Source: a virus. From it: a stretch of DNA of 34,268 nucleotides. Shown here in pieces: positions 1-34,268 of this stretch. The stretch is taken from positions 1-34,268 of IMG/VR virus record IMGVR_UViG_3300017967_000093; one strand, written 5' to 3'. Both the position numbers and the translations under genes were made by a program. Positions within the stretch are counted from its first letter, which is position 1; every line of letters begins with the position of its first letter. The notes under the pieces are model-generated. The model made no database searches. It was given only the letters and a program-made list of their open reading frames with translations, and was not told where the DNA came from.

Positions 1-176
1 CTAGACATCCAGGCATCAGTAAAGATACCCCCGTAGTATGGAAAAGTGTGCCCTAAATTGATATGAACGGTGCCATCATCAACACCGTTCATTACCTGTG
101 TTTCTTCTGCTAAACTATAAGAGGAGCAAAAGTAAAGCAGCAGCCCCGCCAGCAGCGTACCAGCCTGTTTTATCAT
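1..176 (-). CDS. Secreted protein, N-terminal part only (runs off window edge)
   Basis: A minus-strand frame is open from an ATG at 174-176 to the window edge (58 codons). It begins with a convincing signal peptide: MIKQ, a hydrophobic stretch (about residues 5-16), then CSSSYSLA before a likely cleavage site near residue 24. The mature part contains the stretch HINLGHTFPYYGGIFTDAW. It resembles the F-PYYG-x-W motif near the start of some secreted beta-rich (nidogen-like) modules, but that likeness is weak. A purine-rich GAGGAAGAAG lies just before the ATG. The first 20 or so codons overlap the end of the upstream Asn/Thr-rich gene in another frame, which suggests translational coupling. Function is unknown; an exported adhesin or surface protein is possible. 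The frame, signal peptide and overlap are seen directly; the role is inference. Confidence 0.6.
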   Translation of the reverse strand, partial: MIKQAGTLLAGLLLYFCSSYSLAEETQVMNGVDDGTVHINLGHTFPYYGGIFTDAWMS

Positions 177-1104
177 CTTCTTCCTCGTCTTTCATTTTAA
201 CTTCGTCTAATGCGTTATCAGGAATTAGCTGAGGATTTTCTACCCACGCTTCTAATGCCTCATCGCCGATTTTACCTTCGAAAGGACAAGGAGTGCCTGC
301 CATCATCATGGCTTTCCAAACTCTTTCGTCCTGACACATTGTAGATACAGCAGCGACACGCATTCCCATATCATATAAAGTTTTGGACAATTTAATTCTT
401 TCGCAGTTCATATCTCTTACAGACTTTCCTGCAGACAAACCTAGAATTTGAGTTTGTATTGCTCCAGAAACACCTGTTGTACATAGGTCTTGAGAATAAG
501 AAGATCCTATACTAGGAGCGATTGCAGATGGAGGTGGAGATTTAATTTCCTGCTCAATCTTTTGTGTTGATGTGCTCTCGTTACGATTTATATTCTCGTT
601 TCTATTGTTGTTGGTGTTGTTTGTTGTAACATTACTATCAGACTCGCTATAGTTCGTATTTGTGTTATTAGACGTACTATTGGAAGTGCTATTATTAATG
701 TTAGTGTTGGTGTTGTTGCTTACTGTATTGTTATTATTGGTATTCACATTGTTACTATTAATATTGGTATTATTGTTGTTATTATTCGTATTGGTATTAT
801 TCGATGTGCTATTAATAGTGGTATTATTTGTGTTCGTATTAGTATTTGTGTTATTAGACGTACTGTTAATAGTGGTATTATTTGTGTTCGTATTGGTATT
901 CGTGTTAGTTGACGTACTATTTACAGTCGTGTTATTATTATTCGTGTTGACGTTGGTGTTGGTGTTCGTTGATGTGCTGGTTGTGTTAGTAGTATTGGTG
1001 GTATTAACATTGGTGGTAGTCTCACTACTACTAGAATCTGCATCTTGTGCAAAAACAGGGAAGGCCAACAAAACAGCGGCGAACATAATTATAAAGTTAC
1101 GCAT
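115..1104 (-). CDS. Secreted Asn/Thr-rich repeat protein
   Basis: A 329-residue protein with a clear signal peptide (MRNF then a hydrophobic core, cleavage probably after FAQ at about residue 20). Residues 25-180 are almost only Asn, Thr and Ser, with a period of about 18 residues. A proline-rich linker (SPPPSA) follows, then a folded-looking domain with four cysteines (about residues 205-290). The C-terminus is acidic and ends in a short hydrophobic tail of Ala and Leu that could be a membrane anchor or part of an export signal. AGGAG sits 6 bases before the ATG. The divergent late promoter at 1183-1194 is well placed to drive it. CsgA-type curlin repeats were looked for and the Q/G/N spacing is absent. 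Function unknown; an extracellular or virion-surface low-complexity protein is the best guess. Confidence 0.8.
   Translation of the reverse strand: MRNFIIMFAAVLLAFPVFAQDADSSSSETTTNVNTTNTTNTTSTSTNTNTNVNTNNNNTTVNSTSTNTNTNTNTNNTTINSTSNNTNTNTNTNNTTINSTSNNTNTNNNNNNTNINSNNVNTNNNNTVSNNTNTNINNSTSNSTSNNTNTNYSESDSNVTTNNTNNNRNENINRNESTSTQKIEQEIKSPPPSAIAPSIGSSYSQDLCTTGVSGAIQTQILGLSAGKSVRDMNCERIKLSKTLYDMGMRVAAVSTMCQDERVWKAMMMAGTPCPFEGKIGDEALEAWVENPQLIPDNALDEVKMKDEEEDDKTGWYAAGGAAALLLLLL
801..962 (-). repeat. Three tandem copies of a 54-bp coding repeat
   Basis: Copies begin at 801, 855 and 909 and encode 18-residue Asn/Thr/Ser units such as NNTTINSTSNNTNTNTNT. Copies 1 and 2 are nearly identical; copy 3 is more diverged and weaker decay continues on both sides. 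Such an array can expand or contract by slippage without changing the frame. Confidence 0.75.
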
Positions 1105-1151
1105 TTTGGTCTCCTAGAGTTATTTTTTTTGTGTTTTCACCTCCAATTTCC

Positions 1152-1180
1152 TTGACATGTATGTAAAAATTTTATATAAT
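1152..1180 (+). promoter_or_regulatory. Consensus sigma70-type promoter
   Basis: TTGACA (1152-1157), a 17-base spacer and TATAAT (1175-1180) match the bacterial housekeeping consensus at all 12 positions. It lies in the 173-base gap between divergent genes and points at the gene starting at 1278 and the long operon beyond. Start of transcription would be near 1187. Confidence 0.8.
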
Positions 1181-1182
1181 TG

Positions 1183-1194
1183 TATTTATAAATA
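1183..1194. promoter_or_regulatory. Palindromic T4-type late promoter, both directions
   Basis: TATTTATAAATA is its own reverse complement and so holds TATAAATA on both strands (plus 1187-1194, minus 1190-1183). TATAAATA is the T4 late promoter element recognised by gp55 with gp33. The plus copy faces the gene at 1278; the minus copy faces the secreted repeat protein that starts at 1104. It sits two bases after the -10 box of the sigma70-type promoter. Confidence 0.7.
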
Positions 1195-1243
1195 TTAATT
1201 GGCATATACGGTAAAATTGATATTATTTTTTAGTAAAAACTCT

Positions 1244-1251
1244 TATAAATC
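1244..1251 (+). promoter_or_regulatory. Possible second late promoter (TATAAATC)
   Basis: A 7/8 match to the T4 late element. It would give a leader of about 20 bases carrying the GAGAGAAGGAAGG ribosome binding site of the gene at 1278. Less certain than the full match at 1187. Confidence 0.35.
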
Positions 1252-1277
1252 TCTATGAGAGAGAAGGAAGGTATATT

Positions 1278-1631
1278 ATGGCTTACTTGAACTTACAAAA
1301 CTCTCTACGTTACGACATGTCCGGACGAAAAAGAAGAAAGAAAAAGTCCCAAGCCGTATCTACCCCCCGCCGCAAAAAATCAGAATTCAAAGAGTATGTG
1401 CCAACGAACAAATATGTTCGGGACGAGGACCATCGCGAAAAGTATCCTTCACTTATGGAGAAGCAAGTCGCGGATGGAACATTTAACAAAAATGGCGGTG
1501 TTGGTTCTAAAAAAGAACCTATGCGTTATACAGGTACTCTTATTAAGGGTATTGCCACAATGCACAAATCCAATGCCGTCCCAATTATAGATGATCAACA
1601 TGCAAAAGATATTGCAAGAATGCGTAGATAA
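1278..1631 (+). CDS. Small basic protein of unknown function
   Basis: A 117-residue protein preceded by a good GAAGGAAGG ribosome binding site. Residues 16-37 are strongly basic (RKRRKKK and a second RRKK patch), and a third basic patch lies near the C-terminus (ARMRR). The rest is polar with no membrane segment or enzyme motif that I recognise. The basic N-terminus suggests nucleic-acid contact or a virion-internal role, but this is only inference. It is the first gene after the early/late promoter region and is followed closely by another small gene. Confidence 0.75.
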   Translation: MAYLNLQNSLRYDMSGRKRRKKKSQAVSTPRRKKSEFKEYVPTNKYVRDEDHREKYPSLMEKQVADGTFNKNGGVGSKKEPMRYTGTLIKGIATMHKSNAVPIIDDQHAKDIARMRR

Positions 1632-1653
1632 ATTTTTTAAAAAGGAGAAAAAA

Positions 1654-1860
1654 ATGACTGTAAGAAATGTACCATTTGCTGAGGGGCCTTTCGCAGACTC
1701 AATCGGTGAGGACTTGCAGGAAGGTGTATTGATGAGAGAGATGACCGTTATTAAAGTTAGGAACGGGTTCTTAGTTCGTGAAATCCATAGACGAGATTAT
1801 ATGGATAACGGAGATTATAACGACACTTCCACAATTACGCCTATTACAAAGGTGGAATAA
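1654..1860 (+). CDS. Small hypothetical protein (68 aa)
   Basis: The frame is open from an earlier ATG at 1591, but that start lies inside the upstream gene. The ATG at 1654 has AAAGGAG 7 bases before it and is the chosen start. The 68-residue product is mixed-charge, soluble and without a recognised motif (it ends TITPITKVE). It lies 22 bases after one gene and 3 bases before the next, so it is part of the same transcript. Function unknown. Confidence 0.7.
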   Translation: MTVRNVPFAEGPFADSIGEDLQEGVLMREMTVIKVRNGFLVREIHRRDYMDNGDYNDTSTITPITKVE

Positions 1861-1863
1861 TTA

Positions 1864-2169
1864 ATGGCACCTAATGATTTTTCTAAACAAGAATTAGAAA
1901 AAAGCAAACGAATACAAAAAAGCCAAACACCCAAAGGAACAATTGACTGGTATATTAAATGGTTATCCAGCATTTCTGTTCTTTTTGCCGTTGCATTTAG
2001 AAGCTCGGGTGTTCCAGAATTACATATTTGGGACGTCTTTTTAAGCTGGGCAGGTGCAATGGGATGGTTTGTTGTTGGCTTTATGTGGAAAGATAGAGCA
2101 CTTGTCCTGCTAAACGGTGTTATCGGTATTATGCTGTTTGGCTCATTATTGAGATCCTTTTTCTTATGA
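1864..2169 (+). CDS. Small inner-membrane protein
   Basis: A 101-residue protein with a charged N-terminal 27 residues and then three hydrophobic stretches: about residues 31-46, 54-72 and 79-100. The hydrophobic helices are separated by short charged loops (PELHIWD and WKDRA), so two or three membrane passes are likely. It is preceded by AAGGTGG. Its TGA stop overlaps the next ATG by four bases. Small hydrophobic proteins of this kind are common in T4-like marine phages. A holin role was considered, since a cell-wall hydrolase is encoded at 18216, but the two are far apart and nothing specific supports it. Confidence 0.75.
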   Translation: MAPNDFSKQELEKSKRIQKSQTPKGTIDWYIKWLSSISVLFAVAFRSSGVPELHIWDVFLSWAGAMGWFVVGFMWKDRALVLLNGVIGIMLFGSLLRSFFL

Positions 2170-2786
2170 AGATAACAAAAGAGAGACTGTCCTTGTATAT
2201 GGACTATGTAAGATATCAAAATCATCTAAGCCAAAGATTTTCAGATTGTTTTTATTCTAGTCAACTAGATAGTAAAAGTTGGTTAATTGAAAAACTAAGA
2301 CTGTATTCCGACTGCAGAAAATTCAACAACGTTCATATATTCGGAGGATGGTACGGCGTTCTAGCTACTCTCCTAAAAGATAACTTTCAAATTCTGGGCG
2401 ATATTACAACTGTAGACATTGATCCAGATTGCGAAGAGGTTGTAAGGCGAATAACAACCAAAGAAGATAAAATTAATGCTGTTACATGTGATATGATGAA
2501 GTATGTTTATAATGACACTCCTGAGCTAGTAATAAATACTTCTTGTGAACACATTAACCAAATGTCGTATTACAGATGGTGGGATAATGTTCCTATGGGT
2601 ACATGGTTTGTCGTACAAAGCAACAATTTGGAAATAGGTGAACACATCAGAACAGCATCGTCTTTACAAGAGTTTGAAGGACAATGCGGGCATGAAAACA
2701 TATTGTATTCTGGTGAATTGGATTGTGGAAACTTCTCTAGATACATGATTATAGGCATTAAAGATGGGTACGAAATACGAGTCTGA
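2166..2786 (+). CDS. SAM-dependent methyltransferase-like protein
   Basis: A 206-residue protein with a class I methyltransferase pattern. A glycine-rich motif I is at residues 57-65 (HIFGGWYGV), an acidic end of strand beta-2 at 83-87 (VDIDP), and a later ELVINTSCEH segment could be motif IV. The family transfers a methyl group from S-adenosylmethionine; the acceptor cannot be told here. The gene opens the coupled operon: its ATG overlaps the previous stop (ATGA), and its own end overlaps the radical SAM gene by 23 bases. This ties it to radical SAM and sugar genes rather than to a restriction system. Fold assignment is fairly sure; substrate unknown. Confidence 0.65.
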   Translation: MKITKERLSLYMDYVRYQNHLSQRFSDCFYSSQLDSKSWLIEKLRLYSDCRKFNNVHIFGGWYGVLATLLKDNFQILGDITTVDIDPDCEEVVRRITTKEDKINAVTCDMMKYVYNDTPELVINTSCEHINQMSYYRWWDNVPMGTWFVVQSNNLEIGEHIRTASSLQEFEGQCGHENILYSGELDCGNFSRYMIIGIKDGYEIRV

Positions 2787-4254
2787 TGTAGAACAAATTC
2801 GTCAGACTACAAAACAACTAGAAGAACAAATTAGTCCAACCTTTTGTTTGGCTAAATGGCATCACACCTCAATATACATGTACTCTGGGCAAACGCATAG
2901 CTGTTATCACCCACGACCCCATGATATTTCTGTAGAAGAAATCAAAGTAAACCCAGCAGCTCTGCATAATACAAGCACAAAGAAAAAAGAAAGAGCAGAG
3001 ATGCTTGTTGGTGAAAAACCAGATGGGTGTAAGTATTGTTGGAACGTTGAAAGTTTAGATACTGATGAAACACCTTGGGAACAGCAACACATTAGCGATA
3101 GAAAAATTCGTAATGCTAGTATCTTTACACCTGAGCGTATAGAAGAAATTAAAAGCATGCCGTGGGATTACAATGTTAATCCAGAATATATAGAAGTTGC
3201 ATTTCACAATGAATGTAACTTTAAATGTGGTTACTGCCATCCTGCTGTAAGCACAAGCTTCTATAATGAAATTAAAAAGTTTGGTCCATACAACATGGTT
3301 AAAAACCATGCCTTAGATATAGACTACATTGAACAGAGCTCTTTGTTATCATCATTGAAAGATGAAGACAATAATCCCTTTATTAAGGCTTGGTGGGAAT
3401 GGTGGCCCGAGATGTCCAAGACATTAAACATCTTGCGTATTACTGGCGGAGAGCCACTGTTACACAAATCCACGTGGCGGTTATTTAATGATCTAAAAGA
3501 AAATCCTAAGCCTGATTTAGAAATTAATGTTAATAGCAATCTCGGTATGACACATAGGCACGTGGAAAAACTAGTGCCTATTATAAATGATCTTTTAGAC
3601 AGTAAAAAAATTAGAAAGTTTAAGATGTTTACAAGCATGGATACTTGGGGTAAACGTGCTGAGTATTTGCGAACAGGATTAGATGTAAATAAGTGGGAAA
3701 AGAATCAGGACATTTATGTTAGAGGAGTTAAGTCCCATATTACGCACATGTGTACATTCAATATCTTGTCAGTAACTTCTTTTACAGAGTATTTACAAAA
3801 GATTTTAGATTGGCGTGAACTTTATGATGATGTAATTCCTGTATTGGATCCTAGAAATCCACAAGATCGAAAAATAAGGTTTGATACTCCTTATTTAAAA
3901 GAGCCTTTACAATATGATATGCACATTCTTCCTAAAGAAGAATATTTGCCTCACTTTGACAACATCTTAAAGTTTATTGATGATAATAGAGACGACTCGG
4001 ACACTAAAAAATTTAGTGATATAGAATATGAAAGATTTAGACGTGTTAGAGATTATTTTGCCGAAGTTCAGTATGATGATGAAAAAGTAAAACAAGGAAG
4101 AATAGATTTTTATAAATGGTTTACAGAAATAGATAGAAGAAGGGATACAAACTTTTTAGAAACATTTCCAGATATGGAATCATTTTGGAATCTATGTAAA
4201 CACTTAGCGGAAGAAGAAAACAATACTAGAATAGAGGTAGTCAATGTCGGATAG
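2764..4254 (+). CDS. N-twitch radical SAM protein (copy 1)
   Basis: A 496-residue radical SAM enzyme. The cluster-binding CxxxCxxC is at residues 151-158 (CNFKCGYC). The SAM-contact GGEP motif lies near residue 228 (RITGGEPL). Upstream is a separate four-cysteine set (Cys28, 47, 89 and 92 in FCLAKW, HSCYHP and GCKYCW), typical of twitch-type auxiliary [Fe-S] domains at the N-terminus. Enzymes of this layout use a 5'-deoxyadenosyl radical to modify a bound substrate; the reaction of this phage group is not known to me. A paralogue is encoded at 10223. The start overlaps the methyltransferase gene and the end overlaps an SGNH gene by 11 bases, so all are co-translated. Confidence 0.85.
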   Translation: MGTKYESDVEQIRQTTKQLEEQISPTFCLAKWHHTSIYMYSGQTHSCYHPRPHDISVEEIKVNPAALHNTSTKKKERAEMLVGEKPDGCKYCWNVESLDTDETPWEQQHISDRKIRNASIFTPERIEEIKSMPWDYNVNPEYIEVAFHNECNFKCGYCHPAVSTSFYNEIKKFGPYNMVKNHALDIDYIEQSSLLSSLKDEDNNPFIKAWWEWWPEMSKTLNILRITGGEPLLHKSTWRLFNDLKENPKPDLEINVNSNLGMTHRHVEKLVPIINDLLDSKKIRKFKMFTSMDTWGKRAEYLRTGLDVNKWEKNQDIYVRGVKSHITHMCTFNILSVTSFTEYLQKILDWRELYDDVIPVLDPRNPQDRKIRFDTPYLKEPLQYDMHILPKEEYLPHFDNILKFIDDNRDDSDTKKFSDIEYERFRRVRDYFAEVQYDDEKVKQGRIDFYKWFTEIDRRRDTNFLETFPDMESFWNLCKHLAEEENNTRIEVVNVG

Positions 4255-5002
4255 ACTTATTATAGGAATAGGTGATTCTTTTATACAGGGTGCAGAAGCC
4301 GGGGGTGAAGAAGCATCTTTTCTAGCTCAATATGCTAACATTTGTAATGCAGATTATATTAACCTAGGTACAGAGGGAGTTGGCAATCTTGGTTCTGTTT
4401 TGAATTTATTCATGTACGACTTAGGATTGAGTGATTATCAAGAAAAGTATTTAATTTGGATGCCAACAGCTTTATCCAGGGTAGACTATTTAAATCCTAA
4501 ATGGGTTCCTAAACCGAAAAAAACTTTTAATGAATTTTTAACCATTTTTCCTAATTCAGAACCCCCCAATGTTCACGGAGAAGAACATCAAGAACTATGT
4601 AAAATCTGGGCTAAGATAAGTTCTCAAAGATCTGAGAATACAAACTTTTTACTGTCTTATAAATTACTTAAACAATTTTGTCATGCGAACGGGATATTGA
4701 ATTATAAGATTTTTCCCTCTTTTACAAACGAGTATAAACAGGAAAAATTTCTTTATTTTGATAATCACCTATATACATCAATTCAATGGACAGATATAAT
4801 TACTGTTGGTGGTCATTCTAATATGTTTGACTGGTGTGTGAAAGAGCTTTTGTTACTTGAAGAGGAAATTACCACCTTTGATCTTATTAACAAAAAAGTT
4901 CAACATCAAAATTTAGAAAAATATTTTCACGAAAGAGGTCATCCCACTCGTTTAGGACATACACTATTTGCAAGAGCTCTTGCTCAGGAACATCAATTAT
5001 GA
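4244..5002 (+). CDS. SGNH/GDSL hydrolase-like protein (copy 1)
   Basis: A 252-residue protein that starts with the block I motif GIGDSF, putting the nucleophile at Ser12. A block II-like glycine occurs in NLGTEGVGN (about residues 39-47), and the C-terminal block V-like HPTRLGH begins at residue 233. The family hydrolyses or transfers acyl esters, often acetyl groups on sugars or lipids. The usual Asp three residues before the catalytic His is not evident (RGHPT), so activity is not guaranteed. AGAGGTAG precedes the ATG. The gene overlaps both neighbours and ends in ATGA with the epimerase. It is one of three SGNH-like genes in this operon. Confidence 0.75.
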   Translation: MSDRLIIGIGDSFIQGAEAGGEEASFLAQYANICNADYINLGTEGVGNLGSVLNLFMYDLGLSDYQEKYLIWMPTALSRVDYLNPKWVPKPKKTFNEFLTIFPNSEPPNVHGEEHQELCKIWAKISSQRSENTNFLLSYKLLKQFCHANGILNYKIFPSFTNEYKQEKFLYFDNHLYTSIQWTDIITVGGHSNMFDWCVKELLLLEEEITTFDLINKKVQHQNLEKYFHERGHPTRLGHTLFARALAQEHQL

Positions 5003-6003
5003 AAATTTTAATTACAGGCATCGCGGGTTTTTTAGGAAGTCATTTAGGCGAAAGACTTGTAAAGAATACAAATCACACAATTATTGGAAACGATAACTTG
5101 TTAGGCGGGTATGTTGATAATATACCTGAAGGAGTAAGTCGTTATAAGGTTGATTGTTGTGATTATGAAGGAATGTATAGAATTCTTGAGGGAGTTGATG
5201 TTGTAATACATACAGCCGCCACTGCACACGAAGGACTGTCTGTTTTTTCACCTTCATTTATTACTAAAAACATTTATGATGCCAGTGTTACAACAATGAG
5301 TGCTGCCATAGCAAGGGGAGTTAAGAAATTTATTTTTTGTAGTTCAATGGCAAGATATGGCGATCAAGAAGCACCCTTTACAGAGGACATGACGCCTCAG
5401 CCTGTTGATCCTTATGCTATTGCTAAAGTAGCTGCCGAAGATACCCTAAGAATATTATCTAAAGTTCATGGAATGGATTATGTTATAGCTGTCCCGCATA
5501 ATATTGTAGGACCCAGACAAAGATATGACGATCCTTTTAGAAATGTTATGAGCATAATGATTAATAGAAACCTAATGGGCAAGCCTGCTATTATTTACGG
5601 AGACGGGGAACAAACAAGATGCTTTTCCTACGTAGATGATTGTGTTGACTGTTTAGAACAAATGATTTATAGAAAAGATATTAATGGTGAGGTAATTAAT
5701 ATTGGGCCTGACTCAGGCGAAGTAACAATTAATACATTAGCAGAAATGATTTCCTCAATTACTAGGTGTAATGAGGCTCCAATATATATGGAAGGCAGAC
5801 CACAAGAAGTTAAACACGCAACTTGTTCTGCAGAAAAGGCAAAAAAACTTTTAAACTACACCCCCAATTCTGATTTACTTATGATGATTAAATCTACTGT
5901 AGAATATATAAAATTACGAGGACCAAAACCCTTTAATTATAATTTGCCTGTAGAGATTATAAATGAAAAAACTCCCAAAACTTGGAAAGATGGATTAATG
6001 TAA
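4999..6003 (+). CDS. NAD-dependent sugar epimerase/dehydratase
   Basis: A 334-residue extended SDR protein. It shows the NAD-binding GxxGxxG at residues 7-13 (GIAGFLG), the active-site serines at 115-116 (FCSSMARYG), and YxxxK at Tyr139-Lys143 (YAIAK). The segment GPRQRYDDPF and the later CFSYVDD motif are typical of nucleotide-sugar 4-epimerases and dehydratases. It would act in the cytoplasm on a UDP-, GDP- or dTDP-linked sugar. The length fits the family. It is coupled by ATGA to an SGNH-like gene and by TAATG to a possible glycosyltransferase, which supports a role in glycan building or modification. The exact sugar cannot be told. Confidence 0.88.
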   Translation: MKILITGIAGFLGSHLGERLVKNTNHTIIGNDNLLGGYVDNIPEGVSRYKVDCCDYEGMYRILEGVDVVIHTAATAHEGLSVFSPSFITKNIYDASVTTMSAAIARGVKKFIFCSSMARYGDQEAPFTEDMTPQPVDPYAIAKVAAEDTLRILSKVHGMDYVIAVPHNIVGPRQRYDDPFRNVMSIMINRNLMGKPAIIYGDGEQTRCFSYVDDCVDCLEQMIYRKDINGEVINIGPDSGEVTINTLAEMISSITRCNEAPIYMEGRPQEVKHATCSAEKAKKLLNYTPNSDLLMMIKSTVEYIKLRGPKPFNYNLPVEIINEKTPKTWKDGLM

Positions 6004-7367
6004 TGAAGTTTGCATTTGAGAAAATAGAACCAGACTTTGAAAACTTTATAGATTATCCTGATAAAAATACATCAGGATTAAATCGCTTTACACCGTGTCC
6101 AATTACAACAACTCTTATGATGCACCGCAATCACAATCTATCCGGTGAGAGAGAAGGTGTTAAACGTAATATGGGTGAGAAGTGGGAGCAAAAGAAATGG
6201 GAAGTGTATCACTATCAAAACGAAAATGATAACGATACAAATTATATTATTTCAACAGCAGTAAATCATAGTCCTATAGATTGGTGTGGAGAAGACAACA
6301 AAGGACTAGCAAAGAACGAAAACTTTCCAAATAGAAAAACACCACTGTCCCTTTTAAATAAAAAATACCTTAAAGATTTGAGGGAAGGAAAGGCTTTGTT
6401 GTTATTGGATCAAAGCCATGAGGGATATCAAACAGAATGGCTTTGGAGTTGGTTTCATAATGATTGTGAGGCGAATAATGTTTCCCCACGAGCAATTATC
6501 TATGTAACAGGAAATTGTTTAGCTGATGAACAATATCAAATTTGGGCAAACTCTTTAGGTATTAAAGAAAGATTAAAAGTCATTCCACATACTCACTTTG
6601 AAAATATGATACATGTGGGTGCTGTAAATAGATTGAGACATCAAGGGCGTCCTTTACCAACGTTATTGGATCAGTTGGAATATAAAAGAAATAATTTAGA
6701 AAAATTAAAAACATTTAATGCACTACAAAAAAGAACAAGGGCACATAGAATTTGGTTTTACAAATATTTAAGAGACGCCAACTTACTTGACAAAGGAGTT
6801 TGTAGTATGAACTCCTGGGATCCTAATTTTACACATATGGAAGATAGGTTTATTCCGCATGATGAATCTGAATTATTAAATAAGGATCTGCCGTTGTTGG
6901 CTTATAATACTCCAAATAACGAAAAAGATGATGGGTATTATATTACAAGATTTAATGATCAAACAATAAAAGACACCTTTGTTAGTGTTGTTAGTGAGGC
7001 ATCTTTTTCTGATCATGACAATACATGCTTTTTAAGTGAAAAAACATTTAAGTCTATTGCAGAGTTTCATCCTTTTATTATATTAGGAAATAAAAACTCG
7101 CTACATTATTTAAAAGACTTTGGCTATAAAACATTTGAAGGTTTTATTGATGAAAGTTACGACAAACTTTCTACATGGGCTAGAATGGAAGCTATTATAA
7201 AAGAGATAAAACGCATAGATGCCATTGAAGACAAAATGTCATGGTTTAGATCTTTGACGCCTATATTAGAACATAATAGAGAGGTTTTAAGAAAAAATTC
7301 TGAGGATTATGTTCCTAAATCTATGGAAACTTTAATACAATATTATAAGGAATATTTTAATGTTTAA
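6003..7367 (+). CDS. Conserved-looking protein, possible glycosyltransferase
   Basis: The frame is open from an ATG at 5982, but the ATG at 6003 forms a TAATG junction with the epimerase stop and is preferred (454 residues). The N-terminal half has no motif that I recognise. The C-terminal part contains FLSEKTFKSIAEFHPFIILG, followed by LKDFGYKTF. An E-K-x-F-x-x-I-A-x-x-H/P-F-I pattern of this kind is seen at the donor-binding end of some GT-B glycosyltransferases, such as fucosyltransferases of family GT10. This is a motif-level likeness only. The setting between an epimerase and SGNH-like proteins agrees with sugar transfer. Confidence 0.6.
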   Translation: MKFAFEKIEPDFENFIDYPDKNTSGLNRFTPCPITTTLMMHRNHNLSGEREGVKRNMGEKWEQKKWEVYHYQNENDNDTNYIISTAVNHSPIDWCGEDNKGLAKNENFPNRKTPLSLLNKKYLKDLREGKALLLLDQSHEGYQTEWLWSWFHNDCEANNVSPRAIIYVTGNCLADEQYQIWANSLGIKERLKVIPHTHFENMIHVGAVNRLRHQGRPLPTLLDQLEYKRNNLEKLKTFNALQKRTRAHRIWFYKYLRDANLLDKGVCSMNSWDPNFTHMEDRFIPHDESELLNKDLPLLAYNTPNNEKDDGYYITRFNDQTIKDTFVSVVSEASFSDHDNTCFLSEKTFKSIAEFHPFIILGNKNSLHYLKDFGYKTFEGFIDESYDKLSTWARMEAIIKEIKRIDAIEDKMSWFRSLTPILEHNREVLRKNSEDYVPKSMETLIQYYKEYFNV

Positions 7368-8331
7368 AGAAGAGATTCCCGCAATTAACGAAAGTCTTAA
7401 AAAAACAAGACGAGCTGTTATTTGTTTTGGTTGCTCCTTTGCAGAGGGACAAGGCGCCGTGCCCTTTGAAATATATCAAAACTATGCACCACCTCAACAA
7501 GACTTTACTATGGTTTCCTGGAACGATATGCCTTATGAGCACAAAAAGGAAATCGCAGATAAGTATGGGGCAGAACTTTGTCCATATGGTCCTTCTAAAG
7601 ACAATGTCTTTATTAACATGGCTCCAATAGAAAGACAAAACAACTACAGTGGAATTTTATGTAGAGAATTTTTGGATGGATGGACTCACATCAATTTTGG
7701 TATGAGGGGTAATGGTAATAGAGCAAGTATTAATAATCTTTGGCACTATCCTGATCTTAGATTAGATCTTATAGATGAGGTTATTGTCATATACACTCCT
7801 GCAGGAATGGATCGATTTGATTTTGCTAGAAAAGACTTGCCAGATACAGGACACTTTACCCATACTACAATGTGGCCCCATAAGGATGCTCAACCTGAAG
7901 AAGATCCTAGAAAACCACTGTGGGATAGTTATGCGGAGTATCTTTACAGTCCAAGAATGGTTATCCAAGAACAAATATATAATATACATTACCTTATGTC
8001 TTGGATGAAGAATATTAAAAAACATCATTTTATAATGACTCCTGCATATGATAGAGCATACGATAGAGGTGTTTGGTTATCAAAATGGTATATTGAACAA
8101 GAAATGGTTGATATGTTCCCTTGGGAAGCACACTTTAGACCTGGGGGACATCACACATTTATAGAATATGTTGAAGCAACTGAGGGCTTACCTTTATTAG
8201 GTTATTGGGGACTAAACGGTAAAGGTTCGCCTAAAGGATATATAACACCCTGCTCGCATCCTGGCGTAGAAGGACACCGCGTATTCGCAAAAGCAATTTA
8301 TGAGAAATTAAGAAATGAACAAAGAATATAA
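7360..8331 (+). CDS. SGNH hydrolase-like protein (copy 2)
   Basis: A 323-residue protein with a block I motif ICFGCSFAEGQG (Ser26), an NFGMRGNGN segment resembling blocks II and III, and a C-terminal CSHPGVEGHRVFAKAI that matches the block V histidine region. The large middle is rich in Trp, Tyr and His and does not resemble other families I know. It overlaps the upstream gene by 8 bases and the downstream SGNH-like gene by 17, with AAGGA before its ATG. An esterase or acyltransferase acting on a sugar or on a product of the radical SAM enzymes is possible. The fold call is fairly secure; the activity is not. Confidence 0.68.
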   Translation: MFKEEIPAINESLKKTRRAVICFGCSFAEGQGAVPFEIYQNYAPPQQDFTMVSWNDMPYEHKKEIADKYGAELCPYGPSKDNVFINMAPIERQNNYSGILCREFLDGWTHINFGMRGNGNRASINNLWHYPDLRLDLIDEVIVIYTPAGMDRFDFARKDLPDTGHFTHTTMWPHKDAQPEEDPRKPLWDSYAEYLYSPRMVIQEQIYNIHYLMSWMKNIKKHHFIMTPAYDRAYDRGVWLSKWYIEQEMVDMFPWEAHFRPGGHHTFIEYVEATEGLPLLGYWGLNGKGSPKGYITPCSHPGVEGHRVFAKAIYEKLRNEQRI

Positions 8332-9235
8332 CCCACATAGTTTTAATGATTTATTAGATATTATCCCCAATAAAAAGAGGGGAGAAGTTGGAGATAATAA
8401 AAGTTATTATATTAAACGTCCTTTTCCGGGATCTATATTATTGGAAAAAGATTTTCCCCTAACATTCAATCAGTCAATAACAAGAGATTCTTTTGAATGG
8501 TGTGTTGGTGATACTGAAGAGGATTTTGAAACAAGATTAAAAGATGCACCTGAAGACTGGAAGTATAGAGAAGAAAAAGTTAATTATATTTTAAATTCAA
8601 GCGGTTTTAGAGCCCCTGACTGGAAAGATGTAGATTGGGGGAACTCCATAGTATTACTAGGATGTTCTTGTGTATATGGTGTTGGGATAGATGATAGTGA
8701 AACACTTGACAAGTTTCTATCCAAGGAGCTAGGGCACCCTGTAATTAACTTAGGTGTACCTGGTGGTTCTAACGAACTAATTTGTTTGATCTTAGCAAAC
8801 TTATTAACCTACTTTAAAAAACCAAAAGCAATTTGTATTGGCTGGACAACAACAGATAGAGCAATCTATTATCAGAAAGGAATGCACTATAACGTTGGAC
8901 CTTGGGATATAGCAGAATACCCAGCTAGGAGCAATGTTTCTTCAAACGGTATTAATAGAACAGAACAATACTTAACTTTATTTTTAGATCCATACAATGA
9001 GATTGGAAAGGCTAATCAATGGGGAAAATTTGCTAAAGTTATGTGTGGTGATATACCTGAGTTTCAATGGAGTTGGTTTCAGGAATCAGCCCACGCTACA
9101 AGATCAACTTTTGTTCCTTGGTTATCTGAAGAACATGATAAATGGGCAAAGGCTAGAGATTGCCAACATCCTGGAACAAAAACTATGGAACATACAGCCA
9201 AAGCTTTGGCTATGAAGTTATCACCTTTGTTATGA
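8315..9235 (+). CDS. SGNH hydrolase-like protein (copy 3)
   Basis: A 306-residue protein whose first 110 residues form an extra N-terminal region with no recognised motif. It then shows SIVLLGCSCVYGVG (Ser118 as candidate nucleophile), INLGVPGGSN as blocks II and III, and DCQHPGTKTMEH near the C-terminus as block V. It therefore has the same GCS variant of block I as copy 2, and the two probably share an origin. The first 17 bases overlap copy 2, and the stop overlaps the next start as ATGA. Substrate unknown. Confidence 0.66.
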   Translation: MNKEYNPHSFNDLLDIIPNKKRGEVGDNKSYYIKRPFPGSILLEKDFPLTFNQSITRDSFEWCVGDTEEDFETRLKDAPEDWKYREEKVNYILNSSGFRAPDWKDVDWGNSIVLLGCSCVYGVGIDDSETLDKFLSKELGHPVINLGVPGGSNELICLILANLLTYFKKPKAICIGWTTTDRAIYYQKGMHYNVGPWDIAEYPARSNVSSNGINRTEQYLTLFLDPYNEIGKANQWGKFAKVMCGDIPEFQWSWFQESAHATRSTFVPWLSEEHDKWAKARDCQHPGTKTMEHTAKALAMKLSPLL

Positions 9236-10020
9236 TATTAGATGTACATCTAGGAAAAAATGCAGAGTACACATTATCTTATAATATGTTTGATAATCGT
9301 GTGGCAGAAAGAATATGGCAAAGATTTAAGACATTTGATCAGGAGTTTGTAAGTAGAGAACAATTCCATAATTTAGGTGAAACAAAAGAACAAATAGAAA
9401 GTAATATGTATTCTTGTGTTGATAAAATAAAAGAACTTTGTCCTGAGGTTTTTAAAGATGCAGATGATCTAAATACATTACATGTTAATTTTCCGGATAT
9501 GATGAAAACAGCTCAAGGAGAATTAAGGGAACAGTTAAGTTCTTTTAATTATTACTTACACCATTTAGAAGATTTTGAAAGAGGTAAGGTTAAAGATCCT
9601 TGGTTTTTGTTAGCTGCAAAAAATGATGACGGCGAACCTTTACAAGATGAAGATTATAAAATGTTCAATCCAATATACATGAAAGATCATCTTTATATGA
9701 ACTATCCTCATATAGGAAAACATTTATTAGAAATATATTATGATCAAGATTTAGATGTGCCTAAGGAACATATCAAACCCACAAGTCTACTTAAGAACAC
9801 ATTGCTTTGTTGGTTGGGAAGAGATGGAAAGCCTTGGAGAAGGGAGGCATTAACAAATAAAGTCAAAAATTATTGTAAGCAAATACAAGATAAATTGCCT
9901 TATGATATAGATGATAAACGTTTGGCTATAGGACACTTAGGATTGGGAAAACTAAATCACAAACCAGACTTATTGGCAGTATATAAATATCAGTATGTTC
10001 ATAGCGTAACAGTACGCTAA
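9232..10020 (+). CDS. Hypothetical protein (262 aa) in the modification operon
   Basis: The frame is open from 9160, but the ATG at 9232 forms ATGA with the stop of the SGNH gene and is the better start. The product is acidic, soluble and Tyr/His-rich. It has a highly charged centre and the C-terminal segment LAIGHLGLGKLNHKPDL. I recognise no domain, signal peptide or membrane segment. Tight coupling to an SGNH-like gene and the following radical SAM gene suggests it serves the same pathway. A pathway-specific partner protein is as likely as an enzyme. Confidence 0.72.
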   Translation: MILDVHLGKNAEYTLSYNMFDNRVAERIWQRFKTFDQEFVSREQFHNLGETKEQIESNMYSCVDKIKELCPEVFKDADDLNTLHVNFPDMMKTAQGELREQLSSFNYYLHHLEDFERGKVKDPWFLLAAKNDDGEPLQDEDYKMFNPIYMKDHLYMNYPHIGKHLLEIYYDQDLDVPKEHIKPTSLLKNTLLCWLGRDGKPWRREALTNKVKNYCKQIQDKLPYDIDDKRLAIGHLGLGKLNHKPDLLAVYKYQYVHSVTVR

Positions 10021-10024
10021 TTTC

Positions 10025-10053
10025 TTGACAAATGAATAAAAAGGAGTTATAAT
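10025..10053 (+). promoter_or_regulatory. Sigma70-type promoter match overlapping a start codon
   Basis: TTGACA (10025-10030), 17 bases, TATAAT (10048-10053). The match is perfect, but the -10 box runs into the ATG at 10052, so a transcript from it would start near 10060, inside the small gene. It could serve the radical SAM gene at 10223. It may also be partly a coincidence created by the ribosome binding site and start codon (GGAGTTATAATG). Confidence 0.4.
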
Positions 10054-10219
10054 GAATAAAGAAAACAACTATAAAGACAAACAAAAGGATATGACAGAAT
10101 TAAATTCTGACGGCAATCCTGGAGTTGGTGAAGAGGGTGAAACTCTTGATGCTGAACAAGAAGCAATTAGAAAGCGAATTGAAGAATTAAGAAAAAGAGA
10201 TCCTTTTATATACGAGTAA
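10052..10219 (+). CDS. Small acidic helical protein (55 aa)
   Basis: A short frame with AAGGAG 5 bases before its ATG fills the gap between two larger genes. The product starts MNKENNYKDKQKDM, has a Gly/Glu-rich middle (GVGEEGE), and ends in a charged helix (AEQEAIRKRIEELRKRD) and PFIYE. It is 3 bases upstream of the second radical SAM gene. Its size and position recall the small partner or carrier peptides encoded beside some radical SAM enzymes, but it has no Cys and no recognised leader motif, so that is speculation. The strong ribosome binding site and the exact fit to the gap support it as real. Confidence 0.65.
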   Translation: MNKENNYKDKQKDMTELNSDGNPGVGEEGETLDAEQEAIRKRIEELRKRDPFIYE

Positions 10220-10222
10220 ATT

Positions 10223-11728
10223 ATGAGTGATTATGATGTCTCTGCAGATGTAGCTGAGAGACAACTGCGAAACATTTCTAAAACTATGTGCTATGCTAAA
10301 TGGGCACAAGTTTCCTTGCATTTAACAAATGGCAGAACACATAGCTGCTATCACCCACCTACACACGCAATAGACGTTAAAGAAATACAAGACAATCCGT
10401 CAGCACTTCACAACACAAAACAGAAAAAAGAAGAACGTAAGATGATGCTTGAAGGAAAGCGTCCTGAGGGTTGTTCATATTGTTGGAAGATTGAGGACGT
10501 TGGCGGAAGAAGCGATAGAATCTATAGAAGTGGTGAGTATTGGGCACAAAATGCTAGGAAGGATATTATACAAGCATTGAATGTTGATGACATCAATCCT
10601 CGTTATGTTGAGGTTAATTTTAATCAAGCATGTAACTTTAAATGTTCGTATTGTTCTCCACATTTATCCAATACGTGGGAAAAAGAAATAAAACAACACG
10701 GGCCTTATCATGTTTTAGATGATAAAGGACAGCCAACAAAACATAATGACACTTCTCACTTAATAGATTTAATGCCTATTAAAGAGGCACAGGATGACAA
10801 TCCATATATTCAGGCTTTTTGGAAATGGTGGCCCGAGCTTTATAAGACACTAGAAGTTTTTAGAATGACCGGGGGAGAACCATTAATGGACTCCAATACT
10901 TTTAAGGTATTAGATTACATTTATGAAAATCCTAATGCTTGGTTAGAAGTTAGTGTTACAAGCAACATGTGTCCTCCTAAAGATAAATTGATGGACAAGT
11001 TTATTGAAAAACTTAGAAAGCTAGAAGAGATACAAATTTGGAAAAGTGAACGTTGGAACCCAGGTTCAGGTAATAATTGGTATGTGAACATGGCTGTTAA
11101 AAACTTTGCAGTGTTTGTTAGTTTAGATGGAGCCGGCAAACAAGCAGAGTATATTAGAAATGGTATGGATTATAATCTATTACAGGACAACGTTGAAAGA
11201 GTAATGTCAGAGACATGCAATACAACTTTAACCTTTATTAATACTTTTAATAGCCTCAGTTTAACTAGCTTTAAAGAATTTTTGGAGTATATTTTAGAAT
11301 TAAGAACGGCATATAGTCGAGAAAACCAGGGAGTTAAATATATTCCTATCTATGATCAATACAATACACATCCAGATTATGAAATACACCCCAGACAAAG
11401 AATATGGTTTGATGTTCCTCTATTGAGAAACCCTTCTTGGCAATGTATTAATACTCTACCACAAGAGTTTGAGATATATTTAGAAGAAGCTATTAAGTTT
11501 ATGGAGGAAAATTCTAATGTGGATAACTTTGCAGGATTTTATGATTTTGAAATTGCAAAGGTTAAAAGAAACTTAGAGTGGATGAGAGAAAATAATATTT
11601 CTCAAGAAGATGCTGTTGTTGCTAGAAAAAACTTAGTTAGATTTTTTACACAGCATGATCAAAGAAGAGACACAGATTTTTTAGAGGTGTTTCCAGAGTT
11701 CACTGATTTATGGAGAAAATATCAATGA
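10223..11728 (+). CDS. N-twitch radical SAM protein (copy 2)
   Basis: A 501-residue paralogue of the enzyme at 2764. It has the same architecture: N-terminal cysteines at 23, 42, 84 and 87 (MCYAKW, HSCYHP, GCSYCW), the radical SAM CxxxCxxC at 137-144 (CNFKCSYC), and the SAM-contact motif RMTGGEPL. Shared landmarks include NPSALHNT, KWWPELYKTLE and a C-terminal QHDQRRDTDFLEVFP. The region between the two cysteine sets and the substrate half differ, so the copies probably act on different substrates or steps. The stop overlaps the carbamoyltransferase start as ATGA, tying the two together. The reaction is unknown. Confidence 0.85.
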   Translation: MSDYDVSADVAERQLRNISKTMCYAKWAQVSLHLTNGRTHSCYHPPTHAIDVKEIQDNPSALHNTKQKKEERKMMLEGKRPEGCSYCWKIEDVGGRSDRIYRSGEYWAQNARKDIIQALNVDDINPRYVEVNFNQACNFKCSYCSPHLSNTWEKEIKQHGPYHVLDDKGQPTKHNDTSHLIDLMPIKEAQDDNPYIQAFWKWWPELYKTLEVFRMTGGEPLMDSNTFKVLDYIYENPNAWLEVSVTSNMCPPKDKLMDKFIEKLRKLEEIQIWKSERWNPGSGNNWYVNMAVKNFAVFVSLDGAGKQAEYIRNGMDYNLLQDNVERVMSETCNTTLTFINTFNSLSLTSFKEFLEYILELRTAYSRENQGVKYIPIYDQYNTHPDYEIHPRQRIWFDVPLLRNPSWQCINTLPQEFEIYLEEAIKFMEENSNVDNFAGFYDFEIAKVKRNLEWMRENNISQEDAVVARKNLVRFFTQHDQRRDTDFLEVFPEFTDLWRKYQ

Positions 11729-13161
11729 TAGAATGGGGCGTAGCAGCAGGCACGCATGACGGTTCTCTTACAGTAGTTAAGGACGATGAGATCGTATTTG
11801 CATCTCATTCGGAAAGATACAGTAGAGTTAAAAACGATAAAGATTTAAATAATGTTATTGTAAAGGATGCACTAAAGTTTGGGTATCCTGATAAAATACA
11901 TTGGTACGAAGATCCTAGTTGGAAGTTTTTAAGAAAAGTTTATGCTGGACAGAAAAACAGATGGTTAAATCCTGCAGTTTACATGAAACAATATGGCATT
12001 ACAAAAACAAAAATTGAATGGGGTGATCATCACAAATCCCACGCAGCGGCAGGCTACTATACTTCTAAATTTGATAAAGCAGCAATATTAGTAATAGATG
12101 CTATAGGAGAATTTACAACCACTTCTATATGGCAAGCCAACGGCAATAAAATGAAATGTAAAAAACGTTGGTATTACCCAAAGTCATTGGGATTGATGTA
12201 TTCTGCATTTACTGATAGGGTAGGGCTAAAGGCAAACGAAGACGAATATATTTTAATGGGTATGGCTGCTTACGGAGACCCTAATAAGTATTATAAAGAC
12301 GTTGAATATCTTTGGAATTCTGGATTAAATTTTCATAGGGGCATTAGGCCTTGGCGTGCTGAGTTATATACAGAACAAGAATATTTTGACATTGCCGCTT
12401 CTGTACAAAAATTTTATGAATTTAAATTTACAGCGTTATTAAAAGAAACAAAGAAAATAACAGGCGAGAAAAACATTGTTGTAATGGGAGGGTGTGCTTT
12501 AAATTGTTTGGCCAACAGATTGATATCACAATATTTTGATGAAAGTTGGATTATGCCTAACCCAGGTGATGCTGGTTCATCTTTGGGTGCTATACTAGCA
12601 AACAAAGGAGAAAAAATAAATTGGCAAGGTCCTTATCTAGGTTACAACATTGAGGGGGAATATCCTGTAAGTGAAGTTTTGGAAGAATTGGTTACCACTG
12701 GGATCTGCGGGGTGGCAAACGGCCGTGCTGAATTTGGGCCTCGTGCTTTGGGCAATCGCTCTCTGCTCGCTGATCCTAGAGGCATGGAAATGAAAGATAA
12801 AGTAAACAAGATTAAAAACAGACAAGAGTATAGACCCTTTGCTCCTGTTATTAGACTTGAAGATGTTCACAAAGAATTTAATGTTGAGGAAGGATTTAAG
12901 TCTCCATATATGCAATATATTGTAACTGCAAAGAGACCTAAAAAGTATCCTGCTATTGTTCATCAAGACGGAACTAGCAGAGTTCAAACAGTTACAAAGG
13001 ATGAGAATCCAGGGCTTTATAAGTTATTAACAAAGTGGAAAACTAAAACAAGATGTCCTATGTTGTTGAATACAAGTTTGAATATCAAAGGACAACCTAT
13101 TGTAAACACTAAAGCTGATGCTATAGAATTTGAGAAACATTACAAAGTAAAAGTTTTTTAA
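11725..13161 (+). CDS. NodU/TobZ-family carbamoyltransferase
   Basis: The frame is open from 11710. The ATG at 11725 gives an ATGA junction with the radical SAM gene and has GGAG 9 bases upstream, so it is chosen (478 residues). The N-terminal Kae1-like half shows GTHDGSLTVV, the metal-binding DHHKSHAAAGYY and LVIDAIGEFTT. The middle holds VMGGCALNCLANR and PNPGDAGSSLGA. The C-terminal YrdC-like half shows GRAEFGPRALGNRSLLADPR and RPFAPVI. These are hallmark motifs of O-carbamoyltransferases, which move a carbamoyl group from carbamoyl phosphate via ATP to a hydroxyl. Family members decorate Nod factors and antibiotics; relatives act on hydroxymethylated bases of phage DNA. The acceptor here is unknown. 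Confidence 0.9.
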   Translation: MIEWGVAAGTHDGSLTVVKDDEIVFASHSERYSRVKNDKDLNNVIVKDALKFGYPDKIHWYEDPSWKFLRKVYAGQKNRWLNPAVYMKQYGITKTKIEWGDHHKSHAAAGYYTSKFDKAAILVIDAIGEFTTTSIWQANGNKMKCKKRWYYPKSLGLMYSAFTDRVGLKANEDEYILMGMAAYGDPNKYYKDVEYLWNSGLNFHRGIRPWRAELYTEQEYFDIAASVQKFYEFKFTALLKETKKITGEKNIVVMGGCALNCLANRLISQYFDESWIMPNPGDAGSSLGAILANKGEKINWQGPYLGYNIEGEYPVSEVLEELVTTGICGVANGRAEFGPRALGNRSLLADPRGMEMKDKVNKIKNRQEYRPFAPVIRLEDVHKEFNVEEGFKSPYMQYIVTAKRPKKYPAIVHQDGTSRVQTVTKDENPGLYKLLTKWKTKTRCPMLLNTSLNIKGQPIVNTKADAIEFEKHYKVKVF

Positions 13162-13177
13162 AATTATTTTTCAAATA

Positions 13178-13185
13178 TATTTATA
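13178..13185 (-). promoter_or_regulatory. Possible antisense late promoter
   Basis: TATAAATA on the minus strand, just after the carbamoyltransferase gene and facing back into it. No minus-strand gene lies downstream, so it is either a chance match in AT-rich spacer or an antisense transcript start. Confidence 0.2.
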
Positions 13186-13221
13186 AGCATTTTACAATTT
13201 TTGAAAGAAATAAATAATTTT

Positions 13222-13521
13222 ATGGGACAAGTATTAAAGTTTAAACCGGTACGGGCAAAAGAGATTCCGAAAAAGATTATCGGGTATCGGATGTCTTTCT
13301 ATACTGAGGAACAAATAGACTTAGCTTTACTTGCTCTCAACATGTTTGGATTTAGAGAACTTAGGTACACAAGACAAACACTGAAGGGTGTTGAACCTAA
13401 CTATATAAAACAGTGCTTACAAAAATTAAGGCATACAAGATTGTTATCTCATACAGCCTTAGAACTTTTAAAAACAATTTTAGAAAATATTGAAGAAATA
13501 TATGACGAGAAGACAGGTTAA
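13222..13521 (+). CDS. Hypothetical protein (99 aa)
   Basis: The frame also has a TTG at 13201, but the ATG at 13222 is preferred because it is the first standard start. No clear Shine-Dalgarno is visible. The product begins MGQVLKFKPVRAKEIPKK, then has a mostly helical body with LALLALNMFGFRELRYTRQTL and a helical C-terminus (LELLKTILENIEEIYDEKTG). It shares the last base of its stop with the next ATG (TAATG). The helical, basic character fits a small DNA- or protein-binding factor, but I do not recognise a family. Confidence 0.65.
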   Translation: MGQVLKFKPVRAKEIPKKIIGYRMSFYTEEQIDLALLALNMFGFRELRYTRQTLKGVEPNYIKQCLQKLRHTRLLSHTALELLKTILENIEEIYDEKTG

Positions 13522-13835
13522 TGCCAATATATAATTTTATTAATAACGAAACCGGCGAAGTCGAAGAACATTGGATGAGCTGGAAAGACAAAGAACAATT
13601 TTTAGTAGACAATCCTAATATGGAGTCTATTATATTAAAGGCCCCCGGTCTCGTACAAGCAACAGGAGATCGTACAAAGCCACCATCGGGTTTTAAGGAT
13701 GTTTTATCAAAGGTAGCCGAAGCTAACCCAACCAGCGACCTAGCTAATACTTGGGGTAAAAAGGATGCCAAGTCTGCGAAAGTGAGAGAAGTAACTAATA
13801 AACTTAAGAAGAAATTAGGCAATTCTTCAGAGTAA
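13521..13835 (+). CDS. FmdB-like small protein without zinc cysteines
   Basis: A 104-residue protein beginning MPIYNFINNETGEVEEHWMS. This pattern matches the N-terminal beta-hairpin of FmdB-like zinc ribbons (MPxYxFxC...), often annotated in marine T4-like phages. No cysteine is present anywhere, so no zinc site can form. The C-terminal part (GFKDVLSKVAEANPTSDLA, then a basic helix) is typical of the phage versions as I remember them. The role of these phage proteins is unknown; the regulator label of the bacterial family should not be transferred. A strong terminator follows at 13879. Confidence 0.6.
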   Translation: MPIYNFINNETGEVEEHWMSWKDKEQFLVDNPNMESIILKAPGLVQATGDRTKPPSGFKDVLSKVAEANPTSDLANTWGKKDAKSAKVREVTNKLKKKLGNSSE

Positions 13836-13878
13836 AGGAAAGAGTTATAAACAACTCTTATAACAACAACGTAAACTG

Positions 13879-13913
13879 AGGCGACATAGTCTAGTGCTTT
13901 GTCGCCTTTCTTT
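13879..13913 (+). terminator. Rho-independent terminator
   Basis: An 8-bp stem AGGCGACA (13879-13886) / TGTCGCCT (13900-13907) with a 13-base loop, followed by TTTCTTT. It ends the transcript of the FmdB-like gene just before phoH. Confidence 0.8.
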
Positions 13914-13935
13914 CATAACCTAGACGGAGATCCAG

Positions 13936-14688
13936 ATGCCGAAAAGAAAACCACTTTCAGTCGTTCCTAATAATGATATAAGAAGAGAACCCCCTGTCAA
14001 CAATCATTGTAAGATGAAAATTGATGACATGGCAACATTCGATGCAATGACTGAAACGCAAGGACAATTTTTCTCATTATACAAACATCAAGACGCTTTT
14101 TTATTACACGGCTGCGCAGGAACAGGTAAAACATTTATTGCCTTGTACCGAGCATTAGAACAAGTCTTGATGAAAGGTACATCTAACAATAAAGTAGTCA
14201 TTGTTAGATCCGCAGTACCTTCTAGAGAGATTGGGCACTTACCTGGTGATCAAGAGGAAAAAACAGAAGTATACACATTGCCATATCAACAAATGTGTAA
14301 GGACTTTTTTCCTCAAAAAGAAAAACCTTATCAAAGATTGTTAGAGCAAAAGCATTTAGAGTTTATGTGTACATCTTTTGTTAGAGGTATTACATTAGAC
14401 AATGCCATTATTATTGTTGACGAATGTCAGAATATGAATGACATGGAAATCAACTCTATAATGACTAGGCTAGGACACAATTCTAAGATTATCTTTTGCG
14501 GTGATTTTAGGCAGACAGACTTATACAAAAGAAACGATATGTCTGGACTAAAGAAGTTTATTCAAATTGCAGAGAATATGCCGTCCTTTAATCTATTAGA
14601 ATTTACACCTGAGGACATTGTGAGATCTGATATGGTTAGAGAATATATTGAAGCAAGAATGGCATACGAAGATGCTCATGAGACTTGA
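13936..14688 (+). CDS. phoH: PhoH-like P-loop ATPase
   Basis: A 250-residue PhoH-family protein. Walker A is GCAGTGKT at residues 59-66 and Walker B is IIIVDECQN near residue 160, followed by the helicase-like GDFRQTD. The segments VRSAVPSREIGHLPGD and EFTPEDIVRSDMVREYIEAR are also characteristic. PhoH is an ATPase, related to the helicase core and linked to RNA metabolism and, in some bacteria, phosphate stress. It is one of the commonest auxiliary genes of marine phages, and its benefit to the phage is not settled. GGAG precedes the ATG, and a terminator lies just upstream, so it may have its own promoter or depend on read-through. Confidence 0.93.
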   Translation: MPKRKPLSVVPNNDIRREPPVNNHCKMKIDDMATFDAMTETQGQFFSLYKHQDAFLLHGCAGTGKTFIALYRALEQVLMKGTSNNKVVIVRSAVPSREIGHLPGDQEEKTEVYTLPYQQMCKDFFPQKEKPYQRLLEQKHLEFMCTSFVRGITLDNAIIIVDECQNMNDMEINSIMTRLGHNSKIIFCGDFRQTDLYKRNDMSGLKKFIQIAENMPSFNLLEFTPEDIVRSDMVREYIEARMAYEDAHET

Positions 14689-14713
14689 CATATAAATAAA
14701 AAGAGTATATAAT
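14685..14713 (+). promoter_or_regulatory. Sigma70-type promoter with a late element in its spacer
   Basis: TTGACA (14685-14690), 17 bases and TATAAT (14708-14713) form a perfect early-type promoter. The first eight spacer bases are TATAAATA (14691-14698), the T4 late element. The early start would be near 14720, leaving a leader with AGGATGGG before the ATG at 14737; the late start would be near 14704. Both serve the SDR-like gene and the radical SAM gene after it. Confidence 0.75.
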
Positions 14714-14736
14714 TATTTTTTTAGGATGGGTAAAAT

Positions 14737-15345
14737 ATGAAAGCATTGCTTCTTGGGTGTGGGTCTAAGTCTGGATTGTACTTAGCCCACGCCCTAAAAG
14801 AATATTACAATGAACTGCACATTGTTACAAGTTCTGATCCAGATATACAAGCTAAGATAATTAAAGTCAATTGGCAGGATATTTGTATTGAGGAATTGTT
14901 ACAAGAGCTTGATAGTGAATACGATTTAGTTTATTATAATCAAAACTGTTGGGGAGGACCTAATCAAGGAGCCTTCGATGCCTTTATTGCTTTAGAACAA
15001 GAATGGACAACAGGACTGTCAATAAATTGCTACTTGCCGTATCGTATATCACGTGAAATAAAATCTAATAAAACTATTTGGGTGACCTCTCCCTTTACAA
15101 GAATAAAAAATAGGGAATCGTTTGGTGGTAGTGAAATGGCAGGGTATGCTAGCTATAAATCTACTATAATGCACCTTATGTTTTCTTTTGCGAAACATTC
15201 GGAAGGCATACATGTTGGTTACGAGCCACATCGTGTTACTTTACATGAGAATTATGCCAAACATGTTGCTAAAGTTTTATTTGAATTGGATGAAGAATTC
15301 AACGGCAAGGTCATCAACGAAACCAAAAGTATAATGGAAGTATAA
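14737..15345 (+). CDS. Short-chain dehydrogenase-like protein
   Basis: A 202-residue protein with a Rossmann start (MKALLLGCGSKSGLYLA, a GxxxGxG-like glycine pattern) and the classical SDR catalytic pair Tyr137/Lys141 (YASYK), with Ser118 (WVTSPF) as a candidate third residue. It is shorter than most SDRs (about 250 residues), so it may be a trimmed version. It would use NAD(P)H to oxidise or reduce a small hydroxyl or keto compound. The stop and the next ATG form TAATG with a radical SAM gene, suggesting paired activity. Fold assignment is moderately sure; substrate unknown. Confidence 0.68.
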   Translation: MKALLLGCGSKSGLYLAHALKEYYNELHIVTSSDPDIQAKIIKVNWQDICIEELLQELDSEYDLVYYNQNCWGGPNQGAFDAFIALEQEWTTGLSINCYLPYRISREIKSNKTIWVTSPFTRIKNRESFGGSEMAGYASYKSTIMHLMFSFAKHSEGIHVGYEPHRVTLHENYAKHVAKVLFELDEEFNGKVINETKSIMEV

Positions 15346-16460
15346 TGTGGGAATATGATAAAATAACGTCTTTGAACATTGAAGCATCTAGTCTCTGTAA
15401 TGCCGAATGTCTTTTTTGTGCTAGATTTGAGGATCGAGGTTCTCCAAATTTAAATCCTAATATAACACTAACCTATATTAAAGCAGAAGACTTTAAAAAT
15501 TGGCTATCTATAGAATTTCTTTCAAAGATCAATCACATAACATTTTCTGGGGATTACGGAGACCCTATGACAAACCCAGAAATTATAGAAATACTAGAAT
15601 ATATCTTTGAAGCCAATCCAACAATGGTTGTAAATTTATGTACCAACGGTGGAATGAAAAATACTGATTTTTGGACAAAACTTGGCAATGTAATGAAAAA
15701 AGATTCTAGACGTACTGTTACATTTTCCATAGACGGATTAGAAGACACCAATCACTTATATCGAAGAAAGGTAAAGTGGGATAAGGTGATGGAAAATGTT
15801 AAGGCTTATTTAGATACCGGCGCTAGTGCTTTATGGGATTTTTTAATCTTTGGATACAATGTACATCAAGTAGAAGAAGCTAAAAAATTAGCTGACGAAC
15901 TTGGCTTTACAAAGTTCTATGCCAAAAATGCTAATGGCATGGGCGGAGAAGGAAATTTAATTGCTAAGGATAAGGAAGGTAATACACTTTATGAAGTAGA
16001 GCCCGCTCCAACATCAGTAACCTTTACTGAACGTCCTATTGTATTCATAGGTATGGCAGAAGATCTGAATTACGAGAATATGAAGGAACAATATGAAACT
16101 AGATATAAGGATGAGCCAGGAGAGATTAAATGTTTTTCTGCAAGAAGTGGAAATCAGGAAATACGAATCAGTGCCTGGGGAGATGTACACCCATGTTGCC
16201 ACATAGGAGCTTTTACAAGAATAGGATTTAAGTCCTCACAGATCCTAAAAGTTCAAATCAAACATTACATGGACAAGCATGAGCTGTCTTTACACAAAAG
16301 ACCCCTCAAAGAGATCCTAGAAAGCAAACCTTTCCAGTGGTTTGAAGACTCTTGGCAAGAGAAAAAATGTGCTATTTGTTGGAATTTGTGCGGTGTAAAT
16401 GAGCAGAAAAAGACCCTCATGAACAGTATATTTGGCGAGGGAGACTACGGTAAGTCCTAA
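15345..16460 (+). CDS. Radical SAM protein with SPASM-like C-terminus
   Basis: A 371-residue radical SAM enzyme. CxxxCxxC is at residues 18-25 (CNAECLFC), near the very start as in SPASM-type enzymes. TFSGDYGDP stands where many relatives have the GGEP motif, and FSIDGLEDTNHLYRR follows. The C-terminal part has the extra cysteines of an auxiliary cluster (WGDVHPCCHIG, then KKCAICWNLCG). Such enzymes often mature peptides or modify sugars. It is not a close match to the two N-twitch proteins of the other operon. It is coupled by TAATG to the SDR-like gene. No obvious precursor peptide gene is next to it. Confidence 0.85.
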   Translation: MWEYDKITSLNIEASSLCNAECLFCARFEDRGSPNLNPNITLTYIKAEDFKNWLSIEFLSKINHITFSGDYGDPMTNPEIIEILEYIFEANPTMVVNLCTNGGMKNTDFWTKLGNVMKKDSRRTVTFSIDGLEDTNHLYRRKVKWDKVMENVKAYLDTGASALWDFLIFGYNVHQVEEAKKLADELGFTKFYAKNANGMGGEGNLIAKDKEGNTLYEVEPAPTSVTFTERPIVFIGMAEDLNYENMKEQYETRYKDEPGEIKCFSARSGNQEIRISAWGDVHPCCHIGAFTRIGFKSSQILKVQIKHYMDKHELSLHKRPLKEILESKPFQWFEDSWQEKKCAICWNLCGVNEQKKTLMNSIFGEGDYGKS

Positions 16461-16479
16461 GTTATTGATTATATAACGA

Positions 16480-16538
16480 AAAAAAAGTCAAAAAAAGTCA
16501 AAAAAATGCTTGACAAATGATAGATTTAGTGCTATAAT
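16480..16538 (+). promoter_or_regulatory. Sigma70-type promoter with phased A-tracts
   Basis: TTGACA (16510-16515), 17 bases, TATAAT (16533-16538), a perfect match. Directly upstream are three A-tracts in a 10-base repeat (AAAAAAGTCA at 16481 and 16491, then AAAAAATGCT at 16501). They are in phase with the DNA helix, which favours DNA bending and an UP-element contact with the RNA polymerase alpha subunit. The start of transcription would be near 16545. Confidence 0.82.
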
Positions 16539-16571
16539 AGTAGTATGAAAAATAAAAGTGAGGACTTAAAA

Positions 16572-16931
16572 ATGGAAAACAAACTAGAATTAGCTGTACA
16601 GAAACTTTGTGATGATATCGTAGCACAACATAACGAATCATATCCTACCTTAACTGGCTTTAATTGTACTTACAAGGCTGGTAGAAAGTTTATTAAAATC
16701 ATCAGAGAGGACCGAGGTGGTTCCAGATCTGTTTGGGGTTTTATTAACTTAGCCCATGAGAAGTTCAAAGAAGGCGATGTACTTTTAGCTCAGAGTTGGG
16801 CAGGTCCAGCTCTTAACAAAGCTAGAGGTAACTTGTTCGAAGGTTATGAAATGAACAGTAGGCTACAATACGGACCTGGTTACTGTTCAGGTGTTATGGC
16901 AGGAACTCCAAGAGACGGGAGTTTTATTTAA
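16572..16931 (+). CDS. Hypothetical protein (119 aa)
   Basis: The frame is open from an ATG at 16545, but that codon sits at the expected transcription start. The ATG at 16572 has GTGAGGA 7 bases upstream and is preferred; if 16545 is used the message would be leaderless and the protein 128 residues. The product has an N-terminal helix, then a compact domain with GRKFIKI, SRSVWGFINL, GDVLLAQSWAGPA and ARGNLF. Similar small proteins occur widely in T4-like cyanophages as I remember, without known function. Its strong promoter suggests high early expression. Confidence 0.75.
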   Translation: MENKLELAVQKLCDDIVAQHNESYPTLTGFNCTYKAGRKFIKIIREDRGGSRSVWGFINLAHEKFKEGDVLLAQSWAGPALNKARGNLFEGYEMNSRLQYGPGYCSGVMAGTPRDGSFI

Positions 16932-17594
16932 TTGTTTACACATAATTTGGTAGAGATACCACAACTTAAACAGGTTAATACTGAGAACGGGCGGAGATAT
17001 GTTACTCCGTCCGGGACTCAATATCCATCTGTTACAACTATTTTATCTCATAAGTCTAAGCCATACATTCAAGCTTGGCGTAAAAGAATAGGCGAAAAAG
17101 AAGCAGATAAAATTAGTAGACGTGCCACAACTCGTGGTACAAAGATTCACAAACTTTGCGAAGACATTCTTAATAATGAATTGACTGAGGATACAAACCT
17201 CAATTATATTGATAAGGAAATGTTTCGTAAGTTTCGCCCTTTGTTAGATGATATTGATAATATCAGAGCAATCGAGGCAAAAATGTATAGTGATCATTTA
17301 CGTCTTGCAGGACAGGTTGACTGTATTGCAGAATATAATGGTAAACTATCTGTAATTGACTTTAAAACGTCAATGAAACCAAAAAGCAGAAGTCAGTGCG
17401 AAAATTATTTTATTCAATGCTCTGCCTATGCTATAATGTTTGAGGAAAGAACAGGAATACCTGTTTCTCAATCAGTCATTCTTATGGCTGTTGAAGGCGA
17501 AGAGCCAATAGTGCATGTTGAAAAACGTGATAACTATGTAGAAAAATTGCTCAACGCTAGAGACAGTTATGAGACTGAAGTTATAAATAACTAA
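16932..17594 (+). CDS. PD-(D/E)XK (RecB-like) exonuclease
   Basis: A 220-residue nuclease of the Cas4/RecB-like or MGME1-like type. The catalytic signature is GTKIHKLCEDIL (about residues 75-86), then AGQVDCIAEYNGKLSVIDFKTS (near 130-150), which supplies the D...D-x-K core. A QxxxY-like segment follows (NYFIQCSAYA). Start: TTG at 16932, directly after the previous stop, with ACGGGAG 10 bases upstream; no earlier start is possible and the next Met is far inside. It probably trims single-stranded DNA ends in recombination-dependent replication or degrades host DNA. The late element at 17582 lies in its last codons. Confidence 0.8.
   Translation: MFTHNLVEIPQLKQVNTENGRRYVTPSGTQYPSVTTILSHKSKPYIQAWRKRIGEKEADKISRRATTRGTKIHKLCEDILNNELTEDTNLNYIDKEMFRKFRPLLDDIDNIRAIEAKMYSDHLRLAGQVDCIAEYNGKLSVIDFKTSMKPKSRSQCENYFIQCSAYAIMFEERTGIPVSQSVILMAVEGEEPIVHVEKRDNYVEKLLNARDSYETEVINN
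17582..17589 (+). promoter_or_regulatory. Late promoter for the tmRNA
   Basis: A full TATAAATA match that overlaps the end of the nuclease gene. The expected start, about 6 bases downstream (17595), coincides with the 5' end of the tmRNA acceptor part, so the tmRNA is likely expressed late. Confidence 0.6.
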
Positions 17595-17895
17595 TCTGAT
17601 GAAACGGACTGAAAAGGTATTTGGACGTGGGTGCGATTCCCACCACCTCCACCAGATATGTATTTGTGTATTTGTAACAATGTAAGAGAGGGTGATACAG
17701 AAAAGTATCACTTAATTGGAACAAATTGTGGTAAGTGCATATCTGATGGGGGTGAACAGGTTCGACAAGTGCTCAGTAGGAAAGTGGAGGATCGGTGTGC
17801 AAGCGACCGTAACCGTAATGAAACACAATAAATGCCAACGATGAGGTATTTTCTCTAGCTGCTTAAGCTAGACGGGGTAAGGGTTCCACCTTGTT
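17595..17895 (+). ncRNA. ssrA: Circularly permuted tmRNA, tag ANDEVFSLAA
   Basis: The parts of a tmRNA are present in permuted order. First comes the acceptor piece: T-stem GTGGG (17627-17631), loop TGCGATT, CCCAC, then CACCTCC (17644-17650) and ACCA (17651-17654). A 93-base spacer follows, closed by the 8-bp helix CAGATATG/CATATCTG (17653-17660 with 17738-17745) and holding a GTGATAC/GTATCAC hairpin. Next is the coding piece, starting GGGGGTG (17748-17754). It pairs with the acceptor strand over 7 bp, with the G3-U70 pair that specifies alanine. Its D-loop-like GGTTCGACA follows, and TCAGT (17773-17777) pairs with ACTGA (17608-17612) as helix P2. The tag reads from GCC at 17834 to TAA at 17866. 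A 7-bp hairpin at 17854-17872 covers the tag stop. The outer ends are estimates. Confidence 0.88.
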
Positions 17896-17941
17896 ATCAA
17901 ACGGGCCCAATTTGACACACACATACACACAGGAGGTTATT

Positions 17942-18160
17942 ATGTCAAATCCATTCGAACTTAGATTTTCTATGTTTACTGAAGCAAAATCTTTGCTAAC
18001 TGAACAGTATCACATGGAACGAGATAATCTAATATCCAAATATCATGCAGATGTAGATTCGGGGCTTAGTCCAGATTTTCCATCTATGCCTGCTTTTCCT
18101 AGCTTCAAAGAAATTGAAGTTATGGCAAATGATATTAATAGATTTGTTTCGTCTAAGTAA
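17942..18160 (+). CDS. Small conserved-type protein (72 aa)
   Basis: The frame is open from 17891, but only the ATG at 17942 has a strong site (AGGAGG, 6 bases upstream). The product, MSNPFELRFSMFTEAKSLL onward, is a helical N-terminal half (FTEAKSLLTEQYHMERDNL), a Pro/Phe/Ser-rich middle, and a short final helix. Proteins of this size and pattern recur in T4-like marine phages without known function as far as I recall. It follows the tmRNA and lies 55 bases before the cell-wall hydrolase. Confidence 0.75.
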   Translation: MSNPFELRFSMFTEAKSLLTEQYHMERDNLISKYHADVDSGLSPDFPSMPAFPSFKEIEVMANDINRFVSSK

Positions 18161-18215
18161 GTAGTAATGGTATAGGCTCCACCATAACGGGCCTCTTTCT
18201 AGAAAGGAGAAAAAA

Positions 18216-18722
18216 ATGAAGTATTTTTTATCATTTTTAATTCTAATAGTAGCAGCGCCATGTTCTAGTTCGGCACAGGTTACAAGTGTAAACTATAATG
18301 AAATAGAATGTTTGGCAAGAAACATTTATTTTGAGGCAAGAAATCAATCCCTAAGAGGAAAGATTGCAGTAGGACAGGTTACAATGAATAGAGTTAGATC
18401 TAGTAACTATCCTAATACAGTTTGTGGTGTCGTTTACCAGGCAGAATATAAACCAAGTTGGAAAACAGGGAATCCCGTTCCAGCTAGGAATAGATGCCAA
18501 TTTAGTTGGTATTGCGACGGCAAGCCAGAAAAAATACTTGATATGAAAACATGGGAGCATTGCTTTATGTTGGCTGAACTCTTAATTCATGGCAAATTAC
18601 AAGAACCAATAGCACATGAAGCAACTCATTACCACGCCGATTATTCTAATCCTAGGTGGGCTAATTATATGCAGACAACGGGAAAGGTAGGCAACCATAT
18701 TTTTTATAAAACGTTTGACTAA
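18216..18722 (+). CDS. Secreted SleB-like cell wall hydrolase
   Basis: A 168-residue protein with a signal peptide (MKYFLSFLILIVAAPCSSSA; cleavage near residue 20). It then shows the Hydrolase_2 (SleB/CwlJ) domain: IECLARNIYFEARNQSLRGK with the catalytic Glu in FEAR, VGQVTMNRVRSSNYPNTVCG, CQFSWYCDG and THYHADYSNPRWA. These enzymes cut the glycan strand of peptidoglycan. Export by the host Sec system would bring it to the wall without a holin, and a phage lysis role is likely. AAAGGAG precedes the ATG; that site lies in a weak 5-bp hairpin (18194-18208). A Cys at residue 16 is not a standard lipobox. No spanin or holin lies alongside. Confidence 0.88.
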   Translation: MKYFLSFLILIVAAPCSSSAQVTSVNYNEIECLARNIYFEARNQSLRGKIAVGQVTMNRVRSSNYPNTVCGVVYQAEYKPSWKTGNPVPARNRCQFSWYCDGKPEKILDMKTWEHCFMLAELLIHGKLQEPIAHEATHYHADYSNPRWANYMQTTGKVGNHIFYKTFD

Positions 18723-18743
18723 TACTCCAATAGGTATTATAAT
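18715..18743 (+). promoter_or_regulatory. Sigma70-type promoter of the epimerase-gp33-gp59-gp32 unit
   Basis: TTGACT (18715-18720), 17 bases, TATAAT (18738-18743): 11 of 12 consensus positions. The -35 box lies in the last codons of the cell-wall hydrolase gene. The expected start is at or next to the A of the ATG at 18750. Confidence 0.7.
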
Positions 18744-18749
18744 ATCAAC

Positions 18750-19628
18750 ATGAACTACTCAGAAGTACCCAACGTCATTGTAACCGGCGGGTGTGGATTT
18801 ATAGGATCCCATTTAGTGGAAAGACTTCTTTATGAAGGCTTTGTTGTTACAGTTATTGACGATCAAAGAAGCGGAAGGACGGTTATAAATCATCCTAATG
18901 TTAAATATCACTTCTGCGATGTAGTTAAATTCAATCCTTATGTGTCTAATGTACAACCACCAACTGCTATATTTCATATGGCAAATAGTCCGAGGGTTAG
19001 ACGTTCGTTAGACTATCCAACAGAAACAATTGCTAATAATGTTGTAACAACAGCAGTCGTATCTGATTGGGCTAGGGTTATGAATTGTAGGTTGTTCTTT
19101 GCGACTTCATCTAGCACAAAGTATAAGGAATCTAAAAATCCATATACTTGGAGCAAGTCTGTTTGTGAGGATTTATTAGAATTGTATAAGGAAACATACG
19201 GTTTAGTTTATACAAAGCTATTCTTTTACAATGTATATGGACCTAGAGAAGCAGACTACGGTGAATATAGCACAGTCGTAAGAAAGTTTAAAATGGATTA
19301 CTTAGCAGGAAATCCATTAACGGTATATGGTACAGGAAAAAAAGAAAGAGACTTTACACATGTCTTTGATGTTGTTCAAGGTCTCATGCAATTGTTAGTA
19401 GACGAGAGAGATCTTCAGGAAGTACATCTAGGCAAGGGGTATCCTGTTACTATCAATTCTATTGCAGAATGTTTTCCTTGTACTGTTATAAATGCTTTTG
19501 ATAGACCTGGCGAGGCTCAAAGAACTTTTTGTGAAACCCCTTATATAGAATGCCCAACAGATGTACATGCCTATATAAGACATTGGATCAAGGAGAACCC
19601 AATTGATCACGCTAATCGTGAACAATAA
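18750..19628 (+). CDS. NAD-dependent sugar epimerase (second)
   Basis: A 292-residue extended SDR protein. The NAD-binding motif GGCGFIG is at residues 13-19, the active serines at 120-122 (FATSSSTKY) and YxxxK at Tyr132-Lys136 (YTWSK). NVYGPREADYG and DFTHVFDVV are typical of UDP-glucose or UDP-galactose 4-epimerase-like enzymes. It is not a close copy of the enzyme at 4999. No ribosome binding site is visible: the -10 box ends 6 bases before the ATG, so the mRNA may be leaderless. It overlaps gp33 by 26 bases, placing a sugar gene at the head of the replication/late-transcription operon. Confidence 0.86.
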   Translation: MNYSEVPNVIVTGGCGFIGSHLVERLLYEGFVVTVIDDQRSGRTVINHPNVKYHFCDVVKFNPYVSNVQPPTAIFHMANSPRVRRSLDYPTETIANNVVTTAVVSDWARVMNCRLFFATSSSTKYKESKNPYTWSKSVCEDLLELYKETYGLVYTKLFFYNVYGPREADYGEYSTVVRKFKMDYLAGNPLTVYGTGKKERDFTHVFDVVQGLMQLLVDERDLQEVHLGKGYPVTINSIAECFPCTVINAFDRPGEAQRTFCETPYIECPTDVHAYIRHWIKENPIDHANREQ

Positions 19629-19899
19629 AAAAGAAGATTTGAAAGAAACAAGAATATCAGATGTTTTTCTTATTACAAAGGAATTCAAAACATCTACAGA
19701 ATTTTCACAATTCATTGAAAAGAAATCATACCAAACAGGACTTACTTGTATGGATGTGATACTTGACTATTGTGAACGTAATGAGATTGAAGTTGAAAGT
19801 GTAAATAAACTTCTTAGCAGTTCGTTAAAAGAAAAGGTTAAAGCAGAAGCTCAAAGCCTTAATATGCTAAAGGAAAAGGAAAATCAACTACCTATTTAA
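19603..19899 (+). CDS. 33: Late promoter transcription accessory protein gp33
   Basis: A 98-residue protein resembling T4 gp33, which bridges RNA polymerase and the sliding clamp gp45 and works with sigma factor gp55 at TATAAATA promoters. The gp33-like core is TSTEFSQFIEKKSYQTGLTC, then MDVILDYCERNEIEVESVNK and LKEKVKAEAQSLNML. The chosen start is TTG at 19603, with AAGGAG 7-8 bases upstream; a GTG at 19618 is the alternative. It overlaps the epimerase end by 26 bases. Order gp33-gp59-gp32 agrees with the T4 gene neighbourhood. It fits the late elements found across this window. Confidence 0.78.
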   Translation: MITLIVNNKKEDLKETRISDVFLITKEFKTSTEFSQFIEKKSYQTGLTCMDVILDYCERNEIEVESVNKLLSSSLKEKVKAEAQSLNMLKEKENQLPI

Positions 19900-19900
19900 A

Positions 19901-20509
19901 ATGGATCCCTTCGATGTTTACAAGTTATATCTAGCTCTAAAACTTCACTTTACAACTGAAGGCTATGATATACAAAAACATAAAGGTGCTGTAAGAGGCA
20001 AAAAAGAAACTTTCTTAAAAAGAAAGGACTTAACGTCAATTAGAAAACTAGCACGAGATTACAAAAGAAGTGAAATTATAGATCTTCTTGTTGCTAACTT
20101 TGTTAGTGGTGACCGTTGGGGAGGAATGTTTGATGCAGAGTCCTCAGAACGGTACAAAAGATGGTTGACAAAACAGGAAAGATTGTTATATAATGTTTCT
20201 GCAGACTTAGATAAAGTCCTATTCCGCATGGAAAAAGACAATATAAATTCTGCAATATATGATGATGGGCACCCGCTTATTTTAAAGATGTTCATGGGTG
20301 GTGAAATCGAATTAGAGACGCTAGTAGTTCTTGAAAAACTTTTACCATTTATATCTCAATATAAGGATGACTTTGTTTTACAAGATATATGCTTACTCGT
20401 TTCTAAATATAGGCCCTTTGTTAAATTTGATAAAGAACGTGTTTTTGAAACACATAAGCATAGATTGAAACAGGTGTATGGGAATGTCCAAATCACGACG
20501 CCAAACTGA
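19901..20509 (+). CDS. 59: DNA helicase loader gp59
   Basis: A 202-residue protein (T4 gp59 is 217). It begins with the typical FDVYKLYLALKLHF (compare VYKLYLMIKQHM in T4), followed by a basic segment that would bind forked DNA, then helical regions with RKLARDYKRSEIIDLLVANF and ILKMFMGGEIELETLVVLEK. gp59 loads the gp41 helicase onto gp32-coated DNA at recombination forks. One base separates it from gp33. The end overlaps a small gene, and gp32 is just downstream, the partner it must contact. Confidence 0.82.
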   Translation: MDPFDVYKLYLALKLHFTTEGYDIQKHKGAVRGKKETFLKRKDLTSIRKLARDYKRSEIIDLLVANFVSGDRWGGMFDAESSERYKRWLTKQERLLYNVSADLDKVLFRMEKDNINSAIYDDGHPLILKMFMGGEIELETLVVLEKLLPFISQYKDDFVLQDICLLVSKYRPFVKFDKERVFETHKHRLKQVYGNVQITTPN

Positions 20510-20675
20510 AGAAGAGAGGCGTATTAAAAAAGTAGGAAAAACGGTAAAATCTAAATTTGATAAGTACCGTGGTCTTATAAATAATATAGAGTCGGTTGAT
20601 GATTTAACCGATGAACTATATGATGAGTTTGCTGATGAACTTTACTATGAAGAACATAAGCATAAATACAATTAA
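20484..20675 (+). CDS. Small charged protein between gp59 and gp32 (63 aa)
   Basis: Two ATGs are possible (20478 and 20484). The second has AGGTG 7 bases upstream and is preferred. The product has a basic N-terminal helix (SKSRRQTEEERRIKKVGKTV) and an acidic C-terminal half (DDLTDELYDEFADELYYEE). In T4 the small protein DsbA lies near this position, but I see no clear likeness. It overlaps gp59 by 26 bases. A late element lies inside it at 20576. Confidence 0.65.
   Translation: MSKSRRQTEEERRIKKVGKTVKSKFDKYRGLINNIESVDDLTDELYDEFADELYYEEHKHKYN
20576..20583 (+). promoter_or_regulatory. Late promoter candidate inside the small gene upstream of gp32
   Basis: A full TATAAATA match, 130 bases before the gp32 start. 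It could give a late transcript of gp32. Being within coding sequence in AT-rich DNA, it may be chance. Confidence 0.4.
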
Positions 20676-20676
20676 A

Positions 20677-20706
20677 ATACAACGCTATACAACGTTATAC
20701 AAGGAG
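20677..20706 (+). promoter_or_regulatory. Three 10-base direct repeats into the gp32 ribosome binding site
   Basis: ATACAACGCT, ATACAACGTT and ATACAAGGAG at 20677, 20687 and 20697; the third contains the AAGGAG used by gp32. T4 gp32 represses its own translation by binding an unstructured repeat-containing leader. This array is well placed to act as such an operator, though the function is inferred. Confidence 0.55.
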
Positions 20707-20713
20707 AAAATAT

Positions 20714-21622
20714 ATGGCTTTTAATTCACTATCTGAGCTACGTAAATCACGTGGCGGTTTCGACAAGTTAATGAACGAGGTCGAAAAAATCGCAAACCCT
20801 AGCCAGAGCAATTCTGGTGATGACAGGGAATGGAAACCAACAGTAGACAAAGCAGGAAACGGCTATGCTGTTATTAGGTTCCTTCCTCCCTCCCAGGGTG
20901 AAGAGTTTCCGTGGGTACGTTTATGGAATCATGGATTCCAAGGACCTACAGGAAAGTGGTACATCGAGAACTCTCTCACTACATTGAACCAGAATGATCC
21001 TGTTTCTGAATTGAACAGTGAATTGTGGAACAGTGGTGTAGAGGCAAACAAGGAAGTTGCACGTAAGCAAAAGCGTAGACTAGCTTACTATGCCAATATT
21101 CTTGTTGTTCAAGATTCAGGCAATCCTGAAAACAATGGCAAGGTATTTCTCTTTAAATTCGGTAAAAAGATCTTTGACAAAATTAAAGATGTTATGCAAC
21201 CGCAGTTTGAAGACGAAGCACCTATGAACCCATTTGATTTTTGGGAAGGCGCTAACTTTAAACTTAAGATTCGTCAGGTTGAAGGTTACAGAAACTATGA
21301 CAAGTCTGAGTTTGATGCACCTACAGCGATCGCTGATTCAGATGAGGCTATTGAAGCAATTTGGAACAAACAGCATTCTTTACAAGAGATTGTTGATCCT
21401 AAAAACTTTAAGTCTTATGATGAGTTAAAGAAAAAACTTAACATGGTTCTAGGAGCAGGCGCTACAGTCGGTACAGCAGAACAAGTGTCTAAGTTTACAG
21501 ACGATGCTGAAGATGATCACTTCATGGAGAAGGTTGTCTCAGCTCAAAAAGTATCAGCTGTTTCTGATGATACAGATGAAGATGATACACTTTCCTACTT
21601 TTCTAAATTAGCAGAAGACTAA
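20714..21622 (+). CDS. 32: Single-stranded DNA-binding protein gp32
   Basis: A 302-residue gp32 homologue (T4: 301). It has the basic N-terminal LAST-like region (SELRKSRGGFDKL), the OB-fold core (GNGYAVIRFLPP, NHGFQGPTGKWYIENSL, YYANILVVQDSGNPENNGKV, FWEGANFKLKIRQVEGYRNYDKS), and an acidic C-terminal tail (DDTDEDD). It coats ssDNA in replication, recombination and repair, and recruits gp59. T4 gp32 binds zinc through His64 and Cys77/87/90; here the matching region has no Cys, and none exists in the protein. AAGGAG lies 8 bases upstream. A strong terminator follows directly. Confidence 0.95.
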   Translation: MAFNSLSELRKSRGGFDKLMNEVEKIANPSQSNSGDDREWKPTVDKAGNGYAVIRFLPPSQGEEFPWVRLWNHGFQGPTGKWYIENSLTTLNQNDPVSELNSELWNSGVEANKEVARKQKRRLAYYANILVVQDSGNPENNGKVFLFKFGKKIFDKIKDVMQPQFEDEAPMNPFDFWEGANFKLKIRQVEGYRNYDKSEFDAPTAIADSDEAIEAIWNKQHSLQEIVDPKNFKSYDELKKKLNMVLGAGATVGTAEQVSKFTDDAEDDHFMEKVVSAQKVSAVSDDTDEDDTLSYFSKLAED

Positions 21623-21629
21623 GGAGTTA

Positions 21630-21655
21630 GGGGGGACTAGTTCCCCCCTTATTTT
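21630..21655 (+). terminator. Rho-independent terminator after gp32
   Basis: A G6-A/T-C6 stem (21630-21636 with 21642-21648) and a 5-base loop, followed by TTATTTTAT. The T tail runs into the ATG of the next gene. Confidence 0.82.
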
Positions 21656-22216
21656 ATGATTGTAATATCTATGCCACGATGTGGTGGAACTAAATTTTGT
21701 ATGGACAAGGCCGAAGAGACCGGAAAACGTTTTGTTGGCGATTTGGACATAATGAATTTAGAAGAGCTATATTCTATTTGGGCAAAAATAAAATTTACAC
21801 ATCATGAAGTAGGACCCAGCCATTATCAAGCACTACGCTCACATGAAATGGTTGAATATATTACAAATTCTAAGGATTACATAATTCTAAGTAATCATAA
21901 CTTTCTACAATTAATGCCATATGGCGATTATTATCTTTTGCGAAAAAACAAAAGGAACATTTTATCAAGTATACTAGATTATTGGCTAAGAATTGGCAAC
22001 GGTGAGTTAACCAATTTTAAATTAGAAGACTTGACAAAGATGGCAGTAACGTGTAAAATATACACATTGTTTTTAGAAAAGAACAATATAGAACCAATAT
22101 GGTATGAGGATTATTTCAACAACAAACGGCATAATCCAACATGGATAAATCAACACAAGGACAAAAGAACCTTTAATAGCTACATTGATAATCTAGTAGC
22201 AGAATACAAATTATAG
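21656..22216 (+). CDS. Sulfotransferase-like protein
   Basis: A 186-residue protein starting MIVISMPRCGGTKF, which resembles the 5'-phosphosulfate-binding loop of sulfotransferases (PRSGTT-like). YYLLRKNKRNILSSILDYW matches the 3'-phosphate-binding region (R-x7-S), and IWYEDYF matches the later YED motif. Such enzymes move sulfate from PAPS to a hydroxyl of a sugar, lipid or protein. It is shorter than typical members (about 250 residues). The ATG follows the gp32 terminator at once, without a visible ribosome binding site, so expression is unclear. A sulfate acceptor made by the phage's own sugar genes is possible but unproven. Confidence 0.62.
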   Translation: MIVISMPRCGGTKFCMDKAEETGKRFVGDLDIMNLEELYSIWAKIKFTHHEVGPSHYQALRSHEMVEYITNSKDYIILSNHNFLQLMPYGDYYLLRKNKRNILSSILDYWLRIGNGELTNFKLEDLTKMAVTCKIYTLFLEKNNIEPIWYEDYFNNKRHNPTWINQHKDKRTFNSYIDNLVAEYKL

Positions 22217-22222
22217 TTTAAT

Positions 22223-22299
22223 GCGCTCTTAGCTCAGTGGATTAGAGCAACGGTCTTCTAAACCGTAGGTCGGAGGTTCGAATCCTCCAGGGCGCGCCA
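22223..22299 (+). tRNA. tRNA-Arg (anticodon UCU), CCA encoded
   Basis: A full cloverleaf: acceptor GCGCTCT/AGGGCGC, D-arm AGCTCAGTGGATTAGAGCA, anticodon stem ACGGT/ACCGT around CTTCTAA (anticodon TCT, reading AGA), T-arm GGAGGTTCGAATCCTCC and encoded GCCA end. AGA is a frequent Arg codon in the phage genes here. Confidence 0.93.
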
Positions 22300-22300
22300 C

Positions 22301-22387
22301 GCCTCGGTGGTGAAATTGGTAGACACAAGAGACTTAAAATCTCTCGCCCGTTTGGGTGTGCCGGTTCGAGTCCGGCCCGAGGCACCA
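22301..22387 (+). tRNA. tRNA-Leu (anticodon UAA), CCA encoded
   Basis: Acceptor GCCTCGG/CCGAGGC, anticodon loop CTTAAAA (anticodon TAA, reading UUA), a long class II variable arm (CGCCCGTTTGGGTGTG), T-arm CCGGTTCGAGTCCGG and encoded ACCA. It begins one base after the Arg tRNA. Confidence 0.93.
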
Positions 22388-22392
22388 AATAT

Positions 22393-22468
22393 GGGACTGT
22401 AGCTCAATGGTTAGAGCATCCGTCTTATAAGCGGAAGGTCAGTGGTTCAACTCCACTCAGTCCTACCA
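22393..22468 (+). tRNA. tRNA-Ile (anticodon UAU), CCA encoded
   Basis: Acceptor GGGACTG/CAGTCCT (with a G-U first pair), D-arm AGCTCAATGGTTAGAGCA, anticodon loop CTTATAA (anticodon TAT, reading AUA), T-arm AGTGGTTCAACTCCACT and encoded ACCA. AUA is common in this AT-rich phage; most bacteria read it with a modified CAU tRNA instead. Confidence 0.9.
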
Positions 22469-22487
22469 AATAGAGTAAAGGTAAATA

Positions 22488-22700
22488 ATGGTTGATGTAA
22501 AATTAGCAACAGATAAACCGTATATTACACTGATATGCAATCCATACGAATATGAAAGTTCAGTCAATACACGAATAACGATTGATGTAATGGAAAAAGA
22601 TTTGAGTCGTGATGATATGGTTGGAGTGTTAGAAACTTTTATGAAAGCAATGGGGTATCATTTTGCTCCAGGTGAACATTTAGGATATGAGTATGAGTGA
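22488..22700 (+). CDS. Hypothetical protein (70 aa)
   Basis: A 70-residue protein with AAAGG 8 bases before its ATG, just after the tRNAs. It has a beta-rich N-terminal half (KPYITLICNPYEYESSVNTR) and a helical second half (DDMVGVLETFMKAMGYHF). I recognise no family. The end overlaps the next gene. Confidence 0.7.
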   Translation: MVDVKLATDKPYITLICNPYEYESSVNTRITIDVMEKDLSRDDMVGVLETFMKAMGYHFAPGEHLGYEYE

Positions 22701-23055
22701 ATATATTCCTGATAATTGGGTAGTCCTAAAAATTAAGCCAGGCAAAGGTGCATTCCCTATCTACAAGGTTCTCGCCGGCTGGAGTGGAGGATACCTCGAT
22801 GGTGATAGTTGGCGTATTAATTCAGGTATTACCGAAGTTAAACAAGACGGTGACTATTACGAATTCTATGGATACAGTGGCAGTTGCTATCGCTGTCACA
22901 AAGACACTTATCGCTTGACAATGGCGAATGGTGGAGTGTATAATAGAATTAAAGAGCAAGAAGAATTTGATGGTCAAATTATACTAATGCCAGAAGACAC
23001 AAACTGGTTGGAGATTGGACTTGCTGAAATTGAAAAGATACTTTCAAGAGTGTGA
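22693..23055 (+). CDS. Hypothetical protein (120 aa)
   Basis: ATGs at 22687 and 22693 are both in frame. AGGA at 22682-22685 is 7 bases before the second, which is preferred. The product is beta-rich (WVVLKIKPGKGAFPIYKVLA, WRINSGITEVKQDGDYYEFY), with one Cys pair (GSCYRCHKD), and ends in a short helix. It looks like a small single-domain protein such as those scattered through T4-like genomes. Function unknown. It overlaps the upstream gene by 8 bases and faces the minus-strand structural operon. Confidence 0.72.
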   Translation: MSEYIPDNWVVLKIKPGKGAFPIYKVLAGWSGGYLDGDSWRINSGITEVKQDGDYYEFYGYSGSCYRCHKDTYRLTMANGGVYNRIKEQEEFDGQIILMPEDTNWLEIGLAEIEKILSRV

Positions 23056-23065
23056 TGAGTATCAC
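23052..23065. terminator. Weak hairpin between convergent genes
   Basis: GTGAT/ATCAC with a GAGT loop lies between the stops of two convergent genes (plus gene ends 23055, minus gene ends 23068). It has no clear T tract on either side, so termination by it is doubtful. Confidence 0.22.
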
Positions 23066-23067
23066 TA

Positions 23068-25512
23068 CTATCCTCGATATCTTCTGTCTTGATATCTTTC
23101 TATGGATGTTGTATTTGGCCTTGGCGAAGGCGGATTTGTTAGAATTTGGATTGGGGGCTCTTGAGGAGTAGATTGTGTTGAATTGTTGTTTACAATTACT
23201 GGAGCAGAATCACCCACGCCTGCAGCATCATTCATATTTTCTAACGCCGTGCCTGTAGGTACAGGTTGTCCTTTTTCTGCACTTGCTTGTTCTATCTGCG
23301 TAGCGGTTGCGTCTTGTCCTATAATAGGATTCTTAGAAAGGTCATATTGTGGTTTATTGCCCATTGCCACATTTGCTTGTATACTAGCATTTGCCATATT
23401 GTAATCTTCTTGTGATAATGGTACAGCTTCGCCGTTTCTCTCTACAACAACTCCGCCCACTTTAACCTCAGTATTATCTTCGTTTGATGTTGTTGTTGTT
23501 GTGTTGTTAGTGTCTCCCTCCAAGTAAGACATATCTGCTTTTTCGATTTGTCCACTTTCGATTTTTCCTAACTGATCTATTACGGCAGCTTTTTGTTCAT
23601 CGCTTATATCGTTGTCTGCTAAGATGGCGTTTAATTGTGCGGGGTCGTTTGCTTCTTTTAGTAATTCTAGATTTACTTCACTATTTCCAATCCAGTTTTT
23701 GTTATATAGTCCGCTCTCTTTAGCTGCATCTAGTGCTGCTTCTCCAGATGTTGTTGTTACAGCATCTCCTACTGCCTCACCTGCAGCTCCGCCTGCGAAA
23801 TAACCCAGAGCACCACCTATTAAACCTCCTATAGCTGTACCAACAACAGGAACAACAGAACCAATGGCAGCTCCGGCAGCTGCTCCACCCAGTGCTCCCC
23901 CAAAACCACCAGCAGCCTTTGTTACTGCTTCAGTTTTGCCTGCCTTTTCATCTCTTTGTGTAAACTTTTGACCGGTTTCTTCATTAGTGGCACCCGATTC
24001 TACTAATTGGTCTGCGGCTGTGTATCCTTGATAACCTTCATATAAAGCCATACCGCCGGCTACCAAAGCACCACCTAACTTCATCGCACCGCCCATACGA
24101 GGTAATTTAAATCTACTCTTGCCAGGTTTTTTACCTTTTCTATTTTTTCGTTTATTTTTGCCATCGCGGGTCATCATCATATCACCTGCGGTATCAAGAA
24201 GAGAATCATCTCCACCGCCGCCCATGCCGCCATTAGCTTCAATCCTCTTTAATGTGTCGAGAATATCTTCTAAAACTTCATTGTTCTTTTCAGCCCAAGG
24301 CTCTTTGTCTACACCGGATTTAAATACAGTATTAGTGCTACTTTCGTTATTGTTTGTTGTAGAAGAACTACTTTCTGAGAGCTTCTCAGAGTCCTTCTGT
24401 TTGTTTTCTTTTATTAACTGAGGTGTAGACTCGCCTGTTAGTTGAAGTCCCTCTTCACCAACTGCTGTAGTTAGTCCCTCAGCTTGTCTTTCCTGAGCAA
24501 TTTCCAGTCTGGCTTGTTTGGCTGCAAAAGCATCTGCAGCATTGTCGCCCGTACCCAAAGCATTGCCTAGGGTTCTGCTTATAAGCCCACCACCGCCAGA
24601 TAAACCTCCTGTGTTAGGATCACCAAATAAACGTGTAGGGCTGAATGCTTGTTTTACTGCTTTGAGACCTGTAGCATCTTGATCGATGTTAAGAGCTTCT
24701 TTAAAACGACTACCGCCTCTTAAATCTTTTTTAACATTATCTAAACCGAGGAGTTCACTTATTTTATCTCCACTATCTCCAGCAGTAATCTTTAATCTTT
24801 CTGTTTGTTTGCTTATTTCGTTTTTGGCTTTTTCTGCATCTTTACCTGTTAAGTTTTGTGCCTTAGCCATTAACTCTACAAGTTTTTTAAGTTCTGCTTG
24901 TGTTTCGTCACCTTCTTTTTCAAATATTTCTTGAAGAGCTCCTGCATTTTGTCCAATGTTTTTAGACATTGTTGCTGAGGCTTTAGCAGTACCAAATTGT
25001 AATGCGTTTGTAGTTTCACCTTGAGCACCTATGTTACTGCCTGCTCTAATAGCGTTACCTAGCATTTCTATACGGTTTTCGCTATCCTCATACGCTTCTT
25101 CTTTAGCGTATGTGCCTCTTATTTCATCTCTGTACTTTATTCTACCCTGTTTGTCTGTTTCTTTTCTTACAGTAGACTTACCACCTATTTTGACTTTGTC
25201 CATTCTATTGACAACGTCTTCTCTAACTCTTTTTTCTGACTGATCAGAAACAACCTCTTCTGCTCTATTTCTTCTATCGGACTGTAGCGTTAATGCTGAG
25301 GAATCCCTTAAAGTATATTCATCTCTAGCACCCATAGTAACGTTTCTGGTAGGATCTTCTTGTCCTGCCATTTGACGCATTTCTCTGCGAACAACGTCCT
25401 GTTGCTTACGAATTAATTCCCTATGTTCTTTAGCTTTGTCTCCAGACAATCCAACAGAATCTGCTAGAAGTTTATCTAGTTTCGCTTTTTCTTTTTCGTA
25501 ATTGCTAGCCAT
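23068..25512 (-). CDS. Tape-measure-like tail protein (gp29 position)
   Basis: An 814-residue protein. The N-terminal third is charged and helical (KLDKLLADSVGLSGDKAKEH, EIFEKEGDETQAELKKLVEL). The centre is Ser/Asn-rich. A basic patch (GKNKRKNRKGKKPGKSRFK, near residue 460) precedes a long Gly/Ala hydrophobic segment at about 530-590 (GGFGGALGGAAAGAAIG and on), typical of tape measure proteins that reach the host membrane. The C-terminus is Pro/Asn-rich and disordered. It lies just downstream of gp26 and the gp51-like frame, where long-tailed phages place the tape measure. T4 gp29 is the likely equivalent, but sequence likeness is not evident to me. It is the last gene of the minus-strand late operon. 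Confidence 0.62.
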   Translation of the reverse strand: MASNYEKEKAKLDKLLADSVGLSGDKAKEHRELIRKQQDVVRREMRQMAGQEDPTRNVTMGARDEYTLRDSSALTLQSDRRNRAEEVVSDQSEKRVREDVVNRMDKVKIGGKSTVRKETDKQGRIKYRDEIRGTYAKEEAYEDSENRIEMLGNAIRAGSNIGAQGETTNALQFGTAKASATMSKNIGQNAGALQEIFEKEGDETQAELKKLVELMAKAQNLTGKDAEKAKNEISKQTERLKITAGDSGDKISELLGLDNVKKDLRGGSRFKEALNIDQDATGLKAVKQAFSPTRLFGDPNTGGLSGGGGLISRTLGNALGTGDNAADAFAAKQARLEIAQERQAEGLTTAVGEEGLQLTGESTPQLIKENKQKDSEKLSESSSSTTNNNESSTNTVFKSGVDKEPWAEKNNEVLEDILDTLKRIEANGGMGGGGDDSLLDTAGDMMMTRDGKNKRKNRKGKKPGKSRFKLPRMGGAMKLGGALVAGGMALYEGYQGYTAADQLVESGATNEETGQKFTQRDEKAGKTEAVTKAAGGFGGALGGAAAGAAIGSVVPVVGTAIGGLIGGALGYFAGGAAGEAVGDAVTTTSGEAALDAAKESGLYNKNWIGNSEVNLELLKEANDPAQLNAILADNDISDEQKAAVIDQLGKIESGQIEKADMSYLEGDTNNTTTTTSNEDNTEVKVGGVVVERNGEAVPLSQEDYNMANASIQANVAMGNKPQYDLSKNPIIGQDATATQIEQASAEKGQPVPTGTALENMNDAAGVGDSAPVIVNNNSTQSTPQEPPIQILTNPPSPRPNTTSIERYQDRRYRG

Positions 25513-25516
25513 TTAT

Positions 25517-25696
25517 TTAACCTTGTTGCTTTTTATCAGCCTTCTTTTTTAAATGAGTTATTAACATAGCAATATAAACTTCTCTTTCCCAGGGCATCAT
25601 ATTTTCTAACTCTGTTAAACTATAATGATGTTCTTGCATCAATAAAAAATTCGTTTTATAATAATTCTCTAACGAATCCTGAGAAAGAGTTAATCG
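25517..25696 (-). CDS. 51: gp51-like extension, reached by -1 frameshift from gp26
   Basis: A 59-residue frame lies right after gp26: RLTLSQDSLENYYK, LLMQEHHYSLTELENM, MPWEREVYIAMLITHL and KKKADKKQQG. The last part resembles the chaperone extensions that precede tape measures and gp51-type hub assembly proteins. No good start exists: the first ATG (25639) would lose 19 residues and has no visible ribosome binding site, while a stop closes the frame 5 codons before the gp26 slip site. The gp26 message has U UUU UUC at 25702-25696 in the correct phase. A -1 slip there joins gp26 residue 229 to this frame and gives a 288-residue fusion. Confidence 0.7.
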   Translation of the reverse strand, partial: RLTLSQDSLENYYKTNFLLMQEHHYSLTELENMMPWEREVYIAMLITHLKKKADKKQQG

Positions 25697-26382
25697 AAAA
25701 AATGTTCGTACCCATTAACGGAAACAACATTTTTGCCCTCACACTTTGGGCAAGTAAACTCAATAACATTTTCTACAATAGGTGTTTTCTCAAAAAACTC
25801 TTTAATTTGTAAAATAGATGTTATAGGCATACTTTCAATAAAATCCTTCAACTCTTCTTTTGTTTGTTCTTTTGGACTAAAAACTTCTTCTTCATTGTAT
25901 ATGTAATCAATTGACTCTGTAATAAGATCAGCATCGTCCAAACTATCTGCCTTAGCCATAATTGTAGATGAGGGGTGCTTTAATACAAGACCCATTGTTT
26001 CACTTATTTCAATTTTATTATTTGTTGCTTCATCCAAGCCCACAATTTTAAAATCATTTAAGTCAACTTCCCATGGCAAGTTAGATTTACAATGTCCACA
26101 AATTAATGTGAAAGCTTGTTTATCACTAACTGACTTTGCTCTTAACTGTAAGAACAGCCATTGTAAGTCATACATTGCAAGTTCTTTTGCATCTAATTTT
26201 CCAAAGCTACAATTAGATACAATTTGTTGACAAGCGTTTACCATCTCAGGCATTTCGTTTGTCTCACTTGCAAGCGTTAGAAGTTTTTCCTCTTTTACTA
26301 AGAAAGGCCTAAATGTAAGGGTTTTCTTAGAAGAAGGAATTTCCAATTCAAATGTCGGTGTGTCTATTACCGGTAAAGCCAT
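25690..26382 (-). CDS. 26: Baseplate hub protein gp26
   Basis: A 230-residue protein matching T4 gp26 in its opening (FELEIPSSKKTLTFRPFLVKEEKLL) and length (T4: 208). Two CxxC pairs (ICGHCKS near residue 95 and TCPKCEGK near 211) would form a zinc ribbon. In T4, gp26 takes part in baseplate hub assembly. In other long-tailed phages the gene just before the tape measure encodes the tail assembly chaperone, and the slip site at its end makes gp26 a good candidate for that role. It ends EHFFD just after the slip site. It starts 10 bases after the gp54-like gene. Confidence 0.82.
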   Translation of the reverse strand: MALPVIDTPTFELEIPSSKKTLTFRPFLVKEEKLLTLASETNEMPEMVNACQQIVSNCSFGKLDAKELAMYDLQWLFLQLRAKSVSDKQAFTLICGHCKSNLPWEVDLNDFKIVGLDEATNNKIEISETMGLVLKHPSSTIMAKADSLDDADLITESIDYIYNEEEVFSPKEQTKEELKDFIESMPITSILQIKEFFEKTPIVENVIEFTCPKCEGKNVVSVNGYEHFFD

Positions 26383-26391
26383 AATTTACTC

Positions 26392-26925
26392 CTATTTTGT
26401 TCTTTCCCAATAATTAGATGCCACTGAAACTGACAGCCTAATTACTGAGGGGTTACCCGATGATACAGGAACCAAGTTAACCAATTTTGGTACTGACTCA
26501 TAAAATCTCCAGGATGCAATAACTTCATCCTTTACGTCTAATGAAAAAACTTCAAATGATCCTTGTACTGACTCCTGCCAGCCTGTTTCCTTTGAAACCG
26601 GATCTGCTGTGGCATATACCCAGCTTTCAAAGGCTTCTCTAATCTTCCAACCTTGATCGCAGACAAATGTAAAAACACTTTCTGCACCTAAAAATTCTAC
26701 GTTAGTATTTCTGTATTCTGTCCAGTTACCTATTCTTAAAGGAACGTTGACTCCTGAAAGTCCTGGTATTTGAGCCTCTTCACAGAATAGTGTTGTTTGT
26801 CTTTTAACTTCCTCAGGTAGGTTTAATACGCTAGGAAACGTAACCATAACTTCGAACCTATCGCTTCGAGGAAGAAATTGCCCTCTTACATTAGCTAAAA
26901 AATCTTGATATTTAAACATTGCCAT
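26392..26925 (-). CDS. 54: Baseplate tail-tube initiator, gp54-like
   Basis: A 177-residue protein with the tail-tube fold pattern of T4 gp19/gp54: SDRFEVMVTFPSVLN, then LFCEEAQIPGLSG (the FxCxxAxxPG landmark), RNTNVEFLGAESVFTFVCDQ, and a final VSVASNYWERTK (compare LALDYWE in gp19). gp54 forms the first ring on which the tail tube polymerises, next to the gp48 cap. The main tail tube gp19 is the alternative, but the operon holds baseplate genes, which favours gp54. The ATG forms TAATG with the upstream stop. Confidence 0.65.
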   Translation of the reverse strand: MAMFKYQDFLANVRGQFLPRSDRFEVMVTFPSVLNLPEEVKRQTTLFCEEAQIPGLSGVNVPLRIGNWTEYRNTNVEFLGAESVFTFVCDQGWKIREAFESWVYATADPVSKETGWQESVQGSFEVFSLDVKDEVIASWRFYESVPKLVNLVPVSSGNPSVIRLSVSVASNYWERTK

Positions 26926-27479
26926 TATAGCATTTCCCTACTGTCTCTCCAGACTTTGTTTGCTGATGCACCTTGGAAATTTTGTACTGGCAAAAATATA
27001 GATGCCTTCCAGTGCTCAGGATTAACTTTAAGAAACCTAGATTTCACTTGAGAAACTAGATACCTTTTTACAGTCGGTTTCACGCCCGGAAACCTGCTGA
27101 CATTTTGTAACATATTCCAGGACAAATCTAGCTTATCCTCAGATTGAAAGTCTAAAAGTTTTCCAAATAGTTGAGCTCTTAACATTGGAGGAAGGTAGTG
27201 TAAGTTTAATCCATACCAACCACCTTGAGCATTTTCAAAAGGTATACATAATGGAAACTGATCATAATAAGGAAGATCCTGTTTTGTTTTAGGATCATAT
27301 AAAAACATGTAAAGACTTCCTACAGATAGAGATCCCTTTAACTCACCAATATCACTTTTCATCGTTGATGAGGCGTTTGTGATATTTCCTGCCAGCCTTC
27401 TTACGGCTGACATATACCAATTAAAGGAACGTTCTTGCTCTCCTGCAGACGTTCGTATGTTCTCGAATGGTTTCGCCAT
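26925..27479 (-). CDS. 2: Probable DNA end protector, gp2-like
   Basis: A 184-residue protein: N-terminal helix (RSFNWYMSAVRRLAG), SLYMFLYDPKTKQDLPYYDQ, FPLCIPFENAQGGWYGLNLH, YLPPMLRAQLFGKLL, then VKSRFLKVNPEHWKASIFLP and a final NKVWRDSREML. The YDP...LPYYDxFPL...GLNLHYLPP pattern matches, as I remember it, proteins called gp2 in marine T4-like phages. T4 gp2 protects packaged DNA ends from RecBCD. It is adjacent to gp4, as in T4, which supports the call. It starts at ATG 27479, with a TATAAATA only 5 bases upstream and no ribosome binding site seen. Confidence 0.58.
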   Translation of the reverse strand: MAKPFENIRTSAGEQERSFNWYMSAVRRLAGNITNASSTMKSDIGELKGSLSVGSLYMFLYDPKTKQDLPYYDQFPLCIPFENAQGGWYGLNLHYLPPMLRAQLFGKLLDFQSEDKLDLSWNMLQNVSRFPGVKPTVKRYLVSQVKSRFLKVNPEHWKASIFLPVQNFQGASANKVWRDSREML

Positions 27480-27484
27480 ACGAG

Positions 27485-27492
27485 TATTTATA
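27485..27492 (-). promoter_or_regulatory. Internal late promoter before the gp2-like gene
   Basis: A full TATAAATA match in the gap between gp4 and the gp2-like gene. The expected start falls on the A of the ATG at 27479, so it would give a leaderless message or serve downstream genes. Confidence 0.5.
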
Positions 27493-27928
27493 ATGAAAGC
27501 CCGAGTTCTTTTTCAGTAATAAGCATAAATTCCCAGCCTCTGTCTAAACAAAATTCTTCTGCACATTTCCATTTGGCTGTATTTACACCCCACTGCATAA
27601 CTTCATTAATAAATCTTTGTGTTTTTCTTTTAGGAACAATGGGCTCTTGGGTAAACCTATAGGGTTTTATTTCAACAAGATATCTCTTATCACCTATTTT
27701 TATATAAAAGTCTGGGTAATATCTATGAATTTTTTTGTCTAAAGGTGATCTATATGGTATGGATATTTCCTCAGATCCCCACTCTAATATTTCATTATTA
27801 AGATCACACCAATTCATAAACTTTAATTCATAACTAGATCGATATATTATATTAGTACAATCCCCTTTATATTTGGAAGGGTTTTTAGGTCTAAATAATC
27901 CTGTATATACTCTTTTACTATAGGGCAT
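27488..27928 (-). CDS. 4: Head completion nuclease gp4
   Basis: A 146-residue protein close to T4 gp4 (150). It opens with YTGLFRPKNPSKYKGD and NIIYRSSYELKFMNWCD, then shows EWGSEEISIPYRSPLDKK, RYYPDFYIKIGDKRYLVEIK (the D-x(n)-E-x-K nuclease core) and a helical C-terminus. gp4 acts in completing the DNA-filled head before the tail joins. It overlaps the end of the ANL enzyme gene by 11 bases and is read from the same late promoter. Confidence 0.9.
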   Translation of the reverse strand: MPYSKRVYTGLFRPKNPSKYKGDCTNIIYRSSYELKFMNWCDLNNEILEWGSEEISIPYRSPLDKKIHRYYPDFYIKIGDKRYLVEIKPYRFTQEPIVPKRKTQRFINEVMQWGVNTAKWKCAEEFCLDRGWEFMLITEKELGLSL

Positions 27929-29522
27929 GATTATATAGAACCTTAGGGTTGTAATTTTCTTTTTTCAATTGAAAATAAACATTATAAAAATCTTTTTCAT
28001 TTTCTATAAAGTCTATTAAAACATCCTTATTATGTGATATAATAAAAATTTTGCTATAGTCATCATGAAGTTTATGATATCTATCTATATCATAATTCCT
28101 ATAACCTTTATTTAATAACTCGTGCATGTACTCTTGTATTTCTTTTGATATTTTTCCAGGCACTAGTGGATTGTGCTTAATACATATATTAAATATCTCT
28201 CTATTGTCTATTTTACAGGACTGAAAAAACCCTCTTAGTTGATCCATATTAACTTTTGTTTCAGGCATAAACATTGGTTTATGAAGTTTCTTTATTTGAT
28301 CAAATAATAGTGTTAAATACTCAGGACAATCTACATCATCCCACAATGCCAAATAGCGTTTATCATTATCAACAACAATGGTAAAGTCTACAGAGCCTAA
28401 TTGTGCAGATACTTTATTTAATAATACGTCTTCTTGTAATCTACCATGGTGTATCCAAACTCCATTCTTTTCCTCTAGTTTATCCTGCATTAATCTCTCA
28501 TCTTCCCACACCGGTGATTTTATAAGATACCCTTCTTCTACTTTTGTTACTTTATTAAAATCATCTGGTAAAATGCCTAGACTGTTTGGAATGTGTTTTG
28601 TATCTTCTGTTACATGGTTTACAAGCAAAGGAATTGCTGTGTCTATTGATCCATAATGAGATAGGAACTCTACATTATACTCTTTACATATCTTAATAAA
28701 GTTTTCAGGTACCGTAAATCCGCTCATGTTTACCAAAATAGTCCAGTCGTTACCTTTACCCAATGCTTGTAAGAATTGTTGAAGAGTATATGTATTATAC
28801 ATTAATATTCTTTCAAGTTTATATTTTCTAATAATGGGAACAACATCTCTCTCTAGAGATTCGTCATCTAGCATAGAGAACAAACAAGATCTATGAAAAT
28901 CTGATGCCATTAGAGATGGAATAAGATCTGTTATTATGCTACTAGCGTGGTGCATATTTTTTGTATGCCCTACTCGTGTGTCTTTAAAAAATTTAAATAT
29001 TTTTATATTTCTTTTAGACAGATCATATATTTGTTTTTGTGTGAAAACTATGGGTGTAGATTCTTTTGTTGTGCCACTTGTAGATGCAATTAGAAATGGA
29101 TCATCTTCCTGTCCCCAAAATTCGTGACAAGTATTAAAACTATTCTCTATTGTGCTTTCTGGAATAACCTGTTTAGAATAATTGGCTATCATTATTTTAT
29201 GTAGTGGTTTGCTAGCTAGGTGATCACACTCTATAGACAGATCAACCGGCCCAAATAAACCTAGTTTTGTTTTGCTTAATGTTTCGTAGGCGATTGGGTA
29301 ATCAATAATAAATAATTGCAGACCTAGTTCTCCGGCTGCTACTGTAAGTGCAATTTGATTCGGATTGACAAGCACAATGGAGATTGCAATCTTATCTCCT
29401 CGCTGTAATCCTTTTGAAACTAGGATATATTTCCATCTATCTACTAAAGAGCATAGCTGATCATAGTCATATCCATCGTAGTCTATAGACCGAATAATTA
29501 TTTCACGGTCAATTCTTTTCAT
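27918..29522 (-). CDS. AMP-binding (ANL-type) adenylating enzyme
   Basis: A 534-residue protein with the hallmarks of acyl- or aryl-CoA synthetases and their relatives. The phosphate-binding STSGTTKESTP is at residues 147-157, an aromatic-Gly motif HYGSID at 289-294 (YGxTE in most), and GRLQEDVLLNK at 360-370 (GRxDD-x-IK). The AMP-forming enzyme would activate a carboxylic acid as its adenylate. The C-terminal subdomain is unusual: after about residue 380 the typical PxK end is not seen, and the last 60 residues are new. AAGGA lies 8 bases before the ATG. It heads the late structural operon and overlaps gp4. The substrate is unknown; no carrier protein gene is near. Confidence 0.76.
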   Translation of the reverse strand: MKRIDREIIIRSIDYDGYDYDQLCSLVDRWKYILVSKGLQRGDKIAISIVLVNPNQIALTVAAGELGLQLFIIDYPIAYETLSKTKLGLFGPVDLSIECDHLASKPLHKIMIANYSKQVIPESTIENSFNTCHEFWGQEDDPFLIASTSGTTKESTPIVFTQKQIYDLSKRNIKIFKFFKDTRVGHTKNMHHASSIITDLIPSLMASDFHRSCLFSMLDDESLERDVVPIIRKYKLERILMYNTYTLQQFLQALGKGNDWTILVNMSGFTVPENFIKICKEYNVEFLSHYGSIDTAIPLLVNHVTEDTKHIPNSLGILPDDFNKVTKVEEGYLIKSPVWEDERLMQDKLEEKNGVWIHHGRLQEDVLLNKVSAQLGSVDFTIVVDNDKRYLALWDDVDCPEYLTLLFDQIKKLHKPMFMPETKVNMDQLRGFFQSCKIDNREIFNICIKHNPLVPGKISKEIQEYMHELLNKGYRNYDIDRYHKLHDDYSKIFIISHNKDVLIDFIENEKDFYNVYFQLKKENYNPKVLYNHAL

Positions 29523-29535
29523 GTCAAATAATCCT

Positions 29536-29543
29536 TATAAATA
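29536..29543 (+). promoter_or_regulatory. Late promoter of the gp48-gp53-gp27-gp5 operon
   Basis: A full TATAAATA match. The expected start near 29550 leaves a leader of about 24 bases before gp48. No sigma70-type promoter is seen in this gap. Confidence 0.72.
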
Positions 29544-29566
29544 AGTTAAACGCTAATAACTGGGAC

Positions 29567-29574
29567 TATTTATA
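29567..29574 (-). promoter_or_regulatory. Late promoter of the minus-strand structural operon
   Basis: TATAAATA on the minus strand, overlapping the first base of the gp48 gene. The expected start near 29560 leaves about 38 bases before the ANL gene, including its AAGGA. The two late promoters of this gap face across each other, so the transcripts share about 10 bases. Confidence 0.65.
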
Positions 29575-30686
29575 TGGCAATTATCTTCAACGACAATTCA
29601 GAGGAGTTAGTAATAAACTCTGACAATCAAGTCTTTGAACCTTCTACAAGTTTAGATGTCTACAGCTATCCTAGTGAACTTAACACTACAAGACAACCGC
29701 ATAGTGTTATATTTTATATTAATGCTAGATCTACGTCAGCAGCCGGATCCGCAGCATTTGATGCCAATGGTGCCGGAACAGCAGCAGATTGGAGAGCTGC
29801 ACAGTCAGATTTAGAGGATCAATACTCTGCAGAAAACAGAGCAAAATCAGAACAAGCAGACACCGTTTTAGGTGGGGCAGCAGCCGTAGCTGCATTAGGT
29901 GCAACTGTTGCAGCAGGAAGTAAATTAACAGGCGACAATGCTTCCGCCTTGGCTGTTCCTTTATTAGCTGCAGGCACAGCTTTTGCAGCGGGTGCTGTAA
30001 CAGGATCACTTGTAAACACAAGCACAACTTTACGTCTTTTATCGGTTATACAATTACATGTTCAATCTGCACCTTCAGCAAAATATACGGCAAACTGGAA
30101 CGAAGAAAGTTTAGGTGCAGCAGTGGGTTTATTAGCAAGTGGTAGAGCTAGTTTATCTGATATTCTAGGTGGAGCAGAATACTTAGCTAGGGGTGTTATT
30201 GGTGCGGCAGCTAATGTTCCTAAAGAACTAGGTTTGGGGCAAGAAAATATCGGTGCTGCAATAGAGGCAACCTCAAAGAAAGTATCTAACCCATACAAAG
30301 AACAATTATTTAAGTCTATGGGATTTAGAAAATTTGGGTTTGAATATAGATTTATGCCAAAGAATCCTTCAGAGTTTAATAATGTTATGAATATTATTAA
30401 ATTGTTTAAATACCACATGCACCCAGACAAAGGAAGTAATGGGTTCTTTTTAATTTATCCTTCTGAGTTTAACATTGAATATCGTTATATGAATGAGGAA
30501 AACCAATATGTTTCTAAAATATCCTCATGTGTTTTAACAGATATGCAAGTAACATATGGTTCACCTGACGGAACATTTAATACAATACAAGGAACACAAG
30601 GTGCTCCTAATGATATTCAAATGAATTTATCCTTCACAGAACTAGAAACACTAACCGCAGATAGAATCAAACAAGGAGGATTATAA
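29574..30686 (+). CDS. 48: Baseplate tail tube cap gp48
   Basis: A 370-residue protein (T4: 364). The C-terminal part is diagnostic: FRKFGFEYRFMPKNPSEFNN, IIKLFKYHMHPDKGSNGFFL, IYPSEFNIEYRYM and a final FTELETLTADRIKQGGL. The N-terminal half contains an Ala/Gly-rich region (about residues 95-150) with GGAAAVAALGATVAAG, plausibly packed against the tail tube. gp48 sits on the baseplate hub and, with gp54, starts tube assembly. The ATG has no strong ribosome binding site. The stop TAA and the next ATG share a base (TAATG). Confidence 0.88.
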   Translation: MAIIFNDNSEELVINSDNQVFEPSTSLDVYSYPSELNTTRQPHSVIFYINARSTSAAGSAAFDANGAGTAADWRAAQSDLEDQYSAENRAKSEQADTVLGGAAAVAALGATVAAGSKLTGDNASALAVPLLAAGTAFAAGAVTGSLVNTSTTLRLLSVIQLHVQSAPSAKYTANWNEESLGAAVGLLASGRASLSDILGGAEYLARGVIGAAANVPKELGLGQENIGAAIEATSKKVSNPYKEQLFKSMGFRKFGFEYRFMPKNPSEFNNVMNIIKLFKYHMHPDKGSNGFFLIYPSEFNIEYRYMNEENQYVSKISSCVLTDMQVTYGSPDGTFNTIQGTQGAPNDIQMNLSFTELETLTADRIKQGGL

Positions 30687-31195
30687 TGTATTTTAAATCC
30701 GTTCCAAAAATTGTTTATCCATTTGGTGATGAAAATTTTTATGTAACAGATATACACAGAAGAGTGGGAGTCTTTCCTTTAGGCAAAAAGAATAGAGCCT
30801 TTTCCTTTGCTTATTTTGTACAAGACGGAGAGAAGCCTGAGCATATTGCACACAATTATTACGGCTCTAGTAAATATCACTGGGTAATATTATTGTATAA
30901 TGATATTGTAAATGTCACAGAAGAATGGCCCATACATAGCAATGATTTGTTTGAATTTTGTGAGAGCAAATACGGTACAGGAAACGCAACAGATGTACAC
31001 CATTACAAACTTCGAGGTGAAGAAGAAATTATTGTTGATTACGATCCAGGACAATATGCAACCGGTGAAATTTTAGATGTAACAAACTATCAATATGAAG
31101 AAGAACTAAATGACAAAAAGAGACAAATATTTTTATTAAAGAAAGATTATCTAAGAGAATTTGTATCACAATATAAGTCATTAATTCAAAAGTAA
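30686..31195 (+). CDS. 53: Baseplate wedge protein gp53
   Basis: A 169-residue protein (T4: 196). Typical gp53 features are FAYFVQDGEKPEHIAHNYYG, a LysM-like repeat, then HWVILLYNDIVNVTEEWPIH and a C-terminal helix (KRQIFLLKKDYLREFV). gp53 joins wedges into the baseplate rim. AGGAGG lies 6 bases upstream. It is coupled to gp48 and 6 bases from gp27, so the three baseplate proteins are made together. Confidence 0.88.
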   Translation: MYFKSVPKIVYPFGDENFYVTDIHRRVGVFPLGKKNRAFSFAYFVQDGEKPEHIAHNYYGSSKYHWVILLYNDIVNVTEEWPIHSNDLFEFCESKYGTGNATDVHHYKLRGEEEIIVDYDPGQYATGEILDVTNYQYEEELNDKKRQIFLLKKDYLREFVSQYKSLIQK

Positions 31196-31201
31196 AATAT
31201 T

Positions 31202-32593
31202 ATGTCAATAGATGAAGAAAGAATACTAAAGGCCGGTGATTATAGATTAGAAGAAATATTTCTAACTAATTTGATTTCTGGCGATAGTTTAAATCTAAAA
31301 AACTTCACTGCAGAAATAAATCTATTTGAAGATGTATTTTCTCCTGTTATGTTTGGTAATGTTATCATATCTGACGGTTTGAATGTTATAACTGAGTTTC
31401 CAATATTAGGTAACGAGTTGCTTACATTAAAACTTAGAACACCCACGTTTGAAGACAATCCAACACAAATAATACAAAAAACTTTTCAATTATATGCGAT
31501 TGAAGATAGGGTATTAGCTACTGATAGACAACAAGACTATAGACTTTGTTTTATGTCTAGAGAGGGATTGGTAGATCAATGTTCTCCAATTTCTAAATCA
31601 TTTAAAGGTGTAACTTCTGACATCGTAGACAAAATATATACAGAGTATTTACAAACTCCAAGATTAATAGAAAATACAGAAGTATCTGATAACGTTTTTG
31701 AGCCTAGAGAAGTAGGCACCACGGGACTTGTTATTGGTGATACAGATCATATTTCTAATGTTAGATATGTTTCAAATTTTTGGACTCCCTTTAGAAATAT
31801 AAACTTTATTTCTAAATATGCTAAAGGAGCAACACTAAATTCTACAGACTTTCAATTTTTTGAGTCGAATAAGTTTTTTTATTTTTGTACTTTAGAATGG
31901 TTGATTGCTATGCAATTAAAACAAGGGCTATTTGATGAATATGTATATGAGCCCGTGGGTATTAATCTCGTAAGACGACAAGGAAGTTATGTTTACAATT
32001 CTGTTAGCCTTCCTCCAGAATTCACAAAAATTGAAGATATTACGATTCCTAAAACAATGGACATATTGGAAGGACAGGATTCTGGATTTTATGCGAATGG
32101 TGTTAGGGCTTACAATTTTACAACAAGAGAACAATTTGAAAGTAATTTTGATTTTAGAGAGCAAATGAAAAAGATGATTAGAACAGATGCAGGTATAGCT
32201 ATTCCCGCTTATGTTGATAGAACACCTTACTCTAATGTTTCTTTTGTTTCATTAAATTCTCATTTATTTGACGACTATAGTTTACAAGAAGATTATATAG
32301 GAAACGTTTCTTTTAGAACATCTTATTCAAATTCGTTTAATCAATTTAAATTTAGAATGGATGTTCCTGGAAGAACAGATATAGAAGTTGGAAGGGTTAT
32401 TAATTTGTTATTCCCAACACCCAAAGCAAAAGAAGAGGAGTTTGATGTGGATCCTGATAATGCTTTTGATCCTATATTGTCAGGTCCTTATTTAATCACA
32501 GCCATACATCATAAGTTTGATGTTACAAAACATTCAATGACTTTAGAGATTGTTAAAAACGGCGTAGGTAAATCGTTGGGAGAGGAGATATAA
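31202..32593 (+). CDS. 27: Baseplate hub protein gp27
   Basis: A 463-residue protein, longer than T4 gp27 (391). The N-terminal part shows the hub tube-like domain (NLKNFTAEINLFEDVFSPVM, FQLYAIEDR, DYRLCFMSREGLVDQ), followed by a middle domain and a late GPYLITAIHHKFDVTKHSM. gp27 is a trimer that forms the torus at the centre of the baseplate and carries the gp5 spike. Its placement directly before gp5 agrees with this. No strong ribosome binding site is visible before the ATG. Confidence 0.82.
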   Translation: MSIDEERILKAGDYRLEEIFLTNLISGDSLNLKNFTAEINLFEDVFSPVMFGNVIISDGLNVITEFPILGNELLTLKLRTPTFEDNPTQIIQKTFQLYAIEDRVLATDRQQDYRLCFMSREGLVDQCSPISKSFKGVTSDIVDKIYTEYLQTPRLIENTEVSDNVFEPREVGTTGLVIGDTDHISNVRYVSNFWTPFRNINFISKYAKGATLNSTDFQFFESNKFFYFCTLEWLIAMQLKQGLFDEYVYEPVGINLVRRQGSYVYNSVSLPPEFTKIEDITIPKTMDILEGQDSGFYANGVRAYNFTTREQFESNFDFREQMKKMIRTDAGIAIPAYVDRTPYSNVSFVSLNSHLFDDYSLQEDYIGNVSFRTSYSNSFNQFKFRMDVPGRTDIEVGRVINLLFPTPKAKEEEFDVDPDNAFDPILSGPYLITAIHHKFDVTKHSMTLEIVKNGVGKSLGEEI

Positions 32594-32594
32594 T

Positions 32595-34262
32595 ATGAGT
32601 AATATGTCAGTGCCAAAGTTCTTTTGGTGGATAGGAATTGTTGAGGATAGAGCTGATCCAGAATTTTTAGGAAGATATAGAGTAAGAATATTAGGTTACC
32701 ATACGGGTAATAAAGCAATACTACCAACAAATGAATTGCCATGGGCAGTTCCTGTTATGCCTGTAACATCTGCTAGTATCTCAGGCGTAGGGCAGTCAAG
32801 CGCTTTGGTAGAAGGATCTTCAGTAATTGGTTTCTTTGCTGATGGAGAAGATGGACAGCAGCCAATTATATTTGGTTCGTTTACAAGTTTGCCACAGGTA
32901 GGCCCAACACTATTAGATGAGGAATCTAATGAGAAATGGAAGGAATATAGACAAGAGGCTCTAGCAGAATTACAAAGACAATTAGCATCAGTAGAAACAG
33001 CTCTGGCAGAAGATATAAACGACTTACAACGGGATGCTTTAGAAGAAAAAAGGGATTTATTAAAAAAGCAGATAGAGGATTTGTCATCTACTACAGGTAT
33101 TGCTCTGGATTATCAAGGGTTTGTTGATCCTAGAGGAATATTTCCTAGAGATGGAAAGGGCACAGGATTTAACTACTTAAAAGAACCCGATAGTTCTAGA
33201 TTGGCAAGAGGTGCCGATGCAGAACATCACTTTGTAAATATTAATAAAAGAGATACAAGGTTAATTGATATACCTAGAGCAACAGCTCCTAATGTATCTT
33301 CCATATTTGAGAAATTGCCTAATACAAGATACGATAGAGGAACTTGGCAAGAACCTGCTCATAGATTTAGTGACATGGGTCCAAGTGAAGATGGGTTAGG
33401 ATACGTAGAAAATAATGAAGTTACTACAGAGTGGGAAGGTTATGTTCCTATAGGCACAAAACCGGAAAGTGATTTAATTCAAGACGGCAAAACTTCCATG
33501 TATCCTTTTAATAAGGTTTGGGAAACAGAAACAGGACATTGTTTTGAAGTAGATGATACTCCTGGCAATGGAAGAATAAGTAACTACCACAACTCCGGAA
33601 CATTTGAAGAAATACAGGCTGACGGTACTAAGATAACAAAGGTTGTTGGTGACGGTTATGATATAACATTAAAAGACAAGCGTGTTGAGATACGTGGAAG
33701 CTGTGATATACATGTTGCAGGAGATGCCTCATTGTATGTTCAAGGTGATATGTATACAGAAGTAGATGGTAATCAATTTAATTCTATTAAAGGCAACCGC
33801 GTAACAAAAGTTGGCGGAAATGATTTGTTAGAGGTATTGTCTAGCCAAAACACACAGATAAACGGTCAACGTGGTTGTCGTGTAACAGGAGACGACACAG
33901 AAACAATCGTAGGCAATCAAACACATTCTGTAGGACAAGATAAAAGGACAACTGTTTCAGGAAAAGTTAGTGAAAAGCATTTATCAGATATGAAGGTAAC
34001 TGTAGGGAGCAATTATACAACTCTTGTAGGTGGTGATTATAATTTGGGTGTTGCTGGGTTGTACAGTATGGGAGCAGGTAAAACGTCTACAATAAAATCA
34101 AAACAAACAATGACATTAGAAACAAAAGCAAATCAAATTGTTAAGGTGGCTACAGACATTAAAGAAACTGCAAAGAGCATAGATTCAACTGTTACGAATA
34201 CATGGAAACTTAAAGGTGCTAATGTTGACATTGATGGATCAAGTAGGGTGGATATTAACTAA
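32595..34262 (+). CDS. 5: Spike/hub protein gp5, lysozyme domain absent
   Basis: A 555-residue spike protein (T4: 575). The N-terminal OB-fold (about residues 5-105: FWWIGIVEDRADPEFLGRYR, LPWAVPVMPV, VIGFFADGEDGQQPIIFGSF) is followed by a charged coiled-coil-like helix (about 110-165) in place of the lysozyme domain that T4 gp5 has between OB-fold and helix. The T4 Glu-Asp-Thr catalytic pattern is not seen. After a linker, residues about 370-555 form the intertwined beta-helix with repeats such as VAGDASLYVQGDMYTEVDGN. The trimeric needle pierces the outer membrane. GGAG lies 8 bases before the ATG. Confidence 0.88.
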   Translation: MSNMSVPKFFWWIGIVEDRADPEFLGRYRVRILGYHTGNKAILPTNELPWAVPVMPVTSASISGVGQSSALVEGSSVIGFFADGEDGQQPIIFGSFTSLPQVGPTLLDEESNEKWKEYRQEALAELQRQLASVETALAEDINDLQRDALEEKRDLLKKQIEDLSSTTGIALDYQGFVDPRGIFPRDGKGTGFNYLKEPDSSRLARGADAEHHFVNINKRDTRLIDIPRATAPNVSSIFEKLPNTRYDRGTWQEPAHRFSDMGPSEDGLGYVENNEVTTEWEGYVPIGTKPESDLIQDGKTSMYPFNKVWETETGHCFEVDDTPGNGRISNYHNSGTFEEIQADGTKITKVVGDGYDITLKDKRVEIRGSCDIHVAGDASLYVQGDMYTEVDGNQFNSIKGNRVTKVGGNDLLEVLSSQNTQINGQRGCRVTGDDTETIVGNQTHSVGQDKRTTVSGKVSEKHLSDMKVTVGSNYTTLVGGDYNLGVAGLYSMGAGKTSTIKSKQTMTLETKANQIVKVATDIKETAKSIDSTVTNTWKLKGANVDIDGSSRVDIN

Positions 34263-34268
34263 TGCCTA
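34262..34268 (+). CDS. Start of next gene (Met-Pro...), possible PAAR tip
   Basis: ATGCCTA begins on the last base of the gp5 stop (TAATG), with GTAGGGTGG upstream. Only two codons are in the window. Spike-tip PAAR proteins often start Met-Pro and sit after gp5, so this is a fair guess, not an identification. Confidence 0.3.

Follow-up and report, generated by a model that had tools for sequence, protein, structure and literature searches.

The closest described systems are permuted, two-piece tmRNAs. In the accessible text of one paper (PMC9004378), the OM43 phage Melnitz carries a two-piece tmRNA. Of the 133 unique phage tmRNAs considered there, 53 have this form, and 50 of these come from marine or aquatic phages. 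In the part of a second source available to us (PMC11915505), some tmRNA genes contain a group I intron, in some cases with a homing endonuclease gene, and in one permuted tmRNA the intervening sequence contains a tRNA gene. The tmRNA studied here was found in the 34,268-bp virus record IMGVR_UViG_3300017967_000093, which as a whole is called the window. It is a new member of the published kind; phage two-piece tmRNAs have already been described. The window tmRNA resembles the alphaproteobacterial type (RF04321 and RF01849) in the order of its pieces, in the acceptor stem with a G3-U70 pair, in the T arm, in a predicted P2 helix between the pieces and in a tag ending in AA, but it is phage-borne and has a predicted protein-coding spacer. 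It shares with Melnitz and HTVC008M (Kyanoviridae) a neighbourhood of PhoH, exonuclease, tmRNA and gp33, whereas the tags of these phages (ANDNYVPVDYALAA and ANFNEYALAA) are different and their spacers hold another gene or none. Like the tmRNA genes with introns or an inserted tRNA, it would harbour an additional gene within a segment that the mature RNA lacks; those inserts are self-splicing introns or tRNA, whereas the phage tmRNAs compared here appear to hold small protein genes in the permutation spacer.

The window phage is a T4-like marine phage, with genes of the gp32, gp59, gp33-like, PhoH and exonuclease families. Among isolates, the top-ranked matches to its gp32 had 56-59% identity and came from Melnitz, Prochlorococcus phages and HTVC008M. 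A DNA search of isolate phages gave no match to the tmRNA region of the window. Compared loci are labelled with L-numbers, L278 being Melnitz and L281 HTVC008M; the IMG/VR contigs among them possibly include some cellular DNA. The features of the window are as follows.

16932 to 17594, plus strand: exonuclease gene (PHROGs family phrog_298), upstream neighbour of the tmRNA
17582 to 17589, plus strand: predicted T4-type late promoter TATAAATA, inside the 3' end of the exonuclease gene
17595 to 17654, plus strand: acceptor piece (P2 3' strand, T arm, acceptor 3' strand, ACCA), from ARAGORN and Rfam, with the 5' end placed from the promoter
17644 to 17650, plus strand: acceptor stem 3' strand CACCTCC, partner of 17748-17754; U70 is 17648
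17651 to 17654, plus strand: ACCA end
17653 to 17660, plus strand: 5' arm of the closing helix, CAGATATG, which contains the ATG
17655 to 17747, plus strand: intervening sequence of 93 nt, expected to be removed
17658 to 17747, plus strand: putative spacer gene of 30 codons, MYLCICNNVREGDTEKYHLIGTNCGKCISD, in frame 0 from the ATG at 17658, stop-less and ending at the predicted RNase P site
17658 to 17831, plus strand: ORF of the uncut precursor, 57 aa, with its TAA (17829-17831) inside the tmRNA body
17738 to 17745, plus strand: 3' arm of the closing helix, CATATCTG
17748 to 17754, plus strand: acceptor stem 5' strand GGGGGTG
17748 to 17911, plus strand: tmRNA coding piece, from ARAGORN and Rfam; the 3' end is approximate (end of the RF01849 match)
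17834 to 17866, plus strand: tag frame ANDEVFSLAA including the stop (ARAGORN)
17942 to 18160, plus strand: 72-aa gene downstream of the tmRNA, no family found
19603 to 19899, plus strand: late promoter transcriptional regulator (gp33-like, phrog_254), in the conserved neighbourhood

The permuted tmRNA, with its promoter, occupies 17582-17911. The sequence-only reading had proposed a phage-encoded permuted tmRNA here and had named a covariance-model search as the check. RF04321 matched at 110.4 bits (cut-off 47; E 6e-21) and the alpha_tmRNA model RF01849 at 70.1 bits (cut-off 50), both above the curated thresholds, and ARAGORN agreed, which confirms the permuted tmRNA. The coordinates of the sequence-only reading held on recheck, with the acceptor strands, spacer and tag placed as listed above. 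ARAGORN also called the proposed tag ANDEVFSLAA, whose LAA ending is a predicted protease degron, the G3-U70 pair for alanine identity is present in the 7-bp acceptor stem, and the two arms of the 8-bp closing helix, CAGATATG and CATATCTG, are exact. The first two bases of this repeat are the CA of the CCA end, which is encoded. The P2 helix between the pieces, as drawn by ARAGORN, has 8 bp with three G-U pairs; unconstrained cofolding of the two pieces recovered the acceptor and T stems and gave no clear P2. A second RF04321 match at 12142-12273 scored 21 bits, below the cut-off, and was dropped.

We compared the core with those of other phages. A pattern scan of viral contigs yielded at least 120 stretches; when ARAGORN was run on 120, it called 70 permuted tmRNAs. 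Among 114 unique phage tmRNA cores, the acceptor stem, T stem and tag ending are preserved, pairs 5-68 and 6-67 vary on both sides, and G3-U70 is kept in 113. The sole exception, L050, is an ARAGORN misfit, as the locus has a GGGGG 5' piece. The tags retain their amino acids through synonymous changes; of 74 distinct tags, 67 end in LAA and 73 in AA. A set of 80 gp32 relatives, which included many fragments, had 40 records above the RF04321 cut-off, and Melnitz and HTVC008M exceeded it as well (20/50 in a first batch and 22/32 in a second that included these two phages). The order exonuclease-tmRNA-gp33 was found in 34 of the 42 gp32-relative loci having both genes (31 by ARAGORN; L232, L234 and L252 by RF04321), and neither method found a tmRNA between the two genes in the other eight.

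In HTVC008M (KC465899), the permuted tmRNA lies at 145161-145370 (L281:4662-4871), scores 90.6 bits with RF04321 and has the tag ANFNEYALAA; it is unannotated in the record and is overlapped by a hypothetical CDS, AGE60528. In Melnitz, a glutamine riboswitch (L278:3649-3697) stands 3' of the tmRNA match, where RF01849 ends at 3641, and 5' of gp33. This position makes an action on the gp33 side more likely than the control of the tmRNA that had been stated. Rfam gave no glutamine riboswitch above the cut-off in the window. At L218:1470-1560, a tRNA-like sequence recognized by eye in an alignment immediately precedes the acceptor piece, which suggests co-transcription.

The tmRNA had been assigned its own late promoter. 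The motif TATAAATA occurs 10 times in the window against 5.5 expected, and 6 of 100 shuffles reached 10, so this count is weak by itself. Among upstream regions less than 70% alike, the motif was present in 79 of 137, and in 74 of these 79 it stood 72-80 nt before the CCA end. The controls gave 1.7% for random windows and 5/137 for the antisense strand. The fixed place of the motif in relatives and the late transcription regulator gene in the window bear out the claim, and late expression of the window tmRNA is well supported by these comparisons. In 60 of the 79 relatives, TTGAC is found 15-24 nt upstream of TATAAATA, forming a composite promoter, so that early expression with host sigma factor is possible in those relatives; at this place the window has only GAGACA, within the exonuclease gene. 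Both promoter classes may thus be in use among the tmRNAs of relatives. According to the accessible text of PMC9004378, the Melnitz paper argued for an early promoter before the tmRNA, whereas our comparison supports late promoters of the T4 type in front of phage tmRNAs, many of them composite. Other TATAAATA motifs directly before genes of the window are at 1183-1194, 14691-14698, 27485-27492 and 29536-29574, two of these being divergent pairs.

The 93-base spacer had been described as a precursor spacer closed by a helix. Its size and place were correct, but it is not merely a spacer: alignment with the nearest relatives revealed unexpected conservation, and the sequence appears to be coding. 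The frame opened by the ATG at 17658 closes with a complete codon at 17747, directly next to the 5' acceptor strand. This ATG is without a Shine-Dalgarno sequence; CACCTCC just 5' of it resembles an anti-Shine-Dalgarno. Over the whole spacer (about 16-17 synonymous and 76-77 nonsynonymous sites), the window differs by 6 synonymous and 3 nonsynonymous changes from L163 (Fisher p 1e-3), by 8 and 3 from L187 (p 3e-5) and by 10 and 5 from L300 (p 2e-6). The synonymous skew was absent from the other two frames in the same comparisons. Over the 30 codons, the counts were 10 and 3 for L300 (p 3e-7) and 14.5 and 9.5 for L392 (p 1e-7). The pN/pS values against L293, L299, L300 and L392 were 0.11, 0.08, 0.06 and 0.15, and those of the remaining pairs 0.07-0.28. 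This substitution pattern indicates strong purifying selection on the codons of the spacer, confined to frame 0.

The peptide belongs to a family of small four-cysteine proteins. A search with the 57-aa query gave 31 viral loci, and one with the family alignment gave 100, the best 80 of which were analyzed; several of the 80 are near-identical contigs. Among these best 80 of 100, the gene lies in a tmRNA spacer in 13, just upstream of a tmRNA in 7 and without an ARAGORN tmRNA nearby in 60. The 13 spacer loci comprise the 10 of the window clade, L300, L392 and L395, and thus at least four tmRNA lineages, with tags ANDEVFSLAA or ANDEVFALAA (window clade), ANDDVYDYAMAA, ANDDNYYQEFALAA and AANDAFFDGEVLPLAA. 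A stop codon within the spacer was found in none of the 13, and the four lineages keep a stop-less fusion of GKC[IV]SD followed by GG. The amino acids are nearly identical in L300 and L392 despite their different tmRNA bodies; the 6 kb of L300 contained no exonuclease or gp33 match, indicating a different gene neighbourhood. In L317, L318, L319, L434, L435, L436 and L440, the family gene is outside the spacer and precedes a same-strand permuted tmRNA, the call of which begins 111-531 nt past the ORF start. A family gene just before a permuted tmRNA is a second type of tmRNA neighbourhood. Of the 60 loci without a tmRNA, some have stand-alone genes of 31 to 79 aa and others have the peptide N-terminal to longer proteins. 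In L301 and L303-L307 it is an in-frame N-terminal fusion to a UvsW-type helicase, as assigned by Pfam on L303 (UvsW_N, PF21241, 59.5 bits); in L302 it precedes a T5orf172 protein (27.8 bits), and no Pfam family was found for the longer protein of L393.

Sixteen members were aligned with respect to their conserved residues. M1, Y2, C4, C6, G21, C24, G25 and C27 are invariant, the M1 codon being TTG or GTG in some members, and the four cysteines form CxC and CxxC motifs with shorter spacing than in bacterioferritin-associated ferredoxin (Bfd). When the family profile was searched against the PDB (177,635 sequences), the top four were the Bfd chains 6e6r, 4e6k, 6e6q and 6e6s (E 5e-6 to 1.3e-5), which are nearly alike in the alignments shown. 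In the profile alignment, the family and Bfd match at the M-Y-x-C-x-C start and the G-T-x-C-G-K-C end, with 14 middle residues missing. Fer2_BFD matched 14 of the 16 members at E ≤1, with a best value of 1.2e-5. Singly, the window peptide scored 10.7-14.4 bits and L395, L318 and L440 scored 14.6-18.7 bits, all below the cut-off of 26; the peptide is therefore termed Bfd-like rather than a member. The window peptide also matched zinc_ribbon_6 at E 0.005-0.02, below the cut-off of that family, and a zinc site would be equally possible as a [2Fe-2S] cluster. AlphaFold gave no usable model of the family (pLDDT 45). Taken together, homology, reading frame and selection show that the window spacer encodes a predicted mini Bfd-like four-cysteine peptide.

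We then considered spacers of other phage tmRNAs. Searching 310 phage loci, several of which overlap on one contig (L290-L292, L174-L176), with a finder that looks for paired acceptor and T stems gave 232 permuted tmRNAs with 159 unique spacers of 5-499 nt. As the finder demands a perfect 7-bp acceptor stem and 5-bp T stem, some tmRNAs are lost, and ARAGORN misses some genes too. An ATG frame covering at least 60% of the spacer was present in 20 of 23 spacers of at least 150 nt, against 1.5 ± 1.1 in shuffles, where 100 runs never exceeded 5. Spacers of 90-150 nt had such a frame in 23 of 42 cases (8.0 ± 2.5); the 40-90 nt class showed no excess (5/51 vs 12.4 ± 3.0). A Shine-Dalgarno sequence with an ORF of at least 20 aa was found in 18/23 (5.0 ± 1.9) and 15/42 (5.1 ± 2.1) of the two longer classes, respectively. 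The unique spacers are non-independent, 7 of the 23 longest being one family. Without length classes, the open-frame test was mildly significant (29 of 70 spacers of at least 60 nt vs 20.1 ± 3.4).

The contents of these spacers are diverse. DUF6356 was identified in the frames of L019 (43.3 bits) and L041 (33.5 bits; cut-off 24.4), and an Oxidored-like domain in that of L259 (40.5 bits, cut-off 24, E 2e-10); the frames of L259 and L034 have no ATG within the spacer. In a set of seven membrane-peptide spacers, the stop is at -4 from the 5' piece in 7/7, with pN/pS of 0.07-0.49. Five compared members of a second cysteine-rich set (MVICSC...) gave 0.10-0.78, and the L050/L056 frames 0.34. The spacer ORFs that were compared with PHROGs matched no family convincingly. 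The 142-nt Melnitz spacer has a Shine-Dalgarno sequence and frame (MFKWLSKTRLVVITRDYF...) for a predicted peptide MFKWLSKTRLVVITR..., which among 50,697 phage records occurs only in four Melnitz genomes, beneath the SsrA feature; peptides of three other spacer families had no match in these records. Of 20 spacer-gene loci, 13 (L017, L041, L048, L053, L056, L061, L062, L122, L167, L293, L299, L321, L333) have at least two of PhoH, exonuclease, gp33, gp59 and gp32 as neighbours, L019, L050 and L066 have weaker matches only, and L006, L034, L064 and L108 have none, so that a few might not be T4-like phages. The mini-Bfd loci L300-L320 were also in the neighbour listing. Sister contigs with the same tag differ in their spacers, L270-L272 having 133 nt with a gene that the 72-nt spacers of L273, L275 and L276 do not contain, which looks as if cargo had been swapped. 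These comparisons indicate that the spacer is a general slot in which other phage tmRNAs hold other small genes.

Alphaproteobacterial tmRNAs were used as a control. RF04321 passed its cut-off in 174 of 190 genomes. Spacers were 5-48 nt in 31 best-scoring or own loci and 10-232 nt in 12 loci picked for long matches; 8 of these 43 were measured by a looser rule (24, 34, 41, 5 and 24 nt among the best-scoring, 232, 115 and 10 nt among the long matches), and at L366, where two pairings were candidates, we used the nearer one. As far as the translations show, none of the 12 long-match loci has an ATG frame filling the spacer, including the three of at least 100 nt (165, 232 and 115 nt); the L381 spacer has a 43-codon open stretch without ATG. 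Matches longer than 270 nt numbered 4 among the 150 host matches listed, one of which (G166) contains a spacer that measures just 44 nt, versus 14 of 42 phage matches above the cut-off. Long, gene-filled spacers thus look like a phage trait in this host sample, which is small and biased, the choice of best scorers favouring short spacers.

The permuted form had also been taken as a host clue, such genes being known from alphaproteobacteria, some cyanobacteria and some betaproteobacteria, and a comparison with SAR11 ssrA had been proposed. We did not find support for a SAR11 host. blastn of the window tmRNA against 289 sampled alphaproteobacterial genomes revealed no close ssrA; among the matches listed there were short pieces only, the best covering about 45 nt of the T-arm side (E 6.7e-5). 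The D-loop 19-mer GGGGGTGAAYAGGTTCGAC occurred in 29 genome contigs, 28 of which are labelled otherwise than alphaproteobacteria. Host assignment by this rare 19-mer was itself rejected: the contigs are mostly Elusimicrobia and Omnitrophota, and ARAGORN called a one-piece tmRNA at 21 of the 29 loci.

We consider it probable (about 0.8) that the locus encodes a functional two-piece phage tmRNA, the precursor of which also serves as the mRNA for the spacer peptide. A single transcript from the late promoter would contain the acceptor piece, the spacer and the coding piece. By analogy with the family, RNase P and 3' processing would free the two tmRNA pieces, which would pair via the acceptor stem and P2, accept alanine and rescue stalled ribosomes with ANDEVFSLAA. 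The spacer peptide could be translated from the uncut precursor, giving 57 aa whose tail is read from tmRNA body sequence. Alternatively, the freed spacer could be the template, with its ATG 3 nt from the 5' end. Most simply, the small gene would be cargo read from either RNA.

A narrower form of this explanation is a simple polycistron, in which the cargo is independent, serves genome packing and has no link to ribosome rescue. We give it roughly even odds. Many spacer genes have their own Shine-Dalgarno sequence and a stop inside the spacer, the cargo is diverse, and L273, L275 and L276 have a different spacer without the L270 gene; in contrast, the mini-Bfd gene reads stop-less through the processing site in four lineages and adjoins the tmRNA in seven more loci, which suggests some link. 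Because four lineages are without a stop before the cut, this link may be to non-stop rescue. The freed spacer, consisting of G-A-U, AUG and 29 codons and cut stop-less at a codon boundary, would be a built-in non-stop message. Ribosomes stalling at its end would be rescued by the tmRNA of the same transcript, and the mini Bfd-like peptide would be tagged with ANDEVFSLAA, giving a self-referring sensor or feedback loop in which the choice between free and tagged peptide could depend on cluster loading, cutting rate or tmRNA supply. The seven membrane-peptide spacers, by contrast, all have a stop at -4. We consider this non-stop extension rather unlikely.

Conservation of the spacer for RNA structure or processing rather than for protein would account for the 8-bp closing helix and for the TGAT that precedes the 5' piece in many spacers. 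We regard it as very improbable, since the changes fall at synonymous sites, the peptide sequence is nearly unchanged in L300 and L392, whose tmRNA bodies differ, as well as in stand-alone and fused genes, and spacer length and content elsewhere vary freely. Hardly any weight is left for an ordinary permuted tmRNA with an inert spacer open by chance: chance frames are common in short spacers, as the pooled test and the below-chance 40-90 nt class show, but the window frame has frame-specific selection, homologues as independent genes and a profile match to Bfd. That the protein is real and the tmRNA a decayed relic, serving as an untranslated frame or leader, is scarcely credible in spite of the three G-U pairs of P2 and the unclear cofold, as the acceptor stem, T stem, G3-U70, tag ending, synonymously varying tag and synteny are all kept in the relatives.

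In the open-licence literature, as far as accessible to us, we found no description of a permuted tmRNA whose spacer holds a protein gene. Since a permuted tmRNA is annotated from end to end as a single RNA, a protein gene inside it can go unseen, as with the frame beneath the SsrA feature of the isolated phage Melnitz. If our reading is true, one transcript would be both tmRNA precursor and mRNA, the small genes in phage tmRNA spacers would represent a new way of gene packing, and small phage genes, including those for redox or metal-binding peptides, membrane peptides, DUF6356 and Oxidored-like proteins, would have been overlooked. Two questions would also become testable, namely whether phages couple ribosome rescue to a redox peptide and for what reason they retain the permuted form of tmRNA.
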